From Streptosporangiaceae bacterium (GTDB taxonomy: Bacteria > Actinomycetota > Actinomycetes > Streptosporangiales > Streptosporangiaceae), in NCBI GenBank assembly GCA_019245115.1, contig JAFARZ010000283.1:1-64000 (forward strand): a DNA stretch of 64,000 bases, given 5' to 3'. The translations under genes and the position numbers were made by a program. Of this stretch, positions 1 through 64,000 are shown piece after piece (the stretch's first letter is position 1; each line of letters opens with the position of its first letter). The notes beneath the pieces are model-generated. The model did no database searches and had not been told where the DNA came from. It was given only the letters and a program-made list of their open reading frames with translations.

Positions 1-254
1 CGCTGGGAGAGCCAGGCCCCGCGCAACCACGGGCCCGGGCGAGTGCCATGACATGAACGCTAGCTCGCCAGAGCGTGAATGTCAGGAGGGACTTGTAGGC
101 GATCAGTCGCAAATAGTAATATAACGACTGCGTAACGTCGCAGGCAGTCGAGCCGCTTCCCAATAAGCACCTGTTTTACGGCGTCCAGCCGACCGGACAT
201 CAAGGCGCACTGGCCAGAGAGATTCTGACGATCATCCGGTCCGCTGGTTCACGT

Positions 255-430
255 CGACGGTGTGGACGGTGTCTATGGTGCCACTGATGTCGATGATATC
301 TGCGGTGCCTATAGTGCATACGGTGCCGATGGTGCATACGGTGCCGATGGTGCATACGGTGCCGATGAAGCGAGTGAGGCGATGGAGGAATGGGGCAATG
401 AGGCGACGAGGCGACGAGGCGACGAGGCGG
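255..430. repeat. Two adjacent minisatellites: 18-nt unit (gtgcatacggtgccgatg) x3 plus degenerate copies, then 9-nt unit (gaggcgacg) x3-4
   Basis: Direct reading of 309-365 and 400-430; lies just 3' of lpqB. Confidence 0.85.
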
Positions 431-431
431 A

Positions 432-2411
432 TTACGCGGGCGGGATCCAGTAGACGGGTTCGGCGCCCGGGCCAATGCGCTGCCACGGACCCTCGAAGCC
501 CGCCGAAGCCTCGAGCTGGCCATCGGTCAAGCCGACGACCACCATGTTGGCCGCGTTACCGGCGGCGATCGAAGCTACGGTCACTCCCGGCGGAGTCTGT
601 AGCGCCGCGAGCTGCTGGCTGGCCGGACGTCCGTCAACCGGCACCTCCTGGAGCTGGCTCCCGTTGCCGTTCTTGTTCGCCACCACCAGGTGATCAGCGT
701 CGTACCAGGCCAGAGCGCTCAGATTGGTGATCTCCGGGCCAAGCGGAACCGGCACGCGGATGGTAGGGACACCGGCCTGGGAGCCATGAGGCACTTGCTG
801 GCTGGATATCGAGCCGTAGGGGTTGATCGCCGCCATCAGCAACTCGTTACCTGAAGGGTTCTGCACGATCATGGCGACGCGCACGCCGTCGGGCGCGACG
901 CTCAGCGCGGTCACGTCGTAGCCGAAAGTGACCTGAACGGGTTTCCCGTTCGGCGCCACCATGGAGATGGCCCCGTCCTGCGTGAGCCACAGATCGTGCT
1001 GCCGGTCCCAGCTGATGGACGTGATAGCGGATTTGAACAGCGGCACAGACTTCAGCGCGCTCTGATTGCCGACCGGACCGATGCTCAGCGCGGTGCCACC
1101 CGCGGAAACCACCGCCACTTCTTTGCCGTCAGGTGACACAGCCACCATCGAGTACGCATTCGCCGTGGTCTTCCCGGATTTCGGCGACCGGCTCGCGTTG
1201 CCGGAATTCGCCGGGCCCGAGGGCGTCGGCTGTGCGGTGGGCGCGGCTTGGGCACATGTCACGGCTTCGCCACGGCCGGAGTGGTCAAAGATCGGCGCAG
1301 CCGGGCCAGGGGAGGCTTCCCCGGTCGAGCCGCAGGCTGATTGGGCCGCGCCATTGCCGTCGACGTAGCTGAAGCTGGCCGCCGATGACGGGTACGGATC
1401 GTACTGAGCGACCGCGCGTGCTTTAGGTGATTCCGCGCCGTCGCCCCATACACTGCCGTTCACCTGGAGTATCACGGTCTGTATCTGGGGCTGACTCACT
1501 GATACCGAGGTGAGCGTCGTGTCAAGCTCGGCCATTATGTACGGCAGGGCGGGGTCGCCGCGGGTGAGCTTGCCCTTCAGGTTAACGATGGCGGTAGGCG
1601 GATCAGCGATGACGCTGATGCCGATGTGCTGCGGAAAGACGTTCACGACCGAATCACCCAGCCACGTCTTTGTCCCAGGGCCGTTCAGCAGGGTCTCCGC
1701 CAGGTTGTTGAGCAGGTTTGTCTCGCTGGTACCGAGGGGCACGAACACTGGGTCTGGAACCAGCACCTGCCGGGACTGGTCGAAGAAGTACAGATCCTGC
1801 GGTTCCCAGGCGCGCTCGAAGTCGGACTTGTTGAGCAGCAGCGCGGGCGGCGCGGCGGAGATGCGCCACTCACCGTCCGATTTCACCAGTCTGAACGATT
1901 GGCATGGACTGCTCTGCACGGCGGATTCCGCGCAGGATCCGGCATTGCCGGCGGCCTGCTGGGCGGGCGAGCTGCCCTGAGCGACCGAGGCGTACAAGGG
2001 CCCGTTCAGCGTCGCCTGTACCTGACCGGTGACCGTCGCCGTCACCTGAGGGACAGGGCTTGACGGGTTCGGCGCCGTCACCTGCCAGCTGTGGAACACC
2101 GTAACCGCGCTGCCGGGATTCCAGGTTCTGGCCGCCTGAGGGGTCAGATACTCCCTGACCACCGCGCCGTCCGTGTAGTAGCTGGCGCTGGCGAACAGGA
2201 ATCCCTCAACGATCTGCTGAGGCGACCACCCGTTTCCCGGTCCGGCGGGGAACGGCCCGACATAGTCCTGGCTCTGCCCCGCATCGGTCTGGTTGACGGG
2301 AAGCGAGCTGGGCGGGCCACTGCTCGGCATGCTCACGCAGCCGGCCAGGGACAGCGCGGCAGCAGCGGAGCCGAGCGCCAGCCATACGCGTCGCCGCTTC
2401 GGGTTAGCCAC
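432..2411 (-). CDS. lpqB: Lipoprotein LpqB, beta-propeller domain
   Basis: Lipobox LSLAGC, GerMN-like and propeller regions, position downstream of mtrB. Confidence 0.93.
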   Translation of the reverse strand: MANPKRRRVWLALGSAAAALSLAGCVSMPSSGPPSSLPVNQTDAGQSQDYVGPFPAGPGNGWSPQQIVEGFLFASASYYTDGAVVREYLTPQAARTWNPGSAVTVFHSWQVTAPNPSSPVPQVTATVTGQVQATLNGPLYASVAQGSSPAQQAAGNAGSCAESAVQSSPCQSFRLVKSDGEWRISAAPPALLLNKSDFERAWEPQDLYFFDQSRQVLVPDPVFVPLGTSETNLLNNLAETLLNGPGTKTWLGDSVVNVFPQHIGISVIADPPTAIVNLKGKLTRGDPALPYIMAELDTTLTSVSVSQPQIQTVILQVNGSVWGDGAESPKARAVAQYDPYPSSAASFSYVDGNGAAQSACGSTGEASPGPAAPIFDHSGRGEAVTCAQAAPTAQPTPSGPANSGNASRSPKSGKTTANAYSMVAVSPDGKEVAVVSAGGTALSIGPVGNQSALKSVPLFKSAITSISWDRQHDLWLTQDGAISMVAPNGKPVQVTFGYDVTALSVAPDGVRVAMIVQNPSGNELLMAAINPYGSISSQQVPHGSQAGVPTIRVPVPLGPEITNLSALAWYDADHLVVANKNGNGSQLQEVPVDGRPASQQLAALQTPPGVTVASIAAGNAANMVVVGLTDGQLEASAGFEGPWQRIGPGAEPVYWIPPA

Positions 2412-4257
2412 GGGAGCTCACACTGCTGATTTCGGTCCCGGGATAAGGTTCGGGCCCAGGGTAGGAGTCGGGCCGGCCGGGCGTGGCGACTATCGCCGCC
2501 TCGTCGGGGCCGAGCGGAAGCGGGGAGCCGACCAGTTCCCGGCCAGCGGTTCGCGGCAGCGTCAGCCGGAACACCGAGCCCTTGCCGCGCTCGCCCCAGG
2601 CCTGGAGCCAGCCGCCGTGCAGGTGCGCGTCTTCCAGCGAGATAGCCAGTCCCAGGCCGCTGCCGCCGGTGGTGCGAGCCCGGGCCGGGTCCGCCCGCCA
2701 GAAGCGATCGAAGACGAGTTGCTCCTCCCCTGGGCGCAGGCCCACACCGTAGTCCCGCACGGCGACCGCCACGGCGTCGCTGTCCATCGCCGCCGTAACG
2801 ACCACGTCCCTGCTCTCGCCGTGCTCTACGGCGTTGACCAGGATGTTTCGCAGGATCCGCTCCACCCGGCGCCGGTCGACTTCCGCTACGCAGCCTTCGG
2901 CGGGCAACCTGAACTCAATCCGGCTGCTCCGCCGCTCCGCCAGTTGCTGGGCGTCATCGGCAGAGCGCCGGACCAGGTCGCAGACATCGACCGGTTCGGC
3001 ATCAAGCGTCGCCGCACCCGCGTCGTACCGGCTGATCTCCAGCAGGTCGACCAGTAGTTCCTCGAACCGCTCGATCTGGCTCTGTAGCAGCTCCACCGAA
3101 CGGGCCGCCACCGGGTCGAGTTCATCCCTCGACTCGAACAGCAGATCCGCGGCCATCTTGATGGTGGACAACGGCGTACGGAGTTCGTGCGAGACATCCG
3201 AGACGAACTGCCGCTGCACGCTGGAAAGCTCCTCGAGCTGGCGGAGCTTTTCCTGGAGGCTGATCGCCATCTCGTTGAACGAGGTGGCCAACGCGGCCAG
3301 GTCATCGCTGCCCTGCACCCGCATGCGCTCGTCGAGATGCCCGGCGGATAGCCGCTGTGCTGCCTGTGCGGCATGCCGCACCGGCAGCACCACCCACCGG
3401 GTCACCAGCGAGGCGATCGCGGCCAGCAGGGCCACCAGCGCGAGGCCCACGCCGATCAGGATCTTCTGCACCAGATAGAGAGTCTGCTGTTGCTGATCAA
3501 ACGGAAACACGTAGTAGAGCTGGTAGTAACGGCCGAGCGGCGCGCCGGCCGCCAGTGCGGGTTCCGGGCCGGGCTGGCTGGAGCCGAGCTGACTGGTGTA
3601 GGTCAGGACGGTCGGCTTGACGATGACTGTGCGGGCCGGGCCGGTGGCCGTCTGCTCGGCCGCCACCTTGTCCCTGAGCGCCGCTGGGATCGTCGCGTGC
3701 TGGTCAACCGTCTTCGGCCCAGCGCACGGCTCGAAGGCCGGGAAACCGAGCCGCGCCCCAGCGTCCGCCATGCACACGAAGACAAAGTAATTCCCGCTGT
3801 TCCCGGTGGCCTGCTGCAAGGTAGACGCCGTGGTCAGCATGACCCGCATGGCGTTCTGCATGCTGGTCACCTCGTCGCCTGGCGACAGCGGAGGCGCCTG
3901 GACATCCGGCTGGGATTGACCTTCGGCCGAGACGACGCCGGCGGACAGCTCACCCCGGGCGGTTTTCTCCGCGTTACTCTGCAGGCCGTTGGCGACGGCC
4001 TGGGTGAGGAAGAACCCCAGCACGGCGATCACCAGTGCGGAAAGCAGCAGCGTCGTGGCCACCACCCGGAGCTGGAGAGAGCGATGCCAGCGGCTGCGCA
4101 TACGCGCGGCGGTACGGCGCTGCCACCGGCGGTTCGCCCAGACCGCTCGCCGCACCTTGGACGGCAGCCGCCGGAGAATCTCGCGCCCGAGTTGCGAACG
4201 CCCGAACGCGGTTATCCAGGTGATCCGCTCGTCCGTGCTACCCGCTGCCGCCTTCAT
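2404..4257 (-). CDS. mtrB: Sensor histidine kinase MtrB
   Basis: HAMP region, VSHELRTPLSTIKMAADLL H-box, HATPase motifs, adjacent mtrA. Confidence 0.95.
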   Translation of the reverse strand: MKAAAGSTDERITWITAFGRSQLGREILRRLPSKVRRAVWANRRWQRRTAARMRSRWHRSLQLRVVATTLLLSALVIAVLGFFLTQAVANGLQSNAEKTARGELSAGVVSAEGQSQPDVQAPPLSPGDEVTSMQNAMRVMLTTASTLQQATGNSGNYFVFVCMADAGARLGFPAFEPCAGPKTVDQHATIPAALRDKVAAEQTATGPARTVIVKPTVLTYTSQLGSSQPGPEPALAAGAPLGRYYQLYYVFPFDQQQQTLYLVQKILIGVGLALVALLAAIASLVTRWVVLPVRHAAQAAQRLSAGHLDERMRVQGSDDLAALATSFNEMAISLQEKLRQLEELSSVQRQFVSDVSHELRTPLSTIKMAADLLFESRDELDPVAARSVELLQSQIERFEELLVDLLEISRYDAGAATLDAEPVDVCDLVRRSADDAQQLAERRSSRIEFRLPAEGCVAEVDRRRVERILRNILVNAVEHGESRDVVVTAAMDSDAVAVAVRDYGVGLRPGEEQLVFDRFWRADPARARTTGGSGLGLAISLEDAHLHGGWLQAWGERGKGSVFRLTLPRTAGRELVGSPLPLGPDEAAIVATPGRPDSYPGPEPYPGTEISSVSSRG

Positions 4258-4292
4258 GAACAGTTACCAGATGCCGCCCTCATGAAATCGGC

Positions 4293-4979
4293 TTAACCTG
4301 GCCCCGCCTTGTAGCCGACGCCGCGCACCGTGACGACGATCTCCGGGTGCTCGGGATCCTTCTCGATCTTGGCCCGGAGCCGCTGAACGTGCACGTTCAC
4401 CAGCCTGGTGTCGGCCGCGTGACGGTACCCCCAGACCTGTTCGAGCAGCACCTCGCGAGTGAAGACCTGGCGCGGCTTGCGAGCCAACGCGACCAGCAGG
4501 TCGAACTCCAGCGGAGTGAGGTTCAGCGTCTCCCCGTCTCGCTTCACGGAGTGACCAGCCACATCGATGACGATGTCGCCGATCTGCAGCATTTCCGGAG
4601 CGGGCTCGTCGGTCCGGCGTAGCCGGGCCCGGACCCGGGCGACTAGTTCCTTGGACTTGAACGGCTTGACGATATAGTCGTCCGCGCCCGATTCCAGGCC
4701 CAGAACCACATCCACCGTATCGGTTTTCGCCGTCAGCATGACGATAGGCACGCCTGACTCGGCCCGGATCTGACGGCATACGTCGATCCCGTCCGAGCCG
4801 GGGAGCATCAAGTCCAACAGCACCAGATCCGGCCGAGATTCACGGAAGACCTCGACCGCCTTGTCACCATCGGAGACAAAGGTCGGTTCGAATCCCTCAC
4901 CCCTGAGCACGATGCCAAGCATCTCGGCCAGAGCCGCGTCGTCATCGACGACAAGCACACGTCCCTTCATGGGCCCCAT
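4293..4979 (-). CDS. mtrA: Response regulator MtrA (OmpR/PhoB family)
   Basis: [24 protein letters not shown] receiver and winged helix ending [12 protein letters not shown]. Confidence 0.96.
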
Positions 4980-5092
4980 CGTTCCATGTAATCGACACTG
5001 CGTGGACGCAGGTTACCCTCATTTCCGAGCAACGCAACACCCGTTCAGGGGTAGCTTTTCCGTTACGGGGTACATCGAACCCAATTTGCGCG

Positions 5093-6511
5093 ATGTCCGA
5101 GGGGTCTCATATGGCAGATTCACCGAATTCGGCGGCTGCGGGGGCGTCTGATCCCGGTGACGGACCCGCCGGACCAGACGACCGCGACGAGTTTACCCCT
5201 ACCCAGCCGCCCGACCAGCCCGGATATCCGCCAGGGGGGTATGGTCCGCCCTACGGCCAACCGCCCCCATATGGCCAGTCCCCGTACGGGCAGCCACCCC
5301 CATACGAACAGCCCCCCCCGTACGGACAGACGCCATACGGCCAGCCCCCGTACGGCCAGCCCCCGTACGGCCAGTCCGGTTACGGTCCGCCACCGTATGG
5401 TTCGTCGCCCTACGGGCAGTGGGTGCCCCCAGCGCCGAAGCCGGGCATAATTCCACTGCGCCCGCTGAACGTCAGCGAGATCCTCGACGGCGCCTTTACC
5501 GCGATGCGGCGCAACCCCAAGGCGACTCTCGGGCTCGCGGCCGTTGTCATGACCGTCTACGGAATCGTCACCACCGGAACCACGCTGGCCCTCACTCACC
5601 TGATCAAGGGCGTGGCCCTGCCCCCGCAGGGCCAGCCGCTCACCGACGCGCAGGCCCGCCAGTTTCTCGAGCATCTCGGCGAGGTCGTGCTGCCCGCTCT
5701 CGCAGTCACGGTGATCGTCGGATTTCTCGCGGACACCATCCTGACCGGTATGCTCACCGCCGTCATCGGGCACAGCGTGCTGGGCAGGCGCGTCAGCATC
5801 GCGGAGGCGTGGCGGATAGCGGCGCCGCGGATCGCCGCCCTCGTCGGCTCGACGCTGCTGGCCGGGCTGGTCTTCCTGGGCGTCCTGCTGGTGGGCGGCG
5901 CAACGTCGGCGGTGATCGGGGGGGTCCTGATCGCCGCGCACGTGGCGCCGGCCGGCGTGCTGGTGATCGTCGTCGGCGTGCTCGCGTCGCTTGTCGCGGT
6001 GGCGATCTTCTGGGTGCGGTTCGGGGTCGCCGCGCCCGCCGTCGTCCTCGAAGGACAAGGGGCGGCCGCCAGCCTCAGCAGGTCGTGGCGCCTGGTGAAG
6101 AAGAGCTCGTGGCGAGTGTTCGGCATCTTCCTGCTCACCGAGCTGATCGTGCTCATCGCCACCGGGGTGCTGCAGGTCCCGTTCGGCGTCGTCGGCGCCA
6201 TCGTGGGTCACGGGTCCGGCGGCATCCTGTCCTTCGGCGGCGGCAGCAGCACGAGCCCGTCGGTCGTGGTGTCGATCATCAGCGCGATCGGCGGCATCGT
6301 GGCCGGCTCGGTTACCCGCCCGGTCCTGGCCGGCGCCCGGGTGCTGCTCTACGTGGATCTGCGGATGCGGCGGGAAGGCCTGGACATCGCGCTGCAATCG
6401 GCCGCGAGCCAGAGCCAGCAGGGTCAGGCGGTCCCCGAGTTCGGCTCGGTGTGGAGCGGCCAGCCAGGCACCGGCTCCGCGAGCGCCCCACCGGACCAGC
6501 GGCGATGGTGA
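5093..6511 (+). CDS. Pro/Tyr/Gly-rich N-terminus plus multi-TM membrane protein (GPDP membrane-domain-like)
   Basis: PPYGQ tandem repeats followed by hydrophobic segments; alternative ATG start at 5111. Confidence 0.85.
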
Positions 6512-7152
6512 TCGCGGCCGATCCGATCGGCCGGGAAGCAGCACAGCGCCTCGCGCGTCAGGAACTCGCGAAAGCTATCTACCACCCGCACGAGTCGTTC
6601 CTCACCTGGCTCAACGATCAGCTCGGCCGGCTGTTCAACTCCACGAACGCTGACCTGCCCGGCGGCTGGTGGGCCCTGGTCGCGCTCATCGCGCTGGTGG
6701 TGATCATCGCCGGGCTCGTGCTCGCCCGCGTCGGCCCGGTGGCGCGGTCCCGGCGGCGGGGCAGCCCGGGCCCGCTCAGCGGCGCCATGCCGCTGAGTGC
6801 CCGTGAGCACCGCGAACTCGCCCAGCGGCTCGCCGCGGACGGCGATTTCTCTCCAGCGACGCTTGAGTATGTTCGCGCCATAGCGGCCGATCTGGAGGAG
6901 CGCGCGATCCTGCCGCCGGGCCCCGGGCGCACCGCCGATGAACTCGCCGCCGATGCGGGCCGGCTGCTGCCAGCCCACGCCGACGCGCTCAAGGCAGCCG
7001 CCCGGCTGTTCGACGACGTACGTTACGGCGGCCGCGACGGATCCGAGGAAGGCGTCGCGCGGCTGCGCGACACCGATGCCGCGATCCGCGCCACGGCGCC
7101 CACCCGCGAGGTAACCACTCAGCGTCCGATGCCCGCGAGTGCCCTCCCGTGA
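6505..7152 (+). CDS. DUF4129 domain-containing protein
   Basis: ATGGTGA overlap with the previous stop; TM segment then DUF4129-like C-terminus. Confidence 0.85.
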
Positions 7153-8357
7153 CCAGCATCATCACCGCCCCGGCCAGCCCAGCGACCGCCCCGGCCGAGC
7201 GCGCGGCGAATCCAGCGTCGCGCGGCCAGTGGCGGCTTCCCGTAGTCATCGCGGCCATAGTCCTGCTGGGCGGCGGGCTGATCGCCTGGCTTCAGCCCGG
7301 CGCGACGCCGACCGGCTACCTCGACCCGGGCAACGCGGGCCCGAACGGCGCCCGGGCCCTAGCCACGATCCTGTCCGAACGCGGCGAGCGGATAGCCACG
7401 GCCACCACCGCCGCCGCGGCCAGCAAAGCCGCGGCACCCGGCAACGGCGCCGCACCCGCCAACGGCGCCGCCACGATCCTGGTCACCAACCCCTACCTCC
7501 TCACCCCGGCCGAGCTGAGCACAATCGCGCACACGAGGGCCGACCTGGTGCTCCCGGACCCGGACAGCGCCGAACTGGCCGTGCTCGCCCCGGGGGTAAC
7601 GGTGGCTGAACACGCCACGACCGGCACCGCGAACCCTGACTGCACGCTGCCCGCCGCCGTCCTGGCGGGCAACGCCGACATGGGCGGGACGCTGCTGGCC
7701 GCGACCGTCAAAGGCGCCGTGCGCTGCTACCCTGCCGACGGCCATCCGGCTCTGGTCCGCTACTCGGCGGGCGGCCGCGTGATCACCGTCCTCGGCACCG
7801 GGATGCCGCTCACCAACGCCCAGCTCGGCAACCTCGGCAACGCCGCGCTGGCCATGAACCTCCTGGCAGCCGGCCGGCTGGTATGGCTGGAGCCGACGGC
7901 CACCCCGCCCGGACCGCCGCCCACCGGAACGCAGACGTTCACCAGCCTCATCCCCAAGCCCGTCTACATGGTGACGGTCCAGCTCCTCATCGCGGTCCTG
8001 CTGCTCGCCCTGTGGCGGGTCCGCCGTCTCGGCCCGGTCGTCGCCGAACGCCTGCCGGCCGTGGTCCGCGCGTCGGAAACGACCGAAGGACATGGCCGCC
8101 TCTACCACGCTCGCCGAGCTAGGGACCGGGCCGCGCAGGTGCTCCGCGATGCCGCGGGCGACCGGATGCGGAAGGCTCTCAGCCTGCCGCCGGACGCGGG
8201 GCCCGAGCTCACCGCCGCCACCTTGGCCCAGCGCACCGGCACCCCGGTCACCGAGATAGCGGACACGCTCAGCGGACCGCTTCCCGCGGACGATGCCGCA
8301 CTGGTGGCGCTCGCCGATAGGCTCGACGAACTGGAGAGAAAGGCAGGCCCCAGGTGA
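7149..8357 (+). CDS. DUF4350 domain-containing protein
   Basis: Operon position, N-terminal TM, LDPGNAGPNGARALATIL motif. Confidence 0.88.
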   Translation: MTSIITAPASPATAPAERAANPASRGQWRLPVVIAAIVLLGGGLIAWLQPGATPTGYLDPGNAGPNGARALATILSERGERIATATTAAAASKAAAPGNGAAPANGAATILVTNPYLLTPAELSTIAHTRADLVLPDPDSAELAVLAPGVTVAEHATTGTANPDCTLPAAVLAGNADMGGTLLAATVKGAVRCYPADGHPALVRYSAGGRVITVLGTGMPLTNAQLGNLGNAALAMNLLAAGRLVWLEPTATPPGPPPTGTQTFTSLIPKPVYMVTVQLLIAVLLLALWRVRRLGPVVAERLPAVVRASETTEGHGRLYHARRARDRAAQVLRDAAGDRMRKALSLPPDAGPELTAATLAQRTGTPVTEIADTLSGPLPADDAALVALADRLDELERKAGPR

Positions 8358-9337
8358 CCGCCGAGGCAGGGTATCAACGGCTCGTCGAGAACGATCCGCG
8401 GGCCGCGATCGCGGCCGTCCGGGCCGAGATCGCCAAGGCAGTGGTGGGCCAGGACGCCGTGGTCACCGGCTTGCTCATCGGGCTGATCTGCCGCGGCCAC
8501 GTGCTGCTCGAAGGCGTCCCGGGCACCGCCAAGACCCTGCTTGTCCGCGCGCTCGCGGCGGCGCTGCGCCTGGACACCAAGCGGCTGCAGTTCACCCCCG
8601 ATCTGATGCCGGGAGACGTGACCGGCTCGCTGGTCTACGACACGCGAACCGCCGAGTTCGAGTTCCGGCCCGGCCCGGTCTTCACCAACCTGCTGCTGGC
8701 CGATGAGATAAACCGGACGCCACCCAAGACCCAGGCGGCGCTGCTGGAGGCCATGGAGGAGCGGCAGGTGTCCGTCGAAGGGGGCGCCCAGCCGCTGCCC
8801 GAGCCCTTCCTCGTCGCCGCGACCCAGAACCCGGTCGAGTACGAGGGCACATACCCGCTGCCCGAGGCCCAGCTGGACCGGTTCTTGATGAAGCTCGCCG
8901 TCCCGGTACCGGACCGGGACGAGGAGATCGGGATGCTGAACCGGCACGCGGCCGGGTTCAGCCCGCGCGACCTGGCCGCCGCTGGCATCCGTCCGGTGGC
9001 GGGCCGGGCCGAACTCGACGCGGCCAGCCGGGCCGTTCAGGGCATCACCCTGGCCCCTGAGGTCGCCGCGTACATCGTCGACCTGTGCCGGGCTACGCGC
9101 GCCTCAGCCGCGGTCCGGCTCGGGGCCTCACCTCGCGGAGCGACCGCGCTGCTGGGCACCAGCCGTGCCATCGCCTGGCTGGCCGGGCGGGACTACGTCA
9201 CCCCGGACGACGTCAAGGCCGTGGCGCGGCCCACCCTGCGGCACCGGCTCCAGCTCCGCCCCGAGGCCGAACTCGAGGGCGCCACCCCCGACCGCGTCCT
9301 AGAAGGCGTCCTCGCCTCCGCCCCGGTGCCCAGGTAA
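8354..9337 (+). CDS. MoxR family AAA ATPase
   Basis: GVPGTAKT Walker A, ADEINRTPPKTQAALLEAMEERQV, ATQNPVEYEGTYPLPEAQLDRF. Confidence 0.96.
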   Translation: MTAEAGYQRLVENDPRAAIAAVRAEIAKAVVGQDAVVTGLLIGLICRGHVLLEGVPGTAKTLLVRALAAALRLDTKRLQFTPDLMPGDVTGSLVYDTRTAEFEFRPGPVFTNLLLADEINRTPPKTQAALLEAMEERQVSVEGGAQPLPEPFLVAATQNPVEYEGTYPLPEAQLDRFLMKLAVPVPDRDEEIGMLNRHAAGFSPRDLAAAGIRPVAGRAELDAASRAVQGITLAPEVAAYIVDLCRATRASAAVRLGASPRGATALLGTSRAIAWLAGRDYVTPDDVKAVARPTLRHRLQLRPEAELEGATPDRVLEGVLASAPVPR

Positions 9338-9339
9338 CC

Positions 9340-10632
9340 ATGGCCATAACCGGCCGGGCGGCGGCGGTGGCGCTGGCCGGAGTACTGGTGGTGCTGGCGG
9401 TACGCAACTGGCTGGCGGTGGTGGCCGTGGCGGCCGTGCTGCTGGCCGGAATCGCCGCAGACCTGCTGCTCGCGGCGGCGATCAGGCCGCTGGTCATGAC
9501 CAGGTCCGGCGACACCAGGGTCCGGCTCGGCGAGACGGCCACGGTCACCCTGGCCATCGTCAACCCGAGCCGACGCGCGCTGCGCGCCGTCATCCGAGAC
9601 GCCTGGCCGCCCAGCGCCGGCGCCGCGCCGCGTCACGCAAACGCGACGATCCCCGGCCGCGGCCAAGCGACCCTCACCATGAACCTCAAACCAACCCGTC
9701 GCGGCGACCGCACCGCGGCCAGCGTGACCGTACGTTCCCATGGCCCGCTGGGCCTGGCCGCGCGGCAGGGCAGGCGGACCGTGCCCTGGACGGTGCGGGC
9801 CCTTCCCCCGTTCCGCAGCCGCAGGCATCTGCCGGAGAAGCTGGCCCGGCTGCGCGAGCTGGACGGCATGCACCGCTCGCTGATCCGCGGCCAGGGCAGC
9901 GAGTTCGACTCGCTGCGCGAGTACGTGCCGGGGGACGACGTCCGGTCGATCGACTGGCGCGGTACCGCGCGTCACCAGGACGTGCTGGTACGCACGTGGC
10001 GGCCGGAACGCGACCGCCGCATCCTGGTCGTGCTCGACACCGGCCGGACCGCCGCCGGGCGGGTGGGGGACGCGCCCCGGCTGGACAGTTCCATGGACGC
10101 CGCGCTGCTGCTGGCCGCGCTGGCCGCCCGGGCCGGTGACCGGATCGACCTGATCGCCTTCGACCGCCGGATCCGGGCCCGGGTCCTGGCCGCGCCGCGC
10201 ACCGACGTGCTGCGCGCGTTCACCAGCGCCATGGCGCCGCTGGAGGCGGAGCTCATCGAGTCGGACAGCGGCGCGATGGCCAGCGCGATCCTGACGCTGG
10301 CCCGGCAGCGCTGCCTGGTCGTGCTGCTCACCGACCTCAACCCGGCCGCGCTCACCGAAGGCCTTCTGCCGCACCTGCCGGTACTGGCTTCGCGGCACGT
10401 GCTGGTGCTCGGCGCGGTAGCCGATCCCCGGCTGGACGCGCTGGCCGGAGGCCGCGGCGAAGCCGCCGCCGTTTACGGGGCCGCCGCCGCCGAACGCGCC
10501 CGCGCCGAGCGGGCCAGGGTGGCCGCCCAGCTCCGGCAGCGCGGGGTGACGGTGGTGGACGCCTCCCCGGAGCGCCTGCCTCCGGCGCTGGCCGACGCGT
10601 ACCTCGACCTCAAGGCGGCCGGCCGACTGTAA
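9340..10632 (+). CDS. DUF58 domain-containing protein
   Basis: GSEFDSLREYVPGDDVRSIDWRGTAR motif; ATG at 9340 just after the moxR stop. Confidence 0.95.
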   Translation: MAITGRAAAVALAGVLVVLAVRNWLAVVAVAAVLLAGIAADLLLAAAIRPLVMTRSGDTRVRLGETATVTLAIVNPSRRALRAVIRDAWPPSAGAAPRHANATIPGRGQATLTMNLKPTRRGDRTAASVTVRSHGPLGLAARQGRRTVPWTVRALPPFRSRRHLPEKLARLRELDGMHRSLIRGQGSEFDSLREYVPGDDVRSIDWRGTARHQDVLVRTWRPERDRRILVVLDTGRTAAGRVGDAPRLDSSMDAALLLAALAARAGDRIDLIAFDRRIRARVLAAPRTDVLRAFTSAMAPLEAELIESDSGAMASAILTLARQRCLVVLLTDLNPAALTEGLLPHLPVLASRHVLVLGAVADPRLDALAGGRGEAAAVYGAAAAERARAERARVAAQLRQRGVTVVDASPERLPPALADAYLDLKAAGRL

Positions 10633-11625
10633 CGCCGCGACCGGCAGAACATCAGGTGCTTCCTCGATATCCGAGGTCTCGCCGACGCTCACAGCCCGGC
10701 GACCGAAAATCAAAACATAGCTAAGGAACGACGTCTCCGCGACGACCCCGATCCCGATCCGGGCCCAGGTTGGCAGCGGAGACGGGGTGACGAACGCTTC
10801 GATGACGCCGGACACGGCCAGGACGACGATCATGCCGAGGGCGATCGTGACCGTCGAACGCCCCTCCTCGGCGAGCGCGCGGGACCGGGGCCTGGGCCCC
10901 GGGTCGATGATCGTCCAGCCGAGCCGCAGCCCCGCCGCGGCGGCGAGGAAGACCGCGGACAGCTCGAGCATCCCGTGCGGCAGGATCAGCGCGAAGAACT
11001 CTGTTCCCCGGCCGTGCGCGATCATGAATCCGCCGTCGACCCCCACGTTCAGTGCGTTGTTGATCAGGACCAGCACGGTCGGTATGCCCAGCAAGATGCC
11101 GAAGATCAGCGACTCGGCCGCCACCAGCACGTTGTTCGTCCAGACCTTGGCGGCGAAGGAGGTAGCGGCGTACTGGGAGTAGTAGCCGCGGAAATCCTGC
11201 TGCACAAGCTGCTTGGCCTGGGATGGCGGTAGCAGGCTGGCCTGCACGGTGGGAGACCTGGCGATCCAGGCCCCGGCGATCAGAGCCAGGACGATCGACC
11301 CGGCCGCCGCGCCGAACCACCACCACCGCGCCCGGTAGGCGGCGGCCGGGAACCCCACCACCGCGAACCGGGCCACCTGCCGCCAGGCCGGGACGTGCGC
11401 ACCGGTCACCGCGTTGCGCGCCCGCGCCACCCGGCTGGACAGCTCGGCGGTCAGCACCGCGTCGCCGCCCGCGGAACGGGCCTCCGACAGATGCGTCGCG
11501 GCCCGCTGGTACAGCCCGACGAGCTCGTCCACCTCGGCGCCGGACAGCCGGCGCCGGCGCCGGACCAGCTCGTCCAGCCGGGCCCATTCGCCCCGGTGCG
11601 CGGCCACGAAGATGTCGGCGTCCAC
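10633..11625 (-). CDS. Stage II sporulation protein M (SpoIIM) family membrane protein
   Basis: MDADIFVAAHRGEWARLDELVRRRRRLSGAEVDELVGLYQ; open frame continues antisense through the DUF58 gene to 9193, so the true 3' end is uncertain. Confidence 0.75.
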
Positions 11626-11650
11626 AGGCGCTACCCTAAGAGGTGCTCTT

Positions 11651-11703
11651 CATGATCATGGGTCAAAGGCGGGAATAGTTACCGCAAACGACCCATGATC
11701 ATG
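11651..11703. repeat. Inverted repeat with 14-bp perfect arms (catgatcatgggtc/gacccatgatcatg)
   Basis: Direct reading; lies between divergent spoIIM and RDD genes. Confidence 0.9.
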
Positions 11704-11746
11704 GCTGGGGTTGGCTGGGGGGGCTGGGTAGGCGGGTAGGAGCACC

Positions 11747-12490
11747 GTGGACGAACTGGTCAGCGGCGAGGCCGTCGTCATCGAGGTGCCCTGCGCCCGT
11801 TTCCCCAGCCGTCTGGCGGCGATCCTGATCGATTTCGGAGTCCAGGGCGTGCTGCTGCTGATCGTCAACACGGTCATCGTCGCGGCCTCCGGGCACCTGA
11901 ACGCCGCCTCGGTGGCGGCGATCGCGCTCACCGCCTCCGTCCTGGTCATCGTGGGCTACCCGACGATCTTCGAGACGCTCGGCCGGGGCCGTTCGCTGGG
12001 CAAGCTGGCGTTCGGCCTGCGGGTGATCGGCGACGACGGCAGCCCCGAGCGATTCCGCCAGGCGCTGGTGCGAGCGCTGGCCGCGGTGGTGGAGATCTGG
12101 ATGCTGACCGGCGCCCCGGCGCTGATCACGTCGCTGATCTCGGCCCGGGGAAAGCGGCTCGGCGACCTGTTCGCTGGCACCTACGTCATCCAGGAACGGC
12201 TGCCGGCCAGGACCACGCCGCCGCCTCAGATGCCGCCGCACCTGGCGGGCTGGGCGGCCAGCCTGGAGCTGTCCGCGCTGCCTGATTCCGTCGCCTCCTC
12301 GGCGCGCAGCTACCTGAGCAGGTACTGGGAACTGACCCCGCAGGCCCGCCATGACCTGGGCCAGCGCGTCGCCGCCGACGTCGCGTCCCGGGTTTCGCCG
12401 CCGCCTCCCCCGGGAACACCGCCGGCGGACTTCCTGGCCGCCGTGCTGGCCGAACGCCGCGCCCGGGCCCTGGGTAAACCACCTGAATGA
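11747..12490 (+). CDS. RDD family protein
   Basis: RLAAILIDFGVQ...GRGRSLGKLAFGLRVIGDDG. Confidence 0.93.
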   Translation: MDELVSGEAVVIEVPCARFPSRLAAILIDFGVQGVLLLIVNTVIVAASGHLNAASVAAIALTASVLVIVGYPTIFETLGRGRSLGKLAFGLRVIGDDGSPERFRQALVRALAAVVEIWMLTGAPALITSLISARGKRLGDLFAGTYVIQERLPARTTPPPQMPPHLAGWAASLELSALPDSVASSARSYLSRYWELTPQARHDLGQRVAADVASRVSPPPPPGTPPADFLAAVLAERRARALGKPPE

Positions 12491-13254
12491 GCATCCTGAT
12501 CGGCACTTCCGGGTGGCAGTACCAGGACTGGCGGGGCGACTTCTATCCGCCCGGCGTGCCGCAGCGCCTGTGGCTGGAGCATTACGCCCAGCACTTCGCC
12601 ACCGTGGAGAACAACGGCACGTTCTACCGGCTGCCCTCCCGCGACACGTTCGCGAGCTGGCACGACCGGGTTCCCGATGGCTTCGTGATGACGGTGAAGG
12701 CCAGCCGTTACCTGACGCACGTGCGCCGGCTGCGGGAACCGGCCGAGCCGGTGCGGCGGATGCTGGACGCGGCGGCGGGGCTCGGCGACCGCCTCGGTCC
12801 GGTGCTGCTTCAGCTTCCGCCGACCCTGCGGGCGGACCCGGTGCTGCTCGACGAATGCCTGGCAGCTTTCCCGGCGGCGATCCGGCTTGCCGTCGAACCA
12901 CGTCACGTTTCCTGGTGGACCGACGAGACACGCCAGGTGCTGAGCGCACGAAACGCGGCGCTGTGCTGGGCCGACCGGAAAGCCACAGCGCTCACCCCGC
13001 TGTGGCGCACCGCGGACTGGGGCTACCTGCGGCTGCACGAGGGCGACGGGACCTCATGGCCGCGCTATGACCAGCGGACGCTCGACGCCTGGGCCGAGCG
13101 CCTCACCGTGACCTGGAACGACGCGGAAACCGTGTACGTCTACTTCAACAACGACCAGCGCTGCGCCGCCCCCCACGACGCCGACGCCCTGGCGGAAAGC
13201 TTCATGCGGCGAGGACGGGCAATTCCACTCCCAGCGTGTCCACCAGACGCTTGA
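12487..13254 (+). CDS. DUF72 (YecE-like) protein
   Basis: ILIGTSGWQYQDWRGDFYPPG...VENNGTFYRLPS. Confidence 0.95.
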   Translation: MSILIGTSGWQYQDWRGDFYPPGVPQRLWLEHYAQHFATVENNGTFYRLPSRDTFASWHDRVPDGFVMTVKASRYLTHVRRLREPAEPVRRMLDAAAGLGDRLGPVLLQLPPTLRADPVLLDECLAAFPAAIRLAVEPRHVSWWTDETRQVLSARNAALCWADRKATALTPLWRTADWGYLRLHEGDGTSWPRYDQRTLDAWAERLTVTWNDAETVYVYFNNDQRCAAPHDADALAESFMRRGRAIPLPACPPDA

Positions 13255-13591
13255 TGTCCTCGACATCCGAGGTGTATATCGCGGCCTCGTTACGCGCGGC
13301 AAGCAGGACAACGAACGCGTCCACCACATCACAAGTATTCGACTCAGCTAGGAGTCTCCCCACCGCAACGTGATGCGCACTCGTGAACGCGGCGATGTCG
13401 ACCCCGCGCAAGGCAAGCATGAGCCGCGCCTGCCGGTCAGGCTTCCGCACTGCCTGCGCAGCTGCCACCGCAGGTACGATCACGCGATTGCCGCGGGTCA
13501 TGAGCCTGTCATGCCGCATCAGTGCTGCCGCGCTCCGCCTGTCAATCGCAATCAATACCCCCGCGTCATAGACGAACTTCCTCTCTCTCAC
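13202..13591 (-). CDS. PIN domain ribonuclease, probable VapC-like toxin
   Basis: FVYDAGVLIAIDR N-terminus and DVVDAFVVLLAARNEAAIYTSDVEDI C-terminus; 4-nt overlap with antitoxin. Confidence 0.88.
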   Translation of the reverse strand: MRERKFVYDAGVLIAIDRRSAAALMRHDRLMTRGNRVIVPAVAAAQAVRKPDRQARLMLALRGVDIAAFTSAHHVAVGRLLAESNTCDVVDAFVVLLAARNEAAIYTSDVEDIKRLVDTLGVELPVLAA

Positions 13592-13914
13592 GCGACGTTT
13601 CCCCGTTTCTGTGTGCGTTTGGCTCGGCGACGCGCTTCGTTGTGAGCTCGCGCTTCGTCGATGAGGCGCTCGGCCTCGATCACTTCGGCTTCAGCCGCCG
13701 CCATCTCTTCCGCAGCCGGCCAGCCGTGCTCGTCGTAGTACTCGTGAATCGCAGCCAGTCCCTCGCGACGGATGCGTTCCCACTTGAGATGGTCCTTCAG
13801 AGCCTCCTCGACCACACTCGAAATGGTGACCCCCTCGACCTCGGCGGCGGAACGAACGTCAGCGGCGACGTCCTCATCAACGGTGATATTCAGCACCCGC
13901 TTCTTCCCAGCCAT
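13588..13914 (-). CDS. Probable antitoxin (ribbon-helix-helix-like)
   Basis: RVLNITVDEDVAADVRSAAEVEGVTISSVVEEAL; upstream of PIN gene. Confidence 0.82.
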   Translation of the reverse strand: MAGKKRVLNITVDEDVAADVRSAAEVEGVTISSVVEEALKDHLKWERIRREGLAAIHEYYDEHGWPAAEEMAAAEAEVIEAERLIDEARAHNEARRRAKRTQKRGNVA

Positions 13915-13932
13915 GTTATGACTATAACATGG
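13911..13932. promoter_or_regulatory. Candidate autoregulatory operator of the toxin-antitoxin pair
   Basis: CCATGTTAT-GACT-ATAACATGG perfect dyad overlapping the antitoxin start codon. Confidence 0.65.
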
Positions 13933-13989
13933 CCGGGGGCTGGCGCCACAGGCCGTTCGTTGTAAGGGTTTGAGCTAGCATGGCTGGCC

Positions 13990-14667
13990 ATGGCGGAGCC
14001 GTTGCGCAACATACTCGATCCCGGCTGGGCGGACGCCCTCGACCCGGTCGCGGACCGGATCGCGGCGATGGGCGACTTCCTGCGGGCCGAGATCGCCGCC
14101 GGCCGACGGTACCTGCCGGCCGGCGAGAACGTGCTGCGCGCGTTCACGCAGCCCTTCGACGACGTGCGGGTGCTGATCGTCGGCCAGGACCCCTATCCCA
14201 CCCCCGGGCATCCGGTCGGCCTGAGTTTCTCCGTCGCACCGCAGGTGAAGCGGCTTCCCGGGAGCCTGGTCAACATCTTCCGAGAGTACTCCCAGGACCT
14301 CGGCTATCCGGCGCCATCCACCGGAGACCTGACGCCGTGGACCGAGCGCGGCGTGCTGCTGCTCAACCGGGTGCTGACCGTGGCGCCGAGCCAGCCCGGC
14401 TCGCATCGCGGCAAAGGCTGGGAAGAGGTCACCGAGCAGGCGATCCGGGCGCTGGCCGCACGCGACAGCCGGCCGCTGGTCGCTGTCTTGTGGGGCCGGG
14501 ACGCACGCACCCTGGTTCCGCTACTCGGCAAAGTCCCGGCGATCGAATCCGCCCATCCGAGTCCGTATTCGGCGGCCAGCGGATTTTTCGGATCTCGTCC
14601 GTTCAGCCGCGCGAATCAGCTTCTCGAACAGAGCGGAGCCGAACCCGTGGATTGGAAGCTTCCTTAA
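13990..14667 (+). CDS. ung: Uracil-DNA glycosylase
   Basis: [22 protein letters not shown] and [22 protein letters not shown] motifs. Confidence 0.97.
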
Positions 14668-14757
14668 GATCTTCAGATATTACGCATCCCGACCCGTCCC
14701 TGGGAAATAGCTGGTGATAGGCTGATTTCACCTGCTTCCGGGGGCAGTTCTATTGGC

Positions 14758-14777
14758 TTATCTATGGGCATAGATAA
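14758..14777. promoter_or_regulatory. Palindrome TTATCTATG-GG-CATAGATAA
   Basis: 9-bp perfect arms in an AT-rich intergenic region. Confidence 0.5.
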
Positions 14778-14822
14778 ATAGACGAAGACGGGTTAATTAC
14801 CTGACGGGCGGGTACCGGCACA

Positions 14823-16136
14823 GTGGAACACACGCAGGTGACTATCGAAGAGGCTATGTCCGTCCACGAGCATTGGCTGAGCCGAAACCGTGCGCTGGTG
14901 GCGACCGGCGCCTTCGCGGCCTACGCGACCGCCCTGGCTGTTTACAGCGGGGGCGCGGACCAGACGTGGGCAATCTGGGGTGCGGTGGCGTACGGGGTCG
15001 CCACCGTCATGCTCCTGGTTACGCGCCACACCAGACTTCCGTTGATGGTGCCCTTGCTCGTCTCGCTCGTGGGAGCGCTCGGGGCGCCGCTGATGTGGCT
15101 CGCCACCAGAGTGTCGCCGACGTCCGAGGTATCGGTCATCTGGCAGTCAGCCTCACTACTGTTGCAGCACGGCACCCCGTACCTCGCGCCGGGACATCTG
15201 GACAACTGGCTGTCCTACAACCCGTACATGCCGGCCATGGCCGTCTTCGGGCTGCCGAAGGCGCTGGGCGCCACCGGGTTGATCGCCGATCCGCGGGTCT
15301 GGATGACGCTGGTCTCCATCGGGCTGATCGCGGCCGCGTTCTGGCTGGCCGCGCCGCACCCGAACTGCCGGCCCTGCACGCGCAACGTGGCGCTGTCCAC
15401 GGTGTTCGCCGCGTCCTCCCCGGTCATCGCGTTCCCGCTGTCGGTCGGCATCACCGATCCGCCGGTGATCGCGCTGCTGCTGGTCACCCTGGCCCTCGCC
15501 GCTCGCCCGGGGCGGCGGGCGATGTGGGCCGGTACTGTGCTCGGCATCGCGTCCTCCCTGAAGGCGACGGCCTGGCCCGCGGTGCCCATCATCGCCGCGA
15601 TGCTGGCCACCCGCGACGGCATGAAGGCCGCGTGGCGTTTCGTCGGCATCACGGTGATCGTCGCGGGCGGTCTGAGCGTCCTGATGGCGCCCGCGGCGCT
15701 GGCCGATCCGCCCGCGTTCCTCCAGAACACCGTGCTGTTCCCGCTCGGTCTCACCAGGCACCAGACGCCGGCCGCGAGCCCCCTGCCCGGACACCTGCTG
15801 GCCATCACCGGTCCGGCCGGGCACTGGGCGGCCGTGTGCCTGCTGCTCGCGGCCGGATTCGGGTTCGCCGTGTCGCTGGTCATCCGACCGCCGGCCGACG
15901 CCAGGGCGGCCGCCCTGCGCATCGCCCTTGGCCTCGCGGTGATGTTCACGCTGGCTCCCGCGACCAGGTGGGGCTACTTCGTCTACCCGATCGGGCTCAT
16001 CGGCTGGCTCGCGCTGACCGGCCAGGGCTCGTCGAAGCAGCGTGCACCGAAGCAGGCCGAGGCCAAGTCGAGCGCGGTCCGCACCCAGGGGACCCCCGCT
16101 CCGGTCGGCGCCAGCGTCGGCGCGAGAGATTCCTAG
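14823..16136 (+). CDS. Multi-TM membrane protein, DUF2029/GT87-like
   Basis: Many hydrophobic segments; polytopic glycosyltransferase-like layout. Confidence 0.65.
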   Translation: MEHTQVTIEEAMSVHEHWLSRNRALVATGAFAAYATALAVYSGGADQTWAIWGAVAYGVATVMLLVTRHTRLPLMVPLLVSLVGALGAPLMWLATRVSPTSEVSVIWQSASLLLQHGTPYLAPGHLDNWLSYNPYMPAMAVFGLPKALGATGLIADPRVWMTLVSIGLIAAAFWLAAPHPNCRPCTRNVALSTVFAASSPVIAFPLSVGITDPPVIALLLVTLALAARPGRRAMWAGTVLGIASSLKATAWPAVPIIAAMLATRDGMKAAWRFVGITVIVAGGLSVLMAPAALADPPAFLQNTVLFPLGLTRHQTPAASPLPGHLLAITGPAGHWAAVCLLLAAGFGFAVSLVIRPPADARAAALRIALGLAVMFTLAPATRWGYFVYPIGLIGWLALTGQGSSKQRAPKQAEAKSSAVRTQGTPAPVGASVGARDS

Positions 16137-17329
16137 ACCGATTGGAGCAACGGCAAGGTCATCAGCCGTTCCTCAACATGTTCAATGACGAAATCCGGTA
16201 CCGAGCACTCATCTCGCACCTGTGCCCACGTGTCTGAGAGTTGTGCGGCGGTGGTCAGGGCCACCTCAACTGCCTGCGCGGGATCCTGACCGATCTCGGA
16301 CGCGATCCGGCGGAAATGGTCCGCGGTGATCTGACGGGAGTCCTTGGTTCCGCCCAGTCTGAACGCCAGCCTGTCATTCCGGAATTCCGGATAAGCGGTG
16401 ACAGAGACGAGGTCGTATGCGGGCGAGAGCCGGGGCGTCCTGGTGTCGGGATAGCGCAAGGTCCAGTTCTTCAGGTGTCCGTCCGTGTTGCCCATCACCA
16501 CCATGGCCGCCATCCTCCGGGTGAACTCGCTCACGTCGGCTGAGGTGAGCGTGCTGACCACCCTGCCTACGCCGCTGTAGGTTGTCCGGTCGTACTTCGC
16601 GTCTGCGGACACCTCACGTACCTGAGCGAAATCCTCCTGGTGGATCCGGCCGGCTGCCAGCCGATCGAATCTGCGAACGGCCAAGGCGTTCTCGGCAGGC
16701 CTGACGAGCCCGTCAGGAAGCCCGCGAAGGTCCGCTCCCGCTATCAGGTGATGCTCAGGCACCTCGATGCCTGCGAGCGCAGCCCACGTGAGCATCGCAT
16801 GCTCATTCTCAGGCACCTGCGGAAACCGGCGGTCAGGCAGCTTGACGATCCAGTCGCCACCCAATCCCGTGACCGGCAACACAAGTCCCTTGTCGTCCCA
16901 TCGCATTGAGAACTTCGGCTGCACGCCAGCCAGCGAGAACCTGAGCGGATGCTCATGCGCACAGTGATCCGCTTCCGCAAGTTCCGGGATATCCCGCCCG
17001 TTACCCTCACGAACTACCCGGACCGCACCTGGCAGATCTTCGCCAAGGTATGTCAACAGCAAGAAGTCGTGAACGTTCCTGCGGTCTAGGTCCCTGGCTA
17101 CCAGCTCGCGGAGGCCGCTTCCCGGCTCCGGCAGTAGGTTCGCGAACCATTCGGGAACACGACCGCTGGCGGTGCGCCGTCGCGACGGATCGGCTTCGAA
17201 CGCCTGCCCGAGCACCGGATGGTCAGGGGTAACATCCTCATAATCGAACCACGTACTACCCTCGCGATACCCCAGCGTGCCCACCCGCCGTGCACCCAGA
17301 TAGACCCCCGCGACGGCCTCATGCGTCAT
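16133..17329 (-). CDS. HipA family kinase
   Basis: VYLGARRVGTLGY couple_hipA-like N-terminus; SLAGVQPKFSM; GNTDGHLKNWTL catalytic loop; SPAYDLVSV. ATG at 17329 preferred over the longer ORF start at 17746. Confidence 0.92.
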   Translation of the reverse strand: MTHEAVAGVYLGARRVGTLGYREGSTWFDYEDVTPDHPVLGQAFEADPSRRRTASGRVPEWFANLLPEPGSGLRELVARDLDRRNVHDFLLLTYLGEDLPGAVRVVREGNGRDIPELAEADHCAHEHPLRFSLAGVQPKFSMRWDDKGLVLPVTGLGGDWIVKLPDRRFPQVPENEHAMLTWAALAGIEVPEHHLIAGADLRGLPDGLVRPAENALAVRRFDRLAAGRIHQEDFAQVREVSADAKYDRTTYSGVGRVVSTLTSADVSEFTRRMAAMVVMGNTDGHLKNWTLRYPDTRTPRLSPAYDLVSVTAYPEFRNDRLAFRLGGTKDSRQITADHFRRIASEIGQDPAQAVEVALTTAAQLSDTWAQVRDECSVPDFVIEHVEERLMTLPLLQSV

Positions 17330-19136
17330 CAGACCCGACTTCCTCATCATCGAACAGAGACTTGGGATCTTGCCCGTCTCTGAAACCAAATAGCGCGTAT
17401 CTCTGAACATTCCGACGTATGACACGCAACATAAGGTTGGCCCGGATTTCCCAAAAAGAATCGAAGTCGTTAGCGTGGAGAGCCAGCACGCAATCAGCGT
17501 CAATACATTGGCTCCAGAGCGTTTCCGCAGCGAGATTCCCACTAGTAACAGCCGCCAACAAGCGATCATGCGGGTATGGCGGATGAACGATACGGCGCGC
17601 CAATGAATTCGGGGGTGCGGCATATTGCGCATATCCGGAAAGCGGCGACTGCGGAGACGTGGCATACGGAGGCGCCTCGTACGTTTCATCACCCCGCCTC
17701 GAAAGCCCTGTTTCCTTATCACGTGCCAGTTCACGCAATGGGACACTACTGCCCTCGGACCCGGACGGTATTGTTTGGATCATTGCTCCACCGATTTCGG
17801 GAGTGAAGACCAGAGATGCTGGGGTCAGCACAGCGAAAGGACTGGATCTGGCCTCCAAAACGGTAACAATATCCACGTCCTCCCCAGCCCTGGCATCACC
17901 CATGTCAACAAAAAGCTTTGGATGCTGAACCAGCAAAGCCAGGAGATTTAGTTTCGCCTGTGCGTTGTTTAGTACCGTGCGGTCAAGGTCCGGTGTCCAG
18001 CTATCGTCAACATGCGCAAGACCCTCCAAGAGCCGACTCGCGCTCACTACCGGGTCTCCCGATATCATCTTCACGGAGGCACGCCAAGCCACATCTTTCC
18101 GACGTGCAGCAAGTCCAGTTACGGCACATCGCCATACCCAACGCCGCAGCAGCTCCGCCGCGCGTTCCATCGGTGGACCGAACAGCGCGGTATAGCGCGC
18201 CAAGATAGGAATGTACTGCGGATAAGGTACCAATCGCATATGGGGGACCATGCAGTAGTCCCTGAGGAAGTCGATTACGTGACCGATCGCCCGTTCAGCT
18301 GCAAAGAATGACTCGCGGCGATCTTCATCCGAGGCGAACTCCGCCGAGAAGTCACGTGCCATATCATCAGCACGGATGGATAGCACGGTTTGCATGAGTA
18401 TACTGTCGCTGAGGCGCCCAAAGCCGAATGCCTCAGTACTGGCAGCGAGAGCTTGAAGTCCCGATGGCTCCATCTCATCAGAAACGCTGAACAATGCGCT
18501 GAAAACTTCAGCCGATCGCAGAGCCTTGCCTGATGTATTTAGCCGCTCGAAGATCTCCCGAGCGGACGAGAGATCATCATCGTAAATGACTGCTGCAGGA
18601 ATCTCATAATCACTAATTGCATCGACGAGAGAGTAAAGCCGGTCGAAGAAGACATCATCCCACAAAGGATGTTCGCGCTGCCATGTTATGACGTGAGGAT
18701 AGTTGAGTGCCGCGCTAACTGGGAACCAGCCAACAGGGATACGCTCGCGCCGCCCAGCCGACAAGAATCGCTCAGTCTGAACATCGAAATAAATGCGAAA
18801 ACGCGGGTCCACCGTATCCGCAGAAGCCGTCAAGCCCCCGACGAGGGCAGTGATACGCTGCTGCCCGTCAACGACCCAATATGCGCTCGGCACCTCTGGC
18901 GCGGCGAGTTGCAACGGCCCTATCTCGACCAACGCCTTCGGTGCAGGCCGCTGCAGGAGCACAAGATCTCCGATGGGATAGCCCCGGTAGATGCTATCGA
19001 AGAGCTTTCCCACATCGTTCGCCTCCCAACGGAATGGCCGCTGGATCGGCGGAATTCGGATTCGACCTTCCAATGCCATCTGAACTAGATGGCGTGGACC
19101 GAAGTTAGTGATCCTAGGTCTCGTTACGACGGGCAT
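17319..19136 (-). CDS. DUF262 (GmrS/ParB-like) domain protein
   Basis: IPPIQRPFRWEANDVGKLFDSIYRGYPIGDLVL and YWVVDGQQRITALVGGL; overlaps hipA start by 11 nt. Confidence 0.9.
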   Translation of the reverse strand: MPVVTRPRITNFGPRHLVQMALEGRIRIPPIQRPFRWEANDVGKLFDSIYRGYPIGDLVLLQRPAPKALVEIGPLQLAAPEVPSAYWVVDGQQRITALVGGLTASADTVDPRFRIYFDVQTERFLSAGRRERIPVGWFPVSAALNYPHVITWQREHPLWDDVFFDRLYSLVDAISDYEIPAAVIYDDDLSSAREIFERLNTSGKALRSAEVFSALFSVSDEMEPSGLQALAASTEAFGFGRLSDSILMQTVLSIRADDMARDFSAEFASDEDRRESFFAAERAIGHVIDFLRDYCMVPHMRLVPYPQYIPILARYTALFGPPMERAAELLRRWVWRCAVTGLAARRKDVAWRASVKMISGDPVVSASRLLEGLAHVDDSWTPDLDRTVLNNAQAKLNLLALLVQHPKLFVDMGDARAGEDVDIVTVLEARSSPFAVLTPASLVFTPEIGGAMIQTIPSGSEGSSVPLRELARDKETGLSRRGDETYEAPPYATSPQSPLSGYAQYAAPPNSLARRIVHPPYPHDRLLAAVTSGNLAAETLWSQCIDADCVLALHANDFDSFWEIRANLMLRVIRRNVQRYALFGFRDGQDPKSLFDDEEVGSDDA

Positions 19137-19184
19137 TCTGTCATCGTACGGTGACCATGATCATATGGCGTGGTACGCCGCACT

Positions 19185-20372
19185 TCAGGAACCGAAGCGC
19201 CAGGACTCCAGGTACTCCTGCTGCTCGGCGGTCAGCGTGTCGATGCGCGTTCCGGTGGCGGCGAGGACCAGGCGCGCCGCCTCGGCATCGATGTCCGGCG
19301 GCACCGGGTGCACGTCGGCGGACAGCTTTCCAGCATTACCGGCCAGCCATGCCAGCGACAGCGCCACGATGCCGAACGCCAGGTCCATGACCTCCGGGGG
19401 GTGCCCCTCGGCCGCCACGAGGTTGACCACGCGCCCTTCGGCCAGCAGCAGCAGCGTCCGGCCGTCCGGCAGTTCGTAGGCATCGACGTGGGGGCGCACG
19501 TCGTAATGGGTGGCGACGGCCATCTCAGCCAGCGCCCGCAGGTCTATCTCAGCGTCGAAATGGCCGGCGTTGGCGAGGATCGCGCCGTCCCGCATCGAAG
19601 CGAAATGAGCCGCGCTCACCACGTCTACCGAACCCGTCGCGGTGATGAACACCTCTCCCAGCGGGGCGGCCTCGGCCATCGGCAGTACCCGGAAGCCGCG
19701 CAGCGACGCGTCCAGCGCCCGCACCGGGTCCACCTCGGTGACGATGACGCGGGCGCCCAGTCCGGCCGCCCGCTCCGCGATGCCCACACCGCACGCGCCG
19801 AAGCCGGCCACCACCACCGTCTTGCCGGCCAGCAACGTGTTGGTGGCCCGCAGGATGCCGTCGAGCACCGACTGCCCAGTCCCGCACGTGTTGTCCAGCA
19901 TGCGCTTGGCGGGGGTGTCGTTGGCGGCGATCACGGGGAAGGCCAGCGTTCCGTCGGCCGCCATCCGGCGCAACCGGATGACGCCGGTGGTCGTCGACTC
20001 GCAGCCGCCGCGCACACCCGGCAGCAGCGCCTCCGCCGTGGTGTGCAGAATGTTGACCAGGTCGCCGCCGTCGTCCACCACCAAGTCGGCACCGCCGGCG
20101 AGCGCAAGCTCGATGTGCCGGTAATAGCCGGGGCGGTCCACCCCGGCCCGGGCGAAGACCGAGATGCCTTCGTTCGCGGCGAGCGCGGCGACGATGTCGT
20201 CCTGCGTGGACAGCGGGTTCGACGCGGCCAGCGACACGCTTGCCCCGCCCGCCCGCAGCAACCGGACCAGAACCGCGGTCTCCGCGGTCACATGCAGGCA
20301 GGCCGCGACGCGTAGCCCCTCGACCGGCCGCTCCCCGGCGAACCGGGCAACCAGGCCGGACATGAGGGGCAT
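19185..20372 (-). CDS. Adenosylhomocysteinase-family protein, short archaeal-like form
   Basis: GLRVAACLHVTAETAVLVRLLRAGGASVSLAASNPLSTQDDIVAAL; NAD motif VVAGFGACGVGIAERAAGLGA; lacks the KxxHYRY tail. Confidence 0.88.
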   Translation of the reverse strand: MPLMSGLVARFAGERPVEGLRVAACLHVTAETAVLVRLLRAGGASVSLAASNPLSTQDDIVAALAANEGISVFARAGVDRPGYYRHIELALAGGADLVVDDGGDLVNILHTTAEALLPGVRGGCESTTTGVIRLRRMAADGTLAFPVIAANDTPAKRMLDNTCGTGQSVLDGILRATNTLLAGKTVVVAGFGACGVGIAERAAGLGARVIVTEVDPVRALDASLRGFRVLPMAEAAPLGEVFITATGSVDVVSAAHFASMRDGAILANAGHFDAEIDLRALAEMAVATHYDVRPHVDAYELPDGRTLLLLAEGRVVNLVAAEGHPPEVMDLAFGIVALSLAWLAGNAGKLSADVHPVPPDIDAEAARLVLAATGTRIDTLTAEQQEYLESWRFGS

Positions 20373-20439
20373 ACGTCGTTCGGCGTACTTAATACGAGCA
20401 GCGCCGGCAGCGGCCAGCCCTTCATCGATGAGATGCTGG

Positions 20440-21921
<1,482 letters not shown>

Positions 21922-21988
21922 TCACGCTACGGGATGCGCGGCCGGCGACGCACCGATTGCCGAGTCTTCTTGACGTAAAATTGTCAGA

Positions 21989-22477
21989 ATGCGAATCTCG
22001 GCGGCCGCGCGACGTCTCGGCACATCCCCCAGAATGCTTCGTTACCGCGAAGAGCTGGGCCTGCTTCCTGAGGTACGAGACCGGTACCCCGGGGCGCGTT
22101 CGGCCGCGTCGCCGGGGCATTCGGCAGCATCGCCGGGGCGTTCGGCCGCGTCGGGAGGGCGTTCGGCCGCGTCGGGAGGGCGTTCGGCGGCGTCGGGAGA
22201 GCGTTCGGGGGCGTCGGGGGGGCCGCACGGACCGGCGCATCGCCAGTTCAGCGAGGCGGACATCGCCGCGGTGGCCGCCGCGCTCGAGCTGGAGAAGCGC
22301 TACGACATCAGCCCAGCGGCCCTGGCCTTCGGCCTGCGCGTGCTGGCCGAGCCATCGGTACGCGCGGCGGTCGCCGACCTCGCCCGCCGGCTCGGTCGAA
22401 TACCCCCCACCCCCAGCCGCGCCCTCGACTTCGAAAAAGAACGCGCCCTCCGCCTCCTCCAACACCCCCACCGCTGA
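21989..22477 (+). CDS. MerR family transcriptional regulator with a 7-aa tandem-repeat linker
   Basis: MRISAAARRLGTSPRMLRYREELGLLPEV HTH, then GGRSAAS repeats. Confidence 0.85.
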   Translation: MRISAAARRLGTSPRMLRYREELGLLPEVRDRYPGARSAASPGHSAASPGRSAASGGRSAASGGRSAASGERSGASGGPHGPAHRQFSEADIAAVAAALELEKRYDISPAALAFGLRVLAEPSVRAAVADLARRLGRIPPTPSRALDFEKERALRLLQHPHR

Positions 22478-22515
22478 ATCGCCGTCTGAGAACCCGGCTC
22501 TTACGACATCGATGG

Positions 22516-22720
22516 CGCTGGGCCGGATGTCGCTGGGCCGGATGTCGCTGGGCCGGACAAATCCTCCACGCAGCGCGATGAATGGCGCCATCCTCACGCC
22601 GCCCTCGACCTCCCCGTCCTCGCGCCCCCTCCTTCCGTCCCCGCCCGCCCCTTCCGTCCCCGCCTTACGTCGCGCCCCCTCCTTCCGTCCCCGCGTACCC
22701 TCGTTCCGTCCCCGCCCGCC
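22516..22720. repeat. Low-complexity intergenic repeats: gctgggccggatgtc x3, then ccttccgtccccgc-type units
   Basis: cgcgccccctccttccgtccccgc is perfect at 22621-22644 and 22671-22694. Confidence 0.85.
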
Positions 22721-22770
22721 CCGACATTTCGGCATTCGTCCGGTTTTGCTCGCGCGGTGGTCAGTCATCT

Positions 22771-22848
22771 ATGGAAGATAGGAGCCCTCTGGAAGAAAGG
22801 GCGCCGGAAACCGGTGCCCTTTCTTCCGCAGAGCGCTTTTATTCCGCG
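22771..22848 (+). repeat. Dispersed stem-loop element, copy 1
   Basis: About 69/78 identical by hand alignment to the reverse complement of 53503-53580; hairpin GGAAGAAAGGGC...GCCCTTTCTTCC followed by GCTTTTATT. Confidence 0.85.
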
Positions 22849-23088
22849 TCGTTGCGCTCCACCGTTGTCCACGTAACGGTCATATCCTGGCAAAAACCGG
22901 CGGCCATTCACTATGGGACGCCCACTTTTCGGAGGGTAAGTGTTCGCAGCCGTAAGTGTGGTCGGGCGTCACTGAGCTGGCCATATCCCATATCCGGAAA
23001 TGTCGGGCGTGGACCCTTGCGGCGGAGAGCTGCTGATCCTATATGGCGGATCACACTGAGCCGATGCGGGAAATCGGGTCGCAGGCGG

Positions 23089-24342
23089 TCATGTCTCGGA
23101 CTGGCGGGGGATGTGTCGGGGTTCGGCGGTTCTGGAGGCTGACGGAGAATTGGACGGCGACGGAGAATCGGAGGGCGACGAGGACTTGGACGGCGAGGGG
23201 GAATTGGAGGATGACGAGGACCTGGACGGCGACTTGGACGGCGAGGGGGACTTGGGGGGTGACGAGGACTTGGGGGGTGACGGGGAATTTGGCGGGGCGG
23301 GGGGTTTCGGGGGGGAGGGGGAGTCGAGGACGCGGGCGGGGCGGATGTGACGGCCGCGGAGGACGGCGCGGATCGAGGGATCGGTCTGGTCGGATCGCGC
23401 CGGGCGGTAGATGTCCGGCTCAAGGTAGATCGTGTCGGCGATCGGGACCACGGTCCGCACCCGGCGCTCGGCGGCGTCGATACCCGATGCGATCTGGGTG
23501 GCCACGTCGTCCGACCGGACCGCGATCTTCGCGGCGACCAGGATTGAATCCGGGCCGATGTGCACGGTCCGCAGGTGGATGACGCGCTCGACCTCCGGAC
23601 CGTCCTCGATGGCGGTCACGATCGCGCGCTCAACCTCCGCGCTCGCCGCCTCGCCGATGAGGAGGCTCTTCGTCTCCACGGCCAGAATGGCCGCCGCGCA
23701 GGCCAGCAGCACGCCGATAGCCAGGGACCCGGCTCCGTCCCATACTCCGCTGCGAGTCAGCCAGGCCAGCGACACGCCCACGAACGCGAACCCCAGCCCG
23801 AGCAGGGCAGCCATGTCCTCCAGCAGCACCACCGGTAGTTCCGGGGCCTTGGCCCGCCGGATGAACGTCCCCCAACCCCGCCCCGCGCGGACCTGGTTCG
23901 CCTCCTTGATCCCGGTACGCAACGAGAACGTTTCGAGCACCGCGGCGATCCCGAGAACGGCCAGCGCCACCCCGGCGTCGTGGACCTCTCCCGGATTCAG
24001 CATCTTGTGGACGCCGTCGTACATGGAGAACGCCGCACCGACGGTGAACAACATCACCGACACCACGAACCCGTAAAAGTACCGCTCCCGGCCGTATCCG
24101 AACGGATGCTCCTCGGAGCGCGGGCGATCGGCACGGCCGCGACCGATGAGCAGCAGTACTTCGTTGCCGGTGTCGGCGAGCGAATGCACGGATTCCGCCA
24201 ACATCGACGCGGACCCGGTCAGCGCGAAAGCGCCGAATTTCACCGCCGCGATGCCGAGGTTGGCGAGCAGCGCGGCCAGCACCGCCCGCATACCCTGGAC
24301 CGCTTTCATCCCAAGTACCGTACCAGTGAGGACGTCACTCAA
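23089..24342 (-). CDS. Cation diffusion facilitator family transporter with low-complexity Ser/Pro/Lys tail
   Basis: GSASMLAESVHSLADTGNEVLLLIG...HPFGYGRERYFYGFV; tail SPSPPKSSSPPKSPSPSKSPS. Confidence 0.92.
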   Translation of the reverse strand: MSDVLTGTVLGMKAVQGMRAVLAALLANLGIAAVKFGAFALTGSASMLAESVHSLADTGNEVLLLIGRGRADRPRSEEHPFGYGRERYFYGFVVSVMLFTVGAAFSMYDGVHKMLNPGEVHDAGVALAVLGIAAVLETFSLRTGIKEANQVRAGRGWGTFIRRAKAPELPVVLLEDMAALLGLGFAFVGVSLAWLTRSGVWDGAGSLAIGVLLACAAAILAVETKSLLIGEAASAEVERAIVTAIEDGPEVERVIHLRTVHIGPDSILVAAKIAVRSDDVATQIASGIDAAERRVRTVVPIADTIYLEPDIYRPARSDQTDPSIRAVLRGRHIRPARVLDSPSPPKPPAPPNSPSPPKSSSPPKSPSPSKSPSRSSSSSNSPSPSKSSSPSDSPSPSNSPSASRTAEPRHIPRQSET

Positions 24343-25483
24343 TCCGCGCCGGAAGATCCCGGATCACATCGGCCTGGCCTGGGTCGATGCCAGAAGCAAT
24401 GCCCAGGTACACGCTCGCGTAGTCAGTGAGCTGGACGACCGCGGCCAGCCGCAAGAGCGGATGCTCTCCTTCCGTGGCCAGCTCGGACACCGAGATCCCG
24501 CGCTGGCTGGCGAGCTCACCGATCGTGGTGGCGATGTCCTGGGTGGTCACTCGCTCGCGGAGCTCCACGTCGGTGATGATGACGAGCCGCAACGGGAACT
24601 GCGGGATTTCTCCGGCGAACGGCCCGTCGAAGGTGCCAAGCTGGTTGTACTTGACCTCGGGCAGGATGCCCGCTATGGCGGGGCATTTCGCGTTCTCGTT
24701 GAGCTGGCTGGCGAACCGCGTCGCCACCACCGCGGTCAGCGGGGATGTCCCCCAGATCATCGGCAGGCCACCCATGAGGTCAAGCCCGAGGGACTTACCC
24801 GGATTGACGAACGACTCACTCGCCGGGCGGCATTGGTGCGAGACTTCCTCCAGCCGCCCCGCGGTCTGCTCGTAGACCTCCGCGCCTATCTGGGCGATGC
24901 CCAGCCGTTCCGCCACCACCAGCAGCGGAACTGTCAGTGCCCACAGGGTCTGACGCGGCAGCACAGTGCCCGCCTGATCCACCTTGACGAAAGGCGCCCG
25001 GGCTTGCTCCGCGATGCGGTGCAGCGGCGACGCTTCGGCGCCGACGCCGACCAGCCGGCAACCGCGCCGGGCCGCCTCCCGCGCCACCGCCAGTGTCTCG
25101 TGCGTCGTGCCCGAAGACGAGACCGCGAAGACCAGATCCGCCGCGCCAACCCAGCCGGGCAGCCGGCCCGCGCGCAATGTCAGCACCTGAACCGCGACGC
25201 CCGCGCCGCACACCACGCCGAGGATGTCCCCCGCCGTCCCTGAGCTCCCCATCCCCGCCACCACGATGGCGCGTGGCCTGGCGTCCGGGGTGAACGCGGA
25301 CAGGTCCGTCTCAGCACATGCCCGCACCGCGGTGCGCACCTGCGCGGCGGACGAGGCCACCTGCCGCAGCATTTCGGCGGGGTCGGCCGCCTCGACTACA
25401 TCGGGCGTGTCCAGCCGATCAGCGGCCAGCGCGAACTCGGCGCCATCCCACAGGTCGCCCTGGTCCGGGCCATCCTCACTCAA
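24335..25483 (-). CDS. SIS domain protein, phosphoglucose/phosphomannose isomerase-like
   Basis: VVAGMGSSGTAGDIL, VFAVSSSGTTHETL, QLNENAKCPAIAGILPE; TTG start overlapping the Trm112 stop. Confidence 0.88.
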   Translation of the reverse strand: MSEDGPDQGDLWDGAEFALAADRLDTPDVVEAADPAEMLRQVASSAAQVRTAVRACAETDLSAFTPDARPRAIVVAGMGSSGTAGDILGVVCGAGVAVQVLTLRAGRLPGWVGAADLVFAVSSSGTTHETLAVAREAARRGCRLVGVGAEASPLHRIAEQARAPFVKVDQAGTVLPRQTLWALTVPLLVVAERLGIAQIGAEVYEQTAGRLEEVSHQCRPASESFVNPGKSLGLDLMGGLPMIWGTSPLTAVVATRFASQLNENAKCPAIAGILPEVKYNQLGTFDGPFAGEIPQFPLRLVIITDVELRERVTTQDIATTIGELASQRGISVSELATEGEHPLLRLAAVVQLTDYASVYLGIASGIDPGQADVIRDLPARIE

Positions 25484-25653
25484 TCGCGGCGCGCCTCATC
25501 TACCAGCAGCACCGGGATGCCGTCACGGACCGGATAGGCCAACCCGCATTCCTCGTTGGTGCACACCAACTCGCTGGCCTCGTCGTCGGCGCGCAGGGGC
25601 GCGTGACACTGCGGACAGGCCAGGATTTCCATCAGCCAGTCATCGATCTGCAT
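25480..25653 (-). CDS. Trm112 family protein
   Basis: Manual translation: MQIDDWLMEILACPQCHAPLRADDEASELVCTNEECGLAYPVRDGIPVLLVDEARRD. Confidence 0.93.
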   Translation of the reverse strand: MQIDDWLMEILACPQCHAPLRADDEASELVCTNEECGLAYPVRDGIPVLLVDEARRD

Positions 25654-25654
25654 A

Positions 25655-27001
25655 TCAGCCTTCCCGGACGATGCTCAGGACTTCGTCGCGGATGCGGGCC
25701 ATTGTTTCCTCGGTGTCCGCCTCCGCGTTGAGCCGCAGCAGCGGCTCGGTGTTGGACGGACGCAGGTTGAACCACCACTCGTGCTCGCCCACGGTCAGGC
25801 CGTCGAGCTGATCGGTGGTGATCCCGGGACGGCTCTCGAACGCCGCCCTGACCCGCGCGGTCGCCTCGGCCTGGTCGGAGACCTCGGAGTTGATCTCGCC
25901 ACTGGCGTAATACCGCGAGTACTCCGCCGTCACGGCGGACAGCGGCTTTGTCTGGGTGCCCAGGGCCGCGAGCACGTGCAGCGCGGCGAGCATGCCGGAG
26001 TCGGCGAACCAGAAGTCCCTGAAGTAGAAGTGCCCGGAGTGCTCACCACCGAACACCGCTCCGGTCTCCGCCATCTTGGCCTTGATGAACGAGTGCCCCA
26101 CCCGGGTGCGCACCGGATTTCCGCCATGCTCCCGGACGATCTCCGGCACCGCCCGCGAGGTGATCAGGTTGTGGTTGATCGTCGCACCCGGCTCGCTGGC
26201 CAGTTCCCGCGCGGCGATCAGCGCGGTCAGCACCGACGGCGAGACGATCTCACCCCGCTCATCCACCACGAAACAACGATCCGCGTCGCCGTCGAAGGCA
26301 AGCCCGATGTCGGCGCCATATTCGCGGACGGCGGCCTGCAGATCCCGCATGTTGGCCGGCTCGATCGGATTCGCCTCGTGATTGGGGAACGTGCCGTCCA
26401 GCTCGAAGTACATCGGGATCAGCGTTACCGGCAAGCCATCGAACACCTGCGGCACCGTATAGCCAGCCATCCCGTTGCCGGCGTCCACGGCCACCGTCAG
26501 CGGCCGGATGCTCGACACGTCCACCAGCTTGCGCAGGTGGTCGGCGTAGCCCGGGAGCAGGTCTACCGATGTGACCGTGCCGGGTTCTGGAAGAGATACC
26601 ACCGACCGTTCGCCATAAGCCTGAATTTCCTTCAGGCCGGTCTCGATCCCCACCGGCCTCGCCCCTGCGCGGCACAGCTTGATGCCGTTGTACCGCTGCG
26701 GGTTGTGGCTCGCGGTGATCATCGCGCCGGGGATGCCAAGATCGCCGCTGGCGTAGTACAGCATGTCCGTCGAGCCGAGGCCCCCGGCCAGGACGTCCGC
26801 GCCCCGCGCCGCGGCACCGCGGCCGAACGCGTCCGCCAGCGGCGGCGACGAGGTGCGCATGTCATGCATGATGACGATCTGCTTGGCCTCGGTGACCTGG
26901 ACGAACGCGGCACCAACCGCTTCCGCCACGCTCTCGTCGAGCTGGTCGGGTACGACACCTCTGATGTCGTACGCCTTCACGATGTTGGCGAGATCGCCCA
27001 A
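25655..27001 (-). CDS. manB: Phosphomannomutase/phosphoglucomutase
   Basis: IVKAYDIRGVVPDQL, MITASHNPQRYNGIKLC, FDGDADRCFVVDE. Confidence 0.95.
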   Translation of the reverse strand: MGDLANIVKAYDIRGVVPDQLDESVAEAVGAAFVQVTEAKQIVIMHDMRTSSPPLADAFGRGAAARGADVLAGGLGSTDMLYYASGDLGIPGAMITASHNPQRYNGIKLCRAGARPVGIETGLKEIQAYGERSVVSLPEPGTVTSVDLLPGYADHLRKLVDVSSIRPLTVAVDAGNGMAGYTVPQVFDGLPVTLIPMYFELDGTFPNHEANPIEPANMRDLQAAVREYGADIGLAFDGDADRCFVVDERGEIVSPSVLTALIAARELASEPGATINHNLITSRAVPEIVREHGGNPVRTRVGHSFIKAKMAETGAVFGGEHSGHFYFRDFWFADSGMLAALHVLAALGTQTKPLSAVTAEYSRYYASGEINSEVSDQAEATARVRAAFESRPGITTDQLDGLTVGEHEWWFNLRPSNTEPLLRLNAEADTEETMARIRDEVLSIVREG

Positions 27002-27035
27002 TTCCGCCTCCCGTACAAGACCTGTACGTGAGAGC

Positions 27036-27401
27036 CTATCGGTCCTTGGGCGGTCCGGACTTCAGTACCCGAAGGTGACCACGGCGGCCGACCTCGACAC
27101 CCTGGCCGACGGGTTCGGAATCCCGCTTCGCGCGCGGCCTCGACTCCATCACCGCGTTGGCGAGAGCCTCCAGGTCATCCTCCCGGTCCCGGGCGTCGTC
27201 CGGATCCACCGGGAGGCGCACCACGTCCCAGCCACGCGGGGCGGTTAGCCGGGCGGCGTGCTTCTCGCACAGGTCGTAGCAATGCGGCTCCACATAGGCG
27301 GCCAGCGGGCCGAGCACCGCCGTGGACTCGCGATAGACGTAAGTCAGCGTGTAAACGGGCGGATGCTTGCACGCGGTGCGCGAGCAGCAACGGGAACCCA
27401 C
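27036..27401 (-). CDS. DUF3499 family protein
   Basis: CSRTACKHPPVYTLTYVYRESTAVLGPLA...CEKHAARLTAPRGWDVV. Confidence 0.92.
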   Translation of the reverse strand: MGSRCCSRTACKHPPVYTLTYVYRESTAVLGPLAAYVEPHCYDLCEKHAARLTAPRGWDVVRLPVDPDDARDREDDLEALANAVMESRPRAKRDSEPVGQGVEVGRRGHLRVLKSGPPKDR

Positions 27402-27615
27402 CGGCTCACCTCGCTCACATCGTTGGCATGGCCATGTGTCATGGCCTGACCAATCCCTGCCGACTTGTCATGGCCGACATCGGCCCGCGCGCGTCGGATA
27501 CTCCGATGACGCTATCCGTCCGCGGGCGGTAGCGCCACCACCTCCCGCGACGTGTCGTGCTTTGCACGTTGTGCCCGTTCAGGCACCGCGTACGCCAGCG
27601 GTACGCTCTGTGACT

Positions 27616-28194
27616 GTGACGTCGAGTTCAGAGGTTGACGGCGAGGCCGCGGGCGGGTCCGGCGCTTCGGGCGGGTCCGGCGTTTCGGGCGGGTCCGGCG
27701 TTTCGGGCGGCGGCGCGGGTGCTGGGCCGGGACGCGCGCCCGGTGGCCGGGCCCGACGGCGGGACCGACACGGGCGTGGTCTGCGCGGGCGGCTGGTGCC
27801 ACCTGGCGTACCGTTGTACCGGAGCCGCTCAGAGCAGTTCGACGACCTGGTACTCGAGGCGGTGGCGCGGCTCGAGCCGCGCTGGGAGGCCGAACTCTCC
27901 GACGTGGAGTTCGCGGTCCAGGAGGTGCCGGACGCGGATTTCCTCGCCGCTAACGACGCGGGGCCCAACGGCGGCGTGCCGCTCGCCCGGGTGGTACAGA
28001 GATCACCATCCGATGGCGACGGATCGCAGTCCGGGCCGCGGATCATACTGTTCCGGCGGCCGCTGCTGGCCCGCGCCGAGGACGAAGATGAACTGAGCGA
28101 TCTGGTGTTCGACGTGATCGTCGAGGAGTTCGCCGAGGTGCTTGGCGTAGATCCGGAAACGATCGACCCTGGATATGGGGACGCGGGTTTCTAG
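27616..28194 (+). CDS. Metallopeptidase-family (zincin-like) protein
   Basis: FDDLVLEAVARLEPRWEAELSDVEFAVQEVP; N-terminal GGSGVS repeats; alternative GTG at 27610. Confidence 0.8.
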   Translation: MTSSSEVDGEAAGGSGASGGSGVSGGSGVSGGGAGAGPGRAPGGRARRRDRHGRGLRGRLVPPGVPLYRSRSEQFDDLVLEAVARLEPRWEAELSDVEFAVQEVPDADFLAANDAGPNGGVPLARVVQRSPSDGDGSQSGPRIILFRRPLLARAEDEDELSDLVFDVIVEEFAEVLGVDPETIDPGYGDAGF

Positions 28195-29715
28195 CTACGG
28201 GGATATCGCCGTGTAAGAGGCGCGGACGGGAGGCAGGCCGGTCGTGATCAGGGCGCTGACCGCCGGAACGATGGAGACCACCGCGGTCTGGCCGTGCGTC
28301 TCGATCCTGGCGGCGTAAACGGGCCCGGATCCGCCGAGCGGAGTGATCACGACCGCAAAAGGCGCTCCGCCCCTGGTCCCCGGGGGCGCCTTGACCGACT
28401 CGGCCAGCGTACGGCCGGGCGGGATCGCGACGGTCTGGGTGGCGGGCTGAGCGCCTTCGGCGACCTCGGTCAGCCGGACCTGTCCCGCTACTCCCGGAGC
28501 GGAGAGCGCGACCGAAGCCGCGAACCCGCCGGTCGTCGGATTGCCCGCGATAACGGCCTGCTGGGCGATGGGCGCGGTGGCCGCGGTGAACGTGCCCAGC
28601 CCGGTGCCCGGCACCAGCACCGCCGCGGTCACCGGGACGTTCGAGCTGAGCTCGAGCGCGGCGCCAGCCCCTCCGATCGGCGTGAGCTGAACAGCGGAGG
28701 CGGACTGCCCGGGCAGGTCTATCGACTGCGAGCCGAACGGCTGGTAGTGACCCTGCGCGGTAATCGCGACCACGCTGACCTTGGCGGCGGTGTTGCCGGG
28801 GACGACGAGGAACAGGCTGGCGGCGGTGCCCGAGGGTGGAACTCCGGGTATCACCAGGCCTGTCGACGGCGGGGCCGCGCTGGGCAGCCAACTGGTCTGG
28901 CCGTGCGATGAGCCCTCGGCGACGTTGGCGGCCACGCGCCCCGTGCTGGTGTGGACCTCGATCGCCATGACGCTGGCCCCGCCAGCCTGCGACGACAGCG
29001 ACTCCGTGACAAGTGTGTGAGGTGGCACGTTGATGCCGCTGTCTTCGGCGGACTGGACCGCGCCCGCGTCGGTGATGACATTCAGGTTCACGGTCGCCGC
29101 CAGCGAGTCGACGTTCATGAGGTCGAGCTGGATCTGGGCGGCGCCGTCCTGCTGGCCGGGTCCGACGAACCAGGTATCCGCGTTCGGCTCAGCGCAGCGG
29201 ACACTGGCCTGGCCAGAAGCGTCAGCGACCTCCGCCTCCAGCCCCTGGGCCATAGCGCCCTGCGCCACGATCGACCAACCCTGCTGCTTGGTCACGTTCG
29301 TGGTGGCGGGTACCGAGATCAGGGACAAGGTGTTCACGGCGGTGATGCTGGCGGGGTTCGCGGGGGTGGTCTGCGCCGCGCCGTGGGTGGAGCCGGTTGG
29401 CAGCGGGGTCAGGACGGCTGAGTTCGCGGGGCCCGCAGGGGCCGCGGGGCCCGCAGGGGCCGCGGTGGCCGCGAACGCGGCGATACGGCTCTGGCCGGCG
29501 TCCGCGCCGGGCGGGCAGGCGCGGATAGCGGTGCTGATCGGGACCTGACGGATCAGCGTGGCGGTGCTGCGGATAGCCTTCGACGTGGTGGCCTGGGTTG
29601 CCGTCGCTGAAGTGGCGGGCTTGATGAGGGTCACGGCGCCGATGGCGGCCAGCGCGACCAGCACCAAGGCCACGGGCACGAACCGGCCCACGCCGCCGGG
29701 AAGCGCCCGGGTCAT
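28195..29715 (-). CDS. DUF5719 family protein
   Basis: Single N-terminal TM, secreted Ala/Gly/Val-rich sequence, conserved position between metallopeptidase and GT2. Confidence 0.8.
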   Translation of the reverse strand: MTRALPGGVGRFVPVALVLVALAAIGAVTLIKPATSATATQATTSKAIRSTATLIRQVPISTAIRACPPGADAGQSRIAAFAATAAPAGPAAPAGPANSAVLTPLPTGSTHGAAQTTPANPASITAVNTLSLISVPATTNVTKQQGWSIVAQGAMAQGLEAEVADASGQASVRCAEPNADTWFVGPGQQDGAAQIQLDLMNVDSLAATVNLNVITDAGAVQSAEDSGINVPPHTLVTESLSSQAGGASVMAIEVHTSTGRVAANVAEGSSHGQTSWLPSAAPPSTGLVIPGVPPSGTAASLFLVVPGNTAAKVSVVAITAQGHYQPFGSQSIDLPGQSASAVQLTPIGGAGAALELSSNVPVTAAVLVPGTGLGTFTAATAPIAQQAVIAGNPTTGGFAASVALSAPGVAGQVRLTEVAEGAQPATQTVAIPPGRTLAESVKAPPGTRGGAPFAVVITPLGGSGPVYAARIETHGQTAVVSIVPAVSALITTGLPPVRASYTAISP

Positions 29716-32700
29716 GACTCATCTCCGAGTTCCCAGGGGGGACGCGAGCCGCCCGGTGGACCACTGGGCTGCTGTGAGCCGCCCGGTGACTGTGAGCCGC
29801 CCGGTGACTGTGAGCCGCCGGGCGGCTGTGAGCCGCCGGGCGGCGATTCCGGCGGCAGCGGCGTCAGCGGCTCGGCGGCGTCGGCCCAGTCGCCTTCCGC
29901 CGGGTCCCATGAACTTTCTGGACGGTCCCATGAACTTTCTGGACGGTCCCAGGGGGGCTCTGGACGATCCCAGGGTTCGCCCCCACCCGATGCGGGTGGT
30001 GCGGCCGCCTCTGGCGGAAGCGCCCGCTCCTCCGGCTGGACCACCAGGCCGGGGTCCGCCGGCGCCTTACCTCGCCAGACGCGGGACGGCTTGCTGTGCC
30101 GTGCCGCTCGGTGGCTACCCCCGCGCCTGCGCCCAGCCGACGCAGCCAACCCAGCGGACGCGGCCGATGCGGCGGACGCGGCTGGGCCAGCGGCCGGCCC
30201 AGCGGCCGGTGCTGCTGGCAGTCCCGCCGGTCCCGGCCGCTCCGGAGCTCCGCTCGAGAACGGCACCGCCTGTGCGGTAACCCAGTCCGACTCGGCGGCC
30301 CACGGCGCGACCGCGACAGGCTCCACAACCGGATCCGACGGCGCCGCCTCGGCAGGCCACAGATCCGACCGCGCCGCCTCAGTAGGCCACGGACCCGACG
30401 GCGCCGCCTCAGCAGGCCACAGATCCGACCGCGCCGCCTCAGTAGGCCACGGACCCGACGGCGCCGCGTCCGGCCATGGACCAGATGCCGCCGCCTCCGG
30501 CCACGAACCCACCCCGGCACCGGCACCAGCACCGACCGGCACGGGTACCGCTGGCGGCGGGGTAGTGACATCGGCCGAGCCGGCCTCGGTAGGCTCCGCG
30601 GCCGTGGCGCTGGCACGCGTCCCCGGCAGCGCGAGGACGAAGGCAATCAGCAAAGCGGCTGCCTCACCACCCAGGGCCAGGTCGCGGGCCAGGTCATCAC
30701 GTGCGATGACCAGATGACCGCCGCCGGACGGCAGCACGAAGGCCTGTGCCCAGCCGTACATGGGCTGGGACAACGCCTGAAGCGGCCGGCCGTTCAACGT
30801 GGCCGACCACCCGCCAGCCGGCTCGGCCAGCACCAGCGTGCCGCCGCTGGCGGCCGCGAGCGTGCTGGAAGCCCCCACTGCCCCGGAAGACACCGGTACC
30901 ACGGTCCCGGCGGTGCTGACGACTCGGACGCGAGCCGCGGTCTGCGCCACCCGCCACAGGTCATAGGCAGCGGAGACGGTGAGCGGCTGCAGGCCCGCGA
31001 CACCGTTCAGCTGGCCGGCCAGCCCTGGATCGACCGGGGCCGGCAGCAGCACATACCCAACGGCGAACTGGCTGAGCTGTTGCGCGGCGTTGGCGGAGTC
31101 ACCGCTGTCGGTGGCCGCGAGCATCGCGACGGCCGTGTTCAGCGTCTGTCTGGCGGCGGCCGCCTCGGTAAGCTCCGGTTCCCCGAGCAGGGGATCGCTG
31201 TTCCGCAGGACCTGATAGGTCAAGATGCCCTGATCCCGTCGCAGCACCAGCGTACGGACCTGGCCCTGAACCGCGGACGAGGCCGCCACGAACGGCGGCA
31301 GGACCGGCGTCCCGGCCGTGCTCAGCGGACCACGGACCCCGGTAGCCAGCCAGTACCCGGCCGCGAGGATCGGCGCGCTCACCCCTATGGCGCCCACGGC
31401 CAGGGCTACCGTGCCGCGCCGCCCGACCAGCCTGGCCCTGGTGCCGAGGCTGGCGCTGCTGGCCGCCACGCCCCATACGGTCCCGGCCGCCCATTCGAAC
31501 ATGGGCGTGGCCGCGAGCAGCAGGCCGGCGGCCGCTATGGCGAGCAGGAACCCAGGCCATACCGGCACCGCGCTTCCGGTTACCGGCGAGGTCACCCGCA
31601 GCCTGCTGACCGCGGCCGCCGCCGCGAGCCCGGACAGCGCGACTCCCCATCCGGTCAGCACCAGCGCCTGCCGCCGTCCGGACAGCAGCGCGCACAGCGC
31701 GGCGAACAGCAAGCCCGCGGTGACCCACGACGGCGGAAGCCCGGGGCCGCCCGGGCTGAGCAGCAGCAGCGGTTCTGGCTTGAGGTTGTCCGCGGCCAGC
31801 CCTGATCGCTGGACGCCCGCCTCGAGTAGCAGGGCGGAGGGACTGGCCAGCAGGTGGAATATCCACGGGATCAGCACCGCGACCGGCACCACGGCGACGA
31901 TTCCCGCGTTGATCGCCATGTCCCAGCTCCGCCAGCGGGCACTGAGGCCCCGCCAGCGAGCCACGCCGACCGCGCCGGCGACACCAACCGCGCCGGCGAG
32001 CGCGAACGCCCACAGCAACGGCACGAAGGCAGCGGCCACTCCCACCAGCAGCCCGCCACCCCACGCCGCGCGGCGCCCCTGGCGTGGCGGTCCGGTCAGT
32101 ATCCGCCCGATAGTGATGCCGATCAGCGGAAGCAGCATGAAGGCGACCGCGGTGCCGAGCCGCCCGGCGGCCACCGCGCCCGTCGCTACCGGCGCCACCG
32201 CGTACGTGATAGCGATCCATATCCGCGCGCCCAGGGCGGGTGTGAACCGGCGTGCGGCCGCGTACGCCGTCATCCCCGCGACGGGAACGGCGCCGAGCAG
32301 GAGCACGTCGACGGCCAGCCACGGCTTGCCGCCAAGCAGTGTCGCCACGGCGGCGACGACCGCGATGTAGGGCGGCGTGCTGGCCGCCGAGCCGACGCCG
32401 TATGCGTGATAACCGGCCAGGTACTCACGCCACAGGTCGCTCGCGCCGCCCCACGCCGGTACGAGCGCTCCGCCGGCCAGCGTCCCGGACCCGCGGGCCA
32501 GGTCGCCGATCAGCGACCGCTCGGCGACCGCGGTGATCACGGCGAGCCCGGCGAACAGCAGGACCCCGGGGCTGGTCAGCACCCGCCGGAGCACCGAGTC
32601 GGACGGCGGCAGCGGCAGGTCCTCGTCCGGATCGTCGGCGGCCCCTCCGTGTTCACCGCTTCCCTCGTAAGGGGAGGAACGGGAAAGTATTCCGACCACA

Positions 32701-33806
32701 CTCTCGGCCATCCGAGACAACGTCTTGCCATGCGGGATCTGCGGGCGCAGCACGGCATAGGCCCGCTTACGCCCGGGCGAGCGCCGTCGCCGCGCGCGCC
32801 ACACCTGCAACGGATGGCCGAACAACCAGGCCAGCGCCCCCAGGTGCCCGAACGCACGGCGTTGCTGCTTGGTCAGCAGGAAGTACGTCGCCCGCAGCAG
32901 CGAGCCGAGGACGCAGCCGCTCACCACGGTCAGCATCGGCACCAGCGGCAGGTTGACGGCCAGCACATACAGCGCGGAACGCCGGTCCAGTAGCCGCGGA
33001 TGACCGGCCGCTGCGATCCCCTGCTTGCGCCGGTGTCGTGCCGACAGCTCACGGTGGTACACCACCGCGTCCGTCACCACCCGGACGTCATACCCGGCCG
33101 CGTGCACTCGCCAGCAGAAGTCGATGTCGTCCCGGAACAGCGGCAGCAATGGATCGAAGCCGCCGAGCCGTTCCCACACGTCGCGGCGGATCAGCATCCC
33201 GGCTGAACTGACCGCCAGCACCGGCCGGTTGCCGTCGTGCTGTCCCTGGTCGATCTCTCCCGGCTCGATCCCGGTCAGCCGCCGTCCGGCCCGGTCCGCG
33301 GTCAGCCCCACCTCACGGAGCACCCGCCGGTCGGCCAGGTCCCTGAGCTTCGGCCCGAATACCGCGGTCGTCTCGTAGCGACTGGCCAGCCTGAGCAGAT
33401 GCTCGAGGGCGTCCGGCGCGGGCTGGCAGTCATCGTGCAGCAGCCAGATCCACTCTGTCTGATTGGCCTGGGCATCCGGCCGCGGCGTCTGATTGGCCTC
33501 GGCCTCCGGCCGCGGCGTCTGATTGACCTCGGCCTCCGGCCGCGCCGCCTGATGCTGCAAGGCCCGGGACACCGCCGTGCCATATCCCGTGCCGGGATCC
33601 ATGCCGAAGACAGCATCGTGACCGAGAAGCTCGGCCAGCAGCGCGCCGCTGCGGTCCCGGCTGCCCGTGTCGACGCCCACTACGCGGTCAACGGGACGGG
33701 TCTGGTCCCGCATTGCCTGGATGGCGCCTGGCAACAGCCGGGCGCCGTCGTGGGCGACTATCACGGCGGTGACGACGTGACGCGGATGCGATGTGTTAGG
33801 TGACAA
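29712..33806 (-). CDS. Large glycosyltransferase family 2 protein with polytopic membrane region and repetitive C-terminus
   Basis: VTAVIVAHDGARLLPGAIQAMRDQTRPVDRVVGVDTGSRD; FRDDIDFCWRVHAAGYDV; many TMs. Confidence 0.92.
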   Translation of the reverse strand: MSPNTSHPRHVVTAVIVAHDGARLLPGAIQAMRDQTRPVDRVVGVDTGSRDRSGALLAELLGHDAVFGMDPGTGYGTAVSRALQHQAARPEAEVNQTPRPEAEANQTPRPDAQANQTEWIWLLHDDCQPAPDALEHLLRLASRYETTAVFGPKLRDLADRRVLREVGLTADRAGRRLTGIEPGEIDQGQHDGNRPVLAVSSAGMLIRRDVWERLGGFDPLLPLFRDDIDFCWRVHAAGYDVRVVTDAVVYHRELSARHRRKQGIAAAGHPRLLDRRSALYVLAVNLPLVPMLTVVSGCVLGSLLRATYFLLTKQQRRAFGHLGALAWLFGHPLQVWRARRRRSPGRKRAYAVLRPQIPHGKTLSRMAESVVGILSRSSPYEGSGEHGGAADDPDEDLPLPPSDSVLRRVLTSPGVLLFAGLAVITAVAERSLIGDLARGSGTLAGGALVPAWGGASDLWREYLAGYHAYGVGSAASTPPYIAVVAAVATLLGGKPWLAVDVLLLGAVPVAGMTAYAAARRFTPALGARIWIAITYAVAPVATGAVAAGRLGTAVAFMLLPLIGITIGRILTGPPRQGRRAAWGGGLLVGVAAAFVPLLWAFALAGAVGVAGAVGVARWRGLSARWRSWDMAINAGIVAVVPVAVLIPWIFHLLASPSALLLEAGVQRSGLAADNLKPEPLLLLSPGGPGLPPSWVTAGLLFAALCALLSGRRQALVLTGWGVALSGLAAAAAVSRLRVTSPVTGSAVPVWPGFLLAIAAAGLLLAATPMFEWAAGTVWGVAASSASLGTRARLVGRRGTVALAVGAIGVSAPILAAGYWLATGVRGPLSTAGTPVLPPFVAASSAVQGQVRTLVLRRDQGILTYQVLRNSDPLLGEPELTEAAAARQTLNTAVAMLAATDSGDSANAAQQLSQFAVGYVLLPAPVDPGLAGQLNGVAGLQPLTVSAAYDLWRVAQTAARVRVVSTAGTVVPVSSGAVGASSTLAAASGGTLVLAEPAGGWSATLNGRPLQALSQPMYGWAQAFVLPSGGGHLVIARDDLARDLALGGEAAALLIAFVLALPGTRASATAAEPTEAGSADVTTPPPAVPVPVGAGAGAGVGSWPEAAASGPWPDAAPSGPWPTEAARSDLWPAEAAPSGPWPTEAARSDLWPAEAAPSDPVVEPVAVAPWAAESDWVTAQAVPFSSGAPERPGPAGLPAAPAAGPAAGPAASAASAASAGLAASAGRRRGGSHRAARHSKPSRVWRGKAPADPGLVVQPEERALPPEAAAPPASGGGEPWDRPEPPWDRPESSWDRPESSWDPAEGDWADAAEPLTPLPPESPPGGSQPPGGSQSPGGSQSPGGSQQPSGPPGGSRPPWELGDES
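33461..33550. repeat. 30-nt tandem repeat x3 (gattggcctsggcctccggccgcggcgtct) inside the GT2 gene
   Basis: 33461-33490, 33491-33520, 33521-33550; related copy at 48201-48230. Confidence 0.92.
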
Positions 33807-33955
33807 GGGGTCCTGGCAGGTAGCGTTGGCGGGCGACTACCGGTGCGGCTGCCGCCCGGTTAGAGCGCGTACTCGCCGTGACCGACAACCCCCGCACTCA
33901 CGGCAGCGTTAACGATACTCCGCCGCACGGTGCTCAGCAGGGTAAATGCTCGATG

Positions 33956-34243
33956 TCAGCCGCGGCCTAACCCGGCCTGACGCTTGAGGCGGCGGCGTTC
34001 GCGCTCGGACATGCCGCCCCAGATTCCGAACCGCTCGTCGTGCTCGAGCGCGTACTCCAGGCACTCGGAGCGGACCTCGCAACTACGGCACACCCGCTTC
34101 GCTTCGCGGGTGGAACCTCCTTTCTCCGGGAAAAATGCCTCCGGATCCGTTTGGGCGCACAGAGCACGGTCTTGCCAGCCCAGCTCGTCAACGTCATCCG
34201 GACTGACGAACACCTGCTCCACCGGGACGATGACCTCAGTCAC
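33956..34243 (-). CDS. WhiB family transcriptional regulator (WhiB2/WhmD-like)
   Basis: CAQTDPEAFFPEKGGSTREAKRVCRSCEVRSECLEYALEHDERFGIWGGMSERER; GTG start with RBS ggagg. Confidence 0.94.
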   Translation of the reverse strand: MTEVIVPVEQVFVSPDDVDELGWQDRALCAQTDPEAFFPEKGGSTREAKRVCRSCEVRSECLEYALEHDERFGIWGGMSERERRRLKRQAGLGRG

Positions 34244-34499
34244 AGCGTGTCCTCCCTCCCCCACTCGGAGCCCCCGATCGTTTCCTTCTCCCCCGGATGG
34301 CGAGAATCACACCAATGAAATTACACCCGCGTGTCTTGCTTCACGTCAAGCGAGGAAGGTGATAATGGTCCCCCGGATGCCCGAGATGCGAGAAAAGTCA
34401 CCCCAAGATTCCTGCTGGACCTGTTGCGGACGTCCGGCTCCCCCTCGCCAGCGGGCCGCCTCGCGTACGGAGGCCGCGGCCGGAGGCCCAGCCGAAGGC

Positions 34500-34708
34500 G
34501 AGCGGAAGCGAGCGCCGCGGCGGTTGCCGTCCCGCAGGGGCGGCAATTCCCGCCGCGGCCCCAAGCCGGCCGAGCACAGCGAGGCCTAGGCGCGGAGGAA
34601 AACACAGCGAGCGGAAGCGAGCGCCGCGGCGGTTGCCGTCCCGCAGGGGCGGCAATTCCCGCCGCGGCCCCAAACCGGCCGAGCACAGCGAGGCCTTGGC
34701 GCGGAGGA
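34500..34708. repeat. 109-bp-period tandem duplication carrying a strong hairpin
   Basis: 34500-34599 and 34609-34708 nearly identical; hairpin GCCGCGGCGGTTGCCGTCCCGCAGGGGCGGCAATTCCCGCCGCGGC in each. Confidence 0.93.
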
Positions 34709-34735
34709 TTCAGCGCAAGCTGTCACACTTGGCTT

Positions 34736-35686
34736 ATGCGCATCACCGTGCTTGCCGGGGGCGTGGGCGCCGCTCGCTTCCTGCGCGGGCTGAAGGCAGC
34801 CGCCCCGGACGACGAGATTACGGTCATCGGGAACACCGGTGACGACATCACGCTGTACGGCCTGCGAGTGTGTCCCGACCTGGACACCGTGATGTACACC
34901 CTGGGCGGGGGCATCAATCCCGATCAGGGATGGGGCCGCGCGGCGGAGACTTTCAGCGTCCGCGAGGAACTAGCCGCGTATGGCGCCACCCCGGACTGGT
35001 TCACGCTCGGCGACCGCGACTTCGCCACCCACATCCTGCGCAGCCAGCTGCTGGCTGACGGCCAGCCGCTGTCCGCCATCACCGAAAGGCTGTGCCGCCG
35101 GTGGCGGCCCGGCGTCCGGCTGCTGCCCATGTCCGACGATCCCATCGAGACCCATGTGGTGCTCGAAGATCATTTGAACGAACGTACGGTGGTGCACTTC
35201 CAGGAATGGTGGGTTCGCCACCAGGCCAAGACGCCAGCCGCACAGATCATCGCGGTGGGGGCGGACTCGGCTTCGCCGGCGCCCGGCGTGCTCGACGCCA
35301 TCGCCACGGCGGATGTCGTGCTGTTCCCGCCGTCCAATCCGGTGGTCAGCATTGGCACCATCTTGTCCGTGCCCGGCATCAGGGATGCGGTGGCGGCCAA
35401 GACGGTGGTGGGCGTGTCCCCGATCATCGGTGGAGCACCGGTGCGCGGCATGGCCGATGCGTGCCTGACCGCGATCGGGGTTCCGACGACGGCCGCCGCG
35501 GTGGCCGCGCACTACGGGCCCGATCTGCTGAACGGCTGGCTGGTTGACGACCAGGACAAGTCCTCGGCCGAAGACCTGGCGCCGCTCGGCATCGAGGTAC
35601 GCGCGATGCCGCTGCTCATGCGCGACCTGCCCGCTACCGGGGCGATGGCCCGGGCCGCGCTCGATCTGGCCCAGGAGCTAGCATGA
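34736..35686 (+). CDS. fbiA: 2-phospho-L-lactate transferase (F420 biosynthesis)
   Basis: [19 protein letters not shown]...[27 protein letters not shown]. Confidence 0.95.
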
Positions 35687-36960
35687 TCACCGTGATGGGG
35701 GTGGCCGGCCTCCCCGAGGTGACGGCCGGCGCCGACCTGTCCTCGCTTATCGAGGAAGCGTCCGGCGGCGATCTGCGCGACGGCGACATCCTCGTGGTCA
35801 CGTCGAAGATCATCAGCAAGGCCGAGGGCCGGGTGGCCGGGATGGCCCGCGAGGACGCGATCGAGGCGGAAACCGTGCGAGTGGTCGCGCGCCGCGAGGC
35901 CACGACCATCGCGCAGACCCGGCACGGTTTCGTGCTGGCGGCGGCCGGCGTGGACGCCTCCAACACCGCGCCTGGCACCGTGGTGCTGCTTCCCGCCGAC
36001 CCGGACGAGTCGGCGCGGCGGCTGCGTAAGGGCCTGCAGGAGCGGGCGGGCGTCTCGGTGGGCGTGGTCGTCACCGACACGATGGGCAGACCCTGGCGCA
36101 ACGGGCAGACCGACACCGCTATCGGCGCGGCCGGCATCGTCGTCGCCCGCGACTACCGCGGTACGCCGGACAGCTTCGGCAACATCCTGGAGGTCACCGT
36201 CACCGCGGTCGCCGACGAGCTCGCGGCGGCCGCCGACCTGGTGAAAGGCAAGGCTCTCGGGATTCCGCTCGCCATCGTGCGCGGGCTGCCGGAGTTCGTG
36301 ACCGAGGCGGACGGGCCGGGCGCGCGGGCGCTGGTCCGGCCCGCCGACGAGGACATGTTCCGGTTCGGTTCGGCGGAAGTGCCGCTGGCCCGCCGGACCG
36401 TTCGCGAGTTCACCGCTGAGCCGGTGGACGGCGCCGCGGTACGGCGCGCGGTCGCCACCGCGATCACCGCGCCGGCCCCGCACCACAGCCAGCCCTGGCG
36501 TTTCGTGCTGGTCGAGTCAGCGGCAGCGCGCACGACGCTGCTGGACGCGATGCTGGATGCGTGGATCGCCGACCTGCGCGGTGACGGTTTCACCGAAGAC
36601 CAGATCGCCCGCCGCGTCCGCCGCGGCGAACCGCTCCGCCGCGCGCCGCTGATCGTCGTCCCGTGCCTGGTCATGGACGCCGCGCACACCTACCCCGACG
36701 ACCGCCGTAACCACTCCGAGCAGGCCATGTTCACCGTCGCGATGGGCGCCGCGGTGCAGAACCTGCTCATCGCCCTGGCCGTCGAAGGCCTGGGCTCCGC
36801 CTGGATCTCCAGCACTCTGTTCTGCCAGGACGTGACCCTGCGCGCACTGGACCTCCCAGCCGGCTGGCTCCCCATGGGCGCCATAGCCGTAGGCCACCCG
36901 GCCCAGTCCCCCGCCCCGCGCCCGCCCCGCGACCCCGACGACTTCCTCGTGGTCCGCTAA
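35683..36960 (+). CDS. fbiB: F420-0:gamma-glutamyl ligase with nitroreductase domain
   Basis: [33 protein letters not shown]-terminal nitroreductase-like domain. Confidence 0.95.
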
Positions 36961-36996
36961 CCCCACGGCCCCACCGCCCCGGCGACCCCGCCCACG

Positions 36997-37048
36997 AACA
37001 TCGTGGATCATATGGTCCGGAAACCCGGACTCTTTGATCCACGATGTT
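36997..37048. repeat. Palindromic element A, 14-bp arms with inner GTCCGG/CCGGAC stem
   Basis: AACATCGTGGATCATATGGTCCGGAAACCCGGACTCTTTGATCCACGATGTT. Confidence 0.92.
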
Positions 37049-37050
37049 GC

Positions 37051-38016
37051 TCAGCGAACCGGGCAGCCCGCGCCGCAAGGGCAAGGTTTGCCCGTCCAAC
37101 CGCGGCGACGCAGCACATCGGCGACCTGCTGAGCCGAGTGGCAACGATTCTCTGTGACGGCGACCCAGCCGTAGCGCAGGGTTCTAGCGTCCTCACTGGC
37201 GATGTTCGCGTTGTCGCGATCGGTATCTTTCCATCGGCCTTCGTCCGGGTGAGTCGCCGCGCCGTCCAATTCGACGCAGAGGCTGTACTCCTCGTACAGG
37301 TTGTCCAAGTAGATGGTGCGGGACCCCGCGCGACGCTTGGCCTGCCGCCGCGCGGCCGGAAGGCCGTGAGCGCGTTCGACGTCGCGCACGTAGCGGCGTT
37401 CCAGCGGGGAGTTGATGCCCTCTTCGGCGTCGGCAAGTGCCTCGGTAATCCAGGCGCGCCAGCGAATCCGCGATCGGCTGGCCATTGCTTCACGCAGAAG
37501 CATCGGCAAGGTTATGCGGCGACCGAGCGCGCGACACAGCCAGCCGTATGCGTCATCAAAGGTCACGGCCGCGGCCATCAGGTCCAGAACCGTGTCTTCA
37601 ACCGTCGTCCGCGGCAGTCGCCACGGAGCTTGCGGTTCGGCCACGACGATCCGGGATCGGTGAACGACCACGCCGGGGATGGGACGACGCTGAGCCGGAC
37701 GCCGACTTGCCGGGACGGTTATGTGGATCTGCCGGCTGGGCTTACCCGCGAAGCCGTGCAACTCGGCGGCGGTCTGGTGGCTCAGCACTGCACCCGGCCC
37801 CGCCCGCAAGATCGCTGTCCACAGATCTGCTTCGCGTGTTGACTTCCCGGTGAAAGTAGCGTAGGTGGCTCGGCCGGGCACCTGCCAGTCACCTGACCGG
37901 ACCCGTCGTTTCAAGGCACCAGGCTTCATACCTGCGGCGATGGCCTGCCTGCGAGAAATTATGCCCTGCTGGTAATAGGCCAAGGTATGCAGTTCTCGGG
38001 TAAGTGGTTTGGTCAC
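37051..38016 (-). CDS. AbiEi-antitoxin-like N-terminus plus DUF559-like domain protein
   Basis: TRELHTLAYYQQGIISRRQAIAAGMKPGALKRRVRSGDWQ; SLCVELDGAATHPDEGRWKDTDRDN. Confidence 0.85.
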   Translation of the reverse strand: MTKPLTRELHTLAYYQQGIISRRQAIAAGMKPGALKRRVRSGDWQVPGRATYATFTGKSTREADLWTAILRAGPGAVLSHQTAAELHGFAGKPSRQIHITVPASRRPAQRRPIPGVVVHRSRIVVAEPQAPWRLPRTTVEDTVLDLMAAAVTFDDAYGWLCRALGRRITLPMLLREAMASRSRIRWRAWITEALADAEEGINSPLERRYVRDVERAHGLPAARRQAKRRAGSRTIYLDNLYEEYSLCVELDGAATHPDEGRWKDTDRDNANIASEDARTLRYGWVAVTENRCHSAQQVADVLRRRGWTGKPCPCGAGCPVR

Positions 38017-38076
38017 ACATCCAACTTCGCGGGGCCATAGGCGCGTCGCCACCCAGGCTTGAAATCTGTGGAAAAC

Positions 38077-38126
38077 TGATCGTGGATCGTAGGGTCCGGA
38101 TTTCCGGACTAAATGATCCACGATCA
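38077..38126. repeat. Palindromic element B, related to element A
   Basis: TGATCGTGGATCGTAGGGTCCGGATTTCCGGACTAAATGATCCACGATCA. Confidence 0.92.
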
Positions 38127-38172
38127 CCAGAGATGCGGTTCCGCAACTAATGGGGCAGGAGGAACAGACCGA

Positions 38173-40782
38173 TTATGGGGTCAGGAGGGGAAGCGGGCGA
38201 CGGACGGCGGGGGTTACGCCGTCGCTGGCGGCGGCGGTGGTCTGGCGTTCGGGGGCGGGGTCGCCGTAGGTGGTGGTGCGCTGGCGGAGCGGGCGGCCGA
38301 GCGGGTCGGTGATGGCGCGCAGCTGGCTGATGGTCTTGTAGGAGCCGTGGCCGGCCCCGGCCATGCGGCTGATGGTCTCTTCCATCAGCGTTCCGCCCAG
38401 GTCGTTGACGCCGCCTTGGAGGACGTCGCGGCAGCCTTCGTCGCCCAGTTTGACCCAGGAACACTGGATCGAGTCGATCGCGCCGTGCAGTAGCAGGCGC
38501 GAGACCGCGTGCACGGCCCGGTTCTCGCGCCGGGTGGGGCCGGGGCGAGCCAGGCCGGCCAGGTAGATCGGGGCGTTCTCGTGGATGAACGGGAGCAGCA
38601 CGAACTCGGTGAAGCCGCCGGTGCGTTCCTGGATGGAGCGGATAACCCGCAGGTGACCGACCCAGTGCGCCGGGGTGTCGACGTGGCCGTACATCATCGT
38701 CGCCGAGGTCGGGATGCCGAGCTCGTGCGCGGTGGTGATGACCTCGATCCACACCGAGGCCGGCAGCTTCCCCTTGGTCAGGATCCAGCGGACGTCGTCG
38801 TCCAGGATCTCCGCGGCGGTGCCGGGCAGCGAGCCGACGCCCGCATCCTTCGCGCGGATCAGCCATTCCCTGATCGGCAGGCCGGTACGGGAGGCGCCGT
38901 TTACGACCTCCATCGGGGAGAACGCGTGCACGTGGAGATCAGGCTGACGCCGCTTGACTTCGGCAGCGATTTCGAAATATGCTGTGCCTGGTAGGTCGGG
39001 ATGGATACCGCCCTGCATGCAGACCTCGGTGGCGCCCGCGGCCCAAGCCTCGTCCGCACGGTCGCCGATCTGCTCCAGGGAGAGGGTGTAGGCGTCCGCA
39101 TCGGTGCGACGCTGGGCGAAGGCGCAGAACCGGCAGCCGGTGTAACAGACGTTCGTAAAGTTGATGTTCCGGGTGACGATGTAGGTCACTCCGTCGCCGC
39201 GTACCTCGCGTCGGAGCCCGTCGGCGATGCCAGCCAGGGCCTCCAGATCGACGCCGTCGGCGGACAGCAGGGCGATCGCCTGGTCGTCGGTGAGGGCGGC
39301 GGGGTCGCGCTCGGCCTGCCGGAGCGCCGCGGCGACCTCTCCGGACCGGGCGACCGACGGAAGGTGCGAGGGCGAGGGAGGAAGCACCACCGTACGTTCG
39401 GTCAATTCTTGCCAGTCGCCGTAGACCTCGGCGAAGTCGTCGCGGCGGTCATGCGTGCGGCCGGCGGTGTCGATGGTCACGTGCAGGTCGGTGCGGCCGG
39501 AGCCCTGCGGGCCGGAGGCGGCCCAGCCGCCGTCGGGTTCCTGCCAGGGCAGGCCGCGCGGGAGCGCCCCGTCCCGGGCCAGGCCGGTGGCGGGATCGGC
39601 GAGCGCCGCCACGTGCCGCGCCAGCCGAGGGTCCAGCCATGGCTCACGAAGGTAGGGAGGATAGATGGTCAGACGCTCACGCAGGGTGAAACCCGCCGCG
39701 GCGGTGCGGGCGGCCAGCTCGTCGATGGCAGGCCACGGACGTTCGGGGTTGACGTGGTCCGGGGTCAGCGGGGACACACCGCCCCAGTCGTCGATACCGG
39801 CCCGCAGGATCAGGTCATACTGCTCGCCGACCAGGTTCGGCGGAGCCTGGATACGCGCCTTGGACCCCATAACCAGCCTGGTTACGGCGATCGTGGCGGC
39901 CAGGTCGTTGAGTTCGGCGTCGGGGACGTCGCGCATCTTCGTGTCGGGCTTGGCCCGGAAATTCTGCACGATCACTTCCTGGATGCCGCTGTACCGGCGC
40001 GCGACCGCGCGGATCGCGAAGATCGACTCCGCGCGTTCGGCCGGTGTCTCACCGATTCCGATAAGGATCCCGGTGGTGAACGGGACGTTGCAGCGGCCGG
40101 CGTCCTCCAGCACGCGGAGACGGACGGCGGGATCCTTGTCGGGGCTACCGAAGTGCGGGCCGCCCTTCTCGGAGAACAGGCGGGAAGCGGTCGTCTCCAG
40201 CATCATTCCCATGGACGGGGCCACCGGCTTGAGGCGCTGGAAATCCTGCCAGCTCAGCACGCCGGGATTCAGGTGCGGCAGCAGGCCGGTCTCCTCCAGA
40301 ACCCGGATCGCCATCGCCCGGACGTAGGACAACGTGTCGTCGTAGCCGTGTGAGTCGAGCCAGTCCCGGGCCTGATGCCATCGGTCCTCTGGCTTGTCGC
40401 CGAGGGTGAACAGGGCTTCCTTGCAGCCGAGAGCGGCGCCCTGTCGCGCGATGGCCAGGACCTCGTCCGGCTCCAGGTACAGGTTGTGCAGGCGGTGCGG
40501 CACGGTGGCGAATGTGCAGTAGGCGCAGCGGTCGCGGCACAGGCGGGTGAGCGGGATGAATACCTTGCGCGAGTAGGTGATCACACCGGGGCGTCGCGCG
40601 GCTTCCAGGCCGGCATCGCGGACCCGGCTCGCGTAGCTCAGCAGCGTCGCGAGATCATCGCCGTGGGCGTGCAGCAGGGTGGTTGCCTCGTCGTGATCCA
40701 GCAGCTTGCCGTCGCGCGCTCTGGCCAGCGCGCGACGCATAGCAGCGGGAGTGACATCCGAGTCGCCGCGGGAACCGCTCAT
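38173..40782 (-). CDS. fbiC: FO synthase (CofG-CofH fusion)
   Basis: Two radical-SAM CxxxCxxC motifs ([16 protein letters not shown]), 869 aa. Confidence 0.97.
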
Positions 40783-40839
40783 CCTTGCACTTTACGTGCC
40801 AATGCTCACCCGCTCCCGCCCGGGCACCTGGTCCCGCGA

Positions 40840-41874
40840 TCAGAACGTGCGATAGTCGCGGACGGAGTTCCGTGGGCCGCGCCGAGGCGGGGGGCTGCCG
40901 CCCAGTTCGATCAGGCGCTGGACCCGGTAGCGCTGGCCCTGGTACGGAGCGAGGAGCGTGAGCATGCCGACGTCGTCGGTGCCTCGTTCACCGGCCAGCG
41001 TCCACCCGACCGCCTTGGGCAGATGGTAATCACCGACCGAGACCGCGTCGGGGTCACCACAGGCGCGCTGGCGCACCTCAGCGGATGTCCACGGGCCGAT
41101 GCCGGGGAGCGAGCGGAGAACAGAATCGGCTTCGGCGTGGCTGAGGGTGGCGATCTCTTCCAGGCGGCTCGCCACCCGCGCCGCGTTCATGATGGTCTGA
41201 GCGCGGATACCCTCGACACCGGCCCGGTGCCAGTCCCACGACGGGATGCGGATCCAGACAGCGGGCGGAGGGAAGACCCGCATGCCTTCGGGAGCGGGCC
41301 CGGGCGCGGGCGTGCCGAACTTGTACAACAGGGAGCGCCACGCTCGCCAGGCCTCTTTGCCGACGACCTTCTGTTCCAGCACGGCGGGGACCAGTGACTC
41401 GAAGACGCGACGGGTCTGGCCGATGCGCAGGCTCGCGTAGCGGCGGGCGATGTCGCGCAGCAGCGCCGCGCCCGGGCCCGAACCATGCGGCAGTACGCCC
41501 TCGTCATACGCACCGAGCTGGGCGGGGAGCACATCGAGCAGCCAGCGGGCACCCGGGCCCCAGGCCTGCGCGAAGACCACCGTACCGCCGCCCGTACCGA
41601 CGCCGCCGTCGCCCCGGCCGCCGTCAGCGCCATCACCTTCGCCGCCGTCCCCGCCACCGTCAACGCCGCCCTCGACGACGCCAGCTCCTGGGCCGGCAGA
41701 ACGGGTGATGACGCGGATCGTCGCCGGCCCTTCGGGAGTGAGCGTCGTGCGCCACAGCGCCCCGCGGCGGTCGAGACGGAACGTCGGATCGCCGCCGCCA
41801 CGCCGGTGGACCGACATGCTCAGCAGGACGTTGACCGTGAACGGCGCCTGCCAGTCAAGCGCCAGTTCGGCCAC
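40840..41874 (-). CDS. DNA-3-methyladenine glycosylase-like (HhH-GPD) protein
   Basis: VLEQKVVGKEAWRAWRSLLYKFG...LRSLPGIGPWTSAEVRQRACGDPDAVSVGDYHLP; GTG start likely. Confidence 0.88.
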   Translation of the reverse strand: MAELALDWQAPFTVNVLLSMSVHRRGGGDPTFRLDRRGALWRTTLTPEGPATIRVITRSAGPGAGVVEGGVDGGGDGGEGDGADGGRGDGGVGTGGGTVVFAQAWGPGARWLLDVLPAQLGAYDEGVLPHGSGPGAALLRDIARRYASLRIGQTRRVFESLVPAVLEQKVVGKEAWRAWRSLLYKFGTPAPGPAPEGMRVFPPPAVWIRIPSWDWHRAGVEGIRAQTIMNAARVASRLEEIATLSHAEADSVLRSLPGIGPWTSAEVRQRACGDPDAVSVGDYHLPKAVGWTLAGERGTDDVGMLTLLAPYQGQRYRVQRLIELGGSPPPRRGPRNSVRDYRTF

Positions 41875-41884
41875 GGCAAAGTCT

Positions 41885-43015
41885 TCAGACGTCGGAGGAG
41901 AACCGGACCGAAGTCGGCTCGAGGCGGGTGCCGGGCCAGATCCGCACGCCACGGGTCAGTTCGTTGCCGGCGCCGATGACCGCATCGTCCCCGATCACCG
42001 CGTCGTCCACCACCGCGCCCGCGGACACGACCGCGCCCCGCCCGAGGATGGAATCCCTGACGACCGCGCCCTCACCGACCCGGGCGCCGTCGAACAGGAC
42101 GCTGCCCGCCACGGTGGCGCCCGCGGCGATGAAGCCGCCCGCCCCCACCGTGGTGCCGCCGGTGACCGACGCGTCCTGGGCCACGACTGCGTCACCCAGG
42201 ACCAGCCGCTCGCTGGGGCCAGGCTGGCCGGGCACCGCCGGGGCCGGCAGCCGTCCGAGCACGAGGTCGCACGATCCGCGCACGAACGCCTGGGGAGTCC
42301 CCACATCCAGCCAGTACGCGGACTCGTGATACCCCATCACGATCTCGCCCGCCGCGATCAGCCCGGGGAACGTCTCCCGCTCCACTGACACGCGCCGCCC
42401 GGCCGGGATCGAGTCGATCACGTCGCGACGGAAGACATAGCAACCGGCATTAATCCGATTTGTCACAGGATTTGGCGTTTTTTCCAGAAAAGCCGTTACA
42501 CGCCCGGCCGCATCGGTCGGCACGCAGCCGAACCGCGACGGATCCGCCACCTCCACCAGATGCAACGTCACCGCGGCGTCCGACTTCACGTGGAGGTCAA
42601 GTTGCGCGCAGAGATCGTGCCCGGAGAGGATGTCGCAGTTCATCACCACGACCGGGTCCGCCGCGCCGGAACCGCGCAGCGACCGGGCCGCGTTCCTGAT
42701 CCCGCCGCCCGTGTCCAGCGGCTCATCCTCGGTGACGTAGGACATGGTCAGTCCGAACGCGGACCCGTCGCCGAACACTTCGCTGAACATCGAAGCCTTG
42801 TAGCACGTCGCCAGCACCACGTGCGTGACACCGCTCGCGGCCGCCCGGGCCAGCAGGTGCGACAGGAACGGCACGCCGGCGGTGGGCAGCAGCGGCTTCG
42901 GCGCGGACAACGTCAGCGGCCGCAGCCGGGTCCCCTGACCGCCGACGAGCACGATGGCCTCGAGTGGCTCGCGACCAGCGGAACGTTCAGCACGACCAGC
43001 TGTAGCAGAAGGCAT
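41885..43015 (-). CDS. NDP-sugar nucleotidyltransferase (mannose-1-phosphate guanylyltransferase-like)
   Basis: AIVLVGGQGTRLRPLTLSAPKPLLPTAGVPFL; C-terminal hexapeptide-like repeats. Confidence 0.93.
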   Translation of the reverse strand: MPSATAGRAERSAGREPLEAIVLVGGQGTRLRPLTLSAPKPLLPTAGVPFLSHLLARAAASGVTHVVLATCYKASMFSEVFGDGSAFGLTMSYVTEDEPLDTGGGIRNAARSLRGSGAADPVVVMNCDILSGHDLCAQLDLHVKSDAAVTLHLVEVADPSRFGCVPTDAAGRVTAFLEKTPNPVTNRINAGCYVFRRDVIDSIPAGRRVSVERETFPGLIAAGEIVMGYHESAYWLDVGTPQAFVRGSCDLVLGRLPAPAVPGQPGPSERLVLGDAVVAQDASVTGGTTVGAGGFIAAGATVAGSVLFDGARVGEGAVVRDSILGRGAVVSAGAVVDDAVIGDDAVIGAGNELTRGVRIWPGTRLEPTSVRFSSDV

Positions 43016-43024
43016 GCCGTTACG

Positions 43025-44176
43025 TTACACCGCGCTGATATCCGCGGCGTGCTGTTCCGCGGCACGCCGGTAGCAGGCGAGATGCGCCTCCGCCGACGCC
43101 GCCCAGGTGAACTCCTGGGCCCGGTCGTGGCCGGCCACGGCCAGGGCGTCGCGCCGCGAGGGGTCGTCGAGCAGCGCGCGCAGCGCGTCCCGGACGCTGT
43201 CGGAGTCCTGCTCGGTGTACGCGACCGCTTCGCCGCCGACTTCGGGCAGCGACGTGCAATGTGTGGTCAGCACGGGCGCGCCGCACGCCATCGCCTCGAG
43301 GACCGGCAGCCCGAATCCCTCACCGCGGGACGGGAACGCCACCACGAGCGCCCCGCCGAGGAAGCCCGGCAGATCAGAGAAGCGCAGGTAACCCGGCCGG
43401 ATCAGGCGCAGGTGCGGCGGCAGCGCGGCCACCGCCGCGTCCACCTCCTCGCTCCAGCCGCCCCCGCCGCCGAGCACCAGGGCCGGCGGATCGTCGATGT
43501 CCTCTACCGCGTCGGCCCAGCCCTTGATCAACGCGGCGATGTTCTTGCGCGGCTCCAGTGAGCCGAGGAACGCGATGTACGGCTTGCCGTGCAACCCGAG
43601 CCGATCCGACACGGCGGAGACCTGCCGCTGGTCGGGCCGGTGGAAGAGCCGGTGGTCGACGCCGTGGTAAGCCACGTCGATCCTGGTCGGGTCCGCTTGC
43701 AGCACCCGGACCAGTTCGTCCCGCGTCGCCTTGGACGGCACGATCAGCCGGGCCGCCCGGCGCGCGGCAGTCCGGATGGCCGACTTGAAGAACATGGCGC
43801 TGACCTGGCTGTACAGCTCAGGCTCTGTGAAGTAGGTCACGTCGTGTACGGTTACCACGGTCGGTCGGCCAGGCCGCAGCGGCATCGAGTAGAACGGCAC
43901 GTGGATCACGTCGGCATTGACCTGCTGCGCCACCACCGGCAGTCCGCTCTGCTCCCAGGCCAGCCGAGCCGACCGGTGCGAGATCGCCGTCGGGCCGGTG
44001 ACGACGCGCGCGCCCGGGGCCAGCCGCCCGTAACGTTCCTCGTCTGCACGCTGACAGACCACGGCCAGGTCCGCGCCCGCCGTGTCAAGCGCGCCTATCA
44101 GCCCGTCGACGTACCGACCGAGCGCCCCTCGGTCGGCTGGCACGTCGGTCGCATCGATAAGTACGCGAGGTGCCAC
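43025..44176 (-). CDS. Glycosyltransferase family 4 protein
   Basis: IAFLGSLEPRKNIAALIKG; PSRGEGFGLPVLEAMACGAPVLTT. Confidence 0.95.
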   Translation of the reverse strand: MAPRVLIDATDVPADRGALGRYVDGLIGALDTAGADLAVVCQRADEERYGRLAPGARVVTGPTAISHRSARLAWEQSGLPVVAQQVNADVIHVPFYSMPLRPGRPTVVTVHDVTYFTEPELYSQVSAMFFKSAIRTAARRAARLIVPSKATRDELVRVLQADPTRIDVAYHGVDHRLFHRPDQRQVSAVSDRLGLHGKPYIAFLGSLEPRKNIAALIKGWADAVEDIDDPPALVLGGGGGWSEEVDAAVAALPPHLRLIRPGYLRFSDLPGFLGGALVVAFPSRGEGFGLPVLEAMACGAPVLTTHCTSLPEVGGEAVAYTEQDSDSVRDALRALLDDPSRRDALAVAGHDRAQEFTWAASAEAHLACYRRAAEQHAADISAV

Positions 44177-44277
44177 GACCGCACTTGCTCCCTTCCTGGG
44201 CCACCCGGGAGGTCCGGCAGCGCCGGGTACGCGCCGCCTGCGTGGGATGTCCCGTCAACTATGCAGCCTACGCCCTG

Positions 44278-45078
44278 TCAAAGGCGGCGGACGAACACTT
44301 GGTCCCGCGATAACGGCGCGTTAACCTCCTCGCGTCGAGCATGCACGAGCACGATCGCGCCGCTATCGGAGCCGCCGTTGGCCACACCACCCGCCGCCAG
44401 GTCCGCGACGGCGACGAGCGGAAGGACCGGCGCGGCCGCGTTGAACCCGAACTTCCCGCCGTAGGCGGACAGGCTCAGGTACAGCCGCTGCGCCCAGCGG
44501 GTCCGGAACTGATACGCATACGTGATCACGGCGAGACCGCGTTCACCGAGCAGCGCGGCCAGCTGATCATGTGAATACGTCCGCCGCACCTGGTACCGCT
44601 CGCAATGCGCGGCGTACAACCGGGGCCAGCGGCTGGCCAGCGTCAACGCGTCGGCGGACATCACCAGTTCGCCACCTGGCCGCAGCACTCGCGCCATCTC
44701 GTCCAGCGCCCGGGCGCCGTCCTCGAAATGCTCGATCGCGCAGATCGACATCACGCGGTCGAAGCTGGCGTCCGGGAACGGCAGCCGCAGCGCGTCGCCG
44801 CGGACGAGCCCCGGCGCCACGCTCAGCGCGCCGCCGCGCAGCAGCTTGGCCTGGGAGATGTCCAGCGCCACCGCCCGCGCGCCACGGCGCCGCGCCCGGG
44901 CCGCCCAGTAACCGTCGCCACCCGCCACGTCGAGTACCCGCAGTCCGCGCAGGTCGCCGCGGCCGAAGGCCCCGGCCGATTCAGCACCGCCAAGCCACCG
45001 CAGCAGCGTCCGCGCCTCCCGGTACCGGCAGACATGCACCTCATGGCCGGCGAAGGCAACCGCATCCGCAACTTTCAT
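44278..45078 (-). CDS. Class I SAM-dependent methyltransferase
   Basis: LRVLDVAGGDGYWAARARRRGARAVALDIS; alternative TTG start at 45087. Confidence 0.92.
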   Translation of the reverse strand: MKVADAVAFAGHEVHVCRYREARTLLRWLGGAESAGAFGRGDLRGLRVLDVAGGDGYWAARARRRGARAVALDISQAKLLRGGALSVAPGLVRGDALRLPFPDASFDRVMSICAIEHFEDGARALDEMARVLRPGGELVMSADALTLASRWPRLYAAHCERYQVRRTYSHDQLAALLGERGLAVITYAYQFRTRWAQRLYLSLSAYGGKFGFNAAAPVLPLVAVADLAAGGVANGGSDSGAIVLVHARREEVNAPLSRDQVFVRRL

Positions 45079-45119
45079 AACACCCAATTAAAACGAACGG
45101 GCTGTGGTGCCTGCCCCGG

Positions 45120-46517
45120 TCAGGCGGTCTCGTCGCCGTCGCCGTCGTCCTGGAAGTCGGAGATGTCGAGGTCGGGCCCGGCCGGATTGACGAAGCTTTC
45201 AGGATCCTCCAGGTCGTCGGCCACCGGCAGCAGGTCCGGGTGAGCCCACAGCGCATCCCGGCCACCGATGCCGCGGGCCTGCGTCAGTCCGTGCCAGATC
45301 GTCGCCGCCTCGCGCAGCCGGCGCGGGCGCAGCTCCAGGCCGACCAGCGTGGCGAAGGTCCGCTCGGCCGGACCACCGGTGGCGCGACGCCGCCGGAAGG
45401 CCTCGGCCAGCGCGTCGGCATGGGTCAGCCGGTCCTTCGCCGCGGCGGCGACGACCGTGGACACCCACCCTTCGACCAGCGCCAGGAGCGTCTCGAGCCG
45501 GCTGAGCGCCGCCTTCTGCGCGGGGGTGTCCTCGGGCCGGAACAGCCCCTCGCCCTGCAGCGCCTGCTGAAGCGCTTCCGGGTTGCCCAGGATCTCGGGG
45601 TTGGTCAGGTCGACGTCCGGCATCGCTTCCTGGAGTTTGGCCATGTCCATCGTGATGCCGCTGGCGTATTGCTCCACCGCGCCGAGCAGGCGCGCACGCA
45701 GCCAGGGCACGTGCGCGAACAGCCGCTGGTGAGCGGCTTCCCGCAGCGCGACGTACAGCCGGACCTCGCCCGCGTCGACCGACAGTCCCTGCCCGAACGC
45801 GGCCACGCCCGCCGGGAGGAGAGCGGCGGTGCCCTCCGGACCGAGCGGCAGTCCGATGTCGGCGGAGCCGATGACCTCACGGGCCAGCTCGCCGACCGCG
45901 GTGCCGGTCTGGCTGCCGATCATGGCCCCGCCGATCTGCCGGAACATCGCGGTCAGCCCGCCCAGACCTCCCATGCCGCCGGGACCCCCGCCCAGGGCAC
46001 CCAGCATGGACTTCATCTCCTCGGGCACGTCGTCGCCGAGCTGGGCGGGATCCGTGGGGATCATGCTGCTCATCGCCTCGACGCCCTTGGCCGCGATCGG
46101 ATCGCACAGTTTGGCCCAGACCGGGAACGTCGCCTCCAGCCACTCCGACCGGCTCCAGGCTTCGATCTTGTGGACGCCGGAAGGGAACTCGACCGCTTCA
46201 TCCAGCCACAGGTCGGCGAGCCGGACCGCCTCGGTGACATCCCGCCGCTGCGCGTCGAGCACGGACGGATCGCCAGCCGCCGAGATCACGTGCCGGGCCA
46301 CGTTCTTGGCCAGGTCCCAGTTGACCGGGCCGCCGGTCCAGGACAGCATGTCCGCGACCTGGCGCAGTGCGTCCGCGAACTGCTGCGGTCCGCCCAGCGG
46401 ATTTCCGGCGGCGTCACCGAGGCCGCCGGTGGGCACGCCGCCCTGACCGCCGGACCCGGAGCCCTCGTCGTCCGGCTTGTCGGGCAGACTGAAGCCGAAC
46501 GGCCGGTTAGCCATCAC
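45120..46517 (-). CDS. Zinc-dependent metalloprotease-like / DUF2342 (F420-associated) protein
   Basis: GGMGGLGGLTAMFRQIGGAMIGSQTGTAVGELAREV; GPAERTFATLVGLELRPRRLREAATIW. Confidence 0.88.
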   Translation of the reverse strand: MMANRPFGFSLPDKPDDEGSGSGGQGGVPTGGLGDAAGNPLGGPQQFADALRQVADMLSWTGGPVNWDLAKNVARHVISAAGDPSVLDAQRRDVTEAVRLADLWLDEAVEFPSGVHKIEAWSRSEWLEATFPVWAKLCDPIAAKGVEAMSSMIPTDPAQLGDDVPEEMKSMLGALGGGPGGMGGLGGLTAMFRQIGGAMIGSQTGTAVGELAREVIGSADIGLPLGPEGTAALLPAGVAAFGQGLSVDAGEVRLYVALREAAHQRLFAHVPWLRARLLGAVEQYASGITMDMAKLQEAMPDVDLTNPEILGNPEALQQALQGEGLFRPEDTPAQKAALSRLETLLALVEGWVSTVVAAAAKDRLTHADALAEAFRRRRATGGPAERTFATLVGLELRPRRLREAATIWHGLTQARGIGGRDALWAHPDLLPVADDLEDPESFVNPAGPDLDISDFQDDGDGDETA

Positions 46518-46543
46518 GGCCTCTGCGGCAGGATAGAAGGGTC

Positions 46544-47716
46544 ATGACCGCCACGTTATCTCGGGAGACGCGCACTGTGACAAACGCCCGGGGGTCTGAT
46601 CGCCACGAGCGAAGCGACACACCCTCCAAGCTGGGGGATGCCGATCTCCCAGACCCCCTGGATAAACCAAGGCCCGTGGTGGCCATCACCGGTGCGGCGC
46701 GTGGCATAGGACAGGCGCTGACCCGCGCACTCGCCGAATCTTCACAGGTCAAGAAGGTGGTCGCGATCGATGACCATCGCGGTGACAGCAACGGCGTGAC
46801 ATGGCGGGTGGCTGACGTGCGGGACCCGGCGCTGGCCGGCCGCCTGGCGGGTGTGGACGTCGTGGTGCATGCCGACATCGACCTGACGCCGGACGCGGAC
46901 GCCAGGAAGCGGCGGGCCTTCAACGTGCGCGGCGCGCAAACCGTCCTGACCTCCGCCGCGGCGGCACGGATCAGCCGCATGGTGCTGGTGACCAGCGCGA
47001 TGGTCTACGGCGCCGGTCCCGACAACCCGGTGCCGCTACCGGAAAGGGCCCCGCTGGCGGCACAGGTGGACAGCAGCGTGGCCGGGGACATGCTGGAGAT
47101 AGAGCAGCTCGCACGCCGCTCACCGCGCACCAATCCGGGTATGGGCGTGACCGTGGTCCGCCCGGCGGCGCTGGCCGGGGAAGGCATAGACACCCTGGTG
47201 ACACGCCACTTCGAGGCGCCCCGGCTGCTGACCGTTAAGGGCTGCGTGCCGCGCTGGCAGTTCTGCCACGTCGACGACCTGGTCTCCGCGCTGGAATTCA
47301 CGGTCGTCAACGGCATCGAGGGCGAACTGGCGGTAGGCAGCGAAGGCTGGCTGGAGCAGGAAGAGGTCGAGCGGATCAGCGGCCTGAAGAGCATCGAACT
47401 GCCGGCCCGGCTGACGTTCGGCACCGCTCAGCGGCTGCACCAGATGGGAGTCACTCCCGCGCCGGCCATAGACCTACGGTATGTCGCGTACCCGCTGGTG
47501 GTGGACGGCGCGACACTACGCGACGCCGGTTGGCGGCCCGCCTACAGCAACGCCGACGCGCTTAGCGTCCTGCTCGGCCAGCGCCGCGGCCGGCACGCGG
47601 TGGCCGGCCGCCGGATCGCGCGGAAAGAGGCGACGATCACCGTTGCGGGGGCCACGGTGGCGGCGATCGGCACCGCCGCGATAGTCCGTCGCGCCCGTCG
47701 CCGCCAGAAGTCTTGA
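46544..47716 (+). CDS. NAD-dependent epimerase/SDR family protein
   Basis: VVAITGAARGIGQALTRAL; VTSAMVYGA. Confidence 0.9.
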   Translation: MTATLSRETRTVTNARGSDRHERSDTPSKLGDADLPDPLDKPRPVVAITGAARGIGQALTRALAESSQVKKVVAIDDHRGDSNGVTWRVADVRDPALAGRLAGVDVVVHADIDLTPDADARKRRAFNVRGAQTVLTSAAAARISRMVLVTSAMVYGAGPDNPVPLPERAPLAAQVDSSVAGDMLEIEQLARRSPRTNPGMGVTVVRPAALAGEGIDTLVTRHFEAPRLLTVKGCVPRWQFCHVDDLVSALEFTVVNGIEGELAVGSEGWLEQEEVERISGLKSIELPARLTFGTAQRLHQMGVTPAPAIDLRYVAYPLVVDGATLRDAGWRPAYSNADALSVLLGQRRGRHAVAGRRIARKEATITVAGATVAAIGTAAIVRRARRRQKS

Positions 47717-47774
47717 TCGTCGGGAGCCGTCCCCAGGACTCCCGCGGCGACTCAAGCCGGGTACCTTTTACTCC

Positions 47775-48197
47775 GTGAACGTCGTACGGCTGATCGGGAT
47801 ACGGGAGTCCGCGCTGTCGGTTGACGAGGTCCGCGCCGCGGTGGCCGACTCAACGGCCGGCGGCATCGTGCTGTTCGCGGGAGCGGTCCGGGATGTTGAC
47901 CATGATCAGCAGGTGACCGGCCTTTCCTACAGTGCGCACCCCACCGCGGAGGCCGAACTGCGCCGGGTCGCCGAGCAGATCGCGGCCAAGTTCCCGGTCA
48001 CGGCGGTCGCCGCGGTGCACCGGACCGGAGACCTGGAGATCGGCGATCTCGCGGTGGTCGTCGCCGTGGCCTGCCCGCACCGGGCGGAGGCGTTCGACGC
48101 CTGCCACGCGCTGATCGACGAGCTGAAGGCCACGGTGCCGATCTGGAAACACCAGCGGTTCGCCGACGGCTCCAGTGAATGGGTCGGCAGTGCCTAG
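47775..48197 (+). CDS. moaE: Molybdopterin synthase catalytic subunit MoaE
   Basis: GGIVLFAGAVRDVDHDQQVTGLSYSAHPTAEAEL; VPIWKHQRFADGSSEWVGSA. Confidence 0.95.
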   Translation: MNVVRLIGIRESALSVDEVRAAVADSTAGGIVLFAGAVRDVDHDQQVTGLSYSAHPTAEAELRRVAEQIAAKFPVTAVAAVHRTGDLEIGDLAVVVAVACPHRAEAFDACHALIDELKATVPIWKHQRFADGSSEWVGSA

Positions 48198-49272
48198 CCG
48201 AATTGGCCTGGGCCTCCGGCCGCGGCGTGTGCGCGGCATGTCCCGCCGTTCGCTGACGCTGCTCATCGCGTCTATCGGCACCGCCGCGGCCATCGCGGTC
48301 ACCGTGCTGATCCCGGTCCCCTACGTCATCCTCGGGCCGGGTCCCACGCTGAACACGCTGGGCAAGGACTCGTCCGGGCAGGAGCTCATCTCCATCCAGG
48401 GGCACCCGACCCATCCCACCAGCGGGAACCTCAACATGGTGACGGTCAGCTACGCGGGCGGGCCGGGCAGCAACATCAACATCTTCTCGGCGCTGGAGGC
48501 CTGGCTCAACCCGGACGAGGCCGTTGTCCCGGAGCAGGAACTGTTCCCGTCCGGGTCGACCCAGCAGCAGGTGCAGCAGCAGGACACCGCGCAGATGGCA
48601 AGCTCGCAGCAGATCGCCACCGCCGCCGCGTTCACCGAACTGCACATCCCCTTCACCACGCTGGTCACCATCGACCAGACCAGTAAGGGCATGCCCGCGG
48701 CCAGCGTGCTGAAGCCGGGCGACATCATCACCGCCGTGGACGGCGAGCCGGTGACCGGCGATACCAGCCTGACCACGCTGATCCGCTCGCATCCGGCCGG
48801 CACCACGCTTGAGTTCACCATCAAGCGGAACGGCAAGATCCAGCAGGCGGGCATTACCACGGTGCAATTCCAAGGTCATCCGGTAATCGGTGTCGGCGTA
48901 ATCGACAACTACACGTTCCCGTTCAACGTGAAGATCAGCATCGGCGACATCGGCGGCCCGAGCGCCGGCCTGATGTTCGCGCTTGGCATCATCGACAAGC
49001 TGACCACGGACAACCTCACCGGCGGCAAGTTCATCGCCGGCACCGGCCAGATCGAGCCATCCGGGACGGTCGACGCGATCGGCGGAATCCAGCAGAAGAT
49101 GGTCGGCGCCCGCAACGCCGGGGCGACCGTGTTCCTCGCGCCCGCCGCGAACTGCGGCGATACTAAGGGCGCGGTACCGGCCGGCCTGCAGGTGGTCAAG
49201 GTGGGCACGTTGAACCAGGCCGTGCAGGACCTGGAAGCCATCAAGGCAGGCAAGCCCGTCCCGTCCTGCTGA
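48190..49272 (+). CDS. PDZ domain / Lon-like S16 protease (YlbL-like)
   Basis: LKPGDIITAVDGEPVTG PDZ; IGGPSAGLMFALGIID S16 active-site region; start uncertain (GTG 48190 or ATG 48238). Confidence 0.92.
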   Translation: MPSRIGLGLRPRRVRGMSRRSLTLLIASIGTAAAIAVTVLIPVPYVILGPGPTLNTLGKDSSGQELISIQGHPTHPTSGNLNMVTVSYAGGPGSNINIFSALEAWLNPDEAVVPEQELFPSGSTQQQVQQQDTAQMASSQQIATAAAFTELHIPFTTLVTIDQTSKGMPAASVLKPGDIITAVDGEPVTGDTSLTTLIRSHPAGTTLEFTIKRNGKIQQAGITTVQFQGHPVIGVGVIDNYTFPFNVKISIGDIGGPSAGLMFALGIIDKLTTDNLTGGKFIAGTGQIEPSGTVDAIGGIQQKMVGARNAGATVFLAPAANCGDTKGAVPAGLQVVKVGTLNQAVQDLEAIKAGKPVPSC

Positions 49273-49285
49273 GAAGGAGCGGACC

Positions 49286-50680
49286 ATGGAGCAGACCGAC
49301 GTCATCGTGCTTGGCACGGGTCCCGGTGGTGAATACGCGGCGGAGACACTGGCCGAGGCCGGTCTGCACGTCACCGCCGTCGAGCCGCGGCTGATGGGGG
49401 GTGAATGCCCGTACTTCGGCTGCGTGCCGACCAAGATGATGATCCGCGCGTCCAACCTGCTGGCCGAGGCCAGGCGGGTGCCCGGCATGGCCGGTACCGA
49501 TACGGTCACCCCCGACTGGTCGCCGGTCGCACGGCGGATCCGCGAGGAAGCCACCGACTACTGGAACGACAAGGCAGCCGTCGACCGGTTCACCGGCAAG
49601 GGCGGCCACTTCGTCCGCGGCGCCGGCAAGCTCACCGGCCCCCGAACGGTCGCCGTCACCACGCCGGACGGCGACACCCTCGAACTCCAGGCCCGTAAGG
49701 GGGTCATCCTCAACACCGGCACAAACCCCGCCATCCCGCCGATCGACGGCCTGGCCGGCACCCCGTACTGGACCAACCGGGACATCGTGCAGGCCGAGCG
49801 GGTGCCGGCATCGCTGCTCATCCTGGGTGGCGGCGCGATCGGCGTCGAGCTGGCCCAGGTCTTCGCCCGGTTCGGCGCCGACGTAACCGTCGTGGAGGCC
49901 GCCCCCCGTCTGCTCCCGCTGGAGGAGCCGCAGGCCAGCACGCTGATCGAGCGGATCTTCACCGGCGAGGGCATCAAGGTGTGCACCAACGCCCCCGCCG
50001 AGCGGGTCTCTCACCACGAGACGCACTTCACCGTGCACGTGGGCCAGGCCGCGCTCACCGCCGAGCGCCTGCTGGTCGCCACCGGCCGCAAGGTGGACCT
50101 CGCCGCGATCGGCGTCGGCTCGGTCGGCCTGGATGAGAAGGCCCGGTTCATCGAGACCGACGGGTGGATGCGAGCCGCCGAGGGCCTGTGGGCGATCGGC
50201 GACATCACCGGCAAGGGACAGTTCACCCACGTGTCGATGTACCAGGCGGATATCGCGGTTCGCGACATCCTCTCGGAAGGCACGAGCGCCAAATCCGGCA
50301 AACAGGGCCCGGCCGACTACCGCGCGGTACCCCGGGTAACGTTCACCGATCCGGAGATCGGCTCGGTCGGCATGACCGAGGCCCAGGCCCGCGAGGCGGG
50401 CATAAACATACGGGTGGGGTGTACGGAGGTGCCATATTCCGCTCGGGGCTGGATTCACAAGGTCGGCAACGAGGGTTTTATAAAGATCATTGAGGACAAC
50501 GAACGGTCGGTGGTCATAGGAGCCAGTTCCGCTGGTCCGGCCGGCGGCGAAGTCCTCAGCGCCCTGCAAGTCGCGATCCGCGGCGAGGTTCCGGTGCCGA
50601 CGTTGCGGAATATGGCATACGCTTACCCCACTTTCTACCGCGCGATCGAAGAAGCCTTGAAGGACCTGAAGGAGATCTGA
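49286..50680 (+). CDS. FAD-dependent pyridine nucleotide-disulfide oxidoreductase
   Basis: VLGTGPGGEYAAETLAEAG; GGECPYFGCVPTKMMIRA; LLILGGGAIGVELAQVFARFG. Confidence 0.93.
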   Translation: MEQTDVIVLGTGPGGEYAAETLAEAGLHVTAVEPRLMGGECPYFGCVPTKMMIRASNLLAEARRVPGMAGTDTVTPDWSPVARRIREEATDYWNDKAAVDRFTGKGGHFVRGAGKLTGPRTVAVTTPDGDTLELQARKGVILNTGTNPAIPPIDGLAGTPYWTNRDIVQAERVPASLLILGGGAIGVELAQVFARFGADVTVVEAAPRLLPLEEPQASTLIERIFTGEGIKVCTNAPAERVSHHETHFTVHVGQAALTAERLLVATGRKVDLAAIGVGSVGLDEKARFIETDGWMRAAEGLWAIGDITGKGQFTHVSMYQADIAVRDILSEGTSAKSGKQGPADYRAVPRVTFTDPEIGSVGMTEAQAREAGINIRVGCTEVPYSARGWIHKVGNEGFIKIIEDNERSVVIGASSAGPAGGEVLSALQVAIRGEVPVPTLRNMAYAYPTFYRAIEEALKDLKEI

Positions 50681-50687
50681 CGGAGTA

Positions 50688-51398
50688 GTGTCACAGCGTC
50701 CGGCAGCGGTCGCGTTCGACGTGATCGGCACGTTGATGTCGCTGGAGCCGCTGCGCGATCGGCTGCCCCGCCCGGACCTGCTGGAGGCCTGGTACATCCG
50801 CACCCTCCGGGACGGCGCTGCGCTGTCCGCCAGTGGCGGATACGCGGACTTCCCCGACGTGGCCGCCGCGGCGCTGCGCGCGGTCACCGGCTACACGATC
50901 AACGACACGCAGGTGGCGCGCGTGATGGCCGGGTTCGACGAACTGCCCGCCTTCCCCGACGCGCTGCCGGCCATGCAGCAGTTGCATGTGGCGGGCGTGC
51001 GGGTCATCTGCCTGACCAACGGCACCGCGACCGCCACCGGGGCGTTCCTCGACCGGGCCGGGCTGCGGCGTTACGTAGAGCGGGTGGTTTCCGTGGCCGA
51101 AGTCGGCCGCTGGAAACCCGCCACGATCGTGTACCGCTACGCCGCCGAGATGCTGGACGTGCCGCCGCGGCAGATGGCCCTGGTCGCCGCGCACGACTGG
51201 GACTGTCACGGCGCGAAGGCCGCCGGGCTGATCACCGGCTGGATCAGCCGCGAATCGAACGGCCCTGCTGGTCGGGGGGACGACCCCCCGGACCCCCCGC
51301 ACTATAGTCCGCTGTTCCTGCCACCCGACGTAACGGGCGCCGATCTGGGCGACGTCGCTTCATCCCTGCTCGCCGAGTGGGACGCTCACATCGGCTAG
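50688..51398 (+). CDS. HAD-superfamily hydrolase, haloacid dehalogenase type
   Basis: AVAFDVIGTLMSLEPLRDRL; VAAHDWDCHGAKAAGL. Confidence 0.92.
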   Translation: MSQRPAAVAFDVIGTLMSLEPLRDRLPRPDLLEAWYIRTLRDGAALSASGGYADFPDVAAAALRAVTGYTINDTQVARVMAGFDELPAFPDALPAMQQLHVAGVRVICLTNGTATATGAFLDRAGLRRYVERVVSVAEVGRWKPATIVYRYAAEMLDVPPRQMALVAAHDWDCHGAKAAGLITGWISRESNGPAGRGDDPPDPPHYSPLFLPPDVTGADLGDVASSLLAEWDAHIG

Positions 51399-52586
51399 CC
51401 GCGCCGTATCGACCACCTCGCCACGGCGGATGAGCTGCTGAACTGCGTCGTTCACGTCCCAGACATTCACGTTCATGCCAGCCAGCACGCGTCCCTGCTT
51501 CAGCCAGAAGACGACGAATTCGCGCCGCTGCTTGTCCCCGCGGAACACCACCTCGTCGTAACCGCCGGGCGCGACGTAGCCGGAGTACTCCATGCCCAGG
51601 TCGTACTGGTCGGTGAAGAAGTACGGCAGCCGGTCGTAGGTGACATCCTGGCCGAGCATCGCCTTGGCCGCGACCTGCGGCTGGTTCAGCGCGTTGGCCC
51701 AGTGCTCGACCCGGACGCTGGTCCGCAGCAGCGGGTGATAGGCACAGGCCACGTCCCCGGCGGCGTAGATGTCGGGGTCGGAGGTCCGCAAGCTGGCGTC
51801 GACCTCGATGCCGTCCTCGATCTCCAGGCCGGCGGCCTCGGCCAGCTGGGTGTTCGGCATGACCCCGACGCCGACGACGACCGCTTCGGCCGGGATGTGG
51901 GTGCCGTCGACCAGCCGGACACCGTTGACCCGGCCGGTGCCGGTGATGTCGTCCACTCCGACCCCGAGCTTCAGGTCAACCCCGTGGTCACGATGCAGGT
52001 CGGCGAAGACCTGCGCCACCTCGGGACCCAGAACCCGGAGCAGGGGGAGCTCGGCCATCTCGGCGACGGTGACGTCAGCTCCGGCGGTCCTCGCGGCGGC
52101 GGCCGTCTCCAGCCCGATCCAGCCCGCGCCGATGACCACCACGCGCTTGGCGCTCTGGAAGGCCGCCTTGATCCGGTCGCTGTCGGTGGCCGTGCGGAGG
52201 TAATAGACGCCTTCGAGACCGGCGCCTGGCACCTGGATGCGGCGCGGTGAGGAACCGGTGGTAAGCAGGAGCTTGGCATAGGACTGCGTGCCGCCGTCGG
52301 CCAGGGTGAGCTGGTGCGCGGCGCGGTCGATGCCCGTGACCGTGGTATTCAGGCGCAACTCGACGTTGTTCTGCTCGTACCACTCCGGCGGATGAACGTA
52401 GATGCTGTCCCGCTCCGCCTTGCCCAGCAGGTATTCCTTGGACAGCGGCGGCCGCTCGTACGGGCGTTCCGATTCGGCGCCGATGAGGACGACGGGCCCG
52501 TCGAAACCTTCCGCCCGCAGTGTCTCCGCCGCCTTGGCCCCCGCCAGGCTCGCTCCCACGATCACGTAAGCAGAGTTGGCAGTCAT
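51360..52586 (-). CDS. FAD/NAD(P)-dependent oxidoreductase, ferredoxin-reductase type
   Basis: YVIVGASLAGAKAAETLRAEGFDGPVVLIGAESERPYERPPLSKEYL. Confidence 0.94.
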   Translation of the reverse strand: MTANSAYVIVGASLAGAKAAETLRAEGFDGPVVLIGAESERPYERPPLSKEYLLGKAERDSIYVHPPEWYEQNNVELRLNTTVTGIDRAAHQLTLADGGTQSYAKLLLTTGSSPRRIQVPGAGLEGVYYLRTATDSDRIKAAFQSAKRVVVIGAGWIGLETAAAARTAGADVTVAEMAELPLLRVLGPEVAQVFADLHRDHGVDLKLGVGVDDITGTGRVNGVRLVDGTHIPAEAVVVGVGVMPNTQLAEAAGLEIEDGIEVDASLRTSDPDIYAAGDVACAYHPLLRTSVRVEHWANALNQPQVAAKAMLGQDVTYDRLPYFFTDQYDLGMEYSGYVAPGGYDEVVFRGDKQRREFVVFWLKQGRVLAGMNVNVWDVNDAVQQLIRRGEVVDTARLADVSVPLGEQG

Positions 52587-52865
52587 GATCCCGACGTTAT
52601 CCCCGTTGACCCTCGGGTAGCCAGAGGCGCGGCCGTGGCGCGGTGACACGGTGAGCGATGGAAGCGGTGCGCAATAGGTGCGAATTGCGTGCGCCGTAAT
52701 TGCGCATTCGGTTTGTTAGTTTCTGGTGAGACACGTCTGGTACCGGCGGGACGGTCACTCCGCGTGACCGTCAAGCAGGGGGCACCAACGTTTCCGCGGA
52801 GACGTCCCGCGCAATTGCGCCGGGCCGTTTCCGCGGAAACGCGGAAGACCGTCCGGGACCGTTAT

Positions 52866-53290
52866 GCCCCGGTACCGGGGCAGAGCGTGCGGGACCGCTC
52901 TGCCCCGGTACCGCGGATGTCGCCCGGGCCCGGTAGATCCCAGCACCGAGGCAGGCTGCCTGGAACTTGATTGCGCCGGTACCGCTTTGCGCCGGTACCG
53001 CGGCAGGACGTCGGGTACCGCTAAACCCGGCACCGAGGCAAGCTGCCTGGAACGCATTGCCCGGTACTGGGGCAGAGCGCTCGGGAACCGCTAAACCCTG
53101 GCACCGAGGCAAGCTGCTGGAACCGCATTGCACCGGTACTGGGCAGGACGCCGGGTACCGCTAGACCCCGCACCGAGGCAGGCTGCTGGAACCGCATTGC
53201 GCCGCTACTGGGGCAGGCTGCCGGGTACCGCTGTACCCCGCACCGAGGCAAGCTGCCTGGTACCGCTTGCCTGATATTGGGGCAGCAGCC
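52866..53290. repeat. Tandem repeat array, period about 70 bp
   Basis: gcaccgaggca anchors at 52943, 53030, 53101, 53170, 53240 (spacings 87, 71, 69, 70). Confidence 0.93.
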
Positions 53291-53502
53291 CAAGACGATT
53301 TTGCCTCAGTGCGAGGTAGGCCGCCGGAACCGGTGGCCCGTGGGCAGGCTCCCATATTGGGATATTTAAGCATTGGTCGGCACGCTTCGCGTTTGGGCGG
53401 AGAGGGGATCGGAATTGTCGTGGGCGTTTACCCGATACGCGTTGTGGACGGCTGCGGTTTGCTGGCATATGGCCGTTATGTGGGCGGTGGCGTGGTGGGC
53501 TA

Positions 53503-53580
53503 CGCGGAAGGAAAGGGCCCTGCGGAAGAAAGGGTACCGGTTTCCGGCGCCTTTTCTTCCAGAGGGCTTTTAACTTCCAT
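53503..53580 (-). repeat. Dispersed stem-loop element, copy 2 (inverted relative to copy 1)
   Basis: Reverse complement aligns to 22771-22848; followed on + by GGGCTTTTAA. Confidence 0.85.
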
Positions 53581-53822
53581 GAGGTGCTGGGGCATGTGAC
53601 CGTTATGTGGTGATACACGTACTGTAGTTGGCCGGGGGCGGTGCGGGCGCTTCAGTGATGGCGATACGGCGAAATGTCGGGAATGTGCGCTATTCGGGGA
53701 TGTTTCCGTTGGGGGATAAGGTCCGTGATGTTTCGCGGGCTGGTAAACCGGGGGTGGGGGGCACGCGTCACATTGGTGGGAACTCTGGGGAGGGGTTGAG
53801 GGACTTGGAACGTGTTCGGATC

Positions 53823-54608
53823 ATGCGCGCGGTCTGCGTGCTGGCGCTGACGGGCGCCGCATTCGCTGGGCAGGCATTTCCGTCATTTGCCGGTACCGGC
53901 TTGAAGCGCATTCACGATCCCGGGCGGGTCACCTACTCGGTCCACCTCACCTCATGTCACGCGCGTGATCGCGGCCAGCTGCCCGATCCTTCGTGCACGC
54001 CGGGAAGCATCGATCCGGCCGTCACCGCGGCGGATATCCACTCAACGATCTGCCGGGCGGGATGGACCACGAAGGTACGGCCACCGGAAGCGCAGACCGA
54101 GCGGGCCAAATACAACGTCGCGTATCCGGCGTATCACATTTCGCACGGCGCGGTCAGCGAGCTGGACCACCTCGTGCCGCTGGAGCTGGGCGGCAGCAAC
54201 GACATCACGAACCTGTGGCCCGAGGTCGGCCGGGTGCCGAACCCGAAGGACAAGGTCGAGTACGCGCTGAACCGGGCCGTTTGCCAGGGGAAGGTCAGCC
54301 TGGCCGCGGCGCAGAACGCGATCGCGTCCAACTGGCTGACCGCGCTGGCGCGGCTGGGCCTCACCGGCGGACATGGCGGCGGCGCGTGGTGCACCGCCGC
54401 CGCCTCGTACAACTCGACGTACCACGACTACGACGTCTACGTGCACTCCAACCAGCCGGACCGGACGGTGACGGCCACCGCCAGCAACGGAGCGTCACAC
54501 AGCTACCACACCAACGGTTCCGGCTACGCCGACGTGTTCCTGCGGGCCGCCGCGGGCAACCGGGTCACCGTCACCGTGGGCGCGGCGTCGTGCTCGACGA
54601 CCGCCTAG
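53823..54608 (+). CDS. Secreted HNH-endonuclease-like protein
   Basis: Signal peptide MRAVCVLALTGAAFAGQAFPSFA; SELDHLVPLELGGSNDITNLWPE HNH-like motif. Confidence 0.82.
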   Translation: MRAVCVLALTGAAFAGQAFPSFAGTGLKRIHDPGRVTYSVHLTSCHARDRGQLPDPSCTPGSIDPAVTAADIHSTICRAGWTTKVRPPEAQTERAKYNVAYPAYHISHGAVSELDHLVPLELGGSNDITNLWPEVGRVPNPKDKVEYALNRAVCQGKVSLAAAQNAIASNWLTALARLGLTGGHGGGAWCTAAASYNSTYHDYDVYVHSNQPDRTVTATASNGASHSYHTNGSGYADVFLRAAAGNRVTVTVGAASCSTTA

Positions 54609-55315
54609 CCGCGCCCGGCCTGGGCGGTGCTCAGTACCCGCACACCGCCGGCGAACCTGGCCAGCTCCGCGCTGTCCCAGCCGAGTGACATGGGGGCCTG
54701 GACCTGGGCCCAGTGACCGCCCGCGACCTGGAACGTCAGGATCTCGGTGTCCCCGCCAGCCTGCGCGGCGGACTCGAAGAAGCCCGGCCGCCCGTTCACC
54801 GGCTGAGGGGTCCCGGCCGACGGCGAGGTGGCGTCCGCGGACTGGAGCATGACGACCAGCTTCCCGAGGAAACTGTCGGGGTTGGTGTCCTTGTCACCGG
54901 GCGGCGCGATGGTGAGCGCGAACGGGGTGCTGCCCTGCACCACCCAGTCGCGGGGCATCCAGCTCACCCGGTATCCGGGCGGCTGAGTGCCGGTCCACGC
55001 CACAAGCGCGATCGACCCGGGGCCCGCGGGAGCCTTGGAAGGCCTTGGAGCCGAGGAGGCGTGCCGCGTCCTGGCCGCCTGTCCGCTGGCGCTCCCAGCC
55101 GCGGAACCACCTGGCTGGCCGACCGGGCCACCGCCGTGGAGCGCCACGGGCACCAGCGCTCCGGCGGCTATCGCCGCGGTCACCCCCGCGCCGCCCAGCA
55201 GGCGCCGACGGCGCAGCAGCCTGCGACCCCGCTCCAGGTCTGCCCTCGGGTCGGACACGGTATCGGCAGGGGCCTTGTCCAGCGCCAGGTTAAGCAATTC
55301 CTTTACATCGTTCAC
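54605..55315 (-). CDS. Membrane-anchored protein, probable partner of the adjacent ECF sigma factor
   Basis: LERGRRLLRRRRLLGGAGVTAAIAAGALVPVAL single TM; 4-nt overlap with sigma gene. Confidence 0.7.
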   Translation of the reverse strand: MNDVKELLNLALDKAPADTVSDPRADLERGRRLLRRRRLLGGAGVTAAIAAGALVPVALHGGGPVGQPGGSAAGSASGQAARTRHASSAPRPSKAPAGPGSIALVAWTGTQPPGYRVSWMPRDWVVQGSTPFALTIAPPGDKDTNPDSFLGKLVVMLQSADATSPSAGTPQPVNGRPGFFESAAQAGGDTEILTFQVAGGHWAQVQAPMSLGWDSAELARFAGGVRVLSTAQAGRG

Positions 55316-55842
55316 CGGGTACTCCCTTCGCTCACCTGCGGGTCAGCGAGCAGCTCACGCAGCCTCGCCGCACCCTTGGCCGTCTGGCTCTTCACCGTGC
55401 CCTCGCTACAGTGCAGCAGCTCAGCGGTCTGCTCGACGCTGAGGTCAAGCCAGTACCGCAACACCACGGCCGCCCGCATGCCGGGCGGCAGGCCGGCGAG
55501 CGCCGCCCGGACGTCGTGCCCGTCTATCCCGGACCGAAGCGAGTCCGGGGGCAACGGGGCCAGGGCATCGGGCGGTTCGGGCACATTCCGCTCCCGCCGC
55601 CTGCTCGGCCGGCGGATCTCGTCGATATGCGCGTTGACGATGATCCGCCACACATAGCCGAAGTACGTGCCAGACCGCCGGACCCTGGGCCAGGCCACAT
55701 AGAGCCGGGCGAGGGCGGTCTGGACAAGATCCTCGGCGAGATGCGTGTCTCCGGCCGTGAGCAGGCAGGTGGACCGCAGCAGGTCGACGCGGCGAGCGCG
55801 GACGAAAGCCGAGAACTCCTCGTCGCGCGATGGTCGTGACAT
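55312..55842 (-). CDS. SigE-family ECF RNA polymerase sigma factor
   Basis: EEFSAFVRARRVDLLRSTCLLTAGDTHLAEDLVQTALARLYVAW; LDLSVEQTAELLHCSEGTVKSQTAKG. Confidence 0.94.
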   Translation of the reverse strand: MSRPSRDEEFSAFVRARRVDLLRSTCLLTAGDTHLAEDLVQTALARLYVAWPRVRRSGTYFGYVWRIIVNAHIDEIRRPSRRRERNVPEPPDALAPLPPDSLRSGIDGHDVRAALAGLPPGMRAAVVLRYWLDLSVEQTAELLHCSEGTVKSQTAKGAARLRELLADPQVSEGSTR

Positions 55843-55967
55843 GAACACCTCCTCATCCTGACTACGGATCACCGCTCGCATGAGGTTGCCTGTGATCGTC
55901 GCGGATAAGGTGTCGGACGTGAGCGAGGTATTCCATGTACGGGTCAAGATCCGCGGTCTGCGCCGCT

Positions 55968-56948
55968 TCACGGCACGGTGATGACGACCTTGCCGCGCAC
56001 ATGCCCCTGCTCGACGTAGCGGAGGGCCGCCGCCGTGTCAGCCAGCGGGTAGGTCCGGTCGATGACCGGCGTGAGCGTGCCGCTCTCGACGAATTCGCTG
56101 ACCGCCGTCAGTTCGGCTCGCTCCTGCCGGACCGGGAGGATCCTGAGGTGCTGCCGGACGAAACGGTCAGCCAGGGCCGCCTTGACCATGGCACCCACCG
56201 GTCCGAAGAATTCGCCGGGTGAGCCGCCCGCGTTGATCACAAGCGTCCCGGTGCGGGTCAGCGCCCGTCGCAGCGATCTCAGCGGCCGGTTGCCGACGTT
56301 GTCGAGGATCAGGTCATACGCCTCACGCCGGGCGGTGAAGTCTTCTGACGTGTAGTCGATCACCCGCGAGGCGCCGAGCGAGCGCACCAGTTCCACGTTG
56401 GACGTGCGGCACACGCCGGTGACCTCCGCGCCCAGTGCAACGGCGATCTGCACGGCGAACGTGCCGACGCCGCCCGCCGCACCGTTGATGAGCACCCGCT
56501 GGCCGGCCTGGACCTTCCCGGCATCCCGGATTCCGCGCAGGGCCGTGGTCGCCGCCACGGGGAGCGTCGCGGCCTGCTCGAACGTCAGGTTCGCCGGTTT
56601 TGGCGCGAGCCTGTCCGCCGCTCCCGCGGCGTACTCGGAGAAAGCGCCCGGGCAGAAGCCGAAGACCTCGTCGCCGGGCTGGAGTCCGCGCACGGATGCG
56701 CCGACCGTCTCCACTACGCCCGCCGCATCGAGCCCCGCCACCGGGTGCGCCGGCCTGGTCAGGCCAAGGCCGCCGGGTATCAAGCGGGCGATGACGGGGT
56801 TACCGCGCAGCATGTGCCAGTCGTACGGGTTCAGCGCGGCGGCGCACACCCGGATCAGGACGTCGTTGGGGCCGACTTCGGGCAGGTCGAGGTCCGACAG
56901 CCGCATGACGTCGGGAGGACCGAACCGCTCTTGTGCAATCGCTTTCAT
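55968..56948 (-). CDS. NADP-dependent oxidoreductase (quinone oxidoreductase-like MDR)
   Basis: MKAIAQERFGPPDVMRLSDLDLPEVGPNDVLIRV; LINGAAGGVGTFAVQIA. Confidence 0.94.
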   Translation of the reverse strand: MKAIAQERFGPPDVMRLSDLDLPEVGPNDVLIRVCAAALNPYDWHMLRGNPVIARLIPGGLGLTRPAHPVAGLDAAGVVETVGASVRGLQPGDEVFGFCPGAFSEYAAGAADRLAPKPANLTFEQAATLPVAATTALRGIRDAGKVQAGQRVLINGAAGGVGTFAVQIAVALGAEVTGVCRTSNVELVRSLGASRVIDYTSEDFTARREAYDLILDNVGNRPLRSLRRALTRTGTLVINAGGSPGEFFGPVGAMVKAALADRFVRQHLRILPVRQERAELTAVSEFVESGTLTPVIDRTYPLADTAAALRYVEQGHVRGKVVITVP

Positions 56949-57068
56949 GCGTCCACGGTGGCGCCGGGGTGTTGTGACAATGCGGTGAATCGCTGGAGGG
57001 GCTGTTGAGCGCCTGGTCGGTCATACTGGGGCTATAAACCGGTTCGCGGCTAGGCAAGGAGCGACCTG

Positions 57069-60000
57069 ATGGTGCGGCAGGTGCGTCTTCTGGGCGGGGT
57101 CAGCGCCATCACCGATGGGGGAGAACAGGCCGATATCGGTCCCGCGAAATGCCAGGCGCTGCTTGCCGCCCTCGCGCTATCAGCCGGGAAGGCAGTACCG
57201 GTATGGCGCCTGGCCGATCTGGTGTGGGGTGAGGAGCCGCCGCGGACGGCCGACCGGACCCTGCAGTCATACGCCACCCGGCTGCGAAAAGGGCTCGGGC
57301 CTGACTCGATCGTCCGGACCGGGGCGGCGTACCGGTTGGACGTGGCGGCCGACGCGGTGGATGTCATCAGGTTCCAGCGTCATCTCGACGCCGGGGACAT
57401 CGACGCGGCCCTGGCCGAGTGGACCGGCGTTCCGTTGGCCGGGCTGGACGTCCCGGGGCTGACCGCGACGGTGAACGGGCTGGTCGAGCAGTGGCTGACC
57501 GCGGTGGAGACCGAGCTAGCGCGTCTTGTCGACGCCGACGCGCCGGTGGTCATCGGCCGGCTCACCGAGCTGACGACCACCCACCCGTACCGCGAGGGAC
57601 TGTGGGTGCTGCTGATGAGGGCCCTGTACCGGGCGGGCCGCCAGGCCGATGCCCTCGCCGCGTACCGCGTGGCCCGGCACAACCTCACCGAGCACCTAGG
57701 GGTCGAACCCGGTCCGGCGCTGCGCGAGATCGAAACGCTGATCCTCAGCCATGACGAGCGGCTGCTCGATGGCCGGGGGGCCAGGCCGCCGACCCGGCCG
57801 GATGCCCGGCCGACGGGGACGGTCACGTTCGGCTTCTGCGAGATAGCCGACTCCGGGCTGTGGTGGGCCAGGCACCGACCGGAAATGGCGACGGCGGTGA
57901 CGAGCCTCGACGGGATCGTGCGCGGTGCGGCGGATGGCCACGGCGGCTATGTCTTCGCTGTCGGCGGCGATTCGTTCGGAGTGGCGTTCGGGCGCGCCGC
58001 CGACGCCGTCGCGTGGGCCGCCGGCATACACGCCGCGGTGAGCGGCGGTATCGGAATCAAGATCGGCCTGCACACCGGGGAGGACGACGGGAAGGGGCCC
58101 GGGTACTTCGGTCCCGCGGTCAACCTGGCGGCGCGCCTCGCGGCCGCCGGGCACGGCGGCCAGACGCTCGTCTCGGCTACCACCGCCGGGCTGCTGGACG
58201 AAACCGGCCTGCGTGATCTCGGAACCTATCGTCTCGACGGCGTCGTTGCCGAGCAGCGCGTCTTCCAGATCGGCGACGAAGAGCACCCGCCGCTACGGAC
58301 CGCGCGGAGCCGTCACGGGAACCTGCCCAGGCGACCCGGTCGCCTCATCGGACGCGATGACGCGCTCACCGCCATCGACGACGCGCTGGCCGTCGCGCCG
58401 GTCGTGACGCTGGTCGGGCCGGGCGGAATAGGCAAAACCCGGCTCGCAGTGGCGGCGGCCGCCCGGCGTGGCGACGTCGACGGGGTCTGGCTGATCGAAC
58501 TGGCCGAGATCGCTTCGCCCGGTGCCGTCCCCCGCGCCGTCGCCGGCCCTCTGGCGATCAAGGAGGTACCGGGACAAGATCTGACGCAGTCCATCGTCAC
58601 GGCGTTGCGGTCCCGGCGGGCGGTGCTGGTCCTGGACAATTGCGAGCACGTCATAGATGCCGCCGCAGAACTGGCCCAGGCCATCGCCGACAACTGCCCG
58701 GGCGTGCACATTCTCGCCACGTCCCGGGAGGGTCTGGCGCTGCGCCATGGTCAGGAGCGCCTGGTAACCGTCACCCCGCTGGAACCGTCCGGCCCGGGTG
58801 CCGAACTGTTCAGCGAACGCGCGTGCGCGATCTCACCCGCTTTCGACCCGTGCGCCGAGCGCAAGGTCATCGAGGAGATCTGCCGTCGTCTCGACGGCGT
58901 CCCGCTGGCCATCGAGCTGGCCGCGGCCAGGACCGCGAGCTTCACCCCCGCGGATTTGCTGAAGCGGCTCGATGACCAGCTGCGATTGCTGATCGGCGGC
59001 GGACGGACCGGCTCCGTGCGGCACCGGACGCTGCGGGCCACCATCGGCTGGTCATACGACCTGCTCAGCGTGCGGCAGCGGCGGCTGTTCGAGGTACTGT
59101 CGGTCTTCACCGGACCGTTCGACCTCGCCGCGGCCGAAACGATCGCGAACGAGGGTGAGCTCGGCGCCGCTGATGTCGACGACCTGCTGGGTGACCTGGT
59201 CACGCGATCGATGCTGGTGGTCGAATCCGGTCCGTTCGGGCGGCGCTTCCGGTTGCTGGAAACCATGCGGCAGTTCGCCGCCGAGCGACTGGCCAGGGCC
59301 GGCGTCACGGACCTGGTGGCCGCGCGCCACGCCCGGTGGTGCCTCGGCCGGGTCACGAACATCCAGCCACTCCTGGCCGGTCAAGGCGAGGTCGAAGGCG
59401 TCGCCCGGCTCGATGAGCTCTGGCCCAACCTCCGGGCCGCGTTCGACTGGGCCTGCGCCCGCGACGATCGCCGCCTGGCTTTCGCATTCGTCCGGCCTAT
59501 CGTGGCCGAGGTCGTCCTTCGCAGTCGAGGCGAGCTCGGTGACTGGCTCGAGCGGATTCTTGCCATCACGCCATCCGACGACACCGAACTCATCGTTTTC
59601 TCACTCACCTGGATTGCTCAGCGGTACAAGGTAGGCCAGAATCCCGAGGCCTACGACCGTCTCGCCAGCCGCTTCGCTGAGCTGGACCATCCCTTGATCC
59701 ACCATGCCCGGGCCTCGGTCCACGAGGGTTTCGCGTCGCTGGCCAGGCTGGCGCCGCCCGCCATCGCGGAGCTGCGCCAGCAAGGCGACGATGACCTGGC
59801 TGAGCAGTTCGAGCTCGATGTGGGGGCGGCCCTGGTGTTCGGCGGGCAGTTCACGGCAGGAGACGCCCGGATCGCGGCGCTGGCCGAGCGGTACCGGGCC
59901 TACGGACCGCCGACCCTGCTGCACCTGTCCCTGGTGCTACTCGGCTATTCCGCGATGCTCCAGGGCAAACATGATCTCGCGTACCGCCTGTTCGACGAGG

Positions 60001-60395
60001 CCGTCGGCGTGGCGGTACCCGAGCGTACCCAGTCGCCGAGCAGGCCCATCGAGGCACGCGCCGCGTTCCGGCGCGGGGACCAGATCCAGGCCTTCGAGAT
60101 ATTGAGCTCGCACATCACCGAACTGCTCTACACCGGCAACATGCAGGCAATCTGCGTCACCTGCGTCGAGTTCATCAACATGATGGCGAAGATCGGCCGG
60201 ACGACGGAGGCCGCGCTGATGCTGGACCACCTGGACAAGGCATTCCCGTACTGGGCAACGCTCGTCGCGGAGGCCAGGGAGCAGATCGACACCGAGGATC
60301 CGCTCCACCAGGATCCCGGGCAGACGCATACCTTCGGCGATCGCGAGGCGCTTGAATACATGCGCGAGATTCTCGATCAGCTGAGCACCGAGTAA
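57069..60395 (+). CDS. SARP/BTAD regulator fused to a class III cyclase-like domain and a STAND ATPase/TPR region
   Basis: N-terminal winged helix and BTAD; TVTFGFCEIADSG...GGDSFGVAF cyclase-like; LVGPGGIGKTRLAVA Walker A. Confidence 0.92.
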   Translation: MVRQVRLLGGVSAITDGGEQADIGPAKCQALLAALALSAGKAVPVWRLADLVWGEEPPRTADRTLQSYATRLRKGLGPDSIVRTGAAYRLDVAADAVDVIRFQRHLDAGDIDAALAEWTGVPLAGLDVPGLTATVNGLVEQWLTAVETELARLVDADAPVVIGRLTELTTTHPYREGLWVLLMRALYRAGRQADALAAYRVARHNLTEHLGVEPGPALREIETLILSHDERLLDGRGARPPTRPDARPTGTVTFGFCEIADSGLWWARHRPEMATAVTSLDGIVRGAADGHGGYVFAVGGDSFGVAFGRAADAVAWAAGIHAAVSGGIGIKIGLHTGEDDGKGPGYFGPAVNLAARLAAAGHGGQTLVSATTAGLLDETGLRDLGTYRLDGVVAEQRVFQIGDEEHPPLRTARSRHGNLPRRPGRLIGRDDALTAIDDALAVAPVVTLVGPGGIGKTRLAVAAAARRGDVDGVWLIELAEIASPGAVPRAVAGPLAIKEVPGQDLTQSIVTALRSRRAVLVLDNCEHVIDAAAELAQAIADNCPGVHILATSREGLALRHGQERLVTVTPLEPSGPGAELFSERACAISPAFDPCAERKVIEEICRRLDGVPLAIELAAARTASFTPADLLKRLDDQLRLLIGGGRTGSVRHRTLRATIGWSYDLLSVRQRRLFEVLSVFTGPFDLAAAETIANEGELGAADVDDLLGDLVTRSMLVVESGPFGRRFRLLETMRQFAAERLARAGVTDLVAARHARWCLGRVTNIQPLLAGQGEVEGVARLDELWPNLRAAFDWACARDDRRLAFAFVRPIVAEVVLRSRGELGDWLERILAITPSDDTELIVFSLTWIAQRYKVGQNPEAYDRLASRFAELDHPLIHHARASVHEGFASLARLAPPAIAELRQQGDDDLAEQFELDVGAALVFGGQFTAGDARIAALAERYRAYGPPTLLHLSLVLLGYSAMLQGKHDLAYRLFDEAVGVAVPERTQSPSRPIEARAAFRRGDQIQAFEILSSHITELLYTGNMQAICVTCVEFINMMAKIGRTTEAALMLDHLDKAFPYWATLVAEAREQIDTEDPLHQDPGQTHTFGDREALEYMREILDQLSTE

Positions 60396-60524
60396 GACGC
60401 CACGCACCGGCGCTTGTTTGCGGGCGCGGATGGCCAGCATGGTGGGGACGGCCTTGTCACCGAATTCGGCCACGTGCTCGATCGCCAGGTCCGCAGGGTG
60501 ACCACGGTGAAGCCCGCTACCGCA

Positions 60525-60989
60525 TCAGGACTCCTGGTCCAAGTGGCACTCGAACCAGGTGATCGTACCGGTGTCGGACTGGACGTAGTCCCAGGCCAGC
60601 GAGCACGCTTCGACCAGGCGCAGACCGCGTCCGCACTCGGCCAGCTGGTCACCGGATCGCACCCTCGGCACGGTGTCCGCGCCACCATCGTGCACCTCGA
60701 CGTGTACGCGATCCGCGGAGAGCACCACGGTGACCGCGACGGTCCCTCCCGGGTTACGCGAATGGCTGTGCTTAATGCTGTTGGTGACCAGCTCAGAGGT
60801 CAGCAGGGCGACGGTCGCCGCGGTATCGCGATGACCTTCCAATACCTGGCTGACGAACGCGCGGGCGGCTGATACCTGCCCCGGTTCGCCGGCGATGACC
60901 TTGCGCTGTGCCGTCAGATACCCGGCCGTCCAGACGGTGGGTGCCGGAGTACGAGCGCTATGCGCCGTGCTCACCAGCGGTCCGGGCAC
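60525..60989 (-). CDS. ATP-binding protein (anti-sigma/HATPase_c_2 type)
   Basis: VALLTSELVTNSIKHSHS; GRGLRLVEACSLAW. Confidence 0.92.
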   Translation of the reverse strand: MPGPLVSTAHSARTPAPTVWTAGYLTAQRKVIAGEPGQVSAARAFVSQVLEGHRDTAATVALLTSELVTNSIKHSHSRNPGGTVAVTVVLSADRVHVEVHDGGADTVPRVRSGDQLAECGRGLRLVEACSLAWDYVQSDTGTITWFECHLDQES

Positions 60990-61044
60990 TCTCCTGCCCT
61001 TCGCGACGTTACCGAAACTGACCTGTTAATTGAGCAGTATTGAG

Positions 61045-61067
61045 TCTAGATCAGCACAGAATCTAGA
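61045..61067. promoter_or_regulatory. Dyad TCTAGAT-CAGCACAGA-ATCTAGA upstream of the HATPase gene
   Basis: 7-bp perfect arms. Confidence 0.5.
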
Positions 61068-61168
61068 AACATCCTAAGTATGAATCAGTACGGGGCCCGT
61101 CGCAACTGGCTCAACCACATCCGTGTCCATTGTTGAGGCAGCCGAATCTGAGGAACCCGGACCGGAGC

Positions 61169-62002
61169 TCACGCCTTGCGCGCGAGTCCCACCCACATGG
61201 GCAGCGGGCCGGGCGGAGCCGTTCCGGGTTCCGGCCGCCACTCCGGCAACTGCACCACCCCTGGCTGGACGATTTCCAGCCCGCCGAACAACGCGGTGAC
61301 TTCGTCGCGGGAACGCAGGATCACCGACTGGTCCATCATCTTGTTCAGCCGGTTGAAGGTCTCGGTCAGGTCCTTGCCCTCGACGTCACGCGCCAGATGG
61401 GTAACGGCCAGGTAGCTGCCTGGAGCCAGGGCGGCCGCTATCCGGTTCACGATGCCGCCCGGGTCGCCGGATTCGGCGAAGAAGTGGAACACGCCGAAAA
61501 TGACCACAGCGATCGGCTGGGAGAAATCGAGCGTCTGCTGGGCCTCGATCAGTATCGCTTCCGGCTCGTTCAGGTCGCCGTAAATGTACCTGGTAGCTCC
61601 CTGCGGTGTGCTACGCAGCAACTTGTGTGCGTGCGCGAGCACGATGGGGTCTCTGTCCACGTAGACGATCCGGGATTCGGGCGCCTCCCGCTGCGCGACC
61701 TCGTGGACATTGTTCTCCTTGGGAATGCCCGTGCCGATGTCGAGGAGCTGCCTGATCCCGGCGTCACGCACGAGATACCTGACGACACGGCCGAGAACCG
61801 CCCGGTGGGCGCGGGCATCGGCCCGCACGCCGTCGATGCCGCCCGGCCACGCCGCGTAGGCGCGATCAGCCGCATCCCTGTCCACCTGGAAATTCGCCTT
61901 GCCGCCGAGCAGGTAATCATAGACCCGAGCCACGTGCGCCACGGAGGTGTCGATCTCGGCTGGTTCCCGTTCGGTCCCGGCCACGACCCCGTTGTTCTTC
62001 AC
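61169..62002 (-). CDS. DUF574-family SAM-dependent methyltransferase
   Basis: DTSVAHVARVYDYLLGGKANFQVDRDAADRAYAAWPG; GIRQLLDIGTGIP. Confidence 0.96.
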   Translation of the reverse strand: MKNNGVVAGTEREPAEIDTSVAHVARVYDYLLGGKANFQVDRDAADRAYAAWPGGIDGVRADARAHRAVLGRVVRYLVRDAGIRQLLDIGTGIPKENNVHEVAQREAPESRIVYVDRDPIVLAHAHKLLRSTPQGATRYIYGDLNEPEAILIEAQQTLDFSQPIAVVIFGVFHFFAESGDPGGIVNRIAAALAPGSYLAVTHLARDVEGKDLTETFNRLNKMMDQSVILRSRDEVTALFGGLEIVQPGVVQLPEWRPEPGTAPPGPLPMWVGLARKA

Positions 62003-62224
62003 AGCACCTCCGCAAATCTGTTCCCCGTGCGTCGTACGGTACGAAATCCGTAAACGTCCTTAGTATCCAGCCGTTTCGACAAGGCGATCAAGGGCCCGAG
62101 AAAACAGCCTGATTACACTCGTCGCCGGGCTTCAGGCCGACGTCCTGTTATGCCCTAACTCCGCGGCATCGCGTCCATGCGGGAAACCAGGTACACAAAG
62201 GACGCATCCGCGAGTATGGTGAAC

Positions 62225-62240
62225 GTGCAAAGTTTCGCAC
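62225..62240. promoter_or_regulatory. Near-palindrome GTGCAAAGTTTCGCAC
   Basis: Direct reading, upstream of the DUF397 gene. Confidence 0.5.
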
Positions 62241-62394
62241 AGTTCAAACTTGGCGGTTGTCCAACGAGCGGGGATGATGGGCCGTTATGTGCAGTGCTGT
62301 TACGGCCAACAGCCTCGACTTGCTCACAGGGCTTTCCGCCGAACTCCCCGCCAAGCATCGGCACCAGCCGATGACAATCAAAGGAGTAACCGAA

Positions 62395-62595
62395 ATGACC
62401 GATGACACCCCCCTGACCTGGCACAAGTCCAGCTACAGCGCGAACAGCGGCAACTGTGTCGAGGTATCAGCGCGCGAGAACGTCGTCGCGGTGCGCGATT
62501 CCAAGCAGGATGGCGCAGGCCCCGTTCTCGAGACCACCGCGGCCGCGTGGCGCGTTTTCCTTACCGCCTTCAAGGACGGCGGGCCCGGCCTATAA
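62395..62595 (+). CDS. DUF397 domain-containing protein
   Basis: LTWHKSSYSANSGNCVEVSARENVVAVRDSKQDGAGPVL; RBS aaggag. Confidence 0.96.
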   Translation: MTDDTPLTWHKSSYSANSGNCVEVSARENVVAVRDSKQDGAGPVLETTAAAWRVFLTAFKDGGPGL

Positions 62596-62727
62596 CCTAC
62601 TGGCGTGAGTCATAATGTTGCCCGCCTGAATGATGCTGTGCGGTCGTGGTGACCCCGCGCGACATGTGTGCCAACGGGCGAGAAGCTTGCGGTTTAACGA
62701 CATCTGGCCAGCTTGAGCGGTGCATAA

Positions 62728-62772
62728 GCAACGGGCCGTCGTCGACTGAGACAGCTGGACGAGGCCCGTTGC
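62728..62772. other. Stem-loop in the leader of the XRE gene
   Basis: GCAACGGGCC-G-TCGTC ... GACGA-GGCCCGTTGC. Confidence 0.75.
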
Positions 62773-62836
62773 GGTGTTACCTGTGCGGCTTCCGGCCAGC
62801 CCACCGTGAGTCTCACGCTGCTCAAGGAGGATGCGG

Positions 62837-63700
62837 GTGATCAGCCCTTACGTACGGCGGTTGCGCTTGGGCGCCGAAATCCGGGCGCTGCGGGCACAAG
62901 CAGGGCTGACGGCCGATCAGCTGGGAAAGCGCATCGGCCGCTCCAGAGCCGACATCTCCCGGCTGGAGAACGGTCACGTAGTGGACCAGGCCGACGTGAT
63001 CAGCATTCTCGACGCGCTGGCGGTGGACGGCGACCGCTGGACCCAGATCGTCACCATCGCCCGGGAGGCGGGCGAACGGGGCTGGTGGGAATCGTACAAG
63101 ACGATGGGAGACCGCCAGGCGCTGTACGCCAACCTGGAGGCGGGCGCCACCACCATCCGGATGTACGAGCACCGGTTCATGCCCGGGCTGTTGCAAATAC
63201 CGGAGTTCGTGCGGGCCCGGGCCGAGGCGGACGCCACGCTGGAGCCGATGGCATCGATCACCATCGACGGCGTGCTTTCCGGCAACGCCGGGCGGCAGCG
63301 GATGTTCCGCCGGCCCGGCGGCCCGACGCTGGAGGTGATCCTGGACGAAGTGGCGGTCCGCCGGCTGACCGCGCCGCCCGAGATCGTGAAGAAGCAGCTC
63401 TACCACCTGGCCACCGCGGTGAACGGCGATCCGAAGGTCACCGTGCGGGTGCTACCGGTCGAGGCGAGGATCGAGAGCTTCACCGTGCCCAGATGCACCT
63501 TCATGGTGTTCTCATATCCCGACCCCGGCGATCCGGCCCTGGTCGCCATCGACACCGTGACTTCGGACGTGATCCTCACCGACCCCGAGCAGGTGTCGCC
63601 ATACACCGAGCTCTATGGCCGGCTGCGAGACGCGGCGCTGCCACCGGACGAGAGCCTCGACCTGCTGATCAAGACAGCCGCCGATCTCCCCGACCATTAG
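62837..63700 (+). CDS. XRE family regulator with DUF5753 domain
   Basis: LGAEIRALRAQAGLTADQLGKRIGRSRADISRLENG; DUF5753-like C-terminus; aaggagg favours GTG 62837 over ATG 62831. Confidence 0.95.
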   Translation: MISPYVRRLRLGAEIRALRAQAGLTADQLGKRIGRSRADISRLENGHVVDQADVISILDALAVDGDRWTQIVTIAREAGERGWWESYKTMGDRQALYANLEAGATTIRMYEHRFMPGLLQIPEFVRARAEADATLEPMASITIDGVLSGNAGRQRMFRRPGGPTLEVILDEVAVRRLTAPPEIVKKQLYHLATAVNGDPKVTVRVLPVEARIESFTVPRCTFMVFSYPDPGDPALVAIDTVTSDVILTDPEQVSPYTELYGRLRDAALPPDESLDLLIKTAADLPDH

Positions 63701-63729
63701 CTCGCCGGATGATGTGCTTCAGGGGTGGA

Positions 63730-63784
63730 ACCACAGCCGTTCGCGAGAAAAGATCTTTAATCATTTTGAACGAACGGCGGTGGT
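63730..63784. repeat. Long-arm inverted repeat with AT-rich loop
   Basis: accacagccgttcg / cgaacggcggtggt, loop contains AAAGATCTTT. Confidence 0.75.
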
Positions 63785-63843
63785 GTCCTCAGCCCGTCGC
63801 CTGCTTCGCCAGCGTGCCGATTGGCCGGTAATAAACTGCACTG

Positions 63844-64000
63844 ATGCCCAGCCGAGCCGAGATCGTGTCATTTGATGACTCCCCGCCGCCCGCTGGTGCC
63901 GATCCGTGGGTGCCTGGCGCCGCCCCGCAGGCCGGCGTTGAGATAACCGCCCCCGACCCTGACTGGCCGCGACGGTACGACCGCCTGGCCGGCCGGATCC
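63844..64000 (+). CDS. GrpB family protein, partial (runs off window)
   Basis: VEITAPDPDWPRRYDRLAGRI. Confidence 0.7.
   Translation, partial: MPSRAEIVSFDDSPPPAGADPWVPGAAPQAGVEITAPDPDWPRRYDRLAGRI

Follow-up and report, generated by a model that had tools for sequence, protein, structure and literature searches.

The 64,000-nt stretch of DNA analyzed here (the window; G000:C401:1-64000), which comes from a fragmented 9.51-Mb Streptosporangiaceae draft genome (444 contigs, 90.6% complete, 6.2% contamination), holds two hairpin-forming sequences in inverted orientation, and the question that they raise is whether they are a solitary pair or members of a larger family and, if the latter, what kind of sequence such a family would represent; the initial annotation had offered a repetitive palindromic element, a MITE remnant, a bidirectional terminator or a structured RNA family. 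A repeat search of the window bore out the inverted match itself (22771-22849 versus 53502-53580; 79 nt, 89% complementary), which is the longest inverted repeat of the window, and within-genome BLAST extended the pair to ~115 nt at 80% (E 5.9e-23), so the weaker similarity claimed to continue distally is real as well. Folding into hairpins was likewise recovered for both copies on both strands (z-scores of -5.6 to -6.5, with 0 shuffles being equally stable), and the CTTTTA said to follow the hairpin is indeed present, but it is not a free U-tract, as CTTTTATTCC is the 3' arm of the outer stem and pairs with GGAAGATAGGAGCC. Copy 1 lies between an S-adenosylhomocysteine hydrolase gene and a cation-efflux protein gene, and copy 2 is found upstream of a pyridine-nucleotide-disulphide oxidoreductase gene (Table 1).

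Table 1. Positions of the two repeat copies and of their recognizable parts within the window.
Feature	Position	Strand	Remark
Copy 1, 73-nt hairpin (outer and inner stem)	22773..22845	+	nhmmer E 1.4e-24 over 22771-22852
Copy 1, inner stem GGAAGAAAGGGCGCCGG-AAA-CCGGTGCCCTTTCTTCC	22791..22827	+	
Copy 1, right flanking motif CACGTAACGGTCATATCC, conserved family-wide	22870..22887	+	
Copy 1, left terminal motif CCCCGACATTTC	22719..22730	+	1 mismatch to GCCCGACATTTC
Copy 1, right terminal motif GAAATGTCGGGC, exact	22997..23008	+	
Copy 2, 73-nt hairpin, inverted relative to copy 1	53506..53578	-	nhmmer E 9.7e-23 over 53500-53580
Copy 2, inner stem GGAAGAAAAGGCGCCGG-AAA-CCGGTACCCTTTCTTCC	53524..53560	-	
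Copy 2, left direct-repeat motif CACATAACGGTCACATGCC	53591..53609	-	read directly; family consensus
Copy 2, right direct-repeat motif CACATAACGGCCATATGCC	53464..53482	-	read directly; family consensus
Copy 2, degenerate left inverted end GGAAACATCCCCGAATAGCG (family consensus GTGARCRTTCCGGAATAACG)	53688..53707	-	9 mismatches over 30-nt consensus

Other repeats are also seen in the window. Tandem low-complexity short-period repeats occur near both copies (22070-22240, 22590-22722, 23123-23325 and 52888-53285), and GC-rich simple repeats of a similar kind are found beside many family copies elsewhere. A 102-nt tandem repeat (34498-34708, 98%) has 28 BLAST matches in a 1.18-Mb sample of the contigs and is probably another dispersed repeat family, while a 46-nt sequence with internal dyads is present in two inverted copies ~1 kb apart around one stretch (37000-37045 and 38079-38124, 87%), with no further copies in the same sample.

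A whole-genome search for more copies places both copy 1 and copy 2 in a genome-wide family, the 28-nt core giving, at no more than 3 mismatches, 313 genome matches (158 and 155 by strand) versus 0 for the reversed control. Within the 1.18-Mb sample, 49 core matches correspond to 45 distinct copies, and a profile search placed 50 copies relative to genes; the copy number is estimated at ~330 when scaled from core matches and ~400 when scaled by density, both figures being subject to a possible depletion of copies in long contigs, as the assembly breaks at repeats, and the repeat accounts for some of the assembly breaks of this genome. Screening 345 genomes of the bacterial family returned only the source genome (313) and one other, the Streptosporangiaceae MAG G002, with a single match, and a scan for exact matches across 85,462 species genomes, from which the source genome's own records were possibly excluded, returned the G002 record alone. 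That copy, however, lies within a 3.45-kb contig-end segment (G002:C79:1-3449; L199) which is 99.1% identical to contig C332 of the source genome, with the similarity ending abruptly after the first 3,449 bp, and which probably reflects contig chimerism or a recent sharing of DNA. Because of this identity it is not independent evidence, and it was rejected as a sign of conservation; no credible independent copy was found among the 344 other family genomes. The initial annotation would have been undermined by a lack of both further genomic copies and conservation in relatives; the former proved to be many, and independent examples of the latter were none. So far as these searches reach, the family appears confined to one actinobacterial lineage. 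A viral, phage or plasmid origin was also considered and dismissed, as no match was found in viral contigs, phages or plasmids.

The anatomy of the repeat is that of a defined module, with shared homology reaching from about -160 to +137 nt around the hairpin center. Its constant part, in some measure because the hairpin itself was the search query, is a 73-nt hairpin enclosing a 37-nt inner stem, with the central order GGAAGATAGGAGCC-CTCT-GGAAGAAAAGGCGCCGG-AAA-CCGGCGCCCTTTCTTCC-GCGA-GGCTCTTTTCTTCC. Direct repeats of the CATARCGG type (CATARCGGKCAYAT) flank the hairpin on both sides, and outside them lie inverted ends, GTGARCRTTCC/GGAAYGYTCAC, ~295 bp apart, the left one (GTGARCRTTCCGGAATAACG) ~160 nt and the right one (GGAAYGYTCAC) ~137 nt from the hairpin center; these left and right modules occur almost exclusively beside a hairpin. 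The arms outside the inverted ends, as read by eye, are mutually complementary and subfamily-specific, and further out an outward-facing motif, GAAATGTCGGGC, has 24 matches in the sample, 20 of which are no more than 500 bp from a hairpin copy, as against 0-3 matches of scrambled words; copy 1 carries this motif at both ends. Contigs C105 and C107 have 173 nt in common and diverge directly after GGAACGTTCAC. Truncation is frequent and often one-sided, which, together with subfamilies having different outer arms, blurs the exact ends of the repeat, and near-identical copies, read as young, are present too. No consistent target-site duplication of the repeat itself was found beside either set of ends, nor was an autonomous element, i.e., one with a transposase between the same ends, in the 1.18 Mb sampled. 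By several copies (flanks of L014, L020, L022, L028 and L086) an AT-richer motif, GGAACATCCATGCTG...CGGAAATAAA...GTACGAATAC, recurs, which may be a separate repeat family.

With gene positions taken from a simple in-house gene caller, 47 of the 50 sampled copies are intergenic, occupying 15 convergent, 24 tandem and 8 divergent regions, an excess of convergent (Fisher p 0.005) and a shortage of divergent regions (p 0.04), and the regions with a copy have a median length of 827 bp versus 83 bp overall. An excess in convergent regions, along with a GC-rich stem that has an A-rich left and a T-rich right shoulder, is what speaks for a bidirectional intrinsic terminator dispersed at gene ends; yet the median distance to the neighboring 3' gene end is 271 bp, there are the eight copies in divergent regions, the conserved module extends over ~300 bp and well past the hairpin, and terminator-like sites number 0 in copy 1 and 2 in copy 2 against 0.8 +/- 1.0 in shuffles, so that copy 2 shows no clear excess either. 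What is seen is not a GC-rich stem followed by a T-tract near stop codons, and the terminator suggested initially, fitting this poorly, is very unlikely. One clear in-frame case exists among the 50 sampled copies: the hairpin at C104:37695-37776 lies within a glutamine-dependent NAD+ synthetase gene (nadE; L162:16597-18654), both enzyme domains of whose product match the 590-residue solved homologue 3n05, and it makes up about residues 293-320 of an interdomain stretch of 111 residues, versus 25 in 3n05. Another overlap with a gene (contig C173) involves a C-terminal extension of low complexity and possibly results from erroneous gene calling.

Whether the family is constrained as RNA or as DNA can be judged from its substitutions. 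Were it a structured RNA family (a small RNA or a riboswitch-like leader), the stable predicted fold (z about -6) and the finding that each of nine double changes, spread over three inner-stem pairs, is Watson-Crick would be in keeping with it, but inner-stem pairing is no better than in shuffled sequences, 87 of 500 of which match or surpass it, and outer-stem pairing is worse, being reached by 498 of 500, so there is no covariation above shuffles. There is also no Rfam match, and no orientation bias relative to genes, tandem regions having 10 copies on the same strand and 14 on the opposite one, and the remark of the initial annotation that differences keep pairing as G-U wobbles does not generalize, as inner-stem positions show 85.9% standard pairing versus 85.7% for shuffled sequences (98 copies). 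An RNA family accordingly fits poorly and seems extremely unlikely. Constraint is nevertheless seen: among 46 sampled copies, with a mean pairwise identity of 80% and a mean divergence from consensus of 13.4%, 16 of the 73 columns are invariant versus 0.1 expected under uniform divergence, and the invariant positions of the inner stem make up exactly six complementary pairs (19-21, 28, 29 and 34 with 55-53, 46, 45 and 40), which a two-fold symmetric sequence read as DNA would seem to suit better than an RNA structure.

Such a symmetric constraint, taken with the avoidance of divergent and the preference for convergent regions, might also indicate a host-functional DNA site (bound by nucleoid proteins, gyrase or a regulator, a role that has been proposed for BIMEs), the dyad of which would be maintained in every copy through selection and whose copy number reflects a role and not selfish spread. 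Against that, the repeat is absent from the other genomes of the family, spread is suggested by its truncated copies and its young, near-identical ones, and an equal pattern of invariant columns would be expected from constraint on active source copies alone, the profile search being, moreover, biased towards conserved copies, so that we regard a host site as rather unlikely.

The hairpin also serves as a landing site for other insertion elements. Diverged hairpins, whole or half, directly adjoin two sequences that each occur in seven 100% identical instances, almost all of them at the end of a contig. One of the two is part of an IS701-family element, whose transposase on contig C161 (L179; 2-1234, minus strand) passes the family cut-off (NF049999, 237.3 bits versus 170; PF13546, E 9.7e-27). 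All 12 of its recovered ends (seven for one side, five for the other; junctions from L174-L180 and L188-L192) fall at the inner-stem base of a hairpin, whichever the arm, and their flanks start with YGGARG or its complement CYTCCR, one reading TGGAGA, which suggests an apparent 6-bp duplication, YGGARG, at these insertions, the paired ends being unlinked in the assembly. For the second element, ending in GGTCCCTCAGTG, all seven ends adjoin the base of the outer stem; its body was not recovered, with no plasmid match and no counterpart among the other DDE_5 genes. As the hairpins differ widely beside identical IS ends, they predate the insertions, and a single transposon made up of the hairpin and the adjoining IS was rejected on the same grounds; nor are the fixed positions a matter of chance, since hairpins cover, by our own estimate, ~0.3% of the genome. 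By homology with other copies, the inner-stem base of copy 1 would be an IS701-family target point as well.

The repeat is dispersed in hundreds of copies, has inverted ends and truncated derivatives, favors intergenic positions and is targeted by two elements; we consider it likely to be a lineage-specific, non-autonomous foldback repeat of ~300 bp, longer where the outer arms have been retained, whose lifestyle would resemble that of MITEs and of REP/ERIC-type repeats. The repetitive palindromic element first proposed is hereby confirmed, and the MITE remnant, given the inverted ends, the outward motif, the hundreds of mainly intergenic copies and the young near-identical ones, is the best mechanistic guess, the missing target-site duplication and autonomous partner in the sample being, like the blurred ends and the fragmented draft state of the genome, points against a mobile repeat. 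Copies would have spread as DNA, in trans, through a putative transposase or recombinase reading the inverted ends, the dyad-symmetric hairpin or both, with the six invariant stem pairs being either contacted by a protein or needed for the spread; the IS701-family transposase would, in turn, recognize the hairpin base and insert with the apparent duplication described above, and transcriptional effects are taken as secondary. A bolder option, which we find improbable, is a new mechanistic class, spreading with neither a Y1 transposase nor target duplication through an enzyme that recognizes the hairpin, with its dyad symmetry, as DNA, while the IS701-family transposase would read the same hairpin base by structure and not by sequence alone. 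A heavily amplified palindromic repeat is now documented for which a limited literature search found no description in this actinobacterial family, and two different insertion elements land at fixed points of its one hairpin.

Several known systems invite comparison. ERIC, Correia and RUP are, like the present repeat, short, non-coding foldback repeats with inverted ends, an internal palindrome and truncated derivatives. MITEs and foldback repeats in general (reviewed in PMC10969869) share with the present family shortness, lack of coding capacity, terminal inverted repeats (degenerate in many copies here) and many dispersed, intergenic copies, whereas the present family differs in having no fixed-length target-site duplication and no autonomous relative found in the sample, and in its subfamilies with distinct, self-complementary outer arms. 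In Rickettsia palindromic elements, a palindromic repeat can be found in frame within a housekeeping gene (PMC10969869), as is the one copy in the nadE linker here, although the present family is mainly intergenic and the bacteria are unrelated. REP/BIME and REPIN sequences (PMC1525189, PMC3116915, PMC8266576) are, like this repeat, high-copy, extragenic, palindromic and lineage-specific, and in both cases IS elements insert at set positions of the palindrome, while the repeat here is a longer module with inverted ends. Mobilization of the RAYT/REP type (TnpA-REP) was rejected, as no Y1 (HUH) transposase (PF01797) was matched in the draft genome (90.6% complete), with the controls being positive. 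IS701 is related to the IS4 group, and its targeting of the hairpin therefore extends a known principle. Palindromic-repeat targeting has been reported for IS3, IS110, IS4, IS256 and IS5 elements (PMC1525189), with IS701 not named among these five families, and the repeat family described here provides many natural replicates for how an IS701-family DDE transposase picks a palindromic target.
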